Assembly (NCBI RefSeq): GCF_014202635.1
Contig: NZ_JACHHD010000003.1
Location: 62,001-126,000, forward strand
Source: Faecalicoccus acidiformans
GTDB lineage: Bacteria > Bacillota_I > Bacilli_A > Erysipelotrichales > Erysipelotrichaceae
Length of the DNA: 64,000 nt
Direction: 5' to 3'
In this document: positions 1 through 64,000 of the stretch, in pieces
Numbering within the stretch: the stretch's first letter is position 1
How the letters are laid out: each line of letters starts with the position of its first letter
Notes under the pieces: model-generated
Told to the model about the DNA's origin: nothing
The model's input: the letters and a program-made list of their open reading frames with translations, nothing else
Databases searched by the model: none
Made by a program: the position numbers and the translations under genes

Positions 1-419
1 TCGCCCTGGTTGTAATAATCGATCAGATGCACGATGACTTCGCTATCTGTCTGAGAGACAAACGGATAGCCCTGCCGCAGCAGTTCTTCTTTGATCGCCT
101 GATAATTCTCGATGATCCCATTATGAACGATTGAGATCGTGTTGTCCGCATTCGTGTGCGGATGCGAATTAAGGTTGCTGGGAACGCCATGCGTCGCCCA
201 GCGCGTATGTCCAATGCCTGTCGTTTGCGAATGCTCTTGATTTGTCAGCAAATTTTCCAAATCTTTCAGGCGGCCTTTGGTCTTGATCGTATACAACCCG
301 TTTTTATCCACCAAAGTCACGCCCGCCGAATCGTATCCGCGGTACTCCAGCTTTTCCAAGCCCTGCATCAAAAAGGGTAAAGCTTCTTCTTTACCCGTAA
401 AACCGGTAATTCCACACAT
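1..419 (-). CDS. glmS: Glutamine-fructose-6-phosphate aminotransferase, N-terminal part (cut by window start)
   Basis: The visible 139 or so residues are the class II glutamine amidotransferase domain of GlmS, which makes glucosamine-6-phosphate from fructose-6-phosphate and glutamine, the first committed step toward peptidoglycan amino sugars. The protein starts MCGITGFTG, giving the N-terminal nucleophile Cys after Met removal, and contains the RGYDSAG and TRWATHG motifs of the family. The ATG at 419 follows a GGAGG ribosome binding site. The rest of the gene (isomerase domains) lies outside the window. The gene has its own promoter and a glmS ribozyme in the leader, so expression should fall when glucosamine-6-phosphate is plentiful. 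Confidence 0.95.
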   Translation of the reverse strand, partial: MCGITGFTGKEEALPFLMQGLEKLEYRGYDSAGVTLVDKNGLYTIKTKGRLKDLENLLTNQEHSQTTGIGHTRWATHGVPSNLNSHPHTNADNTISIVHNGIIENYQAIKEELLRQGYPFVSQTDSEVIVHLIDYYNQG

Positions 420-439
420 GATAAAAAATCCTCCACTTT

Positions 440-590
440 CTTTGTTCATGGAGGATACCGAATGGATTTGTTTCATTCTCGCGAATGGGTTTTGTCCATT
501 GTTCAGGCCGTATCCAGCCTCCAGGTCACCCGCCGAATCTTTCGAAAAACCTGGTCCTCGTCAACTGTACTAGACAGTCCTGGCGCTATG
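440..590 (-). ncRNA. glmS ribozyme-riboswitch
   Basis: On the minus strand the leader contains AGCGCCAGGACTG, then CAGTTGACGAGGAC, then TTCGGCGGGTGACCTGG, which are the P1/P2 and core elements of the glmS ribozyme. Self-cleavage is expected between A587 and G586, just before GCGCC. It is followed by P3/P4-like hairpins down to about 440 and then the GGAGG of glmS. In known members glucosamine-6-phosphate acts as cofactor for cleavage and the cut mRNA is degraded. The outer boundaries given here are approximate. Confidence 0.92.
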
Positions 591-618
591 TTCTTTCTGT
601 TTCTCCATGAATGGGTCC

Positions 619-647
619 ATTATACAGAAAGTAGCGGTGTTTGACAA
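619..647 (-). promoter_or_regulatory. Sigma-A type promoter of glmS
   Basis: On the minus strand TTGTCA (642-647) and a perfect TATAAT (619-624) are separated by exactly 17 bp. Transcription should start near 612, about 25 nt upstream of the predicted ribozyme cleavage site, so the 5' cleavage product would be short, as is usual for glmS ribozymes. Confidence 0.85.
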
Positions 648-649
648 TT

Positions 650-671
650 AAAAAGGAAGCACTAAGCTTCC
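650..671 (-). terminator. Intrinsic terminator of parB
   Basis: Minus strand GGAAGC-loop-GCTTCC followed by five T. The parB stop codon (662-664) lies in the loop of this hairpin, and the T-run directly abuts the glmS promoter. Confidence 0.75.
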
Positions 672-1531
672 TCTACCAGTCCTAACAGTTCTAATAAACG
701 ATTCAGATCATTGACATCTTCATAATGAATAGATACCGAATGATTAGATATATGGACCGAAGTCTGGAAAAATTCTTCCATCCGATTTTTCACATCCCGA
801 ACATAAAGATTTTGTTCCGGTTTGACCTCTTCCTTTTTCGACATTTTGTCTTTGACGATCTGTTCTACCTTGCGAACAGACAATCCTTGTTCGATAGCCT
901 GTTTGGCGACCTTTCGCATATCGTCTTCGTTTTTTAATCCCAACAAAGCTCGAACGTGTCCCATCGTCAGCTTCTTTTGCACTACCAGATCCTGTACATC
1001 ATCCGGCAATTTTAAAAGACGAAGAGTATTCGTAATATGTTCACGAGATTTTCCCACACGGTTTGCCAGTTGTTCCTGGGTATATTCCAAACGATGCATC
1101 AGCTGTTCATACGCCTTGGCTTCTTCAATGACATTGAGATCCTCACGCTGAATATTCTCCAACAAAGCGATCTCCATCATCTCCTGATCGCTCATTTCCA
1201 CAACAATGGCCGGGATCTCTTTTAAACCTGCGAGTTTACTGGCTCGCAGACGCCGTTCACCGGCAATCAAGTCATAGCCCTGGATACTTTTTTTCACTAA
1301 GATTGGTGTAAAAACACCATGCTGCTGAATGCTTTGACTGAGCTCCTGTAATGCCTGATCATCAAAGACCTTTCGCGGCTGATATGGATTGGGACGAATA
1401 TCCGCCACTTTGATCTTAGCCTGTTGTTGCGATTCTGTATGGACCTCTCCGTTTTGGATCTCATCCAACATCTTGGTAACATCTTGGCCAAACAGTTGAT
1501 TCAAACCTTTGCCCAGACGTTTATTTTCCAT
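662..1531 (-). CDS. parB: Chromosome partitioning protein ParB (Spo0J)
   Basis: 289-residue ParB. The N-terminus MENKRLGKGLNQLF is the short ParA-stimulating segment. The ParB/CTPase domain follows with the sequence AGERRLRASK (GERR motif), then a helix-turn-helix around QEQLANRVGKSREHITN, and a short C-terminal dimerisation domain. ParB binds parS, loads CTP, spreads as a clamp and recruits SMC. The ATG at 1531 lies 8 nt after GAGGG, whereas an in-frame GTG at 1540 overlaps that GAGGG, so 1531 is preferred. It begins 5 nt after the parA stop, so the two are co-translated. A perfect parS target is in dnaX at 37063-37078. Confidence 0.95.
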   Translation of the reverse strand: MENKRLGKGLNQLFGQDVTKMLDEIQNGEVHTESQQQAKIKVADIRPNPYQPRKVFDDQALQELSQSIQQHGVFTPILVKKSIQGYDLIAGERRLRASKLAGLKEIPAIVVEMSDQEMMEIALLENIQREDLNVIEEAKAYEQLMHRLEYTQEQLANRVGKSREHITNTLRLLKLPDDVQDLVVQKKLTMGHVRALLGLKNEDDMRKVAKQAIEQGLSVRKVEQIVKDKMSKKEEVKPEQNLYVRDVKNRMEEFFQTSVHISNHSVSIHYEDVNDLNRLLELLGLVEEA

Positions 1532-1536
1532 GAAAG

Positions 1537-2310
1537 TCACCCTCTTTCATTGCGTTTGATCAATTCTTTAGTCAGATCTCCGTAAGCTTTCGCTCCAGAG
1601 CTGGAAACATCGTATTCAAAAATCGACATTCCCCTCGATGGCGCTTCCGATAATTTGATATTTCGCGGAATACTGGTCTGATAGACTTGTTTCCCAAAAT
1701 TTTGACGAACATCTTGAGAAACTTCCACACTTAACTTCGTCCGAATATCAAACATCGTCATCAGAATTCCTTCAATTCTCAGATCCGGATTATAGAGCTG
1801 CTGCACCAGACGAATCGTCAATAATAATTGAGTCACTCCTTCCAGGGCATAGTATTCACACTGTACCGGAATCAATACACTGTCTGCTGCCGTCAAGGCA
1901 TTGGTATTCAAAATTCCTAAACTCGGCGGACAATCGATGATGATATAGTCGTACTGGTCGCGCACAGGCGCTAAAGTTTGTTTAAGAACCTGTTCTTTAC
2001 CGTTTCCGATCTTATCTAACTCCAGATCTGCCCCCGCCAGCATAATATTGGCCGGAACGATATCGATGGGCGGTTCTTGTTTATGCACGATCACATGTTC
2101 GATCGGTTCCTTTTCCAAAAGAGCATTATGAATGCTGAGCTGCCCGCGATGCGATAAAGCCGCCAAGCCCTGTGTGGCATTGCCTTGTGCATCCAGATCC
2201 ACCAGCAGTACTTTTTTTCCCATATACGCCAGCCCGCTGCTTAAATTGATCGCGGTCGTAGTTTTTCCTACACCGCCTTTTTGATTGGATATGGCAATCA
2301 CTTTTGACAT
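1537..2310 (-). CDS. parA: ParA/Soj family chromosome partitioning ATPase
   Basis: 257 residues, a full-length chromosomal ParA. The deviant Walker A motif KGGVGKTTT lies at residues 11-19, and the Walker B-like stretch DYIIIDCPPSLG with its switch residues follows in the middle. It partners ParB in origin segregation, and its ATP-bound dimer binds DNA non-specifically; in Bacillus it also modulates DnaA. It is encoded between rsmG and parB, one base after the rsmG stop, in an apparent rsmG-parA-parB operon. The usual neighbours mnmE, mnmG and noc are not present upstream. Confidence 0.95.
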   Translation of the reverse strand: MSKVIAISNQKGGVGKTTTAINLSSGLAYMGKKVLLVDLDAQGNATQGLAALSHRGQLSIHNALLEKEPIEHVIVHKQEPPIDIVPANIMLAGADLELDKIGNGKEQVLKQTLAPVRDQYDYIIIDCPPSLGILNTNALTAADSVLIPVQCEYYALEGVTQLLLTIRLVQQLYNPDLRIEGILMTMFDIRTKLSVEVSQDVRQNFGKQVYQTSIPRNIKLSEAPSRGMSIFEYDVSSSGAKAYGDLTKELIKRNERG

Positions 2311-2311
2311 A

Positions 2312-3022
2312 TTAACCCCCTAAAGGCTTCTTCTTGATCTGTCCATAGGGACGAGGATATTTTTTCGAAGTCTTTTTTTCTTTCGTAAAATACAAATTGA
2401 TATGTGCTGCCTCTTCGATCTGTACAGTTTCTTCCCGGTCAAAGCGAATCTGTAAGATCTTCAAAGCCTCTCTTGCTTCCTGAAGTTCTTCCAATCCGCT
2501 TTTTCCTTTTAAGAAGATCATTTTTCCGTTGACCTTACAAAGCGGCGCACACAGCTCCAACAAGATCGATAAACGAGCGACTGCTCGAGCGCTGATACAG
2601 TCGAAGAGCTCCCGATGTTCTTTCGCCACATCTTCCGCCCGGGCATTGATGACCCGAATTTTTTCCAACTGTAATGTATCGATCACATGTTCTAAAAAAC
2701 GGCACCGCTTCTGCAGCGGTTCGATCATCGTACAATCCCACTGTGGAAACACGATCTTTAACGGCAGACAAGGAAAACCCGCTCCGCTGCCGACATCACA
2801 AAAAGAAACAAGATGACAATCTTTGAAAGGAAGAATCGAATCTAAAAAATGTTTCGACCAAATCTCCTCCGGCTTGGTAATTGCCGTCAGATTCATCTTT
2901 TCATTCCATTCCAGAAGCAGATCCATATACTTCTGTAATTGTTCTAACTGCTGTTCGCTGACAGAGATCCCGTTTTCCTGACAAGCCAGCTGAAATGTTT
3001 TTGCGTCTATTACTTTTTCCAT
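2312..3022 (-). CDS. rsmG: 16S rRNA (guanine527-N7)-methyltransferase
   Basis: 236-residue RsmG (GidB), a SAM-dependent methyltransferase that modifies G527 of 16S rRNA; loss of the protein in other bacteria gives low-level streptomycin resistance. The SAM-binding glycine motif is DVGSGAGFPCLPLK, followed by ARAEDVA and SARAVA, all typical of the family. The C-terminal tail is lysine-rich and ends GQIKKKPLGG. First gene of the rsmG-parA-parB unit. The ATG has no Shine-Dalgarno sequence and sits 8 nt from a -10 box, so the message may start at or next to the start codon. Confidence 0.95.
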   Translation of the reverse strand: MEKVIDAKTFQLACQENGISVSEQQLEQLQKYMDLLLEWNEKMNLTAITKPEEIWSKHFLDSILPFKDCHLVSFCDVGSGAGFPCLPLKIVFPQWDCTMIEPLQKRCRFLEHVIDTLQLEKIRVINARAEDVAKEHRELFDCISARAVARLSILLELCAPLCKVNGKMIFLKGKSGLEELQEAREALKILQIRFDREETVQIEEAAHINLYFTKEKKTSKKYPRPYGQIKKKPLGG

Positions 3023-3030
3023 GTGAAGAC

Positions 3031-3039
3031 ATTATATCA
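3031..3039 (-). promoter_or_regulatory. Extended -10 promoter of rsmG
   Basis: Minus strand TGATATAAT is an extended -10 element. No convincing -35 is visible 16-18 bp upstream. Only 8 nt separate the element from the rsmG ATG, which implies a leader of about 0-2 nt. Confidence 0.6.
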
Positions 3040-3126
3040 AAGATCGTTTTTGTTTCCTAGAGACACTCTATCGCAAGTACCAACATCATTTATGTCAGTT
3101 TTAAAATTTGTTCTTTGATTTCAGCT

Positions 3127-3151
3127 AAAAAAAGCCACCCTAATGGGCGGC
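3127..3151 (-). terminator. Terminator of the teichoic-acid operon
   Basis: Minus strand GCCGCCC-ATTA-GGGTGGC followed by seven T. The 5' arm is inside the last codons of the upstream gene and its TAG stop spans the loop/3' arm border. Confidence 0.9.
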
Positions 3152-4243
3152 CTGCATCAATTGTTCAATCAATGAAACAACTCTTTGTGTATTGTGCGTA
3201 TCTGCATATGTCATATATTTTTCTTGAAAGACATTCTGTTCAGAATCCATCTTAAGGTCTTTCAGAGCCTGAATCAATTCTTTTTCCCGGCAGCAGATTG
3301 CCCCTGGAAATTCCTTTTGATAATCAATATTCAAGCCGACCGTATTTTCATATTCTTCCAGATCATCGATATAGGCAATCATCGGCTTGCGCAACAGCGA
3401 ATAATCTAAAATCACAGACGAATAATCGCTGATGAGAACATCGCTTAAAGTCATCAAGGTATAGAGATCTTCTTTTTGGCAATCCACAGCTCTTGGATGA
3501 TCGACCGATACAGATGGCAAAAGCGGATGAAACTTATAAAGGATCACGTAATCCTCTCCTAAAGAATCCAAGACACTTGAAATATCAAAGCTTGCCACTT
3601 GAAATCCTTTTACGATATTGCCGCGAAATGTCGGTGCATATAAGATGCATTTCTTATTTTGGCAAGTCGGATGTTTCCGCAAAAAGGCATCCTTCTGTTT
3701 TTCCTGCTTTTGTTTATTCATCAATTCATCGATTCGCGGCATTCCGGTCACATGAACCTGAGAAGGCAAAACTTCAAAAGCTTCGGCATAGATTTTTTTC
3801 CAATACTCAGAGCTGCAAAGAACCGCATCGTATCCTTTGATTTCATAGGAGCGTTCAATTTGATTTCCAAACTTTTTAATGGCTCCGCAAGCATGCCATA
3901 CTTGCAAGACTTTCGTGCCTTTGGGTTTATAGTTAGAAACGATGTAATTGTTGTCATTTAAGATCACGAGCTGACTCTTTTTGATTTCGATCATCTGCCG
4001 GCAAAGATTTAGAAAATAGAGAAAATCTCCCCAGAGCGTCTTTTGAATCTGCATCAAGTCATAATGGATCTGATATTTTGCTTCCTTTTTTAAAGCCTGA
4101 TCGATCAAAGCCAGATCTGCGCTCAAGTGATCCATGGTCATGCTGATAAAGGTGATGCGTTTAGGCTGCGGCCTCAGCCAAAAAGTTAAAATATCCAAGA
4201 TTCCCAATACGATTTTTAAGATCCATTTCTCCAGCTGCATCAT
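3140..4243 (-). CDS. CDP-glycerol:glycerophosphate glycerophosphotransferase family protein
   Basis: 367 residues of the CDP-glycerol glycerophosphotransferase (TagB/TagF) family, peripheral membrane enzymes that add glycerol phosphate from CDP-glycerol to a teichoic-acid linkage unit or chain. Family signs are LYAPTFRG, ILYKFHPLLP and ISDYSSVILDYSLL, the last a substrate-binding signature. Where its two neighbours have WHGTPLKRL it has VWHACGAIKKFG, so it belongs to a distinct subgroup and may do a different step (priming, or another acceptor). Its start overlaps the previous gene by ATGA. Last gene of the operon, with the terminator inside its 3' end. The exact acceptor cannot be told from sequence. 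Confidence 0.85.
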   Translation of the reverse strand: MMQLEKWILKIVLGILDILTFWLRPQPKRITFISMTMDHLSADLALIDQALKKEAKYQIHYDLMQIQKTLWGDFLYFLNLCRQMIEIKKSQLVILNDNNYIVSNYKPKGTKVLQVWHACGAIKKFGNQIERSYEIKGYDAVLCSSEYWKKIYAEAFEVLPSQVHVTGMPRIDELMNKQKQEKQKDAFLRKHPTCQNKKCILYAPTFRGNIVKGFQVASFDISSVLDSLGEDYVILYKFHPLLPSVSVDHPRAVDCQKEDLYTLMTLSDVLISDYSSVILDYSLLRKPMIAYIDDLEEYENTVGLNIDYQKEFPGAICCREKELIQALKDLKMDSEQNVFQEKYMTYADTHNTQRVVSLIEQLMQAAH

Positions 4244-5439
4244 TGTTCTCCTGCCAACAGATCCAGAACGCGTTTTGAAGCTTGTCCGTCATCCAGATTG
4301 TTGAAACGTTTTGAAAAATCATCCAGTCTGGTTCGATCATAAACGCCTGCCTTGATATCCTGACAAAGCGGTTCTTCACGGCGGTAGATCGCTCCCGGAA
4401 GGTCTTTGGTGATATCAAGATAAAAACCTCTAAGATCACTGGCATAATTTTCCAGATCATACATATAAAAATACATCGGTCTTTTTAGAATTGCATAATC
4501 AAAGAAGACACTGGAATAATCTGTGATCAGAACATCGCTGATCACATACAGTTCGTTGATTTCTGCCGTCGCCGGTATCGAATATAAAAACCCCTTTAAA
4601 GAAGGATCGTTCTGATATTTGTTGATGATCAAATAATGCGGCTTGAACAATACGATAAAGTCTTCGCCAAAGATCTTTTTCCACAAATGAAAATCCGCTT
4701 TTAGTTCAAAAGTATACCCGGCACTGACATAGGAATTATCCCGCCAAGTCGGCGCATAGAGAATGATCTTTTTATCCAGAGGAAGCTGCAGTTGTTTTTT
4801 GATGGAAAGAACCTGTTCTTTGGTCGCGTTGACGATAAAATCATTGCGCGGATACCCGGTTTCCACCAGTTTTTGCGGATCGATCCCGAAGGCATGCGGA
4901 AAGACTTCTGTACAAAAAGCATTGGGAGAGATCATATAGTTATACCGCGCCACATCGACATCATAGCTATGACACATCTGTTCATAACTCACAGCCGAGC
5001 GATAAAAAGTCGTATCTTCTGCCACATCGATATCATGGGCCAGCCGCTTCAAAGGCGTCCCATGCCACGTCTGTAAATAAACTTGCTCCGGCTTCTTGCA
5101 GATATAAAGAGGAAGCTTGCAATTAACGACCCAAAACTTCGCTTTAGATAAATGATAAAAATAAGAAAAGCTGAAATACTCTTTGATCTGGGCATTGGGA
5201 ATCGAAATTGCCTTCTTTTTATGGTGCTTGATAAACCAGATAAAACGATAACCTTGCCATCTGGGATCTTGGATCATCGCTTCATAGATGGCCCGGGGAT
5301 TATCGGAATATCCTCGCCCATGAAATGAGATAAAGATCACCAGTTTATCATCGATTGAAACAAACCGATACAACAGTTTGTATAAAAGACGGATCTCTTT
5401 TCCGGCCCATTTTTTGAGCAGTCGCAGAAAGAACATCAT
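4240..5439 (-). CDS. CDP-glycerol glycerophosphotransferase (TagB/TagF family)
   Basis: 399-residue paralogue of the C-terminal half of the next gene upstream. It shows LQTWHGTPLKRL, ILYAPTWRDNSY, VLFKPHYLIINK and ITDYSSVFFDYAILKRP, the conserved blocks of the CDP-glycerol glycerophosphotransferase family. The N-terminal region is basic and amphipathic, consistent with peripheral membrane attachment. Expected role: transfer of glycerol-3-phosphate units during wall teichoic acid assembly on the cytoplasmic face. Three such enzymes in a row suggest a primase/polymerase division of labour, or a polymer with more than one repeat linkage. Which does which is not resolved here. Confidence 0.87.
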   Translation of the reverse strand: MMFFLRLLKKWAGKEIRLLYKLLYRFVSIDDKLVIFISFHGRGYSDNPRAIYEAMIQDPRWQGYRFIWFIKHHKKKAISIPNAQIKEYFSFSYFYHLSKAKFWVVNCKLPLYICKKPEQVYLQTWHGTPLKRLAHDIDVAEDTTFYRSAVSYEQMCHSYDVDVARYNYMISPNAFCTEVFPHAFGIDPQKLVETGYPRNDFIVNATKEQVLSIKKQLQLPLDKKIILYAPTWRDNSYVSAGYTFELKADFHLWKKIFGEDFIVLFKPHYLIINKYQNDPSLKGFLYSIPATAEINELYVISDVLITDYSSVFFDYAILKRPMYFYMYDLENYASDLRGFYLDITKDLPGAIYRREEPLCQDIKAGVYDRTRLDDFSKRFNNLDDGQASKRVLDLLAGEQ

Positions 5440-5450
5440 AGCCTCCTACT

Positions 5451-7697
5451 CTATTGAAACACTTCTTTTACAATATTTTCACTGGCATGTCCGTCGTCAA
5501 AACAACAGAACCGATCATAGAATTCTTCATAGCGCTTGGCATAGCGCTTTTGGATCTGATCAATATGTAAGATCGCATCGATCACTTCTTCACTCGTATA
5601 TAATAAAGGCCCCGGCACTTCGGTATGCATATCGATATAGAATCCTCTTAACTGATTTTTATATTTTTCAATATCGTATGTATAAAACAAAATCGGCCGT
5701 TTCAAATTTGCGAAATCAAAGAAAACGCTGGAATAATCCGTAATGCAGATATCCGTAATCAAATAGATCTCCGAAATATCATCATACGAACTCAAATTAT
5801 ACGCAAATCCCTCCAGGCCCGTCGTATCGATCTTATCCGCAATATAATGATGCGTCCGCAATAAAAGAACATAGTCTTTCCCGAGCAGCGTCTTCATCTT
5901 CTGCAGATCCAAAGCCAAGGTAAACTTATACTCACCCTTGCCATAATGTTCATCATCCCGCCAAGTAGGCGCATAAAGTATCGTCTTTTTATCTTTAGGA
6001 ATCCCCAGCTTTTCTTTTAACATCTGGGCTTTCTGATCGATATTCGGTGCATAGAGGATATCATTTCTCGGATATCCATATTCCAGCATCTTGCCCTCAT
6101 ACAGAAAACAGCTGCGGAAAGTCTTCGATGAAAATGGATTGGCACTGACCAGATAATCCCATTCCTGACGTTGACGATAGAACTGTTCTTTATATTTTGG
6201 AGAGGCGCTGGTTACTTCTTCCTGGTCAAAAACCAAACGCTTTAACGGTGTTCCATGCCACGTTTCCAAGAAAACTTGCCCTTCCCGTTTGCGATACCAT
6301 AATGGCTGGCGGACATTAAAGACCAGATATTTGCTCACAGCTAAATAATAAGCATACTGAAAAGAAAAGCGCTTAACACACTTGGCCCCATAAGGAATAT
6401 CATGATTGCCGTTGATCGCCCAGACACATTCATATTTTCCTGGCGCCATCTTCTGCAAAGCTTCATAGATATATTTAGGGGAATCGGAATAATTTTTCGC
6501 CATAAATGTCTCAAACAGCACTACGTTTTCTTTGATCGGCAGTTTGAGATAACGATGATAATAAGCCAGTTTATAAAGTGTATTCTTGTTTTTTTTCTTC
6601 AAAATGGAAGCTAGTTTCCCCTTGCCAAAACGCCAGCGGATCGCTCTTTGGACCCCTTTCAGATCGCCTTCGATCAAAGGCAGAACCAGGCCCTTTGTTG
6701 ACCGGCTCAATTCATCCAATGCTTGCGGCGCACTGTCCGCAATCGTTTTTTGGATCCTCTCAAAGTAAGTCGTTCTCCATTTTTCTTCCTTTGAACGACG
6801 AATATGACGAATCATTTGTTTTGAATAATAACGAATCAGCTTGCGATCCAGGCTGTACCGAACCGGCCCGTTTTGATCCAAATAATTTCGGGCAATCTCC
6901 ACACTGCGGCAGCGTTCTTCAAACCGGTCTTCACTGTCCTCCTGATCCAGACTTGGTTCATGGATTGGATCGTTATGCTTGCGTTTCACATACCAGGCAT
7001 CCGGTGCTTCTAAAAAAGTCCGGGCTTTTTCCAAGACACGCGAAAGGAAGATCTGATCGCTGAAATAGCGAAGATCTTCTTCAAAATACAAATCATTCTC
7101 CACCAGAAACTTTGTCCGATAAAGATTGCCAAGACATGTGACTTTCTGAAATCCGCTGCGCTTGATCAATGTATGATAAAGAGCTTTGATCTGTTGGGGA
7201 TCAGACTGCGAAAAACGATCTAAAGCACTCTGGATCTTTTCCTGTCGTGCCTGTTCTTTTTCGAGCTGATCCTCTTCATCAATTTCCTCTTTCTGGATCT
7301 TTTCGATAAAATTCGCTTTGTTGTTCCAAGTGTTGCGGACCGTTCCATAGACCAGATCCTGTTCTTGCACATTTTCCATCAATTTCGAAAATGTTGATTC
7401 CAAGACATAGTCGTCACTGTCCAGAAAATAGAGATAGTTAGTTTCACAAGCACGGATTCCCGCATTGCGGCAAGCCGCTGTACCCTTCTTTTCTTCTAAT
7501 TGGATCACTTTCAAATCAAGTTCGCTAAAATCTTCAAGGACTGGTGTAATATCCACAGGAGGATGGTCCAGAATCAAAAGAACTTTAAAATTGGAATATT
7601 GTGACTCCTTTAAGGATCGCAAAGCTTCTTTCAAATAATGAGGATAATCGTGAAAAGGCAATATGACAGTAAGATCAGTCATTGTGTTTGAGCTCAT
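5451..7697 (-). CDS. Bifunctional GT2 glycosyltransferase / CDP-glycerol glycerophosphotransferase
   Basis: 748 residues with two parts. Residues about 8-230 are a GT-A family 2 glycosyltransferase: LTVILPFHDYPHYLKEALRS, then CRNAGIRAC and a YFLDSDDYV metal-binding motif. Residues about 390-748 are a CDP-glycerol glycerophosphotransferase: LETWHGTPLKRL, ILYAPTWRDDEHYG, LLRTHHYI and ITDYSSVFFDFANLKRP. Such fusions are known among teichoic-acid polymerases, and the product may both glycosylate and extend a poly(glycerol phosphate) type chain. An ATG at 7697 or at 7682 could be the start; neither has a strong ribosome binding site and both overlap the end of tagD, so coupling is likely. Confidence 0.87.
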   Translation of the reverse strand: MSSNTMTDLTVILPFHDYPHYLKEALRSLKESQYSNFKVLLILDHPPVDITPVLEDFSELDLKVIQLEEKKGTAACRNAGIRACETNYLYFLDSDDYVLESTFSKLMENVQEQDLVYGTVRNTWNNKANFIEKIQKEEIDEEDQLEKEQARQEKIQSALDRFSQSDPQQIKALYHTLIKRSGFQKVTCLGNLYRTKFLVENDLYFEEDLRYFSDQIFLSRVLEKARTFLEAPDAWYVKRKHNDPIHEPSLDQEDSEDRFEERCRSVEIARNYLDQNGPVRYSLDRKLIRYYSKQMIRHIRRSKEEKWRTTYFERIQKTIADSAPQALDELSRSTKGLVLPLIEGDLKGVQRAIRWRFGKGKLASILKKKNKNTLYKLAYYHRYLKLPIKENVVLFETFMAKNYSDSPKYIYEALQKMAPGKYECVWAINGNHDIPYGAKCVKRFSFQYAYYLAVSKYLVFNVRQPLWYRKREGQVFLETWHGTPLKRLVFDQEEVTSASPKYKEQFYRQRQEWDYLVSANPFSSKTFRSCFLYEGKMLEYGYPRNDILYAPNIDQKAQMLKEKLGIPKDKKTILYAPTWRDDEHYGKGEYKFTLALDLQKMKTLLGKDYVLLLRTHHYIADKIDTTGLEGFAYNLSSYDDISEIYLITDICITDYSSVFFDFANLKRPILFYTYDIEKYKNQLRGFYIDMHTEVPGPLLYTSEEVIDAILHIDQIQKRYAKRYEEFYDRFCCFDDGHASENIVKEVFQ

Positions 7698-8067
7698 CTT
7701 TCAACTGCGTCGTTGAAATTCCTTCCGTTCTAGGCAGATACACCACTTCACAATAATCCTTCAGAAAATCAAACTTTCCCTTCCAGTCGTCACCCATCAC
7801 AAAGACGTCAACATGATATTTTTTTACATCCTCGATCTTTTGTTCCCAACTTGTCTCCGGAATCACTTTATCCACATAACGGATGGCTTCTACGATCTGC
7901 ATACGATCAGTATCTTTGATTTGACAAACTTTTCCTTTGCCCAAGTTGAATTCGTCGCTGCTGACGGCAACGATCAAATAGTCTCCTAGCGCCTTAGCTC
8001 TTTTCAACAGATTCAAATGTCCGATATGAAAGAGATCAAAGGTTCCATAAGTGATCACGGTTTTCAT
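7675..8067 (-). CDS. tagD: Glycerol-3-phosphate cytidylyltransferase
   Basis: 130 residues, the usual TagD length. It makes CDP-glycerol from CTP and glycerol-3-phosphate, the donor used by the three transferases downstream. The nucleotidyltransferase motif GTFDLFHIGHLNLL (HxGH) is at residues 8-21, and the C-terminal signature is EGISTTQLK, matching the family's ISTT motif. Its presence shows that the polymer made by this operon contains glycerol phosphate. It overlaps the tagH stop by 4 nt (ATGA). Confidence 0.95.
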   Translation of the reverse strand: MKTVITYGTFDLFHIGHLNLLKRAKALGDYLIVAVSSDEFNLGKGKVCQIKDTDRMQIVEAIRYVDKVIPETSWEQKIEDVKKYHVDVFVMGDDWKGKFDFLKDYCEVVYLPRTEGISTTQLKDELKHND

Positions 8068-8879
8068 TTTATCCCTCCTGTCAGCCGGGCCCAGAATCCT
8101 TTCTTTTGGATCGGTATGAGCCGCTGATCAAATTTCTTTTTCAACACTTTTTTCTTCTCCTTGGCATCCAAGGCATTCAGCTCATTGACATAAGCTTCGT
8201 ATTCATCGCAGACTTCCTGGATCGGACCGATCCTTTGCAGCTTGCCTCCTTCGATCCATAATCCGGTCTGACAAAACTTGCGGACTTGCGACATGGAATG
8301 CGATACAAAGAAAATCGTCTTGTTTTGATCATCACGTAATTTCATCATATGATCCATACATTTTTTCGCAAATCCTTTATCTCCTACCGATAAGGCCTCA
8401 TCAACAATAAAGATGTCCGGATCCAAAGCCAGCGAGATCGAAAAGCCCAAACGCGATTTCATTCCGCTGGAATACTTTTTGACCGGTTGATATAAGAAAT
8501 CTCCCAGTTCCGCAAAATCAATCACACTTTGCGTGATTTGTTCGATTTCTTTCTTCTTTAATCCCAGCAAAGCGCCCTTAACTTTGATATTTTCTTCCCC
8601 GGTAAGCTGCGGATTCAAACCGGTATTGATCGCAATCAACGCCTGTTCTCCCCGGATATCTAAAGATCCTTCATCAATATCGCTAATTCCAGCCAAGATC
8701 AAAGACAAAGTCGATTTTCCCGATCCGTTGGTTCCCAAAATACCGACGACATCCCCCTGGTTGATTTGAAAAGACAGATCCTGCAGCGCATAAAACTGTT
8801 TTGTCGCGTGCGAACCATCTTTATTTTTTAACTGGTAGATCTTCGATACATGATCTACTTTCACTGCGTATTCCGTCAT
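8064..8879 (-). CDS. tagH: Teichoic acid export ABC transporter ATP-binding protein
   Basis: 271-residue ABC ATPase of the polysaccharide/teichoic-acid exporter subgroup. Walker A GTNGSGKS is near residue 49. The ABC signature is KYSSGMKSRLGFS, Walker B is DIFIVDEALSVGD, and the switch His is in FFVSHSMSQV. The KSRLGFS signature is typical of O-antigen/teichoic-acid exporters. It pairs with the TagG-like permease immediately upstream and flips lipid-linked polymer outward. It lacks the long extracellular C-terminal extension of Bacillus subtilis TagH, and a short basic tail follows the nucleotide-binding domain instead. Confidence 0.93.
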   Translation of the reverse strand: MTEYAVKVDHVSKIYQLKNKDGSHATKQFYALQDLSFQINQGDVVGILGTNGSGKSTLSLILAGISDIDEGSLDIRGEQALIAINTGLNPQLTGEENIKVKGALLGLKKKEIEQITQSVIDFAELGDFLYQPVKKYSSGMKSRLGFSISLALDPDIFIVDEALSVGDKGFAKKCMDHMMKLRDDQNKTIFFVSHSMSQVRKFCQTGLWIEGGKLQRIGPIQEVCDEYEAYVNELNALDAKEKKKVLKKKFDQRLIPIQKKGFWARLTGGIK

Positions 8880-8889
8880 AGTTTCCCCT

Positions 8890-9720
8890 CTAGATCAGAT
8901 CGATGAATTTCTTCTTGAATTTAAACATCAAAGCACAGCCGATCGCAAACAAGATCAATACGACGCCCCAAAAATACAAAGTTAAAAGGGGATGATCAAA
9001 GACGCTCTGCCCATAGAAGATCGCATCGCGATAGCCTTGTATGATATAGTAAACCGGATTGAGTTTCATGATGGAATTCAAAATATGGGCAAAGGGCACG
9101 CTCGACGAAAAAGAGCATTCCCAGATCACCGGCGAAAAATACATGAACATTCGAATCAGACTGGTCACCAGTTTCTTGATATCGCGCCACAACATCGTTA
9201 ACACCGAAAGGATCAAAGATACGCTTTCAGAAAAGGCGAAAGCACAAAACATATAATACAAGATCCACAGCCAATTTATATTCGGCGTATACCCGCAAAG
9301 AAACAAGGTGACGAACATGATCACCAACATACAGCCGTGATTGAACAATTCTTTACAGACAATCGTAGCCGGCAAAACCGAAACAGGAAACTTCATCTTC
9401 GTGATCACGCCGGTCTTGGAAAAGATCGCACTGCATCCTTTTTGAATACAAGGCTGAATGAACCACCAGATCGCATATCCCACCACCAGCCAGGGAAGAT
9501 AAGGAACAGAGATCCCTTTGACTTCGATCGGTTTACGATCCCAAGCCACCCCAAAGATCAGCCAGTAAGTAAAAACCTGGATCGCCGGGGATGCGAAATT
9601 CCAAAAGATCCCGAATTTTGAATCCCGCATGTCCGCCAGCAATTCATATTTGGAGATCGAGTAGATCCGAAACAGATTGGACAAGTTTTCACGAATCACA
9701 TACTGTATACTTTTAAACAT
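8890..9720 (-). CDS. tagG: Teichoic acid export ABC transporter permease
   Basis: 276-residue ABC-2 type permease with about six predicted membrane segments, for example VFTYWLIFGVAW, PYLPWLVVGYAIWWF, GCMLVIMFVTLFLCGYTP and a C-terminal VVLILFAIGCALMFKF. The N-terminal amphipathic segment YELLADMRDSKFGIFW is typical of the O-antigen/teichoic-acid export permeases. It forms the exporter with TagH. First gene of the six-gene operon (permease, ATPase, tagD, three transferases), expressed from the promoter at 9739-9767. Ribosome binding site GAGGA. Confidence 0.93.
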   Translation of the reverse strand: MFKSIQYVIRENLSNLFRIYSISKYELLADMRDSKFGIFWNFASPAIQVFTYWLIFGVAWDRKPIEVKGISVPYLPWLVVGYAIWWFIQPCIQKGCSAIFSKTGVITKMKFPVSVLPATIVCKELFNHGCMLVIMFVTLFLCGYTPNINWLWILYYMFCAFAFSESVSLILSVLTMLWRDIKKLVTSLIRMFMYFSPVIWECSFSSSVPFAHILNSIMKLNPVYYIIQGYRDAIFYGQSVFDHPLLTLYFWGVVLILFAIGCALMFKFKKKFIDLI

Positions 9721-9738
9721 AGATTTTCCTCGTTTTTC

Positions 9739-9767
9739 ATTGTATTCTATATCAAAAATTAAGTAAA
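9739..9767 (-). promoter_or_regulatory. Candidate promoter of the teichoic-acid operon
   Basis: Minus strand TTTACT (9762-9767) and TACAAT (9739-9744) are spaced 17 bp. The -35 directly abuts the preceding terminator hairpin, leaving little room for an upstream operator. Confidence 0.6.
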
Positions 9768-9788
9768 GGGCCTGCCGCTGGCAGACCC
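9768..9788 (-). terminator. Terminator downstream of rpoE
   Basis: Minus strand GGGTCTGCC-AGC-GGCAGGCCC, a 9-bp GC-rich stem with a 3-nt loop, followed by a mixed T-rich tract (CTTTACTTAATTTTT) rather than a clean T-run. It should stop rpoE transcripts, perhaps incompletely. Confidence 0.7.
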
Positions 9789-9844
9789 CGGTTGCGCATC
9801 CTATCTCCTTTCCGATCTAAGAATAGAACGCAAAGATAACGAAA

Positions 9845-10180
9845 TCATGACTCTTCTTCGTCAGATACTTCTTTAGTTTCTTCTTCTGGATCCAACAGCT
9901 CTTCGCTCTCGTCTCCATCCTCATCGATTGCGATCGAATCGGTATCCATCACACTTTCCGAATAGGTATGACGGCTTCTCAGATCCCAGCTGTTTCCGGG
10001 CATCGAGAAGAAACGCCCGTCAATAGACAGATCGGTATAAAACTGCGCAATATTGTCATCAAACTGACTTTCATTGAACCCCATCGCATGAGATACGCGT
10101 GTCCAGAGTTCAATAAACGGCATTGCGTCATTGCCTTCTTTTAAAAACTCATAGGCAACATCGGTCATTGACTGTTTCAT
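9845..10180 (-). CDS. rpoE: DNA-directed RNA polymerase delta subunit
   Basis: 111 residues. The first 75 or so form the HARE-HTH winged-helix domain (SMTDVAYEFLKEGNDAMPF, then FYTDLSIDGRFFSMPGNSW). The tail is almost entirely Asp/Glu (DEDGDESEELLDPEEETK and beyond), the unstructured acidic region that displaces nucleic acid from RNA polymerase. Delta is a Bacillota-specific subunit that increases recycling and sensitivity to initiating NTPs. The ATG at 10180 is chosen because AAAGGAGAT lies at proper distance; upstream in-frame codons overlap the argS coding end. Confidence 0.93.
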   Translation of the reverse strand: MKQSMTDVAYEFLKEGNDAMPFIELWTRVSHAMGFNESQFDDNIAQFYTDLSIDGRFFSMPGNSWDLRSRHTYSESVMDTDSIAIDEDGDESEELLDPEEETKEVSDEEES

Positions 10181-10205
10181 AAAACTTAAATCTCCTTTAA
10201 AACTC

Positions 10206-11840
10206 TTACATCGATTCAACGGCTTCTACGCCAATACAATCTAAAGCATTCGCCAAGACGATCTGTGTCGCTTTCACAAGCGCTAAACGCTGGCCGGACA
10301 GATCCGGATCCTGCGGATCGATCACCTTGCAGGCGTTATAGAAACTGTGAAAACGCCCGGCAAGATCTTGAATGTAATGACAGACTTTGTGAACTTGTCT
10401 TGTGCGTGCACTTTCGATGATCACTTTATTGAATTCCTGCAGTCCCTTCATCAGCTCGATCTCTTTTTCATGATTTAAACGATCAAAGTGGCCGGCAATT
10501 GCCAAATCTTTCGCCTGTTTCTGGATCGAACACATACGAGCATGAGCATATTGAGCATAATAGACAGGATTTTCATTGGATTTCTTTTTAGCGAGTTCGA
10601 CATCAAAGTCCAAATGCGAATCCAAAGCCCGCTGTACAAAGAAATACCGTGCAGCATCCACGCCAACACTTTCGACCAATTCCGAGATCGTCGTCGCATT
10701 GCCCAAACGTTTGGACATTTTGACTTCTTCTCCGTTAGAGACCAATCGAACCATCTGAATGATATCCACTTCCAGCTTGTTTGGATCGTTGCCCAATGCC
10801 TGCATACTGGCTTTTAGACGAGGAATATATCCATGATGATCGGCTCCAAAGAAATCGACCAACTGATCAAAACCGCGCTGATATTTATCGTTGTGATAAG
10901 CGATATCCGGAACCAGATATGTATACGATCCGTCACTTTTTTGAAGTACGCGGTCTTTATCATCTCCAAATTTTGTTGTGGCAAACCACAAAGCACCTTC
11001 ATTTTGATACGTATAACCTTCTTTTTCCAGGATCTGTAAAGCTTCTTCCACTTTACCGGCATCCCGGATGGCCTGCTCGCTGGACCAGACATCAAATTCG
11101 ACACGATATTCATGAAGATCTTCTTTGATCTTATCAAGTTCAAAGGCAATCCCTTCTTTACGGAAGAATGCCAGATTTTCCGGTGTCGGTTCCAAATATT
11201 CATTCGGGTATTGTTGAGCAAGCTCAAATCCTTTTTGGCGAACATCTTCTCCCAAATATCCATCTTGTCCGATTTCGGTCTCTATGCCATGAGCCTGACG
11301 ATAACGGGCATTCAATGATAAGGCCAGATTGGTAATCTGATTGCCGGCATCGTTGACATAATACTCTCTTGTCACATCATAACCGGCTTTTTTTAAGATG
11401 CGGGCACAGCTGTCACCCCAGGCTGCTCCGCGGGCATGTCCTAAATGCAAAGAGCCTGTCGGATTGGCGCTGACATATTCCAGATCGACTTTGATTCCGT
11501 TTGAAGGCTGAGTTCCAAACTTTTCTTTTTTCTCTAATACTTCTTCAATGACTTTCGTATATCGTTTGCTTGATAGAGTAAAGTTGATGAATCCAGGTCC
11601 TGCGATCTCTACCGAAGAAACATCTTCCTGTTCAAAATTTTCCAAGATTTTTTCAGCAATCTGACGCGGATTTTGTTTTAGGATCCTTGTCAACTGCATG
11701 GCGGCATTCGTTGAATAGTCTCCATGCCCTTTTTGTTTTGGTGTTTCGATCACGATCTGATCCAAATCTCTCTGGATCCCAAAAGCCTTTTCAATGCTTG
11801 AGGCAATGGCCTGTTTCAATTCAATTTCAATGGAATGCAT
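10206..11840 (-). CDS. argS: Arginyl-tRNA synthetase
   Basis: 544-residue class I synthetase charging tRNA-Arg. The N-terminal additional domain is followed by the HIGH-type motif HLGHARGAAWGD near residue 130 and the KMSKS-type motif VKMSKRLGNATT near residue 370. The C-terminal DALR anticodon-binding domain contains YAQYAHARMCSI. Length is normal for the family. Its start overlaps the end of the ywiB-like gene by 14 nt, so the two are translationally coupled. The ywiB-argS-rpoE neighbourhood is also found in other Bacillota. Confidence 0.96.
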   Translation of the reverse strand: MHSIEIELKQAIASSIEKAFGIQRDLDQIVIETPKQKGHGDYSTNAAMQLTRILKQNPRQIAEKILENFEQEDVSSVEIAGPGFINFTLSSKRYTKVIEEVLEKKEKFGTQPSNGIKVDLEYVSANPTGSLHLGHARGAAWGDSCARILKKAGYDVTREYYVNDAGNQITNLALSLNARYRQAHGIETEIGQDGYLGEDVRQKGFELAQQYPNEYLEPTPENLAFFRKEGIAFELDKIKEDLHEYRVEFDVWSSEQAIRDAGKVEEALQILEKEGYTYQNEGALWFATTKFGDDKDRVLQKSDGSYTYLVPDIAYHNDKYQRGFDQLVDFFGADHHGYIPRLKASMQALGNDPNKLEVDIIQMVRLVSNGEEVKMSKRLGNATTISELVESVGVDAARYFFVQRALDSHLDFDVELAKKKSNENPVYYAQYAHARMCSIQKQAKDLAIAGHFDRLNHEKEIELMKGLQEFNKVIIESARTRQVHKVCHYIQDLAGRFHSFYNACKVIDPQDPDLSGQRLALVKATQIVLANALDCIGVEAVESM

Positions 11841-12192
11841 AGTTGGCCCCCTTTATTTCTAGACGAAAATGAAAGTGTTCGATCTGTTCTTCCATTTTCA
11901 ATGTATATTGCACTTCGATAGAACGTTCATTTATTGTATATAGACTCGTCTCACAATGCAAGCGGATTTCTCCATACTCGGTTTGAATCTTTGCCTGCGT
12001 CGGTTTCCCTTGTTGACAGATCAGATGGACATGGACTTCTCCTTGACTATCGATGATCAATATATCTTCATAGACTTTCCATACATACTGGCCAAATTCC
12101 CAATGAACACCCTTAGGCCGGTCAATGGAATTGGCATTTCCAGAAAAGATGACTTGATCGTTTTGAAGATCCAACAGACGAATTTGAACCAT
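11827..12192 (-). CDS. ywiB: DUF1934 (YwiB-type) beta-barrel protein
   Basis: 121 residues of the DUF1934 family, predicted to be a small calycin-like beta-barrel; the function is unknown. Recognised by all-beta character, length and position just upstream of argS, as in Bacillus subtilis. Sequence landmarks are GVHWEFGQYVWKVYED in the N-terminal half and IQTEYGEIRLHCET in the middle. No membrane segment or signal peptide. No Shine-Dalgarno is seen before the ATG, and a TGATATATT element ends 9 nt upstream, so a very short leader is possible. Confidence 0.75.
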   Translation of the reverse strand: MVQIRLLDLQNDQVIFSGNANSIDRPKGVHWEFGQYVWKVYEDILIIDSQGEVHVHLICQQGKPTQAKIQTEYGEIRLHCETSLYTINERSIEVQYTLKMEEQIEHFHFRLEIKGANYAFH

Positions 12193-12201
12193 AGCGCAGA
12201 A

Positions 12202-12210
12202 AATATATCA
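12202..12210 (-). promoter_or_regulatory. Possible extended -10 promoter of ywiB-argS-rpoE
   Basis: Minus strand TGATATATT, an extended -10-like element 9 nt from the ywiB ATG. No clear -35 is visible. Weaker evidence than at rsmG or mutS. Confidence 0.4.
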
Positions 12211-12242
12211 TAAAAATACAAAAATGCAAAGAAAAAGAAAAA

Positions 12243-12265
12243 GACGAAAGAACTTGTCTTTCGCC
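12243..12265 (-). terminator. Terminator of the yitT-type gene
   Basis: Minus strand GGCGAAAGA-CAAGT-TCTTTCGTC (one G-T pair) followed by TTTTTCTTTTT. It separates the YitT-family gene from the ywiB promoter. Confidence 0.9.
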
Positions 12266-12273
12266 TAATCGTT

Positions 12274-13155
12274 CTAATCCAGCGGTTTTTGATAAAAACG
12301 TCCGTAAAAATTAGCCGTATGATATGTATTGATGATCACATTCGGATCGGTCTTGCGAATATGATAAATCACATCTTGTACTTCGTATGTGCTGACGACT
12401 GCCTTGCAGACGAAGATCTTGCTGTGGCTGTAACCGCCATATCCTTCAAAGATACTCATGCCGTGATGACAAGTTTCCATAAACGTCTCAATAATCGGTT
12501 CGGGATCTTTGGTCATGATCTCCAATGTGATCTGTTTATATCGCTGATAAAGACTGGAGACAGCTTTGGTGGATAAGAACTGGAATACAATGGAATATCC
12601 GGCATAGACCCAGCCAAAAATCGCTCCGAAGATGATCAACATGATGCAGTTGCAAGCAAAAATATAATCCCATATTCCTTTATGGATCTTATTGGATACA
12701 TATTGCGCAATAAAGTCTGTTCCCCCGGTAGATCCTCCGGCACGCAAAGCCATCGCTATCGAGAATCCCCAGAGCAATCCCCCAAACAGAACATTCAAAG
12801 TCTGATCATCAAAGAAGGGTTCAAAATGTAAGATTTCCAAGAAAAGAGAAACAAGGCCAAACTGCAGACAGCTCAAAAACGTAAACCGCTTCGAGAGCTG
12901 TTTATAGCACAAGATCGCGGCCGGCAGATTCAAAAGAATGATCCCTACCGAGACGGGAAAATCAAATCCCACTAACGCTGTGATGCGGCTGATCAAAATC
13001 GAGATTCCTGTAAATCCCCCAGACAACAAATTACATGGATCCATAAAGACCTGCATGATATACGATTGGATCAAAGCACTGGCGATGATCAGGATTACAG
13101 AAATCACAAGATGAATTTTCTGGTTTTTTTCGAGTTCATGAATCTGTCGTATCAT
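12274..13155 (-). CDS. YitT family membrane protein (DUF161 / DUF2179)
   Basis: 293 residues. Five or so membrane segments fill residues 15-180 (for example IHLVISVILIIASALIQSYI and VSVGIILLNLPAAILCY), and the middle has the family's ALRAGGSTGGTDFIAQYV motif. A soluble C-terminal DUF2179 domain follows (ITLEIMTKDPEPIIETF through VIINTYHTANFYGRFYQKPLD). Function in general unknown; relatives are YitT and YpjC. The ATG follows GGAG at good spacing. It is a single-gene unit with its own terminator. Confidence 0.9.
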   Translation of the reverse strand: MIRQIHELEKNQKIHLVISVILIIASALIQSYIMQVFMDPCNLLSGGFTGISILISRITALVGFDFPVSVGIILLNLPAAILCYKQLSKRFTFLSCLQFGLVSLFLEILHFEPFFDDQTLNVLFGGLLWGFSIAMALRAGGSTGGTDFIAQYVSNKIHKGIWDYIFACNCIMLIIFGAIFGWVYAGYSIVFQFLSTKAVSSLYQRYKQITLEIMTKDPEPIIETFMETCHHGMSIFEGYGGYSHSKIFVCKAVVSTYEVQDVIYHIRKTDPNVIINTYHTANFYGRFYQKPLD

Positions 13156-13246
13156 AATCGTTCTCCAAATCCTTTATTAGACTAGCCTTTTTGATTCTAA
13201 AATTCAACTATATGTTCACAATTTTAAGATATTTTTCTAGTTTTGT

Positions 13247-14071
13247 TTACAATTGAAAATCATTTGTCATCAACGTTTGTATTTCACGCCCCACCAGATC
13301 TTCTTCGTTCGTATAGGAAGAGACGATCATGGCTTTTTCTTTCGCCTTCCCTGTTCCGTTGCGAGCACAGATACTGACTCCAGCTCTTTCAAAAACTTCC
13401 AGATCATTATCCGCATCTCCAAACGCAAGACAAGAAGACAGCGGCAAGCCGAGAACTTCCGCCACATATTCTAAAGTCGCTCCCTTATGGATTCTGTGAT
13501 CCATCCATTCAAACATACAATCATCCGTTTGAATGCCCCGACAATCCGGCAATGATAACATTTTGGCTCTTTGAACAAGCATATCCATCTTTTCAGGATC
13601 ACAATAGATCATCAGTTTTAAGATGGGATGACTTTGGCAATACGCAAAGAAGTCTACGACTTCTTCGTTTTCTTTGCATCGATGCGTATAAGCCAGAGAT
13701 TGCGGTGTCGAACGATTGACATACCGTGTCGTATTTTCTAGCACTTGAAAACAGATGTCCAAATCTTGATGATGATCTATGATCGTTTGAATTGTTTTTT
13801 GTTCTAAAGGATGAAAAACTTGAAGCTTCTTTGTGGAAAGATCCAAAAAAGAACCGCCGTTCATCCCGATGATAAAAGAGACATAAGAATCGAGTTCCAT
13901 CTTCCGCAAGCGTTCTGCCACTTGTTTTACCGGTCGTCCGGTCACGATTCCAAATGGAATTTTATAACAGGAAAGAGCTTTGATTTTTTCTTGATTGAAT
14001 CTGGAAATATTTTTTTGATCGTTAAATAAAGTGCCGTCCAAATCGCTGATGATCCATTGTATCTTTTTCAT
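13247..14071 (-). CDS. Cof-type HAD superfamily phosphatase
   Basis: 274-residue haloacid dehalogenase-like hydrolase of the Cof/IIB group. Motif I is SDLDGTLFNDQ at the N-terminus with the nucleophile and acid/base Asp pair, motif II is FGIVTGRPV, and motif III/IV is LAFGDADNDLEVFERAG. A Cof-type alpha/beta cap lies between. Such proteins dephosphorylate sugar phosphates, FMN or pyridoxal phosphate; the substrate cannot be told from sequence. Its ATG overlaps the stop of the HD-domain gene (ATGA), so it is the last gene of the mfd-side operon. Confidence 0.9.
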   Translation of the reverse strand: MKKIQWIISDLDGTLFNDQKNISRFNQEKIKALSCYKIPFGIVTGRPVKQVAERLRKMELDSYVSFIIGMNGGSFLDLSTKKLQVFHPLEQKTIQTIIDHHQDLDICFQVLENTTRYVNRSTPQSLAYTHRCKENEEVVDFFAYCQSHPILKLMIYCDPEKMDMLVQRAKMLSLPDCRGIQTDDCMFEWMDHRIHKGATLEYVAEVLGLPLSSCLAFGDADNDLEVFERAGVSICARNGTGKAKEKAMIVSSYTNEEDLVGREIQTLMTNDFQL

Positions 14072-15276
14072 TGCAGTGCTTCCTTTGCGAAATAAAATCT
14101 CTTTTTTGTCGTGTTGGGCATTTTTAATAATGCTTTAACAATTTCTGAACAAGAAGATAAAGGTTCCAGTTTGGATTTCGAATTCAATATCCATATCGTT
14201 GTGTTTTCATCGGATTCCTGATAAGGAAGATATGCCTTGGATTGCGATATTTCTTCAATTGTATAGATTGCCGGATCCAGCCCGATGTCTTGCAGTTTAT
14301 CTTTGATTTTTTGTTCCTGATCCCATTCAGGATCTTCGATCCATCCAAACAGATGGCGATCCAAGATACGACATGCCAGATCTCTTAAGAGCGGATCTGA
14401 ACAACGAAGAGCTTCCTGGAACCCGACCATCAATCGATATTCATCCATCAAGATAAAATCTTCATTGGACAATCTCTTTTGTTTCAAAGGTTCAAAGATC
14501 GGAATCGATACTTTTTCTTGTTTTAAATAATGCACAAAAAATATCCGTATCAGGTTTTCGTAACTCTTGGCATCCGGATGCAGATAAACTTGCCAGTACA
14601 TATGATATCTTGCCATGATGTAGTCTTCGATCGAATGCATGCCGCTTTCTTTTACACAGAGTTTGCCTTCATGGACACGAAGGGTCCGCAACACTCTCTC
14701 TAAGTCAAACGTTCCATAGCTTGTTCCCGTCTCATAAGCATCGCGAAGCAAGAAGTCCATCCGGTCCGCATCCAGCTGCGAAGAGATGATCTGCGATAAA
14801 ATAGCCTTAGGATGCGTATGATTGATAATTCCCGCCACTCGTTTGGGAAGTTGAGAATCGACCTTGACCAAAGCTTGATGTACTTGTGTTTTTGGATCCA
14901 AGATCAAAGAAGTTGTCATCTGCTCATGCGGAATCTGGGTGATCGTTTCAAAAAAATGTGAAAATGGTCCGTGTCCAAGATCATGCAGTAAAGCGGCACA
15001 GAGAACTTCGATCTTTTCTTCTTCATTCAACGCTTGGGATAAGCTTTGAACTTCAAAAATCATTCGTCGGGTAATCTCATAAACCCCTAAACTATGGGAA
15101 AAACGGGAATGTTCCGCAGTATGATAGACTTGAAAATCGCCTCCCAGCTGATGGATGCGATGAAGCCGTTGAAACTCACGGGCATTGATGCATTCCCAGA
15201 TCACCTGATCATTCACATGGATGTATCCATGGATCGGATCTCTCAAAACTTTGGTTTCATCTGTTTTTTGAGCCAT
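14068..15276 (-). CDS. HD-domain phosphohydrolase (YwfO / dGTPase-like)
   Basis: 402 residues. The HD motif is LLHDLGHGPFSHFFE near residue 110, preceded by RLHRIHQLGGDFQVYHTAEH with further metal-binding His, and followed by SQLDADRMDFLLRDA. These match the SAMHD1/YwfO-type dNTP triphosphohydrolases. Relatives hydrolyse dNTPs, so a role in nucleotide pool control is plausible here next to a Nudix hydrolase. The ATG at 15276 is chosen because AGAAGGAG lies 5 nt upstream; the in-frame GTG at 15282 is too close. It overlaps the Nudix gene by 34 nt. Confidence 0.88.
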   Translation of the reverse strand: MAQKTDETKVLRDPIHGYIHVNDQVIWECINAREFQRLHRIHQLGGDFQVYHTAEHSRFSHSLGVYEITRRMIFEVQSLSQALNEEEKIEVLCAALLHDLGHGPFSHFFETITQIPHEQMTTSLILDPKTQVHQALVKVDSQLPKRVAGIINHTHPKAILSQIISSQLDADRMDFLLRDAYETGTSYGTFDLERVLRTLRVHEGKLCVKESGMHSIEDYIMARYHMYWQVYLHPDAKSYENLIRIFFVHYLKQEKVSIPIFEPLKQKRLSNEDFILMDEYRLMVGFQEALRCSDPLLRDLACRILDRHLFGWIEDPEWDQEQKIKDKLQDIGLDPAIYTIEEISQSKAYLPYQESDENTTIWILNSKSKLEPLSSCSEIVKALLKMPNTTKKRFYFAKEALQ

Positions 15277-15662
15277 AGCCACTCCTTCTGTAAAGTTTGG
15301 ACCAGTCCACGGTCCGCTTCAAAAAAATCATAATCATAAATATGTTCCGGCGTTGTCCAAATCAGATTGGAATGTGCCGTGCTCTTTACGGGTTTTTCTT
15401 TAGAAGAACATACAAAACACGTCAGTCTGATTTCTTTTTCATTTTGTATATCTACACTGTGATCCAAATAATATAACTGATCCAAGTCGATCTGCAGCTC
15501 TTCTCTGAACTCGCGAACCAAGGCTTCTTCTCTAGTTTCTCCAGCTTCTACTTTTCCGCCGGGAAACTCATATTTTCCTATGGAATCTCCGGTAGAACGT
15601 CTGGCGATCAAACATTTCTCATCTTGGATCAAAACACCGCAAACGACATCAATTATCTTCAT
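15243..15662 (-). CDS. Nudix hydrolase (MutT-like)
   Basis: 139 residues. A complete Nudix box reads GGKVEAGETREEALVREF and continues with the REEL acid cluster, all catalytic Glu present. Preceded by KIIDVVCGVLIQDEKCLIARR, typical of MutT/8-oxo-dGTPase-like proteins that clean the nucleotide pool; the substrate is inferred. It overlaps the rqcP-like gene by 14 nt and the HD gene by 34 nt. Confidence 0.88.
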   Translation of the reverse strand: MKIIDVVCGVLIQDEKCLIARRSTGDSIGKYEFPGGKVEAGETREEALVREFREELQIDLDQLYYLDHSVDIQNEKEIRLTCFVCSSKEKPVKSTAHSNLIWTTPEHIYDYDFFEADRGLVQTLQKEWLWLKKQMKPKF

Positions 15663-15915
15663 CCAGTTTTTCCTCTTTTACAACCTCAAATAAAGTTTGA
15701 GCATTTTGTTTTGAAACTTGTTTTTGGATATCGGTCACTTTGACTTCTAAGATGCGGTATCCAAAACGAATGCGGATATCGTCACCAATTTGAATCTCTG
15801 TACTTGGTTTGGCAATCCGATCATTGACCCAGATTCGCTGCTGCAAAGCCAATTCCTTGGCCGCTTCCCTACGTTTGAGGATCCGCGCTGTTTTTAAGAA
15901 TTTATCGAGTCGCAT
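15649..15915 (-). CDS. rqcP: S4-domain RNA-binding protein, RqcP/YabO-like
   Basis: 88 residues with an N-terminal S4 domain: MRLDKFLKTARILKRREAAK, then RIWVNDRIAKPSTEIQIGD. RqcP works with RqcH in the bacterial ribosome-associated quality control pathway, binding 50S subunits with stalled peptidyl-tRNA during alanine-tail synthesis. Position next to mfd and near pth mirrors the Bacillus mfd-yabO region, supporting the assignment over Hsp15. It overlaps the 3' end of mfd by 22 nt. Confidence 0.85.
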   Translation of the reverse strand: MRLDKFLKTARILKRREAAKELALQQRIWVNDRIAKPSTEIQIGDDIRIRFGYRILEVKVTDIQKQVSKQNAQTLFEVVKEEKLDEDN

Positions 15916-18900
15916 AAGAATTTCTCCTTTAGTGTCATTAATGTTTGATTCAAAAGATCTTTTTTCTTTTTCTTTGGAATCCGTATCTGTATCTTTTTAT
16001 TTTTTAGAGCCAGATCGATCGTTCGACTGATCTCGTTGATTGTTTCAAATAAAGAAACGCCGTCACATGTGGATGAAAACTGTTCATCAAAGGTCAAAAC
16101 ATAGACTTTATCTTCTTCTTTTAAACTTTCGACTCCCTTTTGATTGACAAAGAGATCAAAACGTTTTTGTTCAAAGATCTGTCGTACATCACCAGGGATC
16201 TTTCCAAAGAGATCGTTGATTCGCTCTTGATAAGCTTCCAGATCTTCATATCGATCGATGGATTTGATCTTCTGATAAATCGATAATTTATCGCCGTCAT
16301 TTTCGGTAAAGTTTTCTGGAATATGCCCTTGGAATCCTATGTTTGCTCTCTTGGTCAATTCTGGTTTTTGAACTTCTCCTTTATGACGGGCAATCGCATT
16401 GCCTAACATTTCCAAATAGAGATCTAGTCCGACTTGATCGATAAAACCGGCTTGTTGCGGTCCTAAGAGATCACCAGCCCCTCGAATGGTCAAATCCCGC
16501 ATGGCAATCTTATAACCGCTTCCCAGCCGAGTGAATTCTTTGATGGATTTCAAACGCTTCTGTGCCGTTTCTGTCAATTCTTTATCCGGCTGGATCATCA
16601 AATAACAATATGCGATCTTTTCTCTTCGACCAACGCGCCCACGAATCTGATAGAGCTGAGACAATCCGAACCGATCGGCATTTTCAATAATGATAGTATT
16701 CGCATTGGCAATATCCAAACCGGTTTCGATGATCGTTGTACAAACCAAGATTTGAAATTTTCCCTGGGCAAAGGCCAGCATCGTATCTTCAATGGTTTCT
16801 TTTTCCATTTTTCCATGAGCAACGCCCACTTTGGCATCTGGAAATTGTGCCTGCAGCTGATTGGCGATGATATAGATCTGTTCCACACGATTATATAAAT
16901 AGAAAACTTGTCCTTCCCGTGCCAGTTCTCGAGAAATGATCTCTTTGATCACACTGCCGCGCTTTTCCATGATATAAGTCTGGATCGGATGTCTTCTTGC
17001 CGGCGGAGTATTGAGTTGGGAAATCGTACGAACTCCGATCAACGACATCTGCAAAGTTCGCGGTATCGGTGTGGCACTCAAAGAAAGTACATCGATCGTA
17101 TTCTTCATCTCTTTGATCTTTTCTTTATGTTCCACTCCAAAACGCTGTTCTTCATCGATGATCAAGAATCCCAAATCTTTATAGGTGAAAGCCGAATTCA
17201 ACAAGCGATGGGTTCCAATAACGATATCGATGCGCCCCGCTTTGAGATCCTTTTGGATCTGATGGATCTCGCGGTCTGAAACAAAACGGTTGACTAACGC
17301 AATATTAGCTCCCGTATCGGCAAACCGCTGTTGGACAGTTTGATAGTGCTGCATGCTTAAAATCGTTGTAGGGCATAAAAAGGCCACTTGTTTCCCGCTG
17401 GAAATGGCTTTAAAAGCACAACGCATCGCAACTTCCGTTTTTCCAAAACCGACATCTCCACATAAGAGATGATCCATTGGTTTTGGTTTTTCCATTTCTT
17501 TTTTGATCTCAGCAGTGGCTCTGAGCTGATCTGGCGTCGATTCATACAAAAAGGCATCTTCAAATTCTTTTTGAAGGGCATCATCTGGTGGGAAGGCATA
17601 TCCAATATCTTCATTTCGCAGTGAATAGAGCTCCACCAAACGTGCCGCGATCTCTTCGACTTTTTGTGACACTTTTTCTTTGGTCTTTTTCCAGGCACTG
17701 CTTCCCAAACTAGAAAGCTGGATCCCCGCTCCTTCTTTTGAAATGTATTTTCGTACCAGTTGAAACTGTGATAAAGGAACATAAAGTTCATCATTGTTTC
17801 GATATAATATATAGAGATAATCTAATTTTTTTCCCTGGTTTTCTCTTGTGACGATTCCGCAATACTGACCAATTCCGTATTGTTCGTGAACGACATAATC
17901 TCCCTTTTCCAACTCCATCACATCTTCGATGATCTTTCCTTCTTTAAAGGTCTTTTGGTATCGACGATGAATATGATTTTGAACAAAGAGTTCTCTAGCA
18001 GTCACAACTTGAATATCCTGTAAGAGAAAGCCTTCATAAAACTCTGGTTCAATGGCTTCATAAGAAAGATCGATCGCATTATCTTCTAAACATCCTTTGA
18101 CCTTTTGAAGTTCTTTTTCTTCCAGGGCAAAATAAATCTTCTTTTTTCGATCCAAACTTTGAATTTGCATCAAAAGAGGCTGTACGGCTTTTTCCAGACT
18201 TTGGAAAGAAGTCATCGCAAAACCCGAATGAGCAAATTCATGAAAGGAAATTGTCTTTCTTCCTGTTTTCAGTCGCTCCAGATCCCAAAAAAGTGTATAT
18301 TTTGGCAAAGACAGATGATCTTGCACTCGTTCCTGGACATAGGCAATGTTATCTTCATTCAGCTTTTTTAAAGCTCTTTGAACTTCTTCAATGGAACTAA
18401 AATAGATGGTTCCTTCCAAATAATCCATCAAAGAATACGTCTTTGTATAAGGAAAATAAAAATATAGAATGTTTTCGGGTTCATAATTTTCCAGATATCG
18501 CAAATCGGCTTCAATATGATCTTGAAGCATTTCTTGATCTTGGACATCTTTGAGCCGACTTTTTTCTTTTTTTAAAGAAATCAAGACATTTTCTTTGATT
18601 TCTTGAATCTGCTCATCGCAGAATAAAAGATCAGTGGCCGGCGAAATATGAATCTCGGATACTCTTTGTATCGTTCGCTGTGTCGTCTCATCGAAGAAAC
18701 GTATTGATTCGATCTGGGTATCAAAAAATTCGATTCGAACCGGATGTTCATATTCCAAAGAAAAAATGTCGATGATCCCTCCCCGGGCAGCAAAAGTACA
18801 AGGACGGTCAACGTAATTCAAACGAGTATATCCGATGCGAACTAGTTTTTCTTTTAAAGTATGAAGATCCATCTCTTGATCGATTTTCAGATCCATACAG

Positions 18901-19295
18901 TTGGATTTGAAAAAAACCGGGTCTGGCAAATAGCGCGTAAAAGAAGCCGTTGAACAAATCAAGAGAAACGGCTTTTTTCTTTCTACGATCTGAGTTAAAG
19001 CATAGATCATCTCATTTTTGTCTTCGGGAGAGCTTGCGATAGCTTGAACTCGCAAGCTTTCTTCCATGACAAAAAGCAGCACATCCTCCAACATCAAAGA
19101 AATGCGGCGATAGAGCTGGCTGGCTTCATATTGTTTTTTCTTTACAACGACCATCGTCTTTTTTGTCTTTAAAAAAGTAGCCGTCAACATCAAAGCTTCT
19201 TCCATCAAAGACAAAGAACCTATCGATTTATGCGGTTCGATACAGTTCTGGACCAGATCTTCTTTTTGTAGTCGTTCTAAGATCTCGATATTCAA
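15894..19295 (-). CDS. mfd: Transcription-repair coupling factor
   Basis: 1133-residue Mfd, a translocase that removes stalled RNA polymerase and recruits UvrA. In order: a degenerate UvrB-like N-terminal module; the RNA polymerase interacting domain around residue 460 (GDYVVHEQYGIGQYCGI); RecG-type helicase domains with Walker A LCGDVGFGKTEVAMR and box FLIIDEEQRFGVEHK; motifs LSLSATPIPRTLQMS and QIRGRVGRREKIAYCY; and a C-terminal TRCF domain. The start is TTG at 19295, 5 nt after GAAGGAG. Sits 12 nt downstream of pth, as in Bacillus, but without spoVT or other sporulation genes downstream. Confidence 0.97.
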   Translation of the reverse strand: MNIEILERLQKEDLVQNCIEPHKSIGSLSLMEEALMLTATFLKTKKTMVVVKKKQYEASQLYRRISLMLEDVLLFVMEESLRVQAIASSPEDKNEMIYALTQIVERKKPFLLICSTASFTRYLPDPVFFKSNCMDLKIDQEMDLHTLKEKLVRIGYTRLNYVDRPCTFAARGGIIDIFSLEYEHPVRIEFFDTQIESIRFFDETTQRTIQRVSEIHISPATDLLFCDEQIQEIKENVLISLKKEKSRLKDVQDQEMLQDHIEADLRYLENYEPENILYFYFPYTKTYSLMDYLEGTIYFSSIEEVQRALKKLNEDNIAYVQERVQDHLSLPKYTLFWDLERLKTGRKTISFHEFAHSGFAMTSFQSLEKAVQPLLMQIQSLDRKKKIYFALEEKELQKVKGCLEDNAIDLSYEAIEPEFYEGFLLQDIQVVTARELFVQNHIHRRYQKTFKEGKIIEDVMELEKGDYVVHEQYGIGQYCGIVTRENQGKKLDYLYILYRNNDELYVPLSQFQLVRKYISKEGAGIQLSSLGSSAWKKTKEKVSQKVEEIAARLVELYSLRNEDIGYAFPPDDALQKEFEDAFLYESTPDQLRATAEIKKEMEKPKPMDHLLCGDVGFGKTEVAMRCAFKAISSGKQVAFLCPTTILSMQHYQTVQQRFADTGANIALVNRFVSDREIHQIQKDLKAGRIDIVIGTHRLLNSAFTYKDLGFLIIDEEQRFGVEHKEKIKEMKNTIDVLSLSATPIPRTLQMSLIGVRTISQLNTPPARRHPIQTYIMEKRGSVIKEIISRELAREGQVFYLYNRVEQIYIIANQLQAQFPDAKVGVAHGKMEKETIEDTMLAFAQGKFQILVCTTIIETGLDIANANTIIIENADRFGLSQLYQIRGRVGRREKIAYCYLMIQPDKELTETAQKRLKSIKEFTRLGSGYKIAMRDLTIRGAGDLLGPQQAGFIDQVGLDLYLEMLGNAIARHKGEVQKPELTKRANIGFQGHIPENFTENDGDKLSIYQKIKSIDRYEDLEAYQERINDLFGKIPGDVRQIFEQKRFDLFVNQKGVESLKEEDKVYVLTFDEQFSSTCDGVSLFETINEISRTIDLALKNKKIQIRIPKKKKKDLLNQTLMTLKEKFLCDSINS

Positions 19296-19307
19296 AATAA
19301 CTCCTTC

Positions 19308-19868
19308 TTATTTTTTATTATACTGATTCATGGTATCCATAAAAGAGTGTGTCAAAGAATAATAAGCAGCTTGAGCACTCTGTTCAACAGCTTCTTTTAA
19401 GGGTTCTTTTTCATCGTCCTGAAATTGTCCTAGTACCCAGTGGATCATATCGATCTGCGGATTTTTTCCAACCCCTACACGAATACGATCAAATTCATTC
19501 GTAAAGATGCATTGAATGATACTTTTGATTCCATTATGGCCTCCTGCACTGCCCTTTTGGCGCAGTCGGATCTTTCCAACCGGAAGATCCACATCATCAT
19601 AAATCACTAGAACATCATGTGTACTGATCTTATAAAAATCCATGCATTGACGCAAAGCAAAGCCGCTGTTATTCATAAAAGTTGTAGGTTTCAATAAGAT
19701 CACATCTTCATTTTGAATCTTTGTTTTGGCAAAATAAGCCGAGAATTTTTCTTGATCGAAACTGACTTTACAAAGATCCGCCAATCGATCCATTACCATA
19801 AATCCAGCATTGTGTCTTGTATTTTCATATTTTCTTCCAGGATTTCCTAATCCGATACATACTTTCAT
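19308..19868 (-). CDS. pth: Peptidyl-tRNA hydrolase
   Basis: 186 residues. Cleaves peptidyl-tRNA released from ribosomes. Motifs: GLGNPGRKYENTRHNAGFM with the catalytic His of TRHNAGF, the substrate-binding LLKPTTFMNNSG, VIYDDVDLPVGKIRLRQ with the catalytic Asp, and GSAGGHNGIKSI. The ATG at 19868 follows AAAGGAACCAGAA; a longer in-frame extension upstream runs through the khpB terminator and is not credible. Confidence 0.96.
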   Translation of the reverse strand: MKVCIGLGNPGRKYENTRHNAGFMVMDRLADLCKVSFDQEKFSAYFAKTKIQNEDVILLKPTTFMNNSGFALRQCMDFYKISTHDVLVIYDDVDLPVGKIRLRQKGSAGGHNGIKSIIQCIFTNEFDRIRVGVGKNPQIDMIHWVLGQFQDDEKEPLKEAVEQSAQAAYYSLTHSFMDTMNQYNKK

Positions 19869-19883
19869 TTTCTGGTTCCTTTC

Positions 19884-19910
19884 AAAAAAAACGGGAAAAC
19901 TTCCCGTTTT
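19884..19910 (-). terminator. Terminator of the rpmH-yidC-khpB operon
   Basis: Minus strand AAAAACGGGAA-GTT-TTCCCGTTTTTTTT, directly after the khpB stop (19910-19912). The hairpin marks the end of the rpmH operon, although pth starts only about 20 nt further. Confidence 0.9.
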
Positions 19911-20536
19911 TATTCTACTTCTTTTCCTGGAGAATATAAGATGCACAAATGACGTTGTGATCCTTCTCCTTTGGATTGTGTCGAAATATTTTCCATATTG
20001 GCTAAAGCATTGTGAATCGCTTTACGTTCATCAGCCGGCATTGGATCCAGCGAGGCATCGATCTTTGTACGGCGCACATCTTTAGCAACACGGATGGCCA
20101 TACGAGTGATCTTTTCATAACGATCTTCTTTGTAGCCATTGACATCGATCAAAACACCGACACGCTTTTTGAATTCTGCACTGGCTGCTGCCTTGACCAA
20201 ACGATTGAAAGACTGCAAAGACTTGCCGCCTTTACCGATCATGATACCATTATTTGAAGTATCTACCGTGATGCGATAAAAACCGTGATCATTTTCAAGC
20301 GTTACAGTTCCGTCCAGCTGCGCGTTGTCAAAATATTGTTGGATGTAGGAAATCAAGAAGTTTTCAACATCTTTTTCGCAATAGACTTCGATTTCTACAG
20401 ATTTACCGACACCTAAAAATCCGCTTTTTTCTTCTACGATCGTATAGTGAAGCTCTTCCACGGACACTCCTTTATCTTGAGCTGCTTTCTTTAAAGCTTC
20501 ATCCAATGTTTTTTCTGTATAGTGTTTGAATTCCAT
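19910..20536 (-). CDS. khpB: RNA-binding protein KhpB (Jag)
   Basis: 208 residues with the three Jag modules in order. The Jag-N domain contains KTLDEALKKAAQDKGVSVEE. The KH domain has its loop at MIGKGGKSLQSFNRLV. The R3H domain contains RKAIHNALANMENIS and ends SQRHLCILYSPG. With KhpA it forms an RNA-binding heterodimer linked to cell division and envelope control in Gram-positives. Follows yidC by 15 nt with a GAGGAGG ribosome binding site, the conserved rnpA-yidC-jag order. Confidence 0.95.
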   Translation of the reverse strand: MEFKHYTEKTLDEALKKAAQDKGVSVEELHYTIVEEKSGFLGVGKSVEIEVYCEKDVENFLISYIQQYFDNAQLDGTVTLENDHGFYRITVDTSNNGIMIGKGGKSLQSFNRLVKAAASAEFKKRVGVLIDVNGYKEDRYEKITRMAIRVAKDVRRTKIDASLDPMPADERKAIHNALANMENISTQSKGEGSQRHLCILYSPGKEVE

Positions 20537-20551
20537 GCTCGTTTCCTCCTC

Positions 20552-21553
20552 TTACGACGCTTTTTTCTGCTTTACGATCATAGAGTGTAAGAAAACACTG
20601 AAGCACATTCTCGTCAAAGAAGAAACTAACCAATAGAATGCCATGGCGATTGGCCAGGAAATGTAAAGAATCGCAATAAGACCAGTTGAGAAATACATTG
20701 TTGTATTCATACTGTTCATGGCATTATTTTTTGTATCCAAATATTCTTTTTTCTTCACATGATCAATCTTATCCTGACGTTTCTTTAAAATTTGCGGCAT
20801 CTTCAAAGAAACCAAAGAACAGATAATCATCAAAACATAAATGATGATATATGCAATTTCAAGATGTTGGAAACCATATAAAGGAGTCTGCGACAAGCTG
20901 ATTCCCATAAAACTTCCCAACACAACGCTGCTGGCGCGCGTCATCGCATAGTACACACCCATCATGATCGGCAACTGGATCAAAGTCACCAAGAGCGTAC
21001 CAAATGGATGAATATCATATTTCTGATATAGCTTCTGTGTTTCTTGAGCCATCATCAAACGCGAATGGTCATCGGTTTTCCCTGCATATTTATTTTGGAT
21101 TCGCTGCATTTCCGGTTGAATTTCCTGCATGCGCTGCGAGGACATCTGTGATTTCTTAGTGAATAAGAAAACAACGCCCTGAATCAAAATTGTTGTCAGG
21201 ATGATTCCCCATCCGGCATCGGTAAAAGATGCGATGATATTGATCAATTGTGCCAAAGGCCATACGATCAACCCTGTAAACCAGCCTGAGGAGAACGCTT
21301 CTCCAAAAGTCATGGGTTCAATCGTGATCAAATCATTGTCATCATATTTCGCATATTCTTCTTTCAGATCCTCATTTTCAATATCGGTTACGTTGACAAG
21401 ATCTTTTCTGATTTCTACTTTTTCTGAAGAAATGATCTGATCGACTTTTAGCTTTCCATCCGTAGCACGGGGACTGGAACAAGCCGTACATGTCAACAAC
21501 ACAAACAGACAAAGAAACAAGATCTTCATCTTTCCTTTTAATAGATTGGCCAT
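20552..21553 (-). CDS. yidC: Membrane protein insertase YidC
   Basis: 333-residue YidC/OxaA. It has an N-terminal lipoprotein signal (ILFLCLFVLLTCTACSS, lipidated Cys in the TAC context) as in Gram-positive YidC. An extracytoplasmic linker is followed by five membrane segments with a cytosolic hairpin (QEIQPEMQRIQNKYAGKTDD). A basic charge in the first core helix region is compatible with the hydrophilic groove of the insertase. It integrates membrane proteins with or without SecYEG. Starts 4 nt after the rnpA stop. Confidence 0.95.
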   Translation of the reverse strand: MANLLKGKMKILFLCLFVLLTCTACSSPRATDGKLKVDQIISSEKVEIRKDLVNVTDIENEDLKEEYAKYDDNDLITIEPMTFGEAFSSGWFTGLIVWPLAQLINIIASFTDAGWGIILTTILIQGVVFLFTKKSQMSSQRMQEIQPEMQRIQNKYAGKTDDHSRLMMAQETQKLYQKYDIHPFGTLLVTLIQLPIMMGVYYAMTRASSVVLGSFMGISLSQTPLYGFQHLEIAYIIIYVLMIICSLVSLKMPQILKKRQDKIDHVKKKEYLDTKNNAMNSMNTTMYFSTGLIAILYISWPIAMAFYWLVSSLTRMCFSVFLHSMIVKQKKAS

Positions 21554-21556
21554 GTT

Positions 21557-21895
21557 TTACCTCTTCATTTTCTTTTCTATCCGAACTTTGTTGGTCGCAA
21601 GTTCTTTTTCATTTTGCGCAAAATCTTGCAGGTGGTAGCGAGGACGAACAATAATGATCAGATCGTATTCTTCGTTAAAACTAAAAAGGTGATCGACCAT
21701 AGAACGGACTTGCCGTTTTACTTTATTTCGGCAAACGGCATTTCCTAATTTTTTTCCTACACTGATTCCTACACGAGCATGTTCTTCTTTTCGTTTCTGA
21801 AAATAACAGACGAAACTGTTCGAAGCAACCGACTTCTTTTGTCCAATGATCGCAGAGAATTCATAATTTTTACAAACTCGAAACGGCTTTTTCAT
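21557..21895 (-). CDS. rnpA: Ribonuclease P protein component
   Basis: 112 residues. Protein subunit of RNase P, which trims 5' leaders of tRNA precursors. Recognised by position after rpmH and by the family RNR-type stretch GKKLGNAVCRNKVKRQVRSM, followed by DLIIIVRPRY. The protein is strongly basic. Ribosome binding site GGGAGG. Confidence 0.95.
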   Translation of the reverse strand: MKKPFRVCKNYEFSAIIGQKKSVASNSFVCYFQKRKEEHARVGISVGKKLGNAVCRNKVKRQVRSMVDHLFSFNEEYDLIIIVRPRYHLQDFAQNEKELATNKVRIEKKMKR

Positions 21896-21910
21896 GAAAT
21901 CCTCCCATCA

Positions 21911-21940
21911 AGACAAAAAAATCACCAAGGTTGGTGATTT
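21911..21940 (-). terminator. Hairpin between rpmH and rnpA
   Basis: Minus strand AATCACCAA-CC-TTGGTGATT followed by seven T, a strong intrinsic terminator shape immediately after the rpmH stop. No separate promoter is obvious for rnpA, so this probably acts as a partial terminator that lowers rnpA-yidC expression relative to L34. Boundaries are good to about 1 nt. Confidence 0.8.
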
Positions 21941-22075
21941 CTAAGCGGATAGTACCTTTCTTCCCTTTGCTCTTCTACGAGCCAGTACGTTACGTCCACC
22001 AACGGTTGCCATACGAGCACGGAAACCATGAGTTTTTTGGTGTTTTCTCTTACTTGGCTGATATGTTCTCTTCAT
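21941..22075 (-). CDS. rpmH: 50S ribosomal protein L34
   Basis: 44 residues, too short for many gene callers. Begins [18 protein letters not shown], continues [20 protein letters not shown] and ends RKVLSA, the complete L34 sequence. First gene of rpmH-rnpA-yidC-khpB. Its promoter is near perfect. The leader is about 50 nt with a GGGGTGA-type ribosome binding site. Confidence 0.97.
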
Positions 22076-22133
22076 TTTTGAGTCACCCCACAGTCTTCAA
22101 ATTTACCTTGTTTTCAAATAAGATTGCTTGACA

Positions 22134-22162
22134 ATTATAACAAGCCCCTTTATTCAAGTCAA
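22134..22162 (-). promoter_or_regulatory. Strong sigma-A promoter of rpmH
   Basis: Minus strand TTGACT (22157-22162), 17-bp spacer, TATAAT (22134-22139). It fits a highly expressed ribosomal protein gene. Confidence 0.92.
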
Positions 22163-22166
22163 CCAA

Positions 22167-23390
22167 TTAATCGCTTGAATTTCGCTTTTTTAACATTTCA
22201 TACGCTTTTTGAGCCGGTTTAAATAAAAGTTTATTGACTGGTAAATCAAATTCTCCAATAAATTCATTCACAACAGGATTGAAATTCGATTTATAGACAG
22301 AAAGACCATCTTTCAACGTTCCTTCGACTCCCCCCATCGTCACATAGTCATATCCATGTTCAAATGCATAAGAGAACTGAGTCATATACGTTAAATATTG
22401 AGGACGGAAGGTTCGAAAATCTTCATTCATGCCCGCATATAACATTTCTACTGTTTTTCCATAGCCGATCATCAAACCTCCGGCAATTACTTGAGGTCCC
22501 TGATATTTATCCAAAATCTCTTTCATGGAATCTAATTCTTGTTGCGCTTGTTGAATTTCCTGATTTGCTTTTTTGCGTGCCTTATTTCCCAATTCTTCTG
22601 AATCGAGCTTCTCTTGATTATTTTTTATTGTCTCTTCAAGTTCAGATTTGCGATCTTGCGGATCCACACTTGCTAAAAATAAATAAGTTGTGTCCGGATA
22701 AGTTTCCATTAACAATTTAAAATATTCTTCATTTCTTAACTGCACATTTTTTCTTTGTTCAGTCATATGCATGACTTTCGCAAACTCATCCAATCCAGAC
22801 CGGTCAACTAAATCAACATGTACATGTTTTCGTATGGCCACATTTTTACTGCGTAAAGTGGAACGCGGAACATGATGATCCATATCATCATTTTTACGAA
22901 CTCCCATATGGAAACGAGCTTGTGCTGTTTCCGCAATATATGTTGTAAATCCATGATGGAAGGCACCGACAGATTGAATATTATCAAGAATCTTCATCGA
23001 TTCCGGATCCATTTCCGGTTGCTCTGTTCCAAAATCATAATCACGCATATGGATTTCCGGATCAAATTTAATAAATAAACAATGTCTCTTCTTGGCGATT
23101 CTTTTTAATTCTGAAAAATAATACTTTAATAAAGGTTTATTTTTGTAATCCAAAATGGGTCCTCTTGGCAGATAAAACATTGTAAATCCAAAAGGTAAAG
23201 ATTTAATCAGAACCAAACCGGCCGCAACCAGTTGATGATTTTCATCATAGACCCCTGTATGAAGGTGGTCCCAATTTTTTTTGACATCCGCCCATTGATA
23301 ACTTTGGAGAAGGTTACAATAAGGATGATTTTCCACAAATTTGTTATAATCTTCTTTTTGGATATTGATCTCAAAATGATAAATACTCAT
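22167..23390 (-). CDS. FemAB family peptidoglycan interpeptide bridge aminoacyltransferase
   Basis: 407 residues of the FemA/FemX/MurM family, non-ribosomal peptidyl transferases that add amino acids from aminoacyl-tRNA to the lipid II stem peptide. Two GNAT-like halves are split by a helical arm at about residues 240-295 (from SELEETIKNNQEKLDSEE to QAQQELDSMKEILDKY), the coiled-coil hallmark of Fem proteins. Other landmarks are LLQSYQWADVKKNW, FYLPRGPILDY and the C-terminal YDYVTMGGVEGTLKDGLSVY. Which amino acid it adds cannot be told. Ribosome binding site GGGGGC. Confidence 0.92.
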   Translation of the reverse strand: MSIYHFEINIQKEDYNKFVENHPYCNLLQSYQWADVKKNWDHLHTGVYDENHQLVAAGLVLIKSLPFGFTMFYLPRGPILDYKNKPLLKYYFSELKRIAKKRHCLFIKFDPEIHMRDYDFGTEQPEMDPESMKILDNIQSVGAFHHGFTTYIAETAQARFHMGVRKNDDMDHHVPRSTLRSKNVAIRKHVHVDLVDRSGLDEFAKVMHMTEQRKNVQLRNEEYFKLLMETYPDTTYLFLASVDPQDRKSELEETIKNNQEKLDSEELGNKARKKANQEIQQAQQELDSMKEILDKYQGPQVIAGGLMIGYGKTVEMLYAGMNEDFRTFRPQYLTYMTQFSYAFEHGYDYVTMGGVEGTLKDGLSVYKSNFNPVVNEFIGEFDLPVNKLLFKPAQKAYEMLKKRNSSD

Positions 23391-23844
23391 AGATCAAAGC
23401 CCCCTTTTTTCCCTAGTATTGTATCAAACCAAAAAGAAATCTCAATCTTTTTATCCCCATTTCTCTTTGAATTTAAATAGGGGGAAAACTTATTGATTTA
23501 AACTTTCCATTATGATTTTTTCCCCGCTTTCTTTTGTTTTATCCCCTATTTATTCCCTTTGAAAATCCATTATTTTCAAAAGGCTGGGGAAAAATTATTA
23601 AAACCCCTATTTCATCGATAAATATAAGATTAAAACAAAGAGGATATCATTCAGTTTTCCCCATCGTTTTTCCCCAATCTTTTAAGTTTTCCACATTGGG
23701 GAAAAGTTTGTTTTTAAAATTGTGGAAAACTATTCAATTTTTTGGGGATAATTATGAGTTTTCCCCATTTTTTCAAATTCTCTTATACCTTATAATTCAT
23801 AAATAATTCGTGTATAATACTTTTGCGTAAGGGAGGAGATATCA
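23391..23844. other. Origin region upstream of dnaA with DnaA-box-like cluster and dnaA promoter
   Basis: This AT-rich 454-bp gap carries no gene. It contains many 9-mers close to the DnaA box TTATCCACA. Forward: TTATCCCCA 23451, TTATCCCCT 23539, TTTTCCCCA 23655 and 23668, TTTTCCACA 23687, TTTTCCCCA 23759. Reverse: TGGGGAAAA 23585 and 23697, TGTGGAAAA 23721, TGGGGATAA 23743. None is the exact consensus; most have CCCCA in place of CCACA. A TATAAT at 23813-23818 with only a weak -35 is the probable dnaA promoter, so DnaA bound to the cluster may autoregulate the gene. It corresponds to the incAB-type part of a Bacillus-like bipartite origin. Confidence 0.8.
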
Positions 23845-25209
23845 ATGGAACCGCATGCTTATCCTGATCTTTGGCAACGGACTTTATCTTTGATCCAAAA
23901 ATCCCATTATTATGACAAAGAAACATTCGATTCCTGGATCTCAAAAACAGAACTGTTTAAAATTGAAAATGGTAAGGCTTATATCATCTATCCAACGATG
24001 ATCACTTTGAATATTTTAAATACTAGCGAAGGGATTCAATTGATCCAATCGACCTTGCAGGAAATATTAAATGAAAGTGTATCAGTTCAGTTTATTTCAA
24101 AACAAGATGCCAAAAAACTGATCCCTGAAGTACAGCTTCAAACACGCACGGCCAATTTAATGAAGACCGACTTTAATGAAGACTATACTTTTGAGAATTT
24201 TATTGAAGGTAACTCCAACGCCGAAGCTTATGCAGCTTGTTTATCGTGTTGTACCCAGAAAAATCATCTATTTAACCCGATCATGATATACGGAAATTCC
24301 GGATTGGGAAAAACGCACTTGTTACATGCGATTGGAAATTACTTAAAAAAGGAAAAACCAGAAACAAAAGTCTTTTATTCTTACAGTGGAGATCTGGTAT
24401 CTATTTTATTAGATGCGATGAAAGCCCGAAGCGTGCACGGAAATGCCGTTGAACTGGTCAAATCTCAACTGGTTGAAAACGATTATTTTTTGATCGATGA
24501 TATTCAAAATCTGCAGTCTTCTTCCAGTCAGGAAGTATTTTTTACAGTTTATAATGAATTGATTCGCAGAAATGCGCAAATCGTGATCACTTCCGATACG
24601 CATCCTTCAGAATTAAAAAATCTTCCCAATCGTCTGGTTTCTCGTTTCTCATCCGGATTGGCTGTCAATATCGTCAAACCAGAATTCGATACCAGCAAAG
24701 CTATTTTAAAGAAAAAACTGGAAGGAAATGAAGAGGCTTGTTTGATCGATGAAGATGTTTTAGATTATCTGGCAAATAAATTCAGTAACGATGTTCGCAA
24801 TCTGGAAGGAAGCTTGAATAAGCTGATCTTCAATGCGACTTTAGAAAATCCGGAAATCATCGATTTAGATTTTGCCCAAAGGATCTTGATGAAAGAACCG
24901 ATTGTTTCGGAAAGATCAGAATTGACGATCAAGAAGATCAAAAAGGCTGTTACACGGTTTTACGGATTGACTTACAGTGATATTGAGGGAAAATCACGGC
25001 AAAAAAAGTTAATGAACGCCAGACAAGTCTTCATCTATCTCAGTCGTGAACTGTTGCATAAAGCTTATGTTTCGATTGGACAAGAACTGGGAAACCGCGA
25101 TCATACAACGATCTCCAGCTCGTATGAAAGAGCGCAGATGCTGATCAAGACGGATCCGAATTTTAAAACGGCAGTGGAAAAGATCAAAACACTCTTAGAA
25201 AAGAATTAG
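23845..25209 (+). CDS. dnaA: Chromosomal replication initiator protein DnaA
   Basis: 454 residues. Domain I at the N-terminus (LWQRTLSLIQKSHYYDKETF), a short linker, then the AAA+ domain with Walker A YGNSGLGKTHLLHAIGN at about 149-165, Walker B YFLIDDIQNL and sensor region ITSDTHPSELKNLPNRLVSR. Domain IV for box recognition has RQVFIYLSRELLHKAYVSIG and the signature LGNRDHTTISSSYER. Binds DnaA boxes, opens the origin and loads the helicase. GGAGGAG precedes the ATG. Flanked on both sides by candidate binding sites. Confidence 0.97.
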   Translation: MEPHAYPDLWQRTLSLIQKSHYYDKETFDSWISKTELFKIENGKAYIIYPTMITLNILNTSEGIQLIQSTLQEILNESVSVQFISKQDAKKLIPEVQLQTRTANLMKTDFNEDYTFENFIEGNSNAEAYAACLSCCTQKNHLFNPIMIYGNSGLGKTHLLHAIGNYLKKEKPETKVFYSYSGDLVSILLDAMKARSVHGNAVELVKSQLVENDYFLIDDIQNLQSSSSQEVFFTVYNELIRRNAQIVITSDTHPSELKNLPNRLVSRFSSGLAVNIVKPEFDTSKAILKKKLEGNEEACLIDEDVLDYLANKFSNDVRNLEGSLNKLIFNATLENPEIIDLDFAQRILMKEPIVSERSELTIKKIKKAVTRFYGLTYSDIEGKSRQKKLMNARQVFIYLSRELLHKAYVSIGQELGNRDHTTISSSYERAQMLIKTDPNFKTAVEKIKTLLEKN

Positions 25210-25354
25210 TTTTCCTCACTTTTCCCCCATCAATCCCCAGTAAAAAAAACAATGAAAAGATGGATATTTTTAGATCTATTTTAATATTTATCCACAAATC
25301 CACAGGTTATTATTATTACTTATAAAGAAAATATTATAAAAAGGAGTTGTCATT
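25210..25354 (+). other. Probable origin unwinding element (DnaA boxes plus DnaA-trio repeats)
   Basis: Between dnaA and dnaN lie a perfect DnaA box TTATCCACA (25288-25296), an adjacent AAATCCACA (25296-25304), GG, and then TTATTATTATTACTT (25307-25321) running into AT-rich DNA. The order box-GG-trinucleotide repeat-AT tract matches the basal unwinding system described for Bacillus subtilis, where DnaA assembles from boxes onto 3'-GAT-type trios of one strand. The dnaN -10 and ribosome binding site (AAAAGGAG) overlap the AT-rich end. Confidence 0.82.
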
Positions 25355-26476
25355 ATGCATTTTTCTATTGATCGAAAATTTTTGTATGAAAAGTTAAGCC
25401 TTGTTTCTCGAGCTATCAGTTCATTTAGTCCGATTCCTGCTCTATCGGGAATTTGTATTCAGGTAGATGCCAATCAAATTATTTTGACCGGAAGCAATTC
25501 CAACATTTCCATTCGTACAACGATCTTATCTGGTGAACTCAATCAATTACAGATCCACGAAACGGGTTCTATTGTAATTGAAGCGAAATATTTATTAGAA
25601 ATTGTCCGAAAACTGGATTGCACGATGATTGAAATGGAATGCATCGATCACTCTCTTGTGCGTTTATCCAGTGTCAATGGTCAGTTCCAGCTCAATGGGA
25701 TCCAGGCGCAAGAATATCCTTCGATTGATTTTTCGGCCCCTTCTTATTCTTTTACTATGAAAGCTAAAGATTTAAAGGAATGTGTTGCTCAGACATCTTT
25801 TGCTTGTTCGGACAAAGATCAAAGACCTGTTTTGACTGGTGTAAATTTCCATGCCCGTCAAGGTATTTTATACTGCAGTGCTACGGATTCATATCGATTG
25901 GCCAGAAAAGTTCTCTCATTTGATGATCTGCACGATTTTAATATTACGATCCCTTCTAAAAGCCTGATTGAAGTTACTCGCAGTCTGGAAGAAGATGATA
26001 TGGATATTCAAATCTTTGTCGATCATAAGAAAGCTCAATTCTTATTGGATAAAACAATCATCCAGACACGTTTGATCGATGGAACTTTCCCGGATGTAGA
26101 ACGCATCATTCCAAAGGAAAGTGTGGCTGTGATGGAAGTCAGTGCCACGGAATTAGATAGTGTAATCGATCGTACAAACTTTATTCGAAATGAAAAGATC
26201 CACCAAATCAAATTGGAATGTACTCCAGAGATTTGCCGCATTAAGACAAGTTCAGTCGAAATTGGAAACTCGGATGAAATTTTGACTGATTGTACTTATA
26301 CCGGACAGGACCTGACTTTGTCTTGTAATGGAAGTTATATGTTGGATGCGATTCGTGCTCTCCATGGAGAAAAGGTCAAACTGGAATTTTCTGGTTATAT
26401 GAAACCAATTCGTATCTCCAACCCGGAAGATTCTTCCGTTTTGATGATCGTTGTACCTATTCGCAGCTATGACTAA
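25355..26476 (+). CDS. dnaN: DNA polymerase III beta subunit (sliding clamp)
   Basis: 373 residues, three repeated clamp domains. Recognised by position and by family blocks such as LSLVSRAISSFSPIPALSGI at the N-terminus, DQRPVLTGVNFHARQG, YCSATDSYRLARK and the end SSVLMIVVPIRSYD. As a dimer it rings DNA and tethers polymerase and repair enzymes such as MutS. AAAAGGAG lies 7 nt before the ATG. Confidence 0.97.
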   Translation: MHFSIDRKFLYEKLSLVSRAISSFSPIPALSGICIQVDANQIILTGSNSNISIRTTILSGELNQLQIHETGSIVIEAKYLLEIVRKLDCTMIEMECIDHSLVRLSSVNGQFQLNGIQAQEYPSIDFSAPSYSFTMKAKDLKECVAQTSFACSDKDQRPVLTGVNFHARQGILYCSATDSYRLARKVLSFDDLHDFNITIPSKSLIEVTRSLEEDDMDIQIFVDHKKAQFLLDKTIIQTRLIDGTFPDVERIIPKESVAVMEVSATELDSVIDRTNFIRNEKIHQIKLECTPEICRIKTSSVEIGNSDEILTDCTYTGQDLTLSCNGSYMLDAIRALHGEKVKLEFSGYMKPIRISNPEDSSVLMIVVPIRSYD

Positions 26477-26482
26477 GCAATG

Positions 26483-26516
26483 GAACATATTTTCTTCGGA
26501 AAATGTGTTCTTTTCT
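26483..26516 (+). terminator. Terminator of dnaN
   Basis: GAACATATTTTC-TTCG-GAAAATGTGTTC followed by TTTTCTTTT; the stem has one mispaired or wobble position. It separates dnaA-dnaN from the acyltransferase gene. Confidence 0.88.
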
Positions 26517-26555
26517 TTTAGGGTATAAGCAGTATAATAAGACGTTGGTGAGAGA

Positions 26556-27602
26556 ATGATAAAACGAAAAAAGACCTATATCGAAGCTTTAAGGATCTTG
26601 GCAATCTTTCTGGTGCTTTTTCAACATGTCCCGGCGTTTGACTATTATCTTCAAGATACTTCCAATGTCATTGGACATTTGTTTTTTACTCTGATTGCGA
26701 AGATCAATGTACCTTTATTTTTGATGATCTCCGGAAGTTTGTTGTTGAATCGCGAAGAAGGATACCGTGAGATTTTTCGAAAACGAATGATCAAAATCAT
26801 TCTGGCTATTTTGATTTTCAATTTTTTGGTTTATTTGGCAGAAAATCAATTTGTGTTTGATCTGCAAGATTATTGTCTTGGTGTTTTTGAAAATGGTATT
26901 GATCGTTCCTACTGGTATCTTTATTCTTATTTAGGCTTTCTGGTTATGATGCCTTTACTGCATCGAATTGCTCAAAAGATGACTAAAAATGATTTTATAT
27001 TGATCTTGTTTATCCATTTCGTGTTTTCTACGATTGAACCTCTTCTGCAATGGTTTGTTCCTACCTATTTAGGACAAAGTTTTGAATTTACATGGGCATT
27101 TCGAATTCCTTTTAGTACCATCAAAGAGATTTTCTATCCTTTGATGGGATATTATATCGATCGTAAGATTCATATCGAATCGATCCACAAAAGAACATTG
27201 GCAGGATTGGGATGTCTTTCCTTGCTAGGCATTTTGATTTCCATGTTCTTTACGATATGGATAGGAAACCAGGAAGGATTCAGCGATGAATATTTAGAAC
27301 TCTTTGATTATGTCAGCGCTTTATCGGCATTTATCTTGATTAAATCTTTCTTTGTACATTATGAAGCTGTTATTCCTGCTTGGATTTCGCAAAAGATCGT
27401 ATTATTGGGATCAGTTACTTATGGAGTCTATCTTTGGGACCCTTTCTTTCGAAAACTCTTCTTTGATGGATTTGACCAATCTATGATTCCTTGGGTAGGC
27501 GGTTTTTTCTCCTCGGTTCTCTGGTGTATTTGCAGCTTTCTTGTCTGCGGGATCCTGGTTCAGTTTCTCAAACGGATCCCTAAAGTGAAAAGTTTGTTTT
27601 AG
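26556..27602 (+). CDS. Acyltransferase 3 family membrane protein
   Basis: 348 residues with about ten predicted membrane helices. The N-terminus has YIEALRILAIFLVLFQHVPA, the acyltransferase-3 signature containing the active-site His, and the middle contains PLFLMISGSLLLNREEGY. Members O-acetylate cell-surface sugars (OatA, WecH and capsule or teichoic-acid modifiers); the substrate here is unknown. No extracytoplasmic SGNH domain is fused, unlike OatA. It stands between dnaN and yaaA, an uncommon insertion in this otherwise conserved block, and has a TATAAT near 26532 and its own terminator. Confidence 0.85.
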   Translation: MIKRKKTYIEALRILAIFLVLFQHVPAFDYYLQDTSNVIGHLFFTLIAKINVPLFLMISGSLLLNREEGYREIFRKRMIKIILAILIFNFLVYLAENQFVFDLQDYCLGVFENGIDRSYWYLYSYLGFLVMMPLLHRIAQKMTKNDFILILFIHFVFSTIEPLLQWFVPTYLGQSFEFTWAFRIPFSTIKEIFYPLMGYYIDRKIHIESIHKRTLAGLGCLSLLGILISMFFTIWIGNQEGFSDEYLELFDYVSALSAFILIKSFFVHYEAVIPAWISQKIVLLGSVTYGVYLWDPFFRKLFFDGFDQSMIPWVGGFFSSVLWCICSFLVCGILVQFLKRIPKVKSLF

Positions 27603-27661
27603 AGCGCATATTTCTGCGTTGGATATCAAATACCATTCATAAATTTAAAAATGTTGCACAG

Positions 27662-27686
27662 GGCTCATTTAAGAGCCTTTTATTTT
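27662..27686 (+). terminator. Terminator downstream of the acyltransferase gene
   Basis: GGCTC-ATTTAA-GAGCC followed by TTTTATTTTG. Confidence 0.8.
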
Positions 27687-27722
27687 GATTTTAAGAAACA
27701 GAAAGATCGCTTATTTTGAATA

Positions 27723-27752
27723 TTGGTCAAAAAGTTGGAAATGTGCTATAAT
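27723..27752 (+). promoter_or_regulatory. Promoter of yaaA-recF-gyrB-gyrA
   Basis: TTGGTC (27723-27728), 18-bp spacer, TATAAT (27747-27752). It precedes four tightly linked genes without further clear promoters. Confidence 0.7.
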
Positions 27753-27776
27753 TTAGGAGCGAAAAGAGGGTTGTTT

Positions 27777-27976
27777 ATGGTCTTTGATTTAAAAGGAGAA
27801 TACATTACTCTTCAGCAGTTATTAAAAGCATGCGACGTGATTGACAGCGGTGGGCAGATCAAAGCATTCTTGATGAATGAAGAAATCTTAGTCAATGGTC
27901 AAAGAGAGACAAGACGAGGAAGAAAGCTTTACCGGGACGATGTCGTATCTTTTTATGATACAAGGATATTGATTCG

Positions 27977-27980
<4 letters not shown>
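27777..27980 (+). CDS. yaaA: S4-domain protein YaaA
   Basis: 67 residues, almost only an S4 RNA-binding domain (ITLQQLLKACDVIDSGGQIK, then EEILVNGQRETRRGRKLYRDD). Conserved small protein between dnaN and recF in Bacillota; linked by studies in Bacillus to ribosome assembly, but its role is poorly defined. The ATG at 27777 follows GAGGG; a longer reading frame would begin inside the promoter. It overlaps recF by 4 nt (ATGA). Confidence 0.9.
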
Positions 27981-31035
<3,055 letters not shown>

Positions 31036-31044
31036 GAGGTTTCC

Positions 31045-33495
31045 ATGGAAGAAGAAAAGAAAAATTACGATACGATCGAAGATGTTGAAATCTCCAAAGA
31101 GATGCGCGAAGCATTTTTGGATTATTCGATGTCGGTTATCGTACAAAGAGCTTTACCAGATGTTCGTGATGGAATGAAACCGGTTCACCGAAGAATCTTG
31201 CATGCGATGAATATGTTGGGTATCACCAGCGGTGTGGCACATAAAAAAAGTGCTCGTATCGTTGGTGAAGTGATTGGTAAGTACCATCCTCATGGAGATA
31301 CTGCAGTCTATGATGCGATGGTTCGTATGGCCCAGGATTTCTCTTATCGTTATCCGTTAGTGGATGGCCATGGAAATTTCGGCTCTTTGGATGGTGATGG
31401 CGCAGCTGCGATGCGTTATACCGAAGCTCGTATGTCAAAGATCTCAATGGAGATGATGCGAGATATCAATAAAGATACGGTAGATTTTATTCCAAACTAC
31501 GATGGAGAAGAAAGCGAACCGGTTGTTTTACCTAGCCGTATTCCTAACTTATTGATCAATGGATCTGTAGGAATTGCGGTAGGTATGGCTACCAACATTC
31601 CTCCTCATAATCTTGGAGAGACGATTCAGGCCATTTTTAAGATCATGGATGATCCTGATATCACCGTTCCGGAATTGATGGAAGTGATCAAGGGACCAGA
31701 TTTCCCAACCGGCGGGATCATTCTAGGCCGAAAAGGAATTCGACAAGCATACGAAACAGGTCGAGGATCGATCTTGATTCGTTCCAAATATCGAATTGAA
31801 GATTTAGAAAATGGGAAAAAACGAATTATCTTTTATGAAATTCCATATCAAGTCAATAAATTGAATCTCATCAAGAAAATGGCGGATCTGATTCGCGATA
31901 AAGAAATCCAGGGAGTTACTTATCTGAATGATGAAAGTAATCGTGAGGGAATCCGTATCGTTCTGGAATTGAAAAAAGATGTTCAGGAAGAAGTGATTTT
32001 AAATCAGCTTTTCCGTTTAACTCCTTTACAGACCAGTTTTGGAATCAATATGCTGGCTTTGGAAGGCGGTCGGCCAAAACAACTATCATTAAAAGAAATC
32101 TTGAATGACTATCTAGATCATCAAGTGGATGTAATCGTACGGAAAACAAAATTTGATTTAAAGAAAGCGAAAGACAGAGCACATATCTTAGAAGGTCTGC
32201 GTATTGCGATGGATCATATTGATGAAGTGATTCATTTGATTCGTTCCAGTAAAAAAGATGAAGCAGGTCTCGTGGAAGATCTTTGTGAAACTTTCGGTCT
32301 GACTCAAATCCAGGCAAAAGCCATTTTGGCTATGCAGTTAAGAAGATTGTCAGGATTGGAAAGAGATAAGATTGAAAGTGAATATCAGGAAATTCTAAAG
32401 ACGATCGCAGATTTGGAAGATATCTTGGCAAATCATAATCGTGTATTACAAATCATCCGTGATGATTTAACAGAAATCAATCAAAAATATGGAGATGAAA
32501 GAAAAACAGAGATCAGTGATGCATCTTTTAATATGGAAGATGAGGATTTGATTCCAGTAGAGGAAAGCATCATCATGTTGACGGAATCGGGTTATATCAA
32601 GCGTCAGCCGACGGATACGTATCATACACAAAATCGCGGTGGTCGCGGAATCAAATCTTTGACTCTGAACGAAGAAGATTCCATTGATACAATGATCTCT
32701 ATGTCTACTCATGATTGGCTTCTTTTGTTTACCAATAAAGGAAGAGTCTATCGAATGAAAGGTTTCCATATTCCTGTTGCTTCGCGAAATGCGAAAGGAC
32801 TTCCTATTGTTAATTTATTGACCATGGAACCTGGAGAATCGGTAAAAACTTTATTGCCGATCCCTAAAGAACATGATCATATTCAAACCTTATTGTTCGT
32901 GACAAAGAACGGTATTGCCAAACGTACGGATCTGCGTGAATTTGATAATATCAACCGCAACGGTAAAAATGCGATCAGTCTGAAAGATAATGATGAATTA
33001 GCTTTTGTCAAAGCAACTTCCGGTAATGATGAGATCTTGATTGCGGGATCTAACGGAAAAGCTGTGCATTTTAAAGAAGATCAAATTCGCATCATGGGAC
33101 GTACGGCAGCCGGTGTATCTGGTTTCAATTGTGATGGCAGTGAAGTAATTGGTGTTTGTTTATCCAGTGAAGGAGATACGATTCTTTCCATTTCAGAGAA
33201 TGGATTTGGAAAACGAAGCAAACTTTCGGATTACCGATTAACATCGCGCGGTAAAAAAGGAGTGACTTCTTTAAATATCACAGAGAAAACCGGAAAACTT
33301 GTCAGTGTTCAGGCAGTCAATGGTGATGAAGATGCGATGATTGTATCCAGTGTAGGCATCATGATTCGTATTTCTCTTGAAAGCGTTGGCGTGTATGGAA
33401 GAAATACTCAAGGTATTAAATTGATCAATTTGACGGAAGATTCCAAAGTTACGAAAGTAACCTTAGTGGATCATCAGGAAGAAACAGAAGAATAG
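31045..33495 (+). CDS. gyrA: DNA gyrase subunit A
   Basis: 816 residues. Winged-helix/breakage-reunion domain with catalytic Tyr125 in [10 protein letters not shown]. The quinolone-determining region reads [18 protein letters not shown] with Thr86 at the position that is Ser83 in Escherichia coli. The C-terminal beta-pinwheel carries the GyrA-box QNRGGRG, which distinguishes GyrA from ParC. AGGAGG precedes the ATG, 9 nt after gyrB. Confidence 0.97.
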
Positions 33496-33498
33496 TCT

Positions 33499-33530
33499 AA
33501 ACAGGTCTGTATAAAGACCTGTTTATATTA
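33499..33530 (+). terminator. Terminator of gyrA
   Basis: AAACAGGTCT-GTATAA-AGACCTGTTT followed by an AT-rich tail without a clean T-run. Confidence 0.75.
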
Positions 33531-33575
33531 TATGATTTTCATAGGATTGATCATAAATTGTTTTTTGTTCAAAAC

Positions 33576-33604
33576 TTGCGTTCTGAACAAAAGAATGGTA
33601 TAAA
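33576..33604 (+). promoter_or_regulatory. Promoter of the serS T-box leader
   Basis: TTGCGT (33576-33581), 17-bp spacer, TATAAA (33599-33604). An inverted repeat TTTGTTCA ... TGAACAAA brackets the -35 box and could be a protein site. Confidence 0.65.
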
Positions 33605-33610
33605 AGAACC

Positions 33611-33832
33611 GTAAAACGTTGAGAAGGATCAGTACATAAATTTTTTATGGTAGAGACGATATGGCTGGTGAAAATATCGATAAAGATTTATGGAATAGCC
33701 CCTTCAAGTGAATCAATGAATTCAGTAGTTGATTCCGGTACATACCGTTATCATGTCAAGAGATCTTATTTGATAAGATAAGAAGGGTGGCAACGCGAGA
33801 CATCGTCCCTTTGTGGTACATGTCTCTTTTTT
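33611..33832 (+). ncRNA. T-box riboswitch upstream of serS
   Basis: The leader contains the T-box sequence AAGGGTGGCAACGCG (33783-33797) and then a terminator built on GAGACAT ... ATGTCTC followed by T6 (to about 33832). Upstream is a long imperfect Stem I with paired GGTACATACC-like segments. Uncharged tRNA-Ser is expected to bind and favour the antiterminator. TCC at 33734-33736 is a possible serine specifier, but I could not fold Stem I with certainty. Boundaries are approximate. Confidence 0.93.
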
Positions 33833-33857
33833 AGTGGACAAAAAGGAGGAAACAACA

Positions 33858-35138
33858 ATGTTAGATATTAAATTTGTCCGTGAAAATCCAGATCTGGTCA
33901 AAGAAAATATTCGAAAAAAATTTCAAGATTCCAAGATTCCGCTGGTGAATGAAGTCTTGCAGGAGGATAAAGAACTTCGTCAGACTCAACAGCATGCGGA
34001 TGATCTAAGAAGCCAGCGTAAATCAATTTCTAAACAGATTGGTGCTTTGATGGGTCAAGGAAAAAAAGAAGAAGCAGAAGAAGTCAAACAAAAGGTGGCT
34101 TCTATTGCTCAAGAATTAGAAGCATTGGAAACGAAAGAAGATCAGCTTCGTGAATCTGTCAAAGAAAAAATGATGATGATTCCAAATATGATCGATGAAA
34201 GTGTTCCTATCGGAAAAGATGATTCAGAAAATGTAGAATTGGAAAAATTTGGAGAACCTGTTGTTCCTGATTTTGAGATTCCTTATCATACGGAAATTAT
34301 GGAAAAACTGAGCGGTATTGATTTAGACAGTGCCCGAAAAGTAGCAGGAAACGGATTCTATTATTTGATGGGAGATATCGCTCGTTTACATTCTGCCATT
34401 CTTTCATATGCCCGTGATTTTATGATCGATAAGGGATTTACATACTGCATTCCCCCTTATATGATTCGTTCTGCTGTCGTAGATGGCGTAATGAGTTTTG
34501 CGGAAATGGAAGGTATGATGTATAAAATCGAAGGCGAAGATCTATATTTGATTGGAACCAGCGAGCATTCGATGATCGGTAAATTTATTGATACGATCTT
34601 AGATGAAAAAGATCTTCCATATACTTATACTTCTTTCTCTCCTTGTTTTCGAAAAGAAAAAGGAGCTCATGGAATTGAAGAACGCGGAGTATACAGAATC
34701 CATCAGTTTGAAAAACAAGAAATGATCGTTGTCTGCAAGCCGGAAGAAAGCATGGAATGGTTCAAAAAACTTTATATGAATACAGTGGAATTCTTCCGAT
34801 CTTTAGATATTCCAGTACGAACATTGGAATGCTGTTCTGGCGATTTGGCGGATTTGAAATGCAAATCCGTCGATGTTGAAGCATGGTCTCCTCGTCAGAA
34901 AAAGTATTTTGAGGTTGGAAGTTGTTCAAATTTGACGGATGCCCAGGCTAGACGTCTACGCATTCGTGTTAAAGATGAAAACGGCAATAAATATTTTGCT
35001 CATACATTAAACAATACTTGTGTAGCACCGCCACGTATGTTGATTGCATTCTTAGAAAACAATCTGCAAGAAGATGGCAGTGTATTGATTCCTGAAGCTT
35101 TACAACCTTATATGGGCGGTAAAAAGAAATTAGGTTAA
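33858..35138 (+). CDS. serS: Seryl-tRNA synthetase
   Basis: 426-residue class II synthetase. The N-terminal coiled-coil arm for tRNA-Ser runs over residues about 28-110 (for example RKSISKQIGALMGQGKKEEA). Motif 2 is FRKEKGAHGIEERGVYRIHQ. Motif 3 lies in the C-terminal region, near YFAHTLNNTCVAPPRMLIAF. The ATG at 33858 follows AAAGGAGG; a longer frame would run through the T-box terminator. Controlled by the T-box in response to serine-tRNA charging. Confidence 0.96.
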   Translation: MLDIKFVRENPDLVKENIRKKFQDSKIPLVNEVLQEDKELRQTQQHADDLRSQRKSISKQIGALMGQGKKEEAEEVKQKVASIAQELEALETKEDQLRESVKEKMMMIPNMIDESVPIGKDDSENVELEKFGEPVVPDFEIPYHTEIMEKLSGIDLDSARKVAGNGFYYLMGDIARLHSAILSYARDFMIDKGFTYCIPPYMIRSAVVDGVMSFAEMEGMMYKIEGEDLYLIGTSEHSMIGKFIDTILDEKDLPYTYTSFSPCFRKEKGAHGIEERGVYRIHQFEKQEMIVVCKPEESMEWFKKLYMNTVEFFRSLDIPVRTLECCSGDLADLKCKSVDVEAWSPRQKKYFEVGSCSNLTDAQARRLRIRVKDENGNKYFAHTLNNTCVAPPRMLIAFLENNLQEDGSVLIPEALQPYMGGKKKLG

Positions 35139-35169
35139 AAGGTTGCCTTTTTTCAAAAGAATAAAAGGA

Positions 35170-35197
35170 TTGAAAACCAAATTTCATATGATATAAT
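35170..35197 (+). promoter_or_regulatory. Promoter of the SRP RNA gene
   Basis: TTGAAA (35170-35175), 16-bp spacer, TATAAT (35192-35197). The spacer contains TCATATGA (35184-35191), the same octamer that is repeated upstream of the HTH/coiled-coil gene. Confidence 0.85.
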
Positions 35198-35202
35198 GAA
35201 AA

Positions 35203-35289
35203 AGCTACTACAATGATGTCAAATGAATCAGGTCAGGTCGGGAACGAAGCAGCCTTAAGTTTGCTCCATCATGTGTAGTAGTTTTTTTT
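35203..35289 (+). ncRNA. ffs: Signal recognition particle RNA, small 4.5S type
   Basis: About 80 nt folded as one long hairpin. The ends GCTACTACA and TGTAGTAG pair. The conserved apical domain reads GGTCAGGTCGGGAACGAAGC followed by AGCC, matching the Ffh-binding helix 8 loops (GGTCAGGTCCGGAAGGAAGC-type). It ends in TTTTTTTT. No Alu-type 5' domain, so it is the short form, unlike the long 6S-like scRNA of Bacillus subtilis. Confidence 0.95.
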
Positions 35290-35293
35290 GTGG

Positions 35294-35299
35294 TAAAAT
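35294..35299 (+). promoter_or_regulatory. Extended -10 element of tadA
   Basis: TGTGG followed by TAAAAT, 6 nt before the tadA ATG and just after the T-run of the SRP RNA terminator. No Shine-Dalgarno fits in this space. Confidence 0.55.
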
Positions 35300-35305
35300 A
35301 AATCT

Positions 35306-35761
35306 ATGAATTCAGATGTATATTGGATGAAAAAAGCAATTGCGCAAGCCCAAAAAGCAGCATTGCATGACGAAGTGCCTATTGGCTGTGTCATTGTATC
35401 ACATGACAAGATTGTTTCTCGTGCTTTTAATCAACGAGAGAAAAAGCAGTCTTCCATTGCCCATGCGGAGATCTTGGCGATCGAAAAAGCATGTAAAAAA
35501 TTAGGATCCTGGCGACTGGAAGATTGTACTTTGTATGTTACTTTGGAACCATGTCCCATGTGTACAGGAGCCATCATTCAATCGCGAATTCCACGAGTTG
35601 TCTTCGGGGCCTATGATCCCAAGGGCGGCTGTATGGGATCTTGTACCAATTTGATTGAAGTAAAGGGATTCAATCATTATCCGGCGATTGAAGGCGGTGT
35701 ACTTCAGGAAGAGTGTGCTTCTTTGTTGAAAGCTTTTTTTAGAGAAAAGCGGAAAAAATGA
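35306..35761 (+). CDS. tadA: tRNA-specific adenosine deaminase
   Basis: 151 residues. Deaminates A34 to inosine in tRNA-Arg(ACG). Zinc site: SIAHAEILAI (HAE with catalytic Glu) and LEPCPMCTGAI (PCxxC). It also has the family's FGAYDPKGGCMGS. The adjacency to SRP RNA and dnaX is common in Bacillota. No ribosome binding site is visible and the -10 lies 6 nt from the ATG, so the mRNA may be leaderless. Confidence 0.95.
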   Translation: MNSDVYWMKKAIAQAQKAALHDEVPIGCVIVSHDKIVSRAFNQREKKQSSIAHAEILAIEKACKKLGSWRLEDCTLYVTLEPCPMCTGAIIQSRIPRVVFGAYDPKGGCMGSCTNLIEVKGFNHYPAIEGGVLQEECASLLKAFFREKRKK

Positions 35762-35809
35762 CAGCTCTGAAACTATGTTATAATGGAGAACGGAAAGTGA
35801 GGCTGTGCC

Positions 35810-37579
35810 ATGTATCAGGCTCTATATCGAAAATATCGACCTCAGACATTTGATGAGGTTGTAGGACAAAAACATATCATTCAAACATTAAAGAATGCGA
35901 TCGTACAAGACCGTATTGCACATGCTTATTTATTTTGTGGACCACGCGGTACGGGAAAGACATCCATCGCGAAGATCTTTGCGAAAATGTTAAATTGTGA
36001 AGATAAAGAACATGCTCCCTGTGGAGAATGCTTGAATTGCCAAATGGTTCAAAACGGAAGTCATCCGGATATTATTGAAATCGATGCGGCATCCAATAAT
36101 GGTGTAGATGAAGTCAGAGATTTGATTGATCGAGTCAAATATGCACCGATGCAAGGAACATATAAAATTTATATTATTGATGAAGTTCATATGATGACAA
36201 CAGGAGCTTTTAATGCTCTTTTAAAGACAATTGAAGAGCCGCCGGCTCATGTGGTCTTTATTTTGGCCACAACGGAACCGAATAAAGTCATTCCTACGAT
36301 TATTTCACGTTGTCAGCGTTTTGATTTTAACAAAGTCAGTCTGCAAGATCTGATCACTCGTCTTCAAATTGTTTGTCGATCCGAAAAAATCGATATCGAT
36401 GAAGAAGCTGTTTATTTGATTGCACAGCTGAGTGATGGCGGAATGCGAGATGCCCTTTCTATTTTAGATCAATGTACGGCATTTTGTACTTCCAACATAT
36501 CAATTGATGACGTCCGTCAAATCTATGGAGTCATGACGACAGCGGAATTAGGCACTTTGTTTTATGATTTGTATAAAGGAAATACAGAAGCCTTGATCAG
36601 GACTTTAAATGATGCGGAAGCTTCCGGGATGGATCTGAAGAGATTGACACAAGATATGATTTCCTTATTAAAAGACAGTCTGATTCTGGATCGTGCACCG
36701 CAGACTGGATTGGTATTACCGGCACATAAAGAAGTGATTCAGGAAAAATTTATGTTTTCCCCTTCCCCGTTCCGATTAAATGTATTGAATGAACTGATGG
36801 ATACTTATACTAAATTTCACTATGCCTCCAGTATTTTAGATTATCTGGAGACAGCATTTCTGAAATGTGTTCTAAATTCAGATATTTCAAAAGAATCAAA
36901 AATCGAACAAAAGGTGGAAAACAAATCCAAAGAAAATGGTATTTCTGAACCAAAAATCACGGATTCTTCATATGATTTATCTTCTGATTATTCAGAAATT
37001 GATAAAAAAGAGGAAAATAATGCCGAAAATACAACAAAAATCGATGATTTGAAAATATCTGATGTTTCACGTGAAACATTGAAACAGGATAGGAATGAAG
37101 ATCGTAAAATCAGATTAGAAGAAGAATATGTCTTGCAGCTGCTAGTCGGGGCACAAAAAAAGGAACGTCAGATTGATACACAGAAAATGAGTCAAAATGA
37201 GTATTATTTATCGGATCTGAAATTTGGAAGATTTGCGTCGACTCTTCGTAATGCGCATATAGTGGCCAGCGGAAAGAATTATATGATCGTTGGTGTGAAT
37301 TCAGAAATTGAAGCTAAAGAGATCAATTCCCTTCAGTTAGAAGAAGGATATGAATCCTTTACAGAATCCATCTTAGGAGTAACAAAAGTAGTTTTTGCGT
37401 TAGATTCAAAACAAGAACAAAAAGTGTTGGAAGATTTCAAAATCAGGTGGGCAGAAAAAACATTACCAGAAGCAGCTGAAGTTCAAATCGTTCGAAAATC
37501 TAAGGTATCATCCCCGCAAAATACAAAGGAAGAACAAATGAAAGAACTCTTCCCCACTTTAGAAATCGTTGAGGACTAG
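35810..37579 (+). CDS. dnaX: DNA polymerase III subunits gamma and tau
   Basis: 589 residues, clamp-loader ATPase. AAA+ module with Walker A FCGPRGTGKTSIAKIFAK, zinc-binding CxxxxxxxxCxxC (APCGECLNCQ), Walker B IIDEVHMM and sensor ISRCQRF. The region from about 365 to 440 is a charged, poorly conserved linker rich in Ser, Lys, Glu and Asn. A C-terminal domain for polymerase contact follows. Within the linker are a perfect parS site (37063-37078, read as DVSRET) and, shortly after, an in-frame A_AAA_AAG slippery heptamer at 37156-37162 with a -1 stop five codons on. The usual next gene ebfC is missing; recR follows directly. Confidence 0.95.
   Translation: MYQALYRKYRPQTFDEVVGQKHIIQTLKNAIVQDRIAHAYLFCGPRGTGKTSIAKIFAKMLNCEDKEHAPCGECLNCQMVQNGSHPDIIEIDAASNNGVDEVRDLIDRVKYAPMQGTYKIYIIDEVHMMTTGAFNALLKTIEEPPAHVVFILATTEPNKVIPTIISRCQRFDFNKVSLQDLITRLQIVCRSEKIDIDEEAVYLIAQLSDGGMRDALSILDQCTAFCTSNISIDDVRQIYGVMTTAELGTLFYDLYKGNTEALIRTLNDAEASGMDLKRLTQDMISLLKDSLILDRAPQTGLVLPAHKEVIQEKFMFSPSPFRLNVLNELMDTYTKFHYASSILDYLETAFLKCVLNSDISKESKIEQKVENKSKENGISEPKITDSSYDLSSDYSEIDKKEENNAENTTKIDDLKISDVSRETLKQDRNEDRKIRLEEEYVLQLLVGAQKKERQIDTQKMSQNEYYLSDLKFGRFASTLRNAHIVASGKNYMIVGVNSEIEAKEINSLQLEEGYESFTESILGVTKVVFALDSKQEQKVLEDFKIRWAEKTLPEAAEVQIVRKSKVSSPQNTKEEQMKELFPTLEIVED
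37063..37078. promoter_or_regulatory. parS: parS, ParB-binding site
   Basis: TGTTTCACGTGAAACA, a perfect 16-bp palindrome identical to the Bacillus parS consensus core. Embedded in dnaX, where it encodes VSRET. About 12 kb to the right of the oriC unwinding element and the only perfect site I found in the window. Confidence 0.93.
37156..37162 (+). promoter_or_regulatory. Candidate -1 frameshift site in dnaX
   Basis: The heptamer A AAA AAG is in the frame needed for -1 slippage (codons CAA AAA AAG). After slippage the reading continues GGA ACG TCA GAT TGA, so a product of about 455 residues would form instead of 589. This resembles the Escherichia coli gamma-making site, which uses the same heptamer. 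No obvious downstream stem-loop was found. Confidence 0.5.
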
Positions 37580-37587
37580 GAGGAAAT

Positions 37588-38172
37588 ATGTATCCTAAAA
37601 AATTTGAAGATTTAATTACCGCTTTTCAACAATTACCAGGTGTTGGACATAAAACAGCGGAACGTTATGCGTTTGAAGTGATGAATTGGACAAAAGAAAA
37701 ACAAGAAGAGTTTTTAGAGGGATTAAAGGTTTTATCTACCGGGATTGAAACTTGTCGAATCTGCGGAAATTTAAGTGAAGGAGATCTTTGTCCGATTTGT
37801 CTGGATGAAACAAGAGATACAAGTTTGATTTGTGTGGTACAGAGTCCTAAAGATATTGCGGCCGTAGAATCTATACAAGAGTATAAGGGTGTATATCATG
37901 TTTTAAATGGTGTGATCGATACATCTAAAGGGATTTTGCCGGAAGATCTACGTTTATCTTCTCTTTTACAGCGTGTGGAGGCAGGAAACGTAAAAGAAGT
38001 TATCTTGGCACTGGATCCCACTGTGGAAGGAGAAACGACTTCCCTTTATATTGAGACTTTATTAAAGGATAAAACACAGGTTACTCGTCCTGCATACGGA
38101 ATTCCAATTGGAGGACATTTGGATTATACCGATTCTTTAACGTTATTACGCGCTTTTCAAGGTAGAAAATAG
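37588..38172 (+). CDS. recR: Recombination protein RecR
   Basis: 194 residues. Helix-hairpin-helix at the N-terminus (FQQLPGVGHKTAERYAFEVM), a zinc finger CRICGNLSEGDLCPICLD, and a TOPRIM domain (LICVVQSPKDIAAVE, then LALDPTVEGETTSLYI). Forms a ring and a RecFOR loader with RecF and RecO. AGGAGG lies before the ATG, 8 nt after dnaX, where ebfC would be expected. Confidence 0.96.
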   Translation: MYPKKFEDLITAFQQLPGVGHKTAERYAFEVMNWTKEKQEEFLEGLKVLSTGIETCRICGNLSEGDLCPICLDETRDTSLICVVQSPKDIAAVESIQEYKGVYHVLNGVIDTSKGILPEDLRLSSLLQRVEAGNVKEVILALDPTVEGETTSLYIETLLKDKTQVTRPAYGIPIGGHLDYTDSLTLLRAFQGRK

Positions 38173-38186
38173 TATTTTAGGAGAAA

Positions 38187-38666
38187 TCATATGAGTGTTT
38201 TATGAATATTCATATCATTTCTCCTGTTTTTAATTCTTTTCATATGATTTTTCCCTATTTTTATCTATATATTATTATTTTCATATGAATAATTTATCGA
38301 TTTTCACATGTTCTTATAAAAAAATCAGATTTCAATTTTTATCATAAATACTTATATATTTATCTCATATGAAAATCATATTCTATATTTTTTATATGAT
38401 TTTAGCTTATGAAATTGATATGATTTGGAAATATCTGATCCTATGAATAATTTTTGATATTCTAAAAATATGATAAAAATCAAAAATTAAGAAAAAGATA
38501 TGTAATTGTAAAATGCGAACAATCATAGGAATTGCTTATGAATGATCCTACGCAATTATCTGCACATTAGATTTCATGTGAAATTCCTATGAAAAAATAG
38601 AAAAAACAAAAAAAATGTGATAAAATAAAAAAAACAATCAAACGAAACGTTAGGAAAATCATAGGA
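38187..38666. repeat. AT-rich array of palindromic octamers (TCATATGA / TCATAGGA)
   Basis: This 0.5-kb stretch between recR and the HTH gene carries no credible gene. It holds exact TCATATGA at 38187, 38240, 38281 and 38365; TCATAGGA at 38523 and 38659; and TCCTATGA (its complement) at 38439 and 38585. Degenerate versions occur at 38210 (TCATATCA), 38304 (TCACATGT), 38376, 38392, 38405, 38417 and 38572 (TTTCATGTGAAA). Most are flanked by T and A runs, giving TTTTCATATGAAAA-like palindromes. The last copy abuts the ribosome binding site of the HTH gene. Likely an operator or centromere-like array for that protein. Confidence 0.8.
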
Positions 38667-38679
38667 AAGGGGTTTTATA

Positions 38680-39225
38680 ATGGGAGAAGAAAAGCCTATT
38701 GATGTTTTCTACGACATGGATATTGCGCAGATATGCCAACATTTTTCTAAATCAAGAAATACGGTAGATAAAGCCATTGCGAAACTGATCAAAGACAATC
38801 CGGATAAAGATTGGAAATACAAAAATCCGGAGACGCGGCGGATCACTATCAAGGCTGAGGGAGTAGAAAGGTTATCAAAGTATTTCCGAAAGGAAAAACA
38901 TGAAGTTTCTACAGTGGAGATGGAACTTCGATATGAAAATGAAAAATTGAAAGCTATCATTGAAGAGAAAGAAAAGGCGCAGGCACAAATCGAAGCCCTC
39001 TATCAGGAACGCTTGGCTTTAGAGCTTGAAAAAAGCAAGCAGACTTTTCTTTTGGAAAATCAATCCAAAGAAGAAACTATCCAAAAACTTCAATTAGAAA
39101 ATGAAAGTCTTCGTGAAGAAACAGAATCGTTAGAAGTTATTCGTCAAAGACTAGAAGAGTATAAGAAAAAAGAAGAAGAATATAATGGAAAATCCTTCTT
39201 CTATCGTCTTACTCACAAATTTTAA
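38680..39225 (+). CDS. Uncharacterised HTH plus coiled-coil DNA-binding protein
   Basis: 181 residues with three visible parts. Residues 10-70 look like a winged or MerR-like helix-turn-helix (MDIAQICQHFSKSRNTVDKA, then a wing-like WKYKNPETRRITIKAEGVE). Residues 80-168 are a long heptad-rich coiled coil full of Glu, Lys, Leu and Gln. The last ten residues, SFFYRLTHKF, are aromatic and basic, like a membrane- or partner-binding tail. RacA of Bacillus and plasmid replication-associated DUF536 proteins share this layout; I cannot assign either. AAAGGGG lies 8 nt before the ATG. The upstream palindrome array is a probable binding region. The 3' end overlaps the convergent CYTH gene by 17 bp. Confidence 0.8.
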   Translation: MGEEKPIDVFYDMDIAQICQHFSKSRNTVDKAIAKLIKDNPDKDWKYKNPETRRITIKAEGVERLSKYFRKEKHEVSTVEMELRYENEKLKAIIEEKEKAQAQIEALYQERLALELEKSKQTFLLENQSKEETIQKLQLENESLREETESLEVIRQRLEEYKKKEEEYNGKSFFYRLTHKF

Positions 39226-39760
39226 ATGCCCTGGCTATTTTGCTGGGGCAATTTTTCTTATATTTCACCCCTATAATTGACAATATCTGATTAAATTCTG
39301 TAATCCCATCGTGATTCCTATGATATTCATATTCTATTTCATAATCCGTATGATTCGGATATACTGTTTTATCTGCACAAAGTTGAGCATTTTCACATTC
39401 ATAAACTTGTCGCGTGGTTGTAAATTGTGCTATTTGGTTTAAATCTTTAGGAATATGAAATTCCTGAAACCATGCTGTAATTTCTGAATCTTTAATTTTA
39501 GATACATCTTCAGTATCGATCTCTTTTTCTAATTCATAATGTGTAATATCATCTTTTCGGATCTTTAATGTCAAAATATGTTTGGTTCCTATTGTTCGAA
39601 TACGGAGTGCTCCGCCTTGTTTCTTTATTATCTGATCCGGGCTGTCATAATATGTATTAGTTTGGATCCAGGGTTTTGAAAATTCATATGTTTTTAGAAG
39701 AGTCTGGAATTCGTCTTCTCGTACAAGGATCTTTAATTCTCTTTCAATTGGTTTATCCAT
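39209..39760 (-). CDS. CYTH domain protein (YjbK-like)
   Basis: 183 residues. CYTH/triphosphate tunnel metalloenzyme fold: the N-terminal ExExK motif is in PIERELKILV, followed by TYYDSPDQIIKKQGGALRIR and HILTLKIRKDD, and acidic/basic strands up to ADKTVYPNHTDYEIEYEY. YjbK-type members are common in Bacillota; some hydrolyse inorganic triphosphate, but the role here is unproven. The ATG at 39760 follows GGAGG. It faces nadK divergently with about 60 bp between them. Confidence 0.88.
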   Translation of the reverse strand: MDKPIERELKILVREDEFQTLLKTYEFSKPWIQTNTYYDSPDQIIKKQGGALRIRTIGTKHILTLKIRKDDITHYELEKEIDTEDVSKIKDSEITAWFQEFHIPKDLNQIAQFTTTRQVYECENAQLCADKTVYPNHTDYEIEYEYHRNHDGITEFNQILSIIGVKYKKNCPSKIARAFKICE

Positions 39761-39821
39761 AAGACTTCCTCCTTTTTGAAAGTATGGTACAATAGAAAAA
39801 TCAGAAAGGAAAGGTGTTTCC

Positions 39822-40595
39822 ATGCGTTTTGGACTGATCGTACGAAATGATTCGCATTCAGATTCGGTGGCCCGCTACATAAAAGAACAATGTCTTCGAA
39901 TCGGGTGGATCTATGATGATGCCGCTCCTGAACTTTTGATTTCCATAGGAGGAGACGGAACGTTATTGCGCGGAATTCATCATTATATTGATCATCTGAA
40001 CAGAATCAGTGTTGTCGGGATCCACACAGGTACTCTTGGCTTTTATACGGATTATACCCAAGAAGAAGTCGATACATTTATTCATGACATACAGTTTCAC
40101 GAAGTCCAATACGAAGAAATGCCTTTGTTGGAAATGCAGATCGATGATTCATCGGATCGGCTATATGCTTTAAATGAGATGCGGATCGAATCGGTATCGC
40201 GAACACTTTCTTTAGATGTATCGATTGACGGAGAATGTTTTGAACATTGTACGGGGTCTGGCATCTGCATCAGTACACAAGCAGGGTCTACGGCAATCAA
40301 CCGTGCTTTACAAGGAGCTGTGATCGATGATGGGCTGCGGGTCTTGCAGCTTTGCGAAATCATGCCGATTTCACATAAGAATCATCACTCCCTAAGAAAT
40401 CCATATATCATGCGTTTAGATCGCCGCATCGAAGTGCAATCGGATTCTTTTATTTCGGCTAGAGTTTGTTATGATCATCTGGATCGCTCTTTGGATCAGG
40501 CAAAGCATTTATTGATTCAGACATCCCAAAAAAAAGTGCGCTTTGCGCGCTATCGACAGTATTCATATTTAAAGCGATTAAAAAATCTTTACTAA
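39822..40595 (+). CDS. nadK: NAD kinase
   Basis: 257 residues. Phosphorylates NAD to NADP. The GGDGT motif is ISIGGDGTLLRGIHHY near residue 45, then VGIHTGTLGFYTDY, the NE/S-type motif ALNEMRIES and TGSGICISTQAGSTAINRAL. No other domain. The stop overlaps the convergent rodA stop by 4 bp, and the terminator lies inside the rodA 3' end. A TACAAT at about 39788 may be its -10. Confidence 0.93.
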   Translation: MRFGLIVRNDSHSDSVARYIKEQCLRIGWIYDDAAPELLISIGGDGTLLRGIHHYIDHLNRISVVGIHTGTLGFYTDYTQEEVDTFIHDIQFHEVQYEEMPLLEMQIDDSSDRLYALNEMRIESVSRTLSLDVSIDGECFEHCTGSGICISTQAGSTAINRALQGAVIDDGLRVLQLCEIMPISHKNHHSLRNPYIMRLDRRIEVQSDSFISARVCYDHLDRSLDQAKHLLIQTSQKKVRFARYRQYSYLKRLKNLY

Positions 40596-41851
40596 ACCCT
40601 CTTTGAGATCCTTTGGGATCTTTTTTTGATTTTCTTGGGCCCTCCCTTTTTTAAGACGATGACTTTTTTAGAAACCGGAGAGAGATTCATAATGATCGCA
40701 AACGAAATAAAATAAGATAAAATACTGCTTCCGCCATAAGAGATCATCGGCAATGTGATTCCGGTGATGGGCACAAGACCTACGATCATTCCTAAGTTTT
40801 GGATCTGTTGGTAAACCATCATCGCAATGACGCCGATCACGATGAAACGATCGGTGCGATTCGTTGTGTTATAAGCGATCTTAAATAAAACAAAGTCAAA
40901 CAACAAGCAGATCACCAGCACAAAAGTGGTTCCTAAAAGACCAAAACATTGTCCGAAGGCCGCAAAGATAAAATCGGTGTGAGCCTCTGGAATCGCAATG
41001 ATGTCAGCTTGCAGACCATAACCGGTCAAACCGGCACTACCCAATGACAATAAGGCGGTATAAAGCTGATTTGAACTGCCCTGAATGTTCGATTCCGGAT
41101 CCAGCCAGGCATCGATTCGGCTCAATCGATAGTTGGAAATAAAAATCTCTAAAAAATCTCGTTGGAAAAAATAGAGATAAATGAACAAAAAGACGACAAA
41201 AACAATGGCTCCGCCTAAAATATAAAGATATTGTTTGCGGATCCCTGAACACATCAAAAGGATCAGCGTATTGACCAAGATGATGATCACGACTCCAGTA
41301 TCGGGTTGAAGAAAGATCAAAACTAAAGGAGGGATCAAGATCTTGGCTATCTTGATCAATAAAGTCCAGTCATCCTTCCAAGTGGGATCCGGATGTTGTT
41401 CCTGATGTGAACTGATAATCTTTGAAATCAAGACAATCAAAACGATCTTGATAAATTCACTGGGCTGAAAACTGGCAAAAGGCAAAGAAAACCAGGAGAC
41501 GGCACCGTTGATCGAAGTGGCAAAGGGAAGATGAAAGCTTCCGCCGCTGATACTGATGAGAATTCGCGAGATCAAAAGATAGATCAGACACCCCATTAGA
41601 AAGCGATAAGCTTTGTTCATGATTCGAAAAATGGCCTGGTTTTGAAAAGAACATAAGAAAAACATGGCCACAAATCCAATGATGTACCACATGATCTGAC
41701 GCATCATGTATCCATAGCCAGATCCGTCACTAATCAAATTAAAGGCATTGTATAACGCAAAAAAACTGGTTAGACCCATTACGATCAACATCACGATCAG
41801 ACCGACATCGATTCGAAATGTGAATTTTCCAATGGTAATGGTTTGTTTCAT
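40592..41851 (-). CDS. rodA: FtsW/RodA/SpoVE family SEDS glycosyltransferase
   Basis: 419 residues with about ten membrane segments. SEDS signature PITGITLPMISYGGSSILSY near the C-terminal end, plus FQPDTGVVIIILVNTLIL-type internal helices and the conserved FASFQPSEFIKIVLIVL stretch. These polymerise lipid II with a cognate class B PBP; RodA in elongation is more likely than FtsW as it stands outside a division cluster, but this is inference. The C-terminal tail is very basic (KKGGPKKIKKRSQRISK). AAAAGGAG before the ATG. Confidence 0.88.
   Translation of the reverse strand: MKQTITIGKFTFRIDVGLIVMLIVMGLTSFFALYNAFNLISDGSGYGYMMRQIMWYIIGFVAMFFLCSFQNQAIFRIMNKAYRFLMGCLIYLLISRILISISGGSFHLPFATSINGAVSWFSLPFASFQPSEFIKIVLIVLISKIISSHQEQHPDPTWKDDWTLLIKIAKILIPPLVLIFLQPDTGVVIIILVNTLILLMCSGIRKQYLYILGGAIVFVVFLFIYLYFFQRDFLEIFISNYRLSRIDAWLDPESNIQGSSNQLYTALLSLGSAGLTGYGLQADIIAIPEAHTDFIFAAFGQCFGLLGTTFVLVICLLFDFVLFKIAYNTTNRTDRFIVIGVIAMMVYQQIQNLGMIVGLVPITGITLPMISYGGSSILSYFISFAIIMNLSPVSKKVIVLKKGGPKKIKKRSQRISKRV
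40606..40627 (+). terminator. Terminator of nadK, inside the rodA 3' end
   Basis: AGATCC-TTT-GGGATCTTTTTTT on the plus strand. The same bases encode the penultimate codons of rodA on the other strand. Confidence 0.85.
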
Positions 41852-41933
41852 GCCCGTACTCCTTTTCGTTTTGTTGAGTAATAGTATATCATAGATTGGT
41901 TAGGAAAGAGAAAAGACAGGAAGTGAAAGATTC

Positions 41934-41963
41934 TTGAAATCCGCTTCTGTAAAAATTTATAAT
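41934..41963 (+). promoter_or_regulatory. Promoter of mutS with near-zero leader
   Basis: TTGAAA (41934-41939), 18-bp spacer, perfect TATAAT (41958-41963). The mutS ATG at 41970 lies 6 nt after the -10. Confidence 0.8.
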
Positions 41964-41969
41964 AAGAAT

Positions 41970-44510
41970 ATGCCAGAAAAGAAATATACTCCTATGATGC
42001 AGCATTATCTGCAATTGAAAGAAGAAAATCCCGAACCCATCTTGTTCTATCGTCTTGGTGATTTCTATGAGATGTTTTTTGAAGATGCGAAACTCGCAAG
42101 TCAGGAATTGGACCTGGTTTTGACAGGGCGAAGTGCCGGTGTCGAAGAAAAGGTTCCCATGTGCGGGATCCCTTACCATGCGGCCTCCTCTTATATACAA
42201 CGATTGATAAAAAAAGGATATAAAGTTGCGATCTGTGAACAACTTTCCGATCCTGCCACATCCAAAGGACTGGTCGATCGCGGAATCATCCGCATCATCA
42301 CACCCGGAACTTATATGGATGAAAACCAGGATGCCAAAGCTTCCAATTATATGGCGAGCATCTGTGTCAATGCGTATGAGATCCTGGTACTGTATGCCGA
42401 GCTCAGTACGGGCGAATTAAAATATCGCACCTTAGAGCGTTCTTTGGTTGCTCTTCAAAAAGCAATCTTGGAAGAAGAAGTCTGTGAAGTCATCTGTCCG
42501 ATGTCTCTGGATAAAAAATGGAAACAGGCCCTGGAAGAGATGGAGGATGTCCTGATTTCTTACCAGAAAAAAACGGCTCTGGAACCAGAAGATCAAAATC
42601 TTCTGAATAACAGCGGTTCTATCTCCTTGCAGGAAGCGCTGGCACAATTGATGGGATATTTGCGCCTGACGCAAAAACAGCACATTGATCATTTTTTGCC
42701 GGCCGAAAGTATGGATCGCGATCTGCATTTGGTCATGGACTATGAAACACGAAAACATTTGGAATTGGTATCGAGTACATCTTCTACCGGGAAAGGATGC
42801 AGTCTGTGGGAGTTTATGGATCATTGTCAGAGTGCCATGGGTTCTCGTCTTTTGAAGCGCTGGATCGAGATGCCTTTATTGGATGTTTCTTTGATTCACA
42901 AGCGCCAGAAAGCAATTCAAATTTTGATCGATGATTTTCTATTGCGCGAAGAGCTTAAAGAACATTTGACCTATGTATACGATATGGAACGTCTGGCCAG
43001 CCGTATGGCATACGGAAATGCCAGTCCGCGGGATGTTCTTCAACTCAAGGCCACTTTGGAACACGCCGCTCCCATTTTGGACCTGGCCGTCAAACTGGAT
43101 AGCTTTCCTGAATTTCAGATGGTTCCAGATTGTCAGGAACTCTTTGAGGAAATCAAAGATGCGATCGTAAACGAACCTCCGTTGACCCTCAAAGAGGGAG
43201 GTGTTTTTCAAGAAGGATATCACCAGAAGCTTGATGAACTTCGCCAGTTTGCCGATCGAGGCCAACAATTTATCTTGGATCTGGAAGCTAAAGAGCGAGA
43301 ACGGACCGGAATCAAATCTTTGAAGATCGGCTATAATCGCGTATTTGGTTATTATATAGAAGTCCGAAACGGAAACCTGTCCAATATCAAGGAAGAGTTT
43401 GGATATCATGCCAAGCAGACCTTAGCCAATGCCACTCGTTTTGTGACCCAGGAACTCAAAGAAAAAGAAGAACAGATCTTGCATGCCAAAGAATCAAAAA
43501 TCAAATTGGAACAAGAGTTATTTAAAGCGCTTTTAGAAAAGATCAAAAGCCGTTTGTTTGATCTGCATGCCCTGGCCGGTGCTTTGGCGAAGATTGATGT
43601 CTTGGTTTCTTTGGCTTTGATCGCTCATGAAAAAGGGTATATATGCCCGACGTTTCATCCGGACCAAAGCGTGCATATCCAAGAAGGAAAACATCCGATC
43701 CTGGATGATCGAATGAAGAAGAAACGTTATGTCTCCAACGACTGGAATATGAAAAAAGAACAGTGTATCGAACTGATTACCGGACCGAATATGGGAGGGA
43801 AATCCACCTATATGCGACAAAACGCCTTGTTGGTGATCTTGGCACAGATGGGTAGCTTTATCCCGGCTAAACAAGCAGATATGCCTGTTTTTGATCGAAT
43901 TTTTACACGCATTGGCGCCAGCGATGATATTTTGACCGGAAAATCAACGTTTATGGTAGAGATGATGGAAGCCAATACGGCTTTACGGTATGCGACCAAT
44001 CGCTCCTTGATCTTGTTCGATGAAATTGGACGAGGAACCGCTACGTATGACGGAATGGCTTTGGCACAGGCAATGCTGGAATACATTGAAGAAGCCATTC
44101 AGGCCAAGACGTTATTTTCGACACACTATCATGAATTGACACAGCTTTCCCAGAATCATCCGGGCATCTTTAATGTGCATGTCGATGTCAAAGAAAAACA
44201 AAACGAAACCGAATTTCGATATCGAATCGTCGAAGGCAAAGCCGACAAATCATATGGTGTCAACGTGGCTCGATTGGCACATTTGCCAAAGGTTGTTTTG
44301 GACAGAGCTTCGATGTTGTTGAATGACTTTGAAAGTCAAGGGGTTTCCCAAGATTATCAGCCGAGTTTATTTGTGATGGAACAAGTTCAACCTAAAAAAT
44401 CAGAATTGATGGAACGTCTGCAGAATTTGGATGTTGATTCTTTAACGCCCAGAGAAGCATTGGACTGTCTTTATGAATTTAAAAAGCTGGCCGATGAGAT
44501 CGAAGAATAG
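41970..44510 (+). CDS. mutS: DNA mismatch repair protein MutS
   Basis: 846 residues from the ATG at 41970. Mismatch-binding domain with the Phe-X-Glu motif in LFYRLGDFYEMFFEDA. Connector, lever and clamp domains follow, then the ATPase with Walker A ITGPNMGGKSTYMRQ, DEIGRGTATYDGMAL and the signature ASDDILTGKSTFMVEM. Starting at TTG 41934 would place the -35 box in the coding region, so the ATG is preferred though it has no ribosome binding site. Followed by mutL (8 nt gap). Confidence 0.95.
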   Translation: MPEKKYTPMMQHYLQLKEENPEPILFYRLGDFYEMFFEDAKLASQELDLVLTGRSAGVEEKVPMCGIPYHAASSYIQRLIKKGYKVAICEQLSDPATSKGLVDRGIIRIITPGTYMDENQDAKASNYMASICVNAYEILVLYAELSTGELKYRTLERSLVALQKAILEEEVCEVICPMSLDKKWKQALEEMEDVLISYQKKTALEPEDQNLLNNSGSISLQEALAQLMGYLRLTQKQHIDHFLPAESMDRDLHLVMDYETRKHLELVSSTSSTGKGCSLWEFMDHCQSAMGSRLLKRWIEMPLLDVSLIHKRQKAIQILIDDFLLREELKEHLTYVYDMERLASRMAYGNASPRDVLQLKATLEHAAPILDLAVKLDSFPEFQMVPDCQELFEEIKDAIVNEPPLTLKEGGVFQEGYHQKLDELRQFADRGQQFILDLEAKERERTGIKSLKIGYNRVFGYYIEVRNGNLSNIKEEFGYHAKQTLANATRFVTQELKEKEEQILHAKESKIKLEQELFKALLEKIKSRLFDLHALAGALAKIDVLVSLALIAHEKGYICPTFHPDQSVHIQEGKHPILDDRMKKKRYVSNDWNMKKEQCIELITGPNMGGKSTYMRQNALLVILAQMGSFIPAKQADMPVFDRIFTRIGASDDILTGKSTFMVEMMEANTALRYATNRSLILFDEIGRGTATYDGMALAQAMLEYIEEAIQAKTLFSTHYHELTQLSQNHPGIFNVHVDVKEKQNETEFRYRIVEGKADKSYGVNVARLAHLPKVVLDRASMLLNDFESQGVSQDYQPSLFVMEQVQPKKSELMERLQNLDVDSLTPREALDCLYEFKKLADEIEE

Positions 44511-44518
44511 GAGGAAGC

Positions 44519-46300
44519 ATGGCAAAGATCCAAGTATTGAGTGAACATTTGACAAATATGATTGCTGCCGGAGAAGTCGTTGAACGACCGGCAGGCATTG
44601 TAAAAGAATGTGTCGAAAACAGTATCGATGCCGGTGCTCGTGTGATCGATATCGAAGCTTTTCAAGGCGGAATCGAACGTTTGATCATTACAGATGACGG
44701 CAGCGGGATGGATCCTCAGGATGCATCGATGGCCTTTATGCGCCATGCCACAAGCAAGCTTTCCACGGAAGAAGGACTTTTTAATATTCAGACAATGGGA
44801 TTTCGCGGCGAAGCTTTGCCTAGTATTGCCTCTGTAGCGCATGTGCGTTTAGAGACTAACGATGGCAGGCAAGGAACGATGATCGAATACGATTACGGCC
44901 AGCTGGTCCGTGAAGAAAGCGGACATTTTCCCAAGGGGACTTCGATTACGATCAGCGGGCTGTTCTTAAAGACTCCGGCTCGATTCAAACACTTGAAGAG
45001 CGTTTCTTATGAATTTAGTATCATTGCGGATTTAATCAATAAAATGGCACTTTCTCATCCAGAGATTCGATTTACCTTATCGCACGAAGGCCGGGTTGTC
45101 TTTCAAACTGCCGGCAACGGCAGTCTGCAGGAGATCTTGTATCAGATGTATGGCCGTGAAGTTGCCAAAGAAGCCATACCTTTTCAGGGACAGAATGAGG
45201 ATTTTAAGATCACAGGCTATGCCGTACAGCCAAAGATCAATCGTGCTACAAAATATTTCATGTTTATTACGATGAATTCACGTCTGATTCGAAGCATTCC
45301 GATCCAAAAGGCAATCTTGGATGCTTATGGATCGTATTTGCCTTCGCAGCGTTTTCCCATTGTCGTTTTAGATATCCAGACGGATGCCCAGCTGGTGGAT
45401 GTCAATGTGCATCCTAATAAATGGGAAATTCGTCTTTCGAAACAGAATGAATTGTTGGAACTGATCAAAACAACACTGGTATCCGCGCTCTCGCAATCGT
45501 TAAGAACCGTAAAGATCCAGCCCAAGGCAACGCCTCAATTCAAACAGGAAACATTTGATTTTCCGATCCCTGTCGTACAAGAACTTGTTCGATCAAAACC
45601 TTCAGCCATAGAACAAACGATCGAACAAGGATTTGCTCAATATGAAAAACCGGAACCGGTTGTAAAAGAAGAACCGGTCTTGTATGAGGCAGAACCGGAA
45701 GAAACAACACAAGGCAAGGAATTCTTTTCGCATCTGCGTCTGATTGGCCAGCTTAAAGAATCTTATATTCTTTGCGAAAATGAAGAAGGATTGGTTTTGA
45801 TCGATCAGCACGCTGCCCAGGAACGATATCATTATGAGCAGCTGGTCAAACAGATCTATCAAAAAGAGCCATCGGTTCAGCCTTTGATGGTTCCGATACA
45901 GATCCCCGTATCACAATCGGTGATTGCCCAAATGGAGACGATCAACGAAAAGACACGTCCTTTTGGGATCGTATTTGAACTGTTCGGAGTGGATCGCTTG
46001 CTTGTCCGTCAAGTTCCGCTATGGTTTCAGGATGTTGACCAAGAAGCTTTTTTCCACGATTTGCTGGATTTTTTTATCCAGAATCACGAAGTGGATATGG
46101 AGGCTTTGCGCAAACATGTGATTGCCACGATGGCATGTCATTCTTCCATCCGTTTTCATCGAACTTTGAGCGAAGCAGAAATGCGGCAAGTGATCCTCGA
46201 TCTGCAAAAATGCGATCAGCCCTATCATTGTCCGCATGGACGGCCGACCGTGATCACATTGAGCGAAAAAGATCTGCGAAAGGAGTTTGAACGTGGATAA
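44519..46300 (+). CDS. mutL: DNA mismatch repair protein MutL
   Basis: 593 residues. GHKL ATPase N-terminus: AAGEVVERPAGIVKECVENS, DDGSGMDPQDA, HATSKLS and TMGFRGEALPSIASVAHV. Proline-rich linker, then a C-terminal dimerisation domain. The endonuclease motif DxHAAxERxxYE is present as DQHAAQERYHYEQ, so it should have latent nicking activity as in other bacteria lacking MutH. CPHGRPT near the end is also part of the endonuclease site. AGGAGG precedes the ATG. Confidence 0.96.
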   Translation: MAKIQVLSEHLTNMIAAGEVVERPAGIVKECVENSIDAGARVIDIEAFQGGIERLIITDDGSGMDPQDASMAFMRHATSKLSTEEGLFNIQTMGFRGEALPSIASVAHVRLETNDGRQGTMIEYDYGQLVREESGHFPKGTSITISGLFLKTPARFKHLKSVSYEFSIIADLINKMALSHPEIRFTLSHEGRVVFQTAGNGSLQEILYQMYGREVAKEAIPFQGQNEDFKITGYAVQPKINRATKYFMFITMNSRLIRSIPIQKAILDAYGSYLPSQRFPIVVLDIQTDAQLVDVNVHPNKWEIRLSKQNELLELIKTTLVSALSQSLRTVKIQPKATPQFKQETFDFPIPVVQELVRSKPSAIEQTIEQGFAQYEKPEPVVKEEPVLYEAEPEETTQGKEFFSHLRLIGQLKESYILCENEEGLVLIDQHAAQERYHYEQLVKQIYQKEPSVQPLMVPIQIPVSQSVIAQMETINEKTRPFGIVFELFGVDRLLVRQVPLWFQDVDQEAFFHDLLDFFIQNHEVDMEALRKHVIATMACHSSIRFHRTLSEAEMRQVILDLQKCDQPYHCPHGRPTVITLSEKDLRKEFERG

Positions 46301-47189
46301 GATATTAGCCATCGTAGGGCCGACAGGTATTGGAAAAAGTGCTTGTTCGATTGAACTCGCAAAAGCTTTGGATGCGCAAATTATATCCGGAGATTCAATG
46401 CAGGTATACCGGCAGATGAATATCGGAACTGCCAAGATCACGCCCTCAGAGATGCAGGGAATCAAGCATTATCTGGTGGGGATCCAAGATTATCGCGATC
46501 CTTACAATGTCTGTATCTTCCAAAAAAAAGCCAAAGAAGCAATCGATCAGATCCAAAAACAAGGAAAGCTTCCCATTTTCTGCGGAGGAACGGGTTTGTA
46601 TTTAAAAGCGGCCTTGTATGACTATACTTTTGAGGAAGAACAAAAAGATGAAGAATATTTGAGACTGTTGGAAACAAAGACCAATGAAGAACTGTTTCAA
46701 CTTCTTCAAAACGCAGATCCGCAAGCAGCTGAAAAGATCCATCCTCATAACCGCAAGCGTTTGATTCGCGCTTTGGAGATTGCTCATAGCGGCATCACCA
46801 AGACGCAAAGAGAAAAAGAACAGGAACACAAGCCTTTGTATGATGTTTATTTTTTAGGTTTGACAATGGACCGGCAAAAACTGCATCAAAGAATCGATCA
46901 GCGCGTAGACAAAATGTTTGAAGAAGGCTTGGTTCAGGAAGCCACTTCATTGTTTGCAGATCCGAAAACTTGGGAGTATACAAGTTTTCAAGGAATCGGG
47001 TATAAAGAGTTTAAACCCTATTTTGAACAAAAAGCGACCTTGGAGGAAGTGAAACTAGCGATACAAAAACATTCGCGCCAATATGCCAAAAGACAGATGA
47101 CTTGGTTTAAACATCAGATGCCGGTGCACTGGTTTGAAAAAGACGACCCCAAACTTTGGGAATCGGTTCGGGAGTGGTACTATGGATAA
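46293..47189 (+). CDS. miaA: tRNA dimethylallyltransferase
   Basis: 298 residues. Adds a dimethylallyl group to A37 of tRNAs that read UNN codons. P-loop VGPTGIGKSACSIELA at the N-terminus, then SGDSMQVYRQMNIGTAK and RKRLIRALEI. The GTG at 46293 is chosen because AAAGGAG lies 7 nt upstream; it overlaps mutL by 8 nt, the standard mutL-miaA linkage. Confidence 0.95.
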   Translation: MDKILAIVGPTGIGKSACSIELAKALDAQIISGDSMQVYRQMNIGTAKITPSEMQGIKHYLVGIQDYRDPYNVCIFQKKAKEAIDQIQKQGKLPIFCGGTGLYLKAALYDYTFEEEQKDEEYLRLLETKTNEELFQLLQNADPQAAEKIHPHNRKRLIRALEIAHSGITKTQREKEQEHKPLYDVYFLGLTMDRQKLHQRIDQRVDKMFEEGLVQEATSLFADPKTWEYTSFQGIGYKEFKPYFEQKATLEEVKLAIQKHSRQYAKRQMTWFKHQMPVHWFEKDDPKLWESVREWYYG

Positions 47190-47859
47190 TGTAAGAACCC
47201 AAGGGATCTTGGGAAAAGAAAGCAGCAAACGATTGCGTCAGAAAACCGTGCTTGTCGTTGGTTTGGGCGGTGTCGGATCGTTTTGTGTTGAGGCCTTGGC
47301 CCGTACCGGAATCGGCCATTTGATCTTGGTGGATGCGGATGTCTTTGAAGATTCCAACCGCAATCGGCAGTTGGGAGCGACTCAAGAAACAATAGGGCAG
47401 AAAAAGACGGAAGTTTTAAAAAAAAGAGTCCTTTCGATCACAGATGCTCAAGTGGACACCTATGATTTTTTTTATGATCATACTAAAGACAAAGAGCTGT
47501 TCTCACACACAATCGATTTTGTCTGCGACTGTATCGACTCTCTTTCCAGCAAACAAGACCTGATGCAGGCTTGTCTGCAGCGGCAGATTCCTTTTTTGTC
47601 TTGTATGGGAATGGGCAGACGTTTCGATCCTACCAAGCTTGAAGTCATGGAATTAGAAAAAACATCGAATGATCCGCTGGCCAAGCGCTTGCGGATCTGG
47701 AAACGGAAACAAAGAATCAAAAATAAGATTCCGGTGGTCTGCAGCCGGGAAACCCCGATTCCGCAAGTTGAGGGGCAGCCGCTGGCTTCCGTGATCTTTG
47801 TGCCAGCCAGTGCAGGGCTTCTGATCGCAAAAGAATGCATAGAAAGATTATTAAAATAG
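47182..47859 (+). CDS. tcdA: tRNA threonylcarbamoyladenosine dehydratase (TcdA/CsdL, ThiF family)
   Basis: 225 residues, ThiF/MoeB-like adenylating fold: VVGLGGVGSFCVEALARTGI, then VDADVFEDSNRNRQLGA and CDCIDSLSSKQDLMQ. Most likely the enzyme cyclising t6A to ct6A in tRNA; the related MoeB/ThiF roles are less likely without those pathway genes nearby. The ATG at 47182 overlaps miaA by 8 nt and follows GGGAGTGG. A longer frame would extend back into miaA. Confidence 0.88.
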   Translation: MDNVRTQGILGKESSKRLRQKTVLVVGLGGVGSFCVEALARTGIGHLILVDADVFEDSNRNRQLGATQETIGQKKTEVLKKRVLSITDAQVDTYDFFYDHTKDKELFSHTIDFVCDCIDSLSSKQDLMQACLQRQIPFLSCMGMGRRFDPTKLEVMELEKTSNDPLAKRLRIWKRKQRIKNKIPVVCSRETPIPQVEGQPLASVIFVPASAGLLIAKECIERLLK

Positions 47860-47872
47860 AGGAAAGATTTGT

Positions 47873-48778
47873 ATGAAAGATGTATTTATCATCAATCCCA
47901 AAGGCCAAAAGAAGGAGCAGCTGGAACTGATTCATCAGATCCAGGAGGTCTTTCAAGGAAGACGGATCATCATTGAAAAGACCAATGGACCGGGACATGC
48001 GCGTTTTATTGCGCAAAAATATGCTTTAAAAACCGAAGAACCGGTGCATCTTTACGTCTGTGGCGGAGATGGAACCTTGCACGAAGTGGTCAACGGTATG
48101 GCACAGGCGCCTCATATTTATTTATCCATACTGCCGATCGGGACAGGGAATGACTTTATTAAATCTTTTGAAGGTTTAACCAAACAGGATTTTCTGGATC
48201 TGTCGGCATATCAGGATGCGATCGAGATGGATTGTGACCTTTTGAAGGTGAATGGAGAATACGCATTGAACTCTGTATCGATCGGGTTTGATGTCCATGT
48301 GGCAGATGCTGCCAACAAGACGAAGAAGATCATTCCCAAAGGCGGGATCTTTCATTATACGTTAGGGATGTTGACCAGTCTATGCAAACCGCTGGGAGAA
48401 ACTTACGCTTTGCAGATCGATCAGGAACGTTTCGAACCGGAATTCTATACGTTTTTGGTTTTTGCGAACGGGCGATTTTATGGCGGGGGATACCAGCCTT
48501 GTCCGGCAGCTTTGTTGAATGATGGCGAAATGGATATTTGCCTTGTCAAAAAAGTCTCACGAACGCAGATCGTTTCATTAGCAAAGCTCTATGAAAGAGG
48601 AGAACACATCCATTATCCGGATTTGGTGATCTCAAAAAAAGGAAAAATCGTTCATGTGGATACAGAAAACAAAGAGGTGAAGATGAATTTGGATGGGGAA
48701 GTACGCTCTTTCAAAAACCCAACGATCGAGATCGAACCGCATGCGATTCATTTATTGTTGCCAAATAAAAAAGACTGA
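47873..48778 (+). CDS. Diacylglycerol/lipid kinase family protein
   Basis: 301 residues of the DagK/YegS/BmrU family. The GGDGT-type nucleotide motif is VCGGDGTLHEVVNGM near residue 62; IGTGNDFIKS and LNDGEMDICLVK follow. Soluble, single domain. DgkB-type enzymes recycle diacylglycerol from teichoic and lipoteichoic acid synthesis; the assignment to that role is inference. Its stop lies in the 5' arm of the following bidirectional terminator. Confidence 0.88.
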   Translation: MKDVFIINPKGQKKEQLELIHQIQEVFQGRRIIIEKTNGPGHARFIAQKYALKTEEPVHLYVCGGDGTLHEVVNGMAQAPHIYLSILPIGTGNDFIKSFEGLTKQDFLDLSAYQDAIEMDCDLLKVNGEYALNSVSIGFDVHVADAANKTKKIIPKGGIFHYTLGMLTSLCKPLGETYALQIDQERFEPEFYTFLVFANGRFYGGGYQPCPAALLNDGEMDICLVKKVSRTQIVSLAKLYERGEHIHYPDLVISKKGKIVHVDTENKEVKMNLDGEVRSFKNPTIEIEPHAIHLLLPNKKD

Positions 48779-48797
48779 ATACATTTCAGTCTTTTTT
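48767..48797. terminator. Bidirectional terminator between convergent genes
   Basis: AAAAAAGACTGAA-TACAT-TTCAGTCTTTTTT is symmetric and would end both the lipid-kinase transcript (plus) and the amidase transcript (minus). Confidence 0.93.
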
Positions 48798-48800
48798 AGA

Positions 48801-49550
48801 TTATTCACTTTCTTCTTCGATTCCTTTGTCTTCTAAAATCATTTCAATATAAGCTTTAGCGACATTTTCTGCTATCAAGTTTTGATATTGGGTCTGCGAA
48901 AGATCGTGGCATTCTGAGTAATTGCTCATATAGCCTGCTTCAAACAACAAGGCCGGAATCGTTTGCTGACTCACGACATAAAGAGGATATTGTTCTACAT
49001 AGACTACGCCGCGATCATATTCCCAGCCGGCTTCGTCCAGGTTTTGAGCAATCAAGCGAGAAACATCATAAGAGAAAGCATCGTCTTGGCGGATGTACGA
49101 TTCATAACCGTACAAGCTCGTATCTTCATTTGAATTCATATGAATGCTCAGATAATAGTCGGCATTGTTTTCGGAAGCATATTCCACTCGAGCCTTTAAA
49201 TCTTCCGCTTCTTCTTCGGGCCAAGATATTTCATCGCTGTCCCTGGTATAGATCACTTCGATGCGAGGCTCGTTTTCTTCGATATAGTCTCCGATCGCTA
49301 AAGCAATAGCTAGATTGATCTCTTTTTCGGCTGTACCATCAGCTCCGATCGTTCCGCCATCGTAGCCTCCGTGACCTGGATCGATACAGAGGGTGGCAAC
49401 CTTTTCAACAGGCAAAATCGAATCGATTTTTCCGCCGGAAAAAACAAAGGAGATGATGAGAACCAATACCAGTCCGCAAGCAAGGATCCCGCAAGCAATC
49501 TTGACCCAAGGACGTAATTTGTATCTTTTTTGTTTGTTCGTTTTTATCAT
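48801..49550 (-). CDS. N-acetylmuramoyl-L-alanine amidase (Amidase_3, CwlD-like)
   Basis: 249 residues. An N-terminal signal anchor (IACGILACGLVLVLIISFVF) follows a basic start, so the enzyme is attached outside the membrane. The catalytic domain has all zinc ligands: CIDPGHGGYDGG (His), TAEKEINLAIA (Glu) and YLSIHMNSNE (His). The catalytic Glu is in PALLFEAGYMSN. It cleaves the bond between MurNAc and L-Ala. No SPOR, LysM or other wall-binding domain. The ATG at 49550 has no ribosome binding site and lies 6 nt from an extended -10. Confidence 0.92.
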   Translation of the reverse strand: MIKTNKQKRYKLRPWVKIACGILACGLVLVLIISFVFSGGKIDSILPVEKVATLCIDPGHGGYDGGTIGADGTAEKEINLAIALAIGDYIEENEPRIEVIYTRDSDEISWPEEEAEDLKARVEYASENNADYYLSIHMNSNEDTSLYGYESYIRQDDAFSYDVSRLIAQNLDEAGWEYDRGVVYVEQYPLYVVSQQTIPALLFEAGYMSNYSECHDLSQTQYQNLIAENVAKAYIEMILEDKGIEEESE

Positions 49551-49556
49551 GTTGGT

Positions 49557-49567
49557 AGTATACCACA
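49557..49567 (-). promoter_or_regulatory. Extended -10 promoter of the amidase gene
   Basis: Minus strand TGTGGTATACT; TATACT is at 49557-49562, exactly 6 nt before the ATG. The TGTGG context is the same as upstream of tadA. Confidence 0.65.
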
Positions 49568-49616
49568 AATCGATAAAACCGCATATTTTTCACATTTTCT
49601 CACACAAAATGCAGAT

Positions 49617-50237
49617 TTATTCAAAGATCGCAGTTCCGATTCGAACCATATTGGCTCCATGTTCGATGGCAATCTTATAATCATGGCTCATGCCCATCGA
49701 CAAGGTATCGATCGTCGGATAGATTGTTTTCATGGTTTTATATAACGTATGCATGTTTTCAAATTCTTCAGCAACCAGATTCATATCGTCAGTATGGGTC
49801 GCCACACACATAAAACCGCGCACCCGGATATGCGGATATGCTTGCAGCGATTTTAAAAATTCTTCGGCTTCTTCATAAGGAAGACCCGTCTTCATCGGAT
49901 CGTTTGAGATTTTGATTTGGACCAGCACATCTTGGATCAAATCTTGGCGAGCCGCATATTTTTCAATCTCTTTGGCCAGCTTCAGGGAATCTAGAGATTC
50001 GATCAAATCTACTTTTCCTATAATGTATTTTACTTTATTTGTTTGCAGATGACCGATGATGTGCCAAGTATAGGCAGGGTCGTATTTATCGATAAATTCT
50101 TGTACGCGGTTTTCTCCAAAAACACGAAGACCGGCTTTGGCCACTTCTTCAATTTGCTCTTTGGTCCGTTTCTTAGAAACAGCGACAACTTGTACGTCTT
50201 TTAAAGTCTTTAATGATTCAATCAATTCATGATTCAT
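49617..50237 (-). CDS. yggS: YggS family pyridoxal phosphate-binding protein
   Basis: 206 residues, PLP homeostasis protein (YggS/YlmE/PLPBP). The PLP Lys is in VVAVSKKRTKEQ near the N-terminus. Other landmarks are FGENRVQEF, WHIIGHLQTNKVKYI and the C-terminal SMGMSHDYKIAIEHGANM with VRIGTAIF. In Bacillota it is often near the division sepF-ylm cluster, but here it stands alone. The ATG at 50237 follows AGAAGGAA. Confidence 0.93.
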   Translation of the reverse strand: MNHELIESLKTLKDVQVVAVSKKRTKEQIEEVAKAGLRVFGENRVQEFIDKYDPAYTWHIIGHLQTNKVKYIIGKVDLIESLDSLKLAKEIEKYAARQDLIQDVLVQIKISNDPMKTGLPYEEAEEFLKSLQAYPHIRVRGFMCVATHTDDMNLVAEEFENMHTLYKTMKTIYPTIDTLSMGMSHDYKIAIEHGANMVRIGTAIFE

Positions 50238-50261
50238 GAAAATTCCTTCTTTCCCAAAAGT

Positions 50262-50307
50262 ATTATAATTCTTTCTTTCTCGGAAAGACAATGGATTATG
50301 GTATAAT
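50262..50307. promoter_or_regulatory. Divergent promoters of yggS and tmk
   Basis: For yggS (minus): TTGTCT (50286-50291), 18-bp spacer, TATAAT (50262-50267). For tmk (plus): extended -10 TGGTATAAT ending at 50307, with no clear -35. The two -10 boxes are about 35 bp apart, so the promoters overlap and may compete. Confidence 0.7.
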
Positions 50308-50327
50308 GCTTGCGATTGGTGATAGAT

Positions 50328-50960
50328 ATGAAGCATGGTTTTTTTATAACACTAGAAGGAAACGACGGAGCCGGCAAGACAACCGTGGCCTTAGGTTTAA
50401 AAAAAGAATTAGAAAGACGCGGCTATGAAGCCGTTTATACTAGAGAACCGGGAGGTTCAAAGATTGCGGAAAAAATCCGAGATATTTTATTGAATGATAC
50501 GCAAGAGAGCATGGATGCCCGCACAGAAGCTTTGTTGTTTGCGGCCAGCCGCCGTCAACATCTCAAACAGATCGTGATACCGGCTCTTGAAGAAAACAAG
50601 ATCGTTCTCTGTGATCGCTTTGTGGATTCCAGCTTAGCTTATCAAGGCGTTGCCCGAGAGCTGGGATTGGAAGAAGTTTGGAAGATCAACCAGTTTGCGA
50701 TCGAGAACTGTATGCCGCAGCTGACTCTATTTTTAAAGGTGTCCATCGAGACCGGGCAAAAACGTATGAATATTCGCGGAGAAAAAAATCGTCTGGATCG
50801 GGAACAAGATTCATTTCATCAAAAAGTACGGGAAGGCTATGACCTTCTAATTCAGAAGTTTCCGGAAAGGATCCAAGTGATCGATGCGGAACCGGATCCG
50901 CAAACGGTTTTGGAATCTTGTGTAAAAACTGTGCTGAAAGGAATAGAAGCGCATGGATAA
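50328..50960 (+). CDS. tmk: Thymidylate kinase
   Basis: 210 residues. dTMP to dTDP. P-loop ITLEGNDGAGKTTVALGL at the N-terminus, YTREPGGSKIAEKIRD, and the DRF variant of the DR(Y/H) motif in LCDRFVDSSLAYQGVARE. The start at 50328 is inside the short leader from the -10 at 50302-50307; GGTGAT precedes it. Followed by holB (8-nt overlap). Confidence 0.95.
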   Translation: MKHGFFITLEGNDGAGKTTVALGLKKELERRGYEAVYTREPGGSKIAEKIRDILLNDTQESMDARTEALLFAASRRQHLKQIVIPALEENKIVLCDRFVDSSLAYQGVARELGLEEVWKINQFAIENCMPQLTLFLKVSIETGQKRMNIRGEKNRLDREQDSFHQKVREGYDLLIQKFPERIQVIDAEPDPQTVLESCVKTVLKGIEAHG

Positions 50961-51885
50961 AGAACAGCTGAAAAAAGAGCAGCCGGTTGTTTATCGTACG
51001 TTGTCGAACGCTTTGAAACAAGATCGTCTGGCCCATGCGGTTTTATTGACCGGGCCCAAAGGGGCTCCAAAGACAAAGACAGCTTTACTGCTGGCGCAAA
51101 GTTTAGTTTGTGAACATACAGATGAAGATGGCTTTGCCTGTCAGGCGTGTTCGGCATGTCAGAGGATCCAAAAAGAAGAAGCTATTGATTTTCGCTGGAT
51201 CCATGGCGACCAGGCACGAATCAAAAAAAAGGAGATCTTGGAACTCCAGGAATTCTTTGAATCGACCAGCGTGGAAAGAGCAAACCGAAGGATCTATTTT
51301 CTGGAACAGTTTGATCATGCGACCCCCGATGCGGCGAACTCTCTGTTAAAATTTCTGGAAGAACCGGCACCGGGCATTTTTGCGATTTTAAGTGCGGATG
51401 AAAAATCCAATGTATTGCCGACGATCCAGTCGCGTTGCCAATGGATCCCGTTTCGTCCAGCTTCTTCGAAACGATTGGAAACACAGTTTTTAGAGTGGAC
51501 CGATCCGGAAAGTGCAAGCATGCTGGCGCATCACGGGTATACAATCGAAAAGGCGCAGGCGGCTTTGGCCGATGATGATTTTGAATTCATTCATCGCGAA
51601 GCCAAAGATTACGTGATGCATTGTGAACAGATGCCGAAGATCTTGTATATGCAAAGAAATGTCTTTGTGCCGAAAGGCAATCGCATGACCAAGGAAAAAA
51701 TCCTCTGGTTTTTAGATTGGGTGCTTTTCTATTTTCAAAAAGGAGAAAGAAAGATTTCTCTACAAAAACAAGTGGCGATTCGCGAGATCTTGATTGAATC
51801 GGCAGATCAAATACAGCGGCCGGTTGAACTCGCCTTGTTTTTAGATAAAATATATAATCAGATAAGAAAGGTCGTGATTTCTTGA
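50953..51885 (+). CDS. holB: DNA polymerase III delta-prime subunit
   Basis: 310 residues. AAA+ clamp-loader subunit with a degenerate P-loop (GPKGAPKTKTA), which fits the non-hydrolysing delta-prime. Zinc-binding cysteines are in CEHTDEDGFACQACSAC, and the SRC motif is LPTIQSRCQW. C-terminal helical collar. It sits between tmk and ricT, the conserved Bacillota order, and overlaps both. Confidence 0.93.
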   Translation: MDKEQLKKEQPVVYRTLSNALKQDRLAHAVLLTGPKGAPKTKTALLLAQSLVCEHTDEDGFACQACSACQRIQKEEAIDFRWIHGDQARIKKKEILELQEFFESTSVERANRRIYFLEQFDHATPDAANSLLKFLEEPAPGIFAILSADEKSNVLPTIQSRCQWIPFRPASSKRLETQFLEWTDPESASMLAHHGYTIEKAQAALADDDFEFIHREAKDYVMHCEQMPKILYMQRNVFVPKGNRMTKEKILWFLDWVLFYFQKGERKISLQKQVAIREILIESADQIQRPVELALFLDKIYNQIRKVVIS

Positions 51886-52748
51886 AAAACCAAGAAAAAT
51901 CAAACGAGAATCGTGAATATAAATATATCGTCTATGTGCAATTTGAGGGATCCAAAAAGGCATATACATTTGGATCCAATCTGTCATATAAACAAGGAGA
52001 TCATGTTGTCGTGGAGACAGTCCGCGGCAAAGAATTGGGGCAAGTTTGTCTGGACAGTCAGCCTTTTGATTCAGATGAAGTCAAAGGATCGATCAAACCC
52101 GTGATTCGTCTGGCGACAGAATACGATGTGATGCAGAAAAAGGACAATGTTGAAAAAGCTAAAAATGCGATGAAGATCTGCCATGAGTGCATTGCCGATC
52201 TCGGCTTGGATATGCACTTGATCAGCGGGGAATACACGCTGGATCGCTCGAAGGTCATCTTTACTTATGTCAGTGATGAACGCGTTGATTTCCGTCAGCT
52301 TTTAAAAGATCTTGCCAGTCATTTACATTGTCGCATCGAATTAAGACAAGTGGGGCCAAGAAATAAAGCTAAAATGGTTGGCGGTCTGGGAAATTGCGGG
52401 ATGGAAACTTGCTGTTCTCGGTTTTTAAGTGATTTTGAAGCCGTCTCCATCAATATGGCAAAAAACCAGCTGCTGGCTTTGAACATCCAGAAACTGAGCG
52501 GACAATGCGGAAAGCTGATGTGCTGCCTGCGTTATGAGAATGAAGAATACACACGCTTACGCGAAGGGCTGCCGAAGATCAATTCGCAGATCACGTTTGA
52601 AGAGTCTCGCTATAAGATCACGGCGATGAATGTGCTTCAAAAACAAGCCAAGCTTGAAAACAAAGAAGAAGTTCGCTTTGTATCTTTTGATGAACTGTGG
52701 CCAGATAGGAACAAAAAGAATGAGAAGACAAAAAAGCTTTCAAAATAA
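51882..52748 (+). CDS. ricT: PSP1 domain protein RicT (YaaT)
   Basis: 288 residues. The PSP1 C-terminal domain covers most of the first 200 residues; conserved Cys pairs in GGLGNCGMETCCSRFLS and LSGQCGKLMCCLRYE bind iron-sulfur in the RicAFT complex, which stimulates RNase Y maturation of mRNAs. The start is TTG at 51882, which overlaps the holB stop by 4 nt and follows AGAAAGG. Confidence 0.92.
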   Translation: MKNQEKSNENREYKYIVYVQFEGSKKAYTFGSNLSYKQGDHVVVETVRGKELGQVCLDSQPFDSDEVKGSIKPVIRLATEYDVMQKKDNVEKAKNAMKICHECIADLGLDMHLISGEYTLDRSKVIFTYVSDERVDFRQLLKDLASHLHCRIELRQVGPRNKAKMVGGLGNCGMETCCSRFLSDFEAVSINMAKNQLLALNIQKLSGQCGKLMCCLRYENEEYTRLREGLPKINSQITFEESRYKITAMNVLQKQAKLENKEEVRFVSFDELWPDRNKKNEKTKKLSK

Positions 52749-53568
52749 CCAGCCGACTCTCTATTTAGTGCCTACACCGATCGGCAATCTGCAGGAGATG
52801 ACACCGCGGGCCTTGGAGATCTTAAACCAGGTCGATGTGATCGCGGCCGAAGATACCCGAAATACGCATAAGCTTTGTCAGGCGTATGGGATCCAAAAGC
52901 CGCTGATCTCGCATCATGAACACAACCAGGCCGCCAGCATCCCTGAGATCTTACATCTTCTCGAGCAGGGCAAACAAGTGGCTGTTGTCAGTGATGCCGG
53001 ATATCCGTTAGTTTCCGATCCGGGACAGCGGCTTGTCAAAGAAGTCATCGAGAAAGATTTCAATGTCGTTTCTTTATCGGGGGCCAATGCGGCGACCAAT
53101 GCCTTGGTTGCCAGCGGTTTATCGACTGAGCATTACTTGTTTTATGGCTTTCTTGACCACAAAAGCAGCCGGCGAAAAAAACAGCTGGAAGAACTCAAGG
53201 ATTTTCCATATACGATGATCTTTTATGAAGCACCGCACCGAATCGAAGACATGCTGCAGGATTGTCTGGACATCTTGGGCAATCGAAATATTGTGCTGGC
53301 CAGAGAACTGACGAAAATCTATGAGGAATATCTGCGAGGATCGATCCAGGAGGTCTTGGAGATTGCTTCTTCTCTCAAAGGGGAAATGGTTGTTTTGATC
53401 GAAGGAAAGAAATCAGAAACAAAATCCTTTGATCTGGAAGAGGCGCTCAAACAAGTCCAGGCTCTGGTCGAGGAAGGCGTGAAAACCAAAGAGGCCATCA
53501 AACAAGTGGCACAAAAGATGAATGGTTCGAAAAATGAACTGTATGAAGCGTATCATAAACAATCTTGA
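52720..53568 (+). CDS. rsmI: 16S rRNA 2'-O-ribose C1402 methyltransferase
   Basis: 282 residues. SAM-dependent tetrapyrrole-methylase-like fold. Signature LYLVPTPIGNLQEMTPRALE, then AAEDTRNTHKLCQAYGI, SHHEHNQAA, VSDAGYPLVSDPGQRLVKE and FYEAPHRIEDML. The ATG at 52720 follows AGGAACAAAAAG and overlaps ricT by 29 nt. In Bacillus yabA, yabB and a GIY-YIG gene come in between; they are absent here. Last gene of the unit. Confidence 0.95.
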   Translation: MRRQKSFQNNQPTLYLVPTPIGNLQEMTPRALEILNQVDVIAAEDTRNTHKLCQAYGIQKPLISHHEHNQAASIPEILHLLEQGKQVAVVSDAGYPLVSDPGQRLVKEVIEKDFNVVSLSGANAATNALVASGLSTEHYLFYGFLDHKSSRRKKQLEELKDFPYTMIFYEAPHRIEDMLQDCLDILGNRNIVLARELTKIYEEYLRGSIQEVLEIASSLKGEMVVLIEGKKSETKSFDLEEALKQVQALVEEGVKTKEAIKQVAQKMNGSKNELYEAYHKQS

Positions 53569-53593
53569 TCTTGCGAAAGCAGGATCTTTTTTT
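53567..53593 (+). terminator. Terminator of rsmI
   Basis: GATCTTGC-GAAA-GCAGGATC followed by seven T; one U-G pair in the stem. Confidence 0.9.
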
Positions 53594-53598
53594 GTTGA

Positions 53599-53697
53599 GG
53601 GATGGAAAAATGCATTTTTTGACACTAAAACGGGGTGGAAAAATGCAACTTTTGGGGTCAAAACAGGGTGGAAAAATGCAATTTTAGATTAAAACGT
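53599..53697 (+). repeat. Three tandem 33-bp direct repeats
   Basis: The core TGGAAAAATGCA starts at 53603, 53636 and 53669, exactly 33 bp apart. The unit is about GGGTGGAAAAATGCAATTTT plus a variable part ending in TAAAAC. They occupy the gap between the rsmI terminator and the DUF4143 ATPase gene, whose -10-like TATCAT (about 53699) follows the third unit. No spacers between units, so not a CRISPR array. Confidence 0.85.
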
Positions 53698-53722
53698 GTT
53701 ATCATAAAGACGGTGATGAACG

Positions 53723-55075
53723 ATGTTGTACAGAAAAATTGAGTGTGAGCTGAAGTCTTGGCTAGACAGTAGTAAAAAAGCGATTTTGATCGATGGCGCC
53801 AGACAAGTGGGGAAATCAACGATAGTTCTTCAATTTTTGAAAGCACAAAATCAAGAATTTGTATGTTTTGATTTGATTAAAGATAAAAATGTTTTAGATG
53901 CGTTTAACACATCTTCCAATGCGGATCAATTATTGCTTCGGCTCTCGGCTCTTTCTTCTAAGCCGTTAAATCCAGGAAAAACAATTATTTTTATCGATGA
54001 GGCACAGGAAGCAAAGGATGCGATCACACCGATCAAATATCTCGTAAAGGACCAGAGATATCGCTATGTGGTTTCTGGTTCTTTGTTGGGGATCAAAATG
54101 AAAGATGTACAATCGATCCCGATTGGATATATGTCGGTGGTGCAGATGTATCCGTTGGATTTTGAAGAATTTTCCCTGGCAAACGGAGTAAATCCAAACA
54201 TTATTTCTTATTTGGAAACTTGTTTTGAAACCCGAGAAACAGTGGATGTGCAAATCCATAAACAGATGTTGGAGCTGTTTAATCTCTATTTGATCATTGG
54301 GGGAATGCCCGAGGCGGTACAAGAATTTGTGAATTCCCATAATATTGCCAGAGTACAAAGTATCTTGGCAGATATAGATCAAAACTATCAAATGGATATT
54401 TCTAAATATGATAAAGAAGAAAAGCTTTTGATCGAAGATATTTACAAACTGATCCCCAGTGAATTAAATGCTCAGAACAAGCGATTTATTTTAAAAGAGT
54501 TGAATCAGAATGCACGATTTTATCAATATGACAGTTCGTTTGTCTGGTTGATCAACAGCGGTGTTGGATTGTTTACGTACAATGTGGATAATCCGGTATA
54601 CCCGTTGTTGGCCAGCAAAGAAAGGACTCTGTTCAAACTGTTTTTATGCGATGTCGGTTTGTTATGCAGTAAATTGTATGGAGAAACGGTGATCAAAATT
54701 TTGAATGGGGAGACAAATGTAAATTTCGGAGCCATATATGAATCGGTTGTTGCTCAAGAACTCACAGCTCACGGTTTTCCGTTGTTTTACCACAACAATA
54801 AGAAGCGGGGAGAAGTTGATTTTTTGATCGAACAAGAAGATCAGGTGGTTCCCATTGAGGTCAAGAGCGGGAAAGATTATAAACGACACAGTGCTTTGAC
54901 CAATATGCTGCAGGATCCATCTTTACAGATCGAAAAAGCATATATATTGAATAATGACAATATACAGGTGCAAGATCGAAAGATCTATTTACCAGTCTAT
55001 ATGGTCATGTTTATCAAAAAAAAGAAAGAAAGAGAAGATACGATTTATGTTCCTGATCTTTCAAAACTTCGATAA
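53723..55075 (+). CDS. AAA+ ATPase with DUF4143 domain
   Basis: 450 residues. N-terminal AAA domain with Walker A IDGARQVGKSTIV (residues 21-33) and Walker B TIIFIDEAQEAKDA, then SGSLLGI as sensor. The C-terminal half is a DUF4143-type winged-helix/PD-(D/E)XK-like domain: the nuclease-like core GEVDFLIEQEDQVVPIEVKS is present and looks intact. Members of this family are common in gut bacteria and often occur in many copies; proposed roles span DNA processing and toxin-like systems, but none is established. Lower GC than the next genes. Start ATG at 53723 with GGTGATG upstream. Confidence 0.85.
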   Translation: MLYRKIECELKSWLDSSKKAILIDGARQVGKSTIVLQFLKAQNQEFVCFDLIKDKNVLDAFNTSSNADQLLLRLSALSSKPLNPGKTIIFIDEAQEAKDAITPIKYLVKDQRYRYVVSGSLLGIKMKDVQSIPIGYMSVVQMYPLDFEEFSLANGVNPNIISYLETCFETRETVDVQIHKQMLELFNLYLIIGGMPEAVQEFVNSHNIARVQSILADIDQNYQMDISKYDKEEKLLIEDIYKLIPSELNAQNKRFILKELNQNARFYQYDSSFVWLINSGVGLFTYNVDNPVYPLLASKERTLFKLFLCDVGLLCSKLYGETVIKILNGETNVNFGAIYESVVAQELTAHGFPLFYHNNKKRGEVDFLIEQEDQVVPIEVKSGKDYKRHSALTNMLQDPSLQIEKAYILNNDNIQVQDRKIYLPVYMVMFIKKKKEREDTIYVPDLSKLR

Positions 55076-55108
55076 AATAAGATATATAGTCGTTTGCGAG
55101 GGATGATC

Positions 55109-56392
55109 ATGAAGAAGTGGTATAAGTATGTGTTAGATGCGGCGATGGTTGCCGCAGTACTGGTCTGCAGTGCATGTGCGAACGCTCCGGCAGCAGACCC
55201 GAACCCGGAACCGGTCGAGGGGGATCAACCGAAAAATTTGGAAGAGATTACCATACCGGCTTCGATATTTGAGTTCGCAAACTCTGATATCGACGATAAC
55301 TTTGAAGAGTTCAGCGAGTATTGTTACAGCGTAGAGCGGGATGGAAATGATCTGATCCTGGGAGTGACTCCGTCCCAAAAAGAAGAGCTCATAGAAATGT
55401 ACTCAGATTCCATTGACGATGTGCTAGAAAAAATGACGGAAGAAGAACAGGGATATTATGTGGAGACAGACAAGGATCACAGCCGTTTCGTCTATCATTA
55501 CGATGAAAATATTGACGGTGTTCTGCAGGCGAAGATGCTGCTGACGATCACGACCTCGGACGTTTTGATCGGGATCCTGGAGACGAAAGATCCGAACTGG
55601 AATGTACAGGCAAAGATCACGAACTGTCATACCGGGCTGACGATCGGTGAAACGACATTTCCAGAGGGAAGTATGACTTTCGGGCCGGATGAATGGAAGG
55701 CCAGCTATGATGACGGGGCATGGCTCCAAACAAAACAAGCAGAAGTCATGGCCATGACAGGCCTTAGCGGACCTTATGAAGAATTGACGGATACTCAGAA
55801 AGGGGTTGTCACTTCTGTGGGGCAGATGATGGATTGGATCGAAGGAAAATACGGACAGTCATTCCATTACCTGTCCTATGCGCCAGGGGATGCGACCGAG
55901 CAGGAGCATCTGAAAGTTTATCCGGAACAGGGGGATGAATCCGATGTTGTCACTGTGTATCGCACGTATGAAAATGGGCTTTACCAGTATGAAGATGATT
56001 ACGGATCCATTCTGACTCGTCCTGCTTATGAAGAACAGGTTCAATCCTTTGCGCAGCAGGTTCTGCCTTCTGAAGGAATAAAGATTTATACCGAAGTGAA
56101 GAGCGGCGAGGCAAAAGAAGGATCGGTTTTGAATCAAGTTTCTGCCGTGACATATATTTTTATGAATGACGATCTGTGTGCAGAAGAGTATGAAACCTTT
56201 CTAGAGGCGGTACCGGATTGGCTTACAGAAAACTGTCAGGGCGTACCGGCCGGGATCTATTTGCGCATGGCAAAGTCCGAAGCATGGCAATCGATCGACC
56301 GATCGAATTACGAGGATATGCTTCGGGAAGATATCTATACCAAAGAGGCAGAGTGCGCCATCTCGGGCAGCGGAAAAGTGACAGTGAATTAA
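55109..56392 (+). CDS. Predicted lipoprotein, two-domain, unknown function
   Basis: 427 residues. Signal peptide with lipobox at about residues 15-25 (AAVLVCSACAN); the Cys at +1 is likely lipidated and anchors the protein outside the membrane. A Pro-rich linker follows. Residues about 40-200 form one domain (from EEITIPASIFEFANSDIDDN to ESTFPEG-like beta strands), and the remainder another, ending in DDLCAEEYETFLEAVPDWLT. I do not recognise the family with confidence; relatives I know of are lactobacillus/clostridium lipoproteins of unknown role. GAGGGATGATC precedes the ATG. Codon use looks more GC-rich than that of the preceding ATPase gene. Confidence 0.7.
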   Translation: MKKWYKYVLDAAMVAAVLVCSACANAPAADPNPEPVEGDQPKNLEEITIPASIFEFANSDIDDNFEEFSEYCYSVERDGNDLILGVTPSQKEELIEMYSDSIDDVLEKMTEEEQGYYVETDKDHSRFVYHYDENIDGVLQAKMLLTITTSDVLIGILETKDPNWNVQAKITNCHTGLTIGETTFPEGSMTFGPDEWKASYDDGAWLQTKQAEVMAMTGLSGPYEELTDTQKGVVTSVGQMMDWIEGKYGQSFHYLSYAPGDATEQEHLKVYPEQGDESDVVTVYRTYENGLYQYEDDYGSILTRPAYEEQVQSFAQQVLPSEGIKIYTEVKSGEAKEGSVLNQVSAVTYIFMNDDLCAEEYETFLEAVPDWLTENCQGVPAGIYLRMAKSEAWQSIDRSNYEDMLREDIYTKEAECAISGSGKVTVN

Positions 56393-56409
56393 CCAAGAGG
56401 AGAAGCACC

Positions 56410-57534
56410 ATGCGGAAACTTTTATCACTAATGGTATGTTGCACCTTAATATGTGGCCTGAGCGGGTGTGCCGGATCATCCAATGAGTTTCGGTCCGATG
56501 AAGAATTGGCAGATGAAATGATCGAAAACATCATCGACTGCGCAGAAAAGGAAGATGCCCAGGCACTGACCGGATTATTTTCGCAATATACCAAGGAGAG
56601 TACATTCAATTTAACGGAGCAGGCAGAAGATTTCCTGGATTTTTTTCAAGGAGAATGTGAAGACTGGAAAGGAAATGCGAGTTCACATCAAAAAAGTGAA
56701 TATGGAAAAATCGTCTGGCGAGAATTGAGAGGACAGTATTCCGTTACTACCGATCATGCACAATACAAAATCGCCTATGTTTATATTCCTTTTGACAGAG
56801 AAGAACCAGAGAAAGAAGGACTAACCGCAGTAGAGATCACTACGGAAGAAACATTTAATGAAGAGGATTTCCTTTGGAGTTTGGATCAGAAGCCGGGGAT
56901 CTATGTGTCAGAAGGCAAGGAAGAGACGTTCTTAGAACGAAGACTGCTTTCTCCAGAAGAGATGATCCAAAAGGCGGGGCTGACAGAAGAACAGGTTCGC
57001 GGCATCGATCTCGAAGAGTTTATTCAAGATTTTGACATCACCGAAAAAGATGTGGATACCCTCAATATCCCTTTGCTTCTGGAAGAATATGAACCAGAAT
57101 ACAAAGGCAGGTCACTGGATGTCAGCGATCTTCTGGAGGACGACATCGAAAACCGGTCATCGGATTTTACCGAGAATGTCATCGCCATCGCCTTTATGGA
57201 AAATAAGAATACAAGCACAGAATGTGTCTATTATGATTTATTAGGCGAAAAACGATATCAAGCTTCTGATGTGGATCTCTTTGAGAATCTGTATCAGACA
57301 CAGGGCGGATATTATACAAACGGACAGAAGATCGTTCAGGCACTGGATGAGTACGGCGTTTTCAGCTGGGAATCCAAAACGGAAAAAGAGAATCTCGCAG
57401 ATCCTCAATCCATGGTGCTGGTTGTAGAATATGATGATGGAACTCTGTTTCGTGTAAAGGCGTCTGGTTTACTTTCACAGGTGCTGCCAGAGGAGTATGC
57501 AAAAGTAAGAGATTTGCTTCTGTCAGGAGAGTAG
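56410..57534 (+). CDS. Predicted lipoprotein, possibly DUF5104-containing
   Basis: 374 residues. Signal peptide MRKLLSLMVCCTLICGLSGC ends at a good lipobox (LSGC). Residues 30-140 (beginning SDEELADEMIENIIDCAEKE) resemble the DUF5104 region of Bacillota lipoproteins; this is a tentative match. A long acidic region with three EED/DLEE-type helical turns follows (AGLTEEQVRGIDLEEFIQ and onward). Starts 17 nt after the previous gene with GAGGAG, so one operon. It may function on the cell surface with the first lipoprotein. Confidence 0.65.
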   Translation: MRKLLSLMVCCTLICGLSGCAGSSNEFRSDEELADEMIENIIDCAEKEDAQALTGLFSQYTKESTFNLTEQAEDFLDFFQGECEDWKGNASSHQKSEYGKIVWRELRGQYSVTTDHAQYKIAYVYIPFDREEPEKEGLTAVEITTEETFNEEDFLWSLDQKPGIYVSEGKEETFLERRLLSPEEMIQKAGLTEEQVRGIDLEEFIQDFDITEKDVDTLNIPLLLEEYEPEYKGRSLDVSDLLEDDIENRSSDFTENVIAIAFMENKNTSTECVYYDLLGEKRYQASDVDLFENLYQTQGGYYTNGQKIVQALDEYGVFSWESKTEKENLADPQSMVLVVEYDDGTLFRVKASGLLSQVLPEEYAKVRDLLLSGE

Positions 57535-57539
57535 ATACT

Positions 57540-58199
57540 ATGAACAAAAGTTTTGAAGATGAATTTCTAGAGGTGCAGATACAAATTATTTCCTTATGTA
57601 TCGAATTTGCGGAAAACAGGGCCGACAAGATTTATGCCTATGGATCTATCGAAGAACACAGTCTTTCTTTTAATGCATTTTTCAACATTGACGGCAAGAT
57701 CAAAACCACAAATCAGATCGTAACGGATACAGATGCGATATGGGATTTTCTAGATCTTGGACAATCGGATCTGGAGAAGTTCAACCCAATATGCACTCGC
57801 TATGGAAAACCGGTTCCTACCGAATTAAAAATGATCTATGACTGTAAAAGCGGTACAATGGACGCAAAATATAAATATGAAAGTATCTGTTCCGCAAAGA
57901 CAGGAGTCGATGCCAGTGAAATTTTTATGGAGTGGCTAGATTTAGAAAAAATAAAACAACATTGCGAGAAAGTGAACCAGATTCTTCGTTTGGATGATCG
58001 TGTCGCAAAAAGTGCGAAAAAAATAATGGATGTGATGGTGCAGATCCAGTCTTGCGATACGATCGATGAGCTTCCTGACGTTGACTGGACCAGCATGGTG
58101 CGCTGTTTTGTTGACGAAACAACGGATTATCAAAATCCTGCACTCTTTGAAATCGATAAAATCCGAAACCTGTCAGCCGGTCTTAAAGGGAAGCTATGA
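57540..58199 (+). CDS. DUF600/YezG-like protein, possible immunity protein
   Basis: 219 residues, soluble, acidic. The N-terminal part (IQIISLCIEFAENRADKIYA, then YGSIEEHSLSFNAFF) resembles the DUF600/YezG immunity family, in which small proteins neutralise LXG-type toxins. The identification is by pattern only. No toxin gene is next to it. Starts 5 nt after the preceding stop. Confidence 0.5.
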   Translation: MNKSFEDEFLEVQIQIISLCIEFAENRADKIYAYGSIEEHSLSFNAFFNIDGKIKTTNQIVTDTDAIWDFLDLGQSDLEKFNPICTRYGKPVPTELKMIYDCKSGTMDAKYKYESICSAKTGVDASEIFMEWLDLEKIKQHCEKVNQILRLDDRVAKSAKKIMDVMVQIQSCDTIDELPDVDWTSMVRCFVDETTDYQNPALFEIDKIRNLSAGLKGKL

Positions 58200-58996
58200 A
58201 ACAATTAAGAAAAACAGAATGGCAAAGAGGATACCCGATCAAGAAAAATCTGGCTCTGTGTGCGTGGGGCTTGATGGGGCTTGCCGGGGTTGCCGGAATC
58301 GTAGCGCACCCGAAGAATCTTCCATCGATGGCAGCGTGTGTTCTTGCGCTGGCGGGCGCTGTCCTCACACTGCCGCGCTTGTTCAAATACTATAGAACCA
58401 CATATCATAGTCTGCCCGCTTTAAATCAATACCTTGCGAAAAAGGAACAAGAGGCGCTGATTGAACACGAAAATTTTGAAACAATCACAGAGCCGCTGCA
58501 GCGGATCGATTTTGCCGAAAGCGCGCACTGGCTTCGGATCCATGGAAGATATGTTCCGAAAGAACTGGTCATTGGGGGAGGGGCTGAAGTCACCGGCAAT
58601 ATCATGAATCGGGATACGACCCCGGTGATTTTCCTATATGTAACGGGGGATGTGGTTAAAATTGATCTGGGGGTGCAGGTCAGTGCTCCGAAAATCCGGG
58701 AACTGAACGCCTATCTCTGGTCTTGTTACCGCATTTTTCCGGGGCAGGCCGGCAGAATAAAGACAGAAGAACTCTGCGGGATATGTAAGGAAGTTTATAC
58801 AGAATATCTGAAAGAAAAAGAACCGCAAAGACAAAGCGAGGTTCTTATGGATCTTATAGAAGATGCGCAGGAACTGCGGGAAAAATGTATCACGAGAATG
58901 CCGTCTTATTTGAAAAAGGTTGATGAAAGTGCATGGTGGAACGCAAAGACAAGAAAGAAAATGGAACAATGGAAAACAGAGCGGGAGAATCCATGA
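58196..58996 (+). CDS. Membrane protein of unknown function
   Basis: 266 residues. Two predicted membrane segments near residues 20-37 (LALCAWGLMGLAGVAGIVA) and 43-62 (MAACVLALAGAVLTLPRLF), with the remaining C-terminal 200 residues soluble and probably cytoplasmic. Contains IGGGAEVTGNIMNRDTTP, a mixed alpha/beta-looking region. I do not recognise the family. It overlaps the previous stop by 4 nt (ATGA) and is itself overlapped by the next gene. Confidence 0.6.
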   Translation: MKQLRKTEWQRGYPIKKNLALCAWGLMGLAGVAGIVAHPKNLPSMAACVLALAGAVLTLPRLFKYYRTTYHSLPALNQYLAKKEQEALIEHENFETITEPLQRIDFAESAHWLRIHGRYVPKELVIGGGAEVTGNIMNRDTTPVIFLYVTGDVVKIDLGVQVSAPKIRELNAYLWSCYRIFPGQAGRIKTEELCGICKEVYTEYLKEKEPQRQSEVLMDLIEDAQELREKCITRMPSYLKKVDESAWWNAKTRKKMEQWKTERENP

Positions 58997-59358
58997 TGAG
59001 TGAAATAAAGTTTAAGGTCTTGAAAGATGGCAATACAATGAAATATATTCCGGTGATCAAAAAAATGCGGAACGGTTCTCTTTCTGAAATCAGAGAACGC
59101 TTAAACAACAATGGTTATGTGGATACATGCCCCATCGAAAATATAGACGGACTGCGGCAAATGAACGATCTGATTGAAGAACTGCGGAAAAAAGGGGCAC
59201 AAATCAACTTGTATGAGAATGACAGAATGGTAGAACAGGAATTCTTGAAAAATATCATTGAATCGCATTTTGATACAGAAAGGGTTCTGCAGGAAATAGA
59301 TGATAAGGTTATTGAACAAGATTGGAGCGAAAACGATGAGGATCACAAACATTTTTGA
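58993..59358 (+). CDS. Small protein of unknown function
   Basis: 121 residues. Acidic and mostly helical, no signal or membrane segment (MSEIKFKVLKDGNTMKYIPV at the start, DHKHF at the end). ATG at 58993 overlaps the preceding TGA (ATGA), supporting its translation; GGGAG lies upstream. An in-frame longer start is possible but less likely. Family not recognised. Confidence 0.6.
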   Translation: MMSEIKFKVLKDGNTMKYIPVIKKMRNGSLSEIRERLNNNGYVDTCPIENIDGLRQMNDLIEELRKKGAQINLYENDRMVEQEFLKNIIESHFDTERVLQEIDDKVIEQDWSENDEDHKHF

Positions 59359-59872
59359 TGCCGTAAGAGATGGAACTTACTTTGACTTTATGGATTTTTA
59401 TTCCGGAAATCCGAATTTGTTCAATAAGTATGCAGGGATGAGTTTGCTTCAATTGGCTGTTGTCAATGATCGTTGCCCAGATGAAAAAATCAAAATGATT
59501 CAATTTTTGATCGATGAGGGAGCCGATGTCAACTTTCTCAGTCCCAAGGATCAAAGAAATGCGCTGCATATCTTTTATTTTTCGGTACTTCGGCCCCAGC
59601 CGCAGTATATGTACAAAGTAACGCAGCTTCTGATGGATGCCGGGGTGGATATCAACCAAAAAGATAAATATGGCGCCATACCGCTGCAATATGCGATCAC
59701 TGTCGTAAAACAACCGACCGAGGCAATCTTGCCGGTAGTTCAAGTTTTGATGGATCACGGTTCCCATATCCATGAAAAAGACAGCTTTGGCAAAACGTGT
59801 TTAGATTATGCCCGGGAATTTTCGTGGAGAAAGGATTTGATTCCTTTGATGGAAGGAAAGAATACATTCTAG
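59336..59872 (+). CDS. Ankyrin-repeat protein
   Basis: 178 residues with about three ankyrin repeats: SLLQLAVVNDRCPDEKIKMI (repeat 1), LHIFYFSVLRPQPQYMYKVT (2), DVNFLSPKDQRNALH and YGAIPLQYAITVVKQPTEAI (3), with the typical GADVN, GVDIN and GSHIHEKD loops. Ankyrin-repeat proteins act as protein-binding modules and are common immunity partners in polymorphic toxin loci. ATG at 59336 follows GGAG and overlaps the previous gene. Confidence 0.82.
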   Translation: MRITNIFDAVRDGTYFDFMDFYSGNPNLFNKYAGMSLLQLAVVNDRCPDEKIKMIQFLIDEGADVNFLSPKDQRNALHIFYFSVLRPQPQYMYKVTQLLMDAGVDINQKDKYGAIPLQYAITVVKQPTEAILPVVQVLMDHGSHIHEKDSFGKTCLDYAREFSWRKDLIPLMEGKNTF

Positions 59873-59875
59873 AAG

Positions 59876-60373
59876 ATGATGAAAAAAATTAATAAAGTTG
59901 AGATCCTGCTCGTGATTCTTGTATTGATCGTGATTGCGGCTGGTCTGCTTCTGCCGAAAACAGGAGAACTGGTACTGCTGGATGAATTTTGTGATCTATC
60001 AGTTATATGGATCGTTTGTGCTTATCTGGTCATGCGGGTGGTGCGAAACAGGACTTTGCTGTCGGCTTCCAGAAAGGCTCTGGGAGCAGGCGTTGTTATC
60101 GTGTGTTTTGCTTTAGCGCTCTGGTTTTCTAAGGATCTGGTGCTTGATTTGTCGTCAGGTTCGCAAACGGTTGAATTAACGGATATACAAGTCAGCGAAT
60201 CTTTGGCACATACGGGAATTTTTTCGCACCATTATTATCTGACTGGTTCTGATAATGAGGATGAAACTCTTCGATTAGAAATTTCGGGCGAAGACTATGG
60301 CAGGCTGCAACAGGGTCAAACCGTAAGGGTCGAGTACTATAAACATACGAGGCGGATCGTGAAGGTGGATTGA
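59876..60373 (+). CDS. Membrane protein of unknown function
   Basis: 165 residues. Three hydrophobic segments (ILLVILVLIVIAAGLLL, LSVIWIVCAYLVMRVV and AGVVIVCFALALWF) and a C-terminal soluble part of about 60 residues likely made of beta strands (LSSGSQTVELTDIQVSE and onward). Weak ribosome binding site; either ATG (59876 or 59879) could start it. Family not recognised. Last gene of the island operon. Confidence 0.55.
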   Translation: MMKKINKVEILLVILVLIVIAAGLLLPKTGELVLLDEFCDLSVIWIVCAYLVMRVVRNRTLLSASRKALGAGVVIVCFALALWFSKDLVLDLSSGSQTVELTDIQVSESLAHTGIFSHHYYLTGSDNEDETLRLEISGEDYGRLQQGQTVRVEYYKHTRRIVKVD

Positions 60374-60455
60374 AAAGAAGTAGATTTATTTTTGGTTTTA
60401 TGCTAAATTTTTTTCCTAAAGAAATAAAAGCGACAAATTGAAATGAGGAATGGAA

Positions 60456-61148
60456 ATGAAAAAGATTGGAATCACAACGTCACAGATGATCATGGTGGAT
60501 CCTTCGCTTTGCGGAAATAAAAAGACGAGTGTCAATACAAGTTACGTTCAGTCCATCCAGGAAACGGGCGCTTTACCGGTCTTGATTCCTTGTGTTTTAT
60601 CAAGATGGGAAATGGAACAGTATGTTTCCATGTGCGACGGCTTTCTGTTGACGGGAGGCATGGACATTGCGCCTGTTTTATATGGAGCTATGCCGCAGCG
60701 TTGCGGGACCTTTGATTATGAGGTCGACGTATGTTTGTTGGAATTTGTAAAATTGGCTCTGGAAAGCCATAAGCCGATCTTGGGAATTTGCCGAGGGATG
60801 CAGATGGTCAATATTGCCTTGGGCGGTACTTTGATCCAAGACATTCCGGCCCGATCCGGGATCGACCATTCCTTTGATTATGATGGTAATATCGTTCACA
60901 GTGTAAAACTGGAGGCTGATGGTGATTTTAATAAGCTTTTCGAAGTGGATTCGCTTTTGGTCAACAGTCTTCATCATCAGGCGATCGATGCATTGGCAGA
61001 AGGTTTGAAAGCTGAAGCTTTTGCTCCGGATGGTGTGATTGAAGGAATATCTGGGCCAAATCTGATAGGGGTGCAGTGGCATCCGGAATTGATGCGGGAA
61101 ATCGATCCTTTGATGAAGCGGTTGTTTGAATGGCTGGTGAATCATTAA
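60456..61148 (+). CDS. puuD: Gamma-glutamyl-gamma-aminobutyrate hydrolase family protein (class I amidotransferase)
   Basis: 230 residues. Class I glutamine amidotransferase-like fold with catalytic Cys in LGICRGMQMVN and His-Glu in GVQWHPELM. PuuD-like proteins hydrolyse gamma-glutamyl-GABA in putrescine catabolism or related gamma-glutamyl compounds; no other putrescine genes are seen nearby, so the true substrate is uncertain. The ATG at 60456 is chosen because GAGGA sits 6 nt upstream. Confidence 0.82.
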   Translation: MKKIGITTSQMIMVDPSLCGNKKTSVNTSYVQSIQETGALPVLIPCVLSRWEMEQYVSMCDGFLLTGGMDIAPVLYGAMPQRCGTFDYEVDVCLLEFVKLALESHKPILGICRGMQMVNIALGGTLIQDIPARSGIDHSFDYDGNIVHSVKLEADGDFNKLFEVDSLLVNSLHHQAIDALAEGLKAEAFAPDGVIEGISGPNLIGVQWHPELMREIDPLMKRLFEWLVNH

Positions 61149-61206
61149 AATGTGCAAAGGGAAATAAAAAATGCACATTGTATTGTTCTGAAACTTCATG
61201 TAAAAT
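61149..61206 (+). promoter_or_regulatory. Promoter of purE with inverted repeat
   Basis: TTGTAT (61178-61183), 17-bp spacer, TAAAAT (61201-61206). Just upstream and overlapping the -35 is a perfect inverted repeat AATGTGCA (61149-61156) / TGCACATT (61172-61179), which could be a repressor site or a weak terminator of the preceding gene. Confidence 0.65.
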
Positions 61207-61240
61207 AGCGGTGCAGGAAGTTTTTTTGGAGGTCTTACTT

Positions 61241-61297
61241 ATGGTCTTAAGAAGATTTACAAAACTGAAGAACATGGACTGTTTTAAGCGTGCCTAG
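61241..61297 (+). CDS. Possible 18-residue leader peptide of the pur operon
   Basis: ATG-started ORF with a strong ribosome binding site (GGAGG, 8 nt before). Encodes MVLRRFTKLKNMDCFKRA and stops in the loop of the following terminator. Lies about 27 nt after the predicted start of transcription. Looks like an attenuator peptide; the trigger is unknown. Confidence 0.5.
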   Translation: MVLRRFTKLKNMDCFKRA

Positions 61298-61313
61298 ATG
61301 GGACGCTTTTTTT
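61286..61313 (+). terminator. Terminator/attenuator upstream of purE
   Basis: AAGCGT-G-CC-TAGATG-GG-ACGCTT with one bulge, followed by seven T. It stands between the promoter and purE, so transcription must read through to express purE and purL. Confidence 0.82.
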
Positions 61314-61335
61314 AATGAAAGAGAGGATGACAGGT

Positions 61336-61821
61336 ATGAAAAAACGTGTTTTGATCGTGATGGGATCACGCAGTGATCTTCCCAGCATGGAAGGCTGCAT
61401 GAAGCAGCTGGATGATTTTGGAGTGGATTATTCGGTTCGTGTATTGAGTGCACATCGCACGCCTAACGAAGTGATCGAATTAAGCAAGAATGCCGTGGAT
61501 AACGGAATTCAGGTAATTATTGCCGCTGCCGGAGGAGCTGCTCATTTGGCGGGAGTGCTGGCAAGTTCAACCCCATTACCGGTCATTGGAATTCCGATCC
61601 AGACCAGCGCATTAGGAGGATTGGATTCTTTGTTGTCTACAGTGCAGATGCCGCAGGGAGTACCTGTCGCTACGGTTGCCATTGGCAAAGCCGGTGCTCG
61701 TAATGCAGCGATTTTGGCTTGTCAGATGATGGGGCTGGCAGATCCGGATCTTCAACAAAAAATCGTTGATTTTAAAAAGGCGCAGGCTGAAAAAGTATTG
61801 GCAGATTCTGTAGTAGAGTAG
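61336..61821 (+). CDS. purE: 5-(carboxyamino)imidazole ribonucleotide mutase
   Basis: 161 residues. Class I PurE: VLIVMGSRSDLPSMEGCMK at the N-terminus, LSAHRTPNEVIE, AAGGAAHLAGVLAS and GIPIQTSALGGLDSLLS. Converts N5-CAIR to CAIR in purine synthesis. The ATG at 61336 lies after GAGAGGATGACAGGT. Separated from purL by 9 nt; a purK gene is not seen here. Confidence 0.96.
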   Translation: MKKRVLIVMGSRSDLPSMEGCMKQLDDFGVDYSVRVLSAHRTPNEVIELSKNAVDNGIQVIIAAAGGAAHLAGVLASSTPLPVIGIPIQTSALGGLDSLLSTVQMPQGVPVATVAIGKAGARNAAILACQMMGLADPDLQQKIVDFKKAQAEKVLADSVVE

Positions 61822-61830
61822 GAGAAAAAG

Positions 61831-64000
61831 ATGAACACACGCTTATTCGTTAGAAAAAAAGAACAGTTTCAAGTAGAAAGCCGGTCTCTGTGCAATGAGC
61901 TGAAACAGTCTTTAGGGCTGGGGGACGATTTTGGCCTGGTACAATACAACATCTACGATATCTTTGATGCGGATACGAAGGATATTGAGTTGTTGAAGAC
62001 CAATGTCTGCAGTGAGATCGTGACTGATGAGGTCTTAGATGCCGTGGATTTAGAGGGCAGGACGTATTTGGCTTATGAATATTTGCCGGGACAATACGAT
62101 CAAAGAGCAGACAGCGCGATGCAGTGTCTGATGCTTCTCAACAACAAGCAGACTGTACAGATCCATTCGGGAACACTGTTGGTGTTTGAAGGCAGTTTGA
62201 GCCCAGAAAAACTGGATCAGATCACACATTATCTGGTCAATCCGGTGGAAGCTCGCGTTAAGGATTTGAGTGTTTTGGAAAATGATCAGGATGTGGAAGT
62301 AACGCCTGTTCCGGTATTGGAAGGGTTTACGACATTATCGAAAGAAGATTTGGAAGCTTTGCGCCAAAAAGAAGGATTGGCAATGAGCTTTGAGGATATT
62401 GAACATGTGCAGGCGTATTTTCGCGATGAAGAAAAACGCGACTGTACAATGACGGAATTAAAAGTTCTGGATACGTATTGGTCCGATCATTGTCGTCATA
62501 CGACTTTTGAAACAGTTTTGGATTCAGTGGATTTTAAATTATCTACATTACAGGAACAGCTGCAGGAATCGTATGCGCGGTATTGTCAAATGCGCGAAGA
62601 AGTGCATGGAAACCGCAAAGAAAAAACATTGATGGATATGGCGACGATCGCTGGTAAATATTTACGCAAGCACGGTAAACTGGAAGACTTGGAAATCAGC
62701 GATGAAATCAACGCGTGCTCTATCGAGATCAAGGTGGATGTCGATGGAAAAGATGAGAACTGGCTTTTGATGTTTAAAAATGAAACACATAATCACCCGA
62801 CGGAAATCGAACCATTTGGGGGAGCTTCTACTTGTATCGGGGGAGCGATTCGTGACCCGTTATCGGGGCGCAGCTATGTGTATCAGGCAATGCGTATCAC
62901 GGGAGCCGGCGATATCACAAAACCGATCGATCAGACGATGGAACATAAATTGCCGCAGTCTAAGATCTCAAAAACGGCGGCCCATGGTTATTCCAGCTAT
63001 GGAAATCAGATTGGTCTGGCAACGACATTTGTCGAAGAGATCTTTGATGAAGGCTATGTCGCCAAACGTATGGAAGTCGGTGCAGTAGTCGGAGCAGCAC
63101 CAAAGAGTCATGTAAAACGGGAAAAACCGCTGCCGGGCGATATCATTGTCTTGATTGGAGGTGCCACTGGCCGTGATGGTATCGGAGGTGCCACCGGATC
63201 GAGCAAGGAACATAATGAAACTTCTTTGGAGAAATGTTCTAGCGAAGTACAAAAGGGCAATGCCTTGATAGAACGTAAGCTGCAGCGCTTGTTCAGAAAT
63301 CCGGCTTGCACGAAGCTGATCAAAAAGGCTAATGATTTTGGAGCTGGCGGTGTCAGTGTTGCGGTCGGAGAACTGGCTGATGGACTGGATATCGATCTGG
63401 ATGCGGTTCCTGTGAAATACCAGGGATTGGATGGGACAGAACTTGCCATCAGTGAATCACAGGAACGCATGGCTTGTCTGATTGCAGCTGAGGATTTTGA
63501 AAAATTCAAGGCCGAAGCGCACAAAGAAAACTTAGAGGCGATCAAAGTGGCTCAAGTAACGGATACCAATCGTCTGGTGATGCGTTTTCGAGGACGCACG
63601 ATCGTTGATATGTCTCGCGCTTTCTTAGATACCAACGGGGTTCGTCAGCATCAGCGTGTGGAAGTAGTAGACAGCACATATGCGGATCAGCCGTTTGAAA
63701 AAAGTGAAACGACACTTGTTGAAACATTGAAGGATCCCAATGTAGCTTGTCAGATTGGCTTGAGTGAGATGTTTGATGCATCGATTGGGAAATCAACGGT
63801 ATTGATGCCTTTTGGCGGTTTCTATCAGTTGACGCCGGAAGAAGGCTCTGTACAGAAATTGCCGGTACATGGCATGACGAATACTTGTTCTTTGATGACG
63901 TATGGATATGATCCTAAACTGACGAAGTATTCCCCATATCTGGGGGCCAGCTATTCGGTCGTTGAAGCGTTGGCCAAGATCACGGCTTTGGGTGCGGATT
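61831..64000 (+). CDS. purL: Phosphoribosylformylglycinamidine synthase PurL, large form, partial
   Basis: An open frame runs from the ATG at 61831 (AGGAG 6 nt upstream) past the window end, so only about 723 residues are visible. The N-terminal PurS-like domain is followed by YWSDHCRHTTFE near residue 217, a FGAM synthase signature. Other landmarks are FKNETHNHPTEIEPFGGAST (ATP/metal site), GGATGRDGIGGATGSS and NDFGAGGVSVAVGELA. It is the long single-chain type (about 1200 residues expected), not the split PurL/PurQ/PurS of Bacillus. Confidence 0.94.
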   Translation, partial: MNTRLFVRKKEQFQVESRSLCNELKQSLGLGDDFGLVQYNIYDIFDADTKDIELLKTNVCSEIVTDEVLDAVDLEGRTYLAYEYLPGQYDQRADSAMQCLMLLNNKQTVQIHSGTLLVFEGSLSPEKLDQITHYLVNPVEARVKDLSVLENDQDVEVTPVPVLEGFTTLSKEDLEALRQKEGLAMSFEDIEHVQAYFRDEEKRDCTMTELKVLDTYWSDHCRHTTFETVLDSVDFKLSTLQEQLQESYARYCQMREEVHGNRKEKTLMDMATIAGKYLRKHGKLEDLEISDEINACSIEIKVDVDGKDENWLLMFKNETHNHPTEIEPFGGASTCIGGAIRDPLSGRSYVYQAMRITGAGDITKPIDQTMEHKLPQSKISKTAAHGYSSYGNQIGLATTFVEEIFDEGYVAKRMEVGAVVGAAPKSHVKREKPLPGDIIVLIGGATGRDGIGGATGSSKEHNETSLEKCSSEVQKGNALIERKLQRLFRNPACTKLIKKANDFGAGGVSVAVGELADGLDIDLDAVPVKYQGLDGTELAISESQERMACLIAAEDFEKFKAEAHKENLEAIKVAQVTDTNRLVMRFRGRTIVDMSRAFLDTNGVRQHQRVEVVDSTYADQPFEKSETTLVETLKDPNVACQIGLSEMFDASIGKSTVLMPFGGFYQLTPEEGSVQKLPVHGMTNTCSLMTYGYDPKLTKYSPYLGASYSVVEALAKITALGAD

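Follow-up and report, generated by a model that had tools for sequence, protein, structure and literature searches.

A conserved leader ahead of purE in Erysipelotrichaceae: a start-codon hairpin, a short open reading frame and a terminator as a possible attenuator of purine synthesis

Short leader open reading frames that run into intrinsic terminators have been described ahead of several bacterial genes. In Escherichia coli, the leader ORF of the nucleotide biosynthesis operon pyrBI (pyrL) holds no regulatory codons; pausing couples the polymerase and the ribosome there (PMC4824070), and a U-rich stretch makes the polymerase sensitive to UTP (PMC3641672). The tlrB (yxjB) leader of Bacillus subtilis responds to tylosin by stalling at an RYR motif that ends its peptide, and has a hairpin that sequesters a Shine-Dalgarno (SD) sequence. 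A NusG-dependent pause lets the leader ribosome prevent termination there (PMC6851288). NusG of B. subtilis pauses polymerase at the motif TTNTTT (PMC12288461). In the mgtCBR leader of Salmonella, the peptide of the mgtM ORF is not conserved and its coupling to polymerase responds to ATP (PMC3641672), high ATP inducing, with conserved adenines and alternative stem-loops. The Streptococcus fthC uORF motif (Narunsky et al. 2024, PMC11109978) combines hairpins, the SD and AUG of an upstream ORF (uORF), a stop codon in a hairpin and a terminator with a gene related to one-carbon metabolism, and the rate of initiation has been suggested as the sensed step (PMC11109978).

The leader described here precedes purE in Faecalicoccus acidiformans, within a window of 64,000 nucleotides of contig NZ_JACHHD010000003.1. 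Like pyrBI, it has a short leader ORF without regulatory codons that runs into the terminator of a nucleotide biosynthesis operon, and coupling between ribosome and polymerase would decide the outcome; unlike pyrBI, it lacks an evident purine-specific tract, its hairpin encloses the start codon, and the genes that follow are for purines rather than pyrimidines. It shares with tlrB a Bacillota leader ORF followed by a terminator, and NusG-dependent pausing may act on it as well, but its uORF has no conserved stalling motif and its hairpin lies at its own start codon instead of sequestering an SD. In layout it is like the fthC motif; gene and lineage differ, and the AUG is placed between two stems in fthC but inside the loop in the purE leader. 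With mgtM it has in common an unconserved leader peptide, whereas the conserved adenines and the alternative stem-loops of that system were not found in the purE leader, and the sign of that system is the opposite of the one expected here. The guanine riboswitch RF00167 sits in the same purE leaders of relatives, in tandem with the uORF unit; it is missing from this genome, and the uORF unit, which has a terminator to itself, is distinct from it. Membership of the pyrBI or tlrB kind would rest on steps that are themselves predicted.

Table 1. Features of the purE leader in the window.
Feature	Position	Strand	Description	Basis
Promoter	61178..61206	+	-35 TTGTAT 61178-61183, 17-nt spacer, -10 TAAAAT 61201-61206	sequence
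Transcription start	~61212-61214	+	predicted	inferred from promoter
Shine-Dalgarno of leader ORF	61228..61232	+	GGAGG, 8 nt 5' of AUG	near-invariant in family alignment
Start-codon hairpin	61231..61257	+	61231-61241 (A61237 bulged) pairs with 61248-61257; hexaloop UGGUCU 61242-61247	covariation, RNAalifold
Leader ORF (uORF)	61241..61297	+	ATG 61241, 18 sense codons MVLRRFTKLKNMDCFKRA, TAG 61295-61297	
T-rich tract	61279..61285	+	CTGTTTT, directly 5' of terminator; 5/6 match to NusG pause motif TTNTTT	
Intrinsic terminator	61286..61313	+	hairpin AAGCGTgCCtagatGGgACGCTT 61286-61308, -11.6 kcal/mol; seven T 61307-61313	
purE	61336..61821	+	ATG 61336	TIGR01162, E=7e-59

The gene order of the operon is purE-purL-purM-purN-purH: purL comes directly after purE (TIGR01857), and purM, purN and purH are named by their recognisable protein starts. 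The initial annotation had listed a promoter, a strong ribosome binding site, an 18-codon ORF, a stop codon inside the terminator loop, seven T and purE, and every one of these is present in the sequence (Table 1). It also placed five basic residues near the end of the peptide; there are six, scattered along its length. From the predicted transcription start, RNA polymerase would set out ∼28 nt 5' of the uORF, and a T run lies between the promoter and the SD. The TTGTAT-TAAAAT pair falls below the threshold of a consensus promoter scan and is absent from its output; the TCATGTAAAAT promoter context recurs in the leaders of six relatives (L002, L003, L010, L011, L013 and L015). Between an upstream glutamine-amidotransferase-like gene and the promoter there is an inverted repeat, ATGTGCA...TGCACAT (61150-61178), which was considered as an operator and set aside, being conserved in neither L002 nor L003. 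The same arrangement of SD and uORF, with the stop at a terminator just 5' of a gene, has four candidates besides purE on both strands of ∼460 kb of the genome: one is the 3' end of rpsO, two are without a plausible leader context and the fourth is ambiguous.

The best-supported part of the leader is a covarying hairpin at the start codon, which the initial annotation overlooked together with the T-rich tract. The upstream regions of purE in the family have GGAGGTCTTACTTATGGTCTTAAGAAGAT in common, and 21 distinct family sequences form a 10-pair stem closed by the hexaloop UGGUCU; the uORF start codon contributes its A to the loop-closing pair and its U and G to the loop itself. The stem covaries across ∼20 genera, with both-sided changes in 6 of the 10 pairs, so that variants such as CTTA/TAAG, GTTA/TAAC, AAAGTTA/TAACTTT and ACGAA/TTCGT are built around one loop. 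The loop is nearly invariant (G, U and C in 21/21, the last U in 20/21), and the Val codon in the hairpin is GTC in all 21 sequences. Stem cells are paired in 87.1% of cases against 74.2% in shuffles, the covariation score of 0.304 (0.108 shuffled) was reached by none of 500 shuffles, and slid registers of the stem are all far worse than the actual one. RNAalifold recovers the same helix; run on 12 full leaders, it returned the start hairpin and the terminator only, with no conserved antiterminator hairpin. The hairpin is weak, at about -6 to -9 kcal/mol. Three family leaders (L014, L016 and L017) retain it with quite different loops.

A covariance model of this hairpin, run over 273 genomes of the family, gave one strong match each (E < 5e-4) in 36 Erysipelotrichaceae genomes, a count that excludes one match of similar E inside another gene. 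All 33 of the strong matches that were checked lie upstream of purE. Conservation of the leader in relatives was also looked at directly, and the arrangement, terminator included, is kept across the family. A scan of 392 genomes of the phylum with the model gave no convincing match outside the family; 11 weak matches outside the clade were inspected and rejected as true copies, all of them lying inside or beside unrelated genes. The leader had no match in a plasmid collection and none above the gathering score in Rfam, where only chance-level matches appeared at E up to 10, and no purE leader peptide or uORF was found described in the literature searched. The leader is real, conserved, outside Rfam and without a published description that we could find. 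In the neighbouring family (L166-L182), no leader is seen ahead of purE. The gene lies there mostly directly 3' of one resembling fhs (formate-tetrahydrofolate ligase).

Distant genera of the family have an unrelated peptide and start hairpin, yet most carry a short ORF with an SD that ends at a terminator. The start-codon hairpin itself is not general among them (mean z +0.17 in 30 leaders). Where a non-redundant leader has both such an ORF and a terminator that was detected, the frame runs open as far as the terminator in every case (46/46); with shuffled spacers the mean was 18.5 and the maximum 29 in 1000 trials. The comparison may be biased towards open frames among the distant leaders, whose start codons were chosen by eye on the strength of SD and frame. 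The stop codon falls within -16 to +20 nt of the base of the terminator hairpin in 42 of the 46 (shuffles: mean 15.1, maximum 25), and in most leaders a stop comes sooner in the other two frames. In the window's own clade, where the hairpin fixes the start, the frame is open in 22/22. The distance from uORF start to terminator stays at 42-60 nt despite the unrelated peptides, and no conservation of the peptide beyond the hairpin was found in the relatives compared. The loop of L014 carries a one-base shift that moves the conserved 3' arm into a different reading frame, and that frame too runs open as far as the terminator loop. This shift, the unrelated peptides and the open frames together point the same way: what selection appears to maintain is the RNA structure, the open frame and the spacing, and not the leader peptide.

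No run or enrichment of a regulatory codon was found in the family uORFs (Gly makes up about 1% and Gln 2-4% of leader residues), which bears out the initial annotation on this point, and an amino-acid attenuator of the trp or his type was rejected for want of a run of the relevant codon. The uORFs show no evident tract specific for A or G (A makes up 0.36 and G 0.15 of their composition), so that purine specificity, as far as the uORF sequences tell, is not written in the leader.

Ahead of the terminator, a T-rich tract is enriched. TTTT occurs near the hairpin base in 13/18 clade leaders versus 19/137 gene-end terminators (p=5e-7), and [TC]TNTTT in 11/18 versus 6/137 (p=1.4e-8), in exploratory tests devised after the sequences had been seen. 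The exact TTNTTT is present in only 5/18 clade leaders, and L010, L011, L013, L014, L023, L024 and most distant genera have a weak tract or none. NusG of the window's genome has an RNTPGV segment, which holds the N81/T82 residues used by B. subtilis NusG at TTNTTT pauses. The tract is pause-like, and polymerase may pause there.

The position of the uORF stop codon is less telling than it looks. The initial annotation had reasoned that a stop placed in the terminator loop brings the hairpin under the control of ribosome position; as argued, this is not supported, since such overlap is routine in this genome. In ∼440 kb (L146-L164 and the window), the median distance from stop codon to terminator start is 2 nt over 137 gene-end terminators, which often overlap the stop, and stop-terminator overlap alone is not diagnostic because ordinary genes show it too. 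Stop codons overlapping terminators are a published sign of polymerase outrunning ribosomes (PMC7858274), and their frequency here is a sign that transcription and translation may be uncoupled in this lineage. Since a stop in a terminator is ordinary here, something would have to help a ribosome arrive at the leader terminator early enough, and the T-rich tract is a candidate for this. Work in E. coli found that a ribosome at a stop codon a few nucleotides from a terminator represses it, and that translation repressed a terminator lying within 100 nt of the start of an ORF by only ∼10% (PMC4824070).

The window's genome has no match to the purine riboswitch RF00167 and none to the PurR_N domain (PF09182), in agreement with the initial annotation, which saw neither a PurR nor a purine riboswitch motif. 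In relatives, PurR was rejected as a candidate, PF09182 matches being almost all within ORFs of ∼600-700 aa, too long for PurR. The purE leaders of many relatives have a purine (guanine) riboswitch in tandem with the uORF-terminator unit, in either order: the riboswitch is 5' of the uORF in L020, L023, L025, L028 and L029, and 3' of it in most of L073-L078, L081, L085, L088, L090-L097, L100 and L102. This arrangement in series suggests a two-input gate. In two leaders of one genus of the family, a ZMP/ZTP riboswitch takes the place of the purine riboswitch and lies directly ahead of purE (L101 292-368, L103 291-367).

Since relatives keep the layout of the leader while the peptide changes, the leader very probably acts as an on/off switch for purine synthesis that has not been described before. 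How it would work is a matter for more caution. The preferred reading, to which we give a little less than an even chance, is a ribosome-dependent transcription attenuator of the purine operon that needs no regulatory codon and follows the logic of pyrBI and tlrB. An attenuator with a leader ORF was also what the initial annotation raised as a possibility, and it stands as the best reading, supported by the frame open in every one of the 46 leaders. Behind it are the covariation of the hairpin, the open uORF at narrow spacing, the enriched T tract, the exclusive link to purE and the absence of another purine regulator among those searched for. The rest we infer: a uORF that is translated, a polymerase that pauses, a ribosome that prevents termination, and a signal, with its sign, that comes from purine nucleotides. 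The weak hairpin, with the uORF start codon in its loop, would slow initiation and set a threshold, while polymerase would slow at the T-rich tract just 5' of the terminator. A ribosome at the end of the uORF by then would sit on the terminator's 5' arm, and polymerase would continue into purE; if no ribosome were there in time, the terminator would form. Purine shortage (low GTP/ATP) would slow polymerase and increase read-through, much as UTP shortage does at E. coli pyrBI, which is the sign expected of feedback. Against such an attenuator, ribosomes may rarely get to the leader terminator soon enough when polymerase runs ahead; also counted against it are the slight effect of translation on the early E. 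coli terminator, the uORFs without an evident A- or G-specific tract, the start hairpin that is not general in distant genera and the T tract that is missing or weak in many leaders.

The conservation of the hexaloop hints that something reads it, and the main rival to ribosome-dependent attenuation takes up this point. On this view a trans-acting factor, be it a small RNA, a ligand or an RNA-binding protein that responds to purines, would bind the UGGUCU-loop hairpin and lock or open the uORF start, with uORF translation then setting termination and the loop kept because the factor reads it. A loop that hardly changes while its stem varies is what such a factor would leave behind, and the constant GTC at the Val codon argues for a constraint on nucleotides and not on amino acids. 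Yet L014, L016 and L017 keep the hairpin with other loops, a metabolite aptamer of just 10 bp and a 6-nt loop would be a small one, and no candidate factor was found. We regard this explanation as unlikely.

Somewhat more improbable is that the uORF reports the capacity for translation initiation, through fMet-tRNA (and hence 10-formyl-THF) or through GTP versus (p)ppGpp on IF2, tying purine synthesis to translation or one-carbon supply and not to purine pools. The start site alone is elaborated, with no conserved codon after it; a similar idea has been put forward for the Streptococcus fthC uORF motif (PMC11109978), and two family leaders have at the equivalent place a ZTP riboswitch, which reads formyl-folate shortage. 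The predicted sign, however, with poor initiation giving less purine synthesis, is not that of classical feedback, and the leader holds nothing specific for fMet or GTP. We judge it just as improbable that the ribosome has no part in control, the terminator being passive or under ordinary factors and the overlap with the uORF stop the normal look of short units in an uncoupled genome. That overlap is indeed the rule in this genome, but the covarying start hairpin, the narrow spacing from start to terminator with an open frame across genera with unrelated peptides, the T tract and the strict purE link would all be left unexplained.

A bolder proposal, which we consider doubtful, is that the leader represents an RNA switch of a new class. 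Its start-codon hairpin, recognised by way of the UGGUCU loop, would gate translation of a dispensable peptide and so turn a purine-related signal (a nucleotide, fMet-tRNA/formyl-folate or an RNA-binding regulator) into termination; often it would be joined in series to a guanine riboswitch, the two forming a two-input gate. If leader-based control is borne out, a family of gut bacteria apparently without PurR, and here also without purine riboswitches, would have its own control of purine synthesis, whose sensor would be translation of a short ORF with a peptide that does not matter. A working leader-ORF attenuator in a genome that looks uncoupled would test how ribosomes control a terminator when polymerase runs ahead, and the series with guanine riboswitches in relatives would offer a natural two-input gate for study. 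Elsewhere in the window, Rfam matches mark a T-box leader (33610-33813), a small SRP RNA (35197-35294) and, on the - strand, a glmS ribozyme (451-598).
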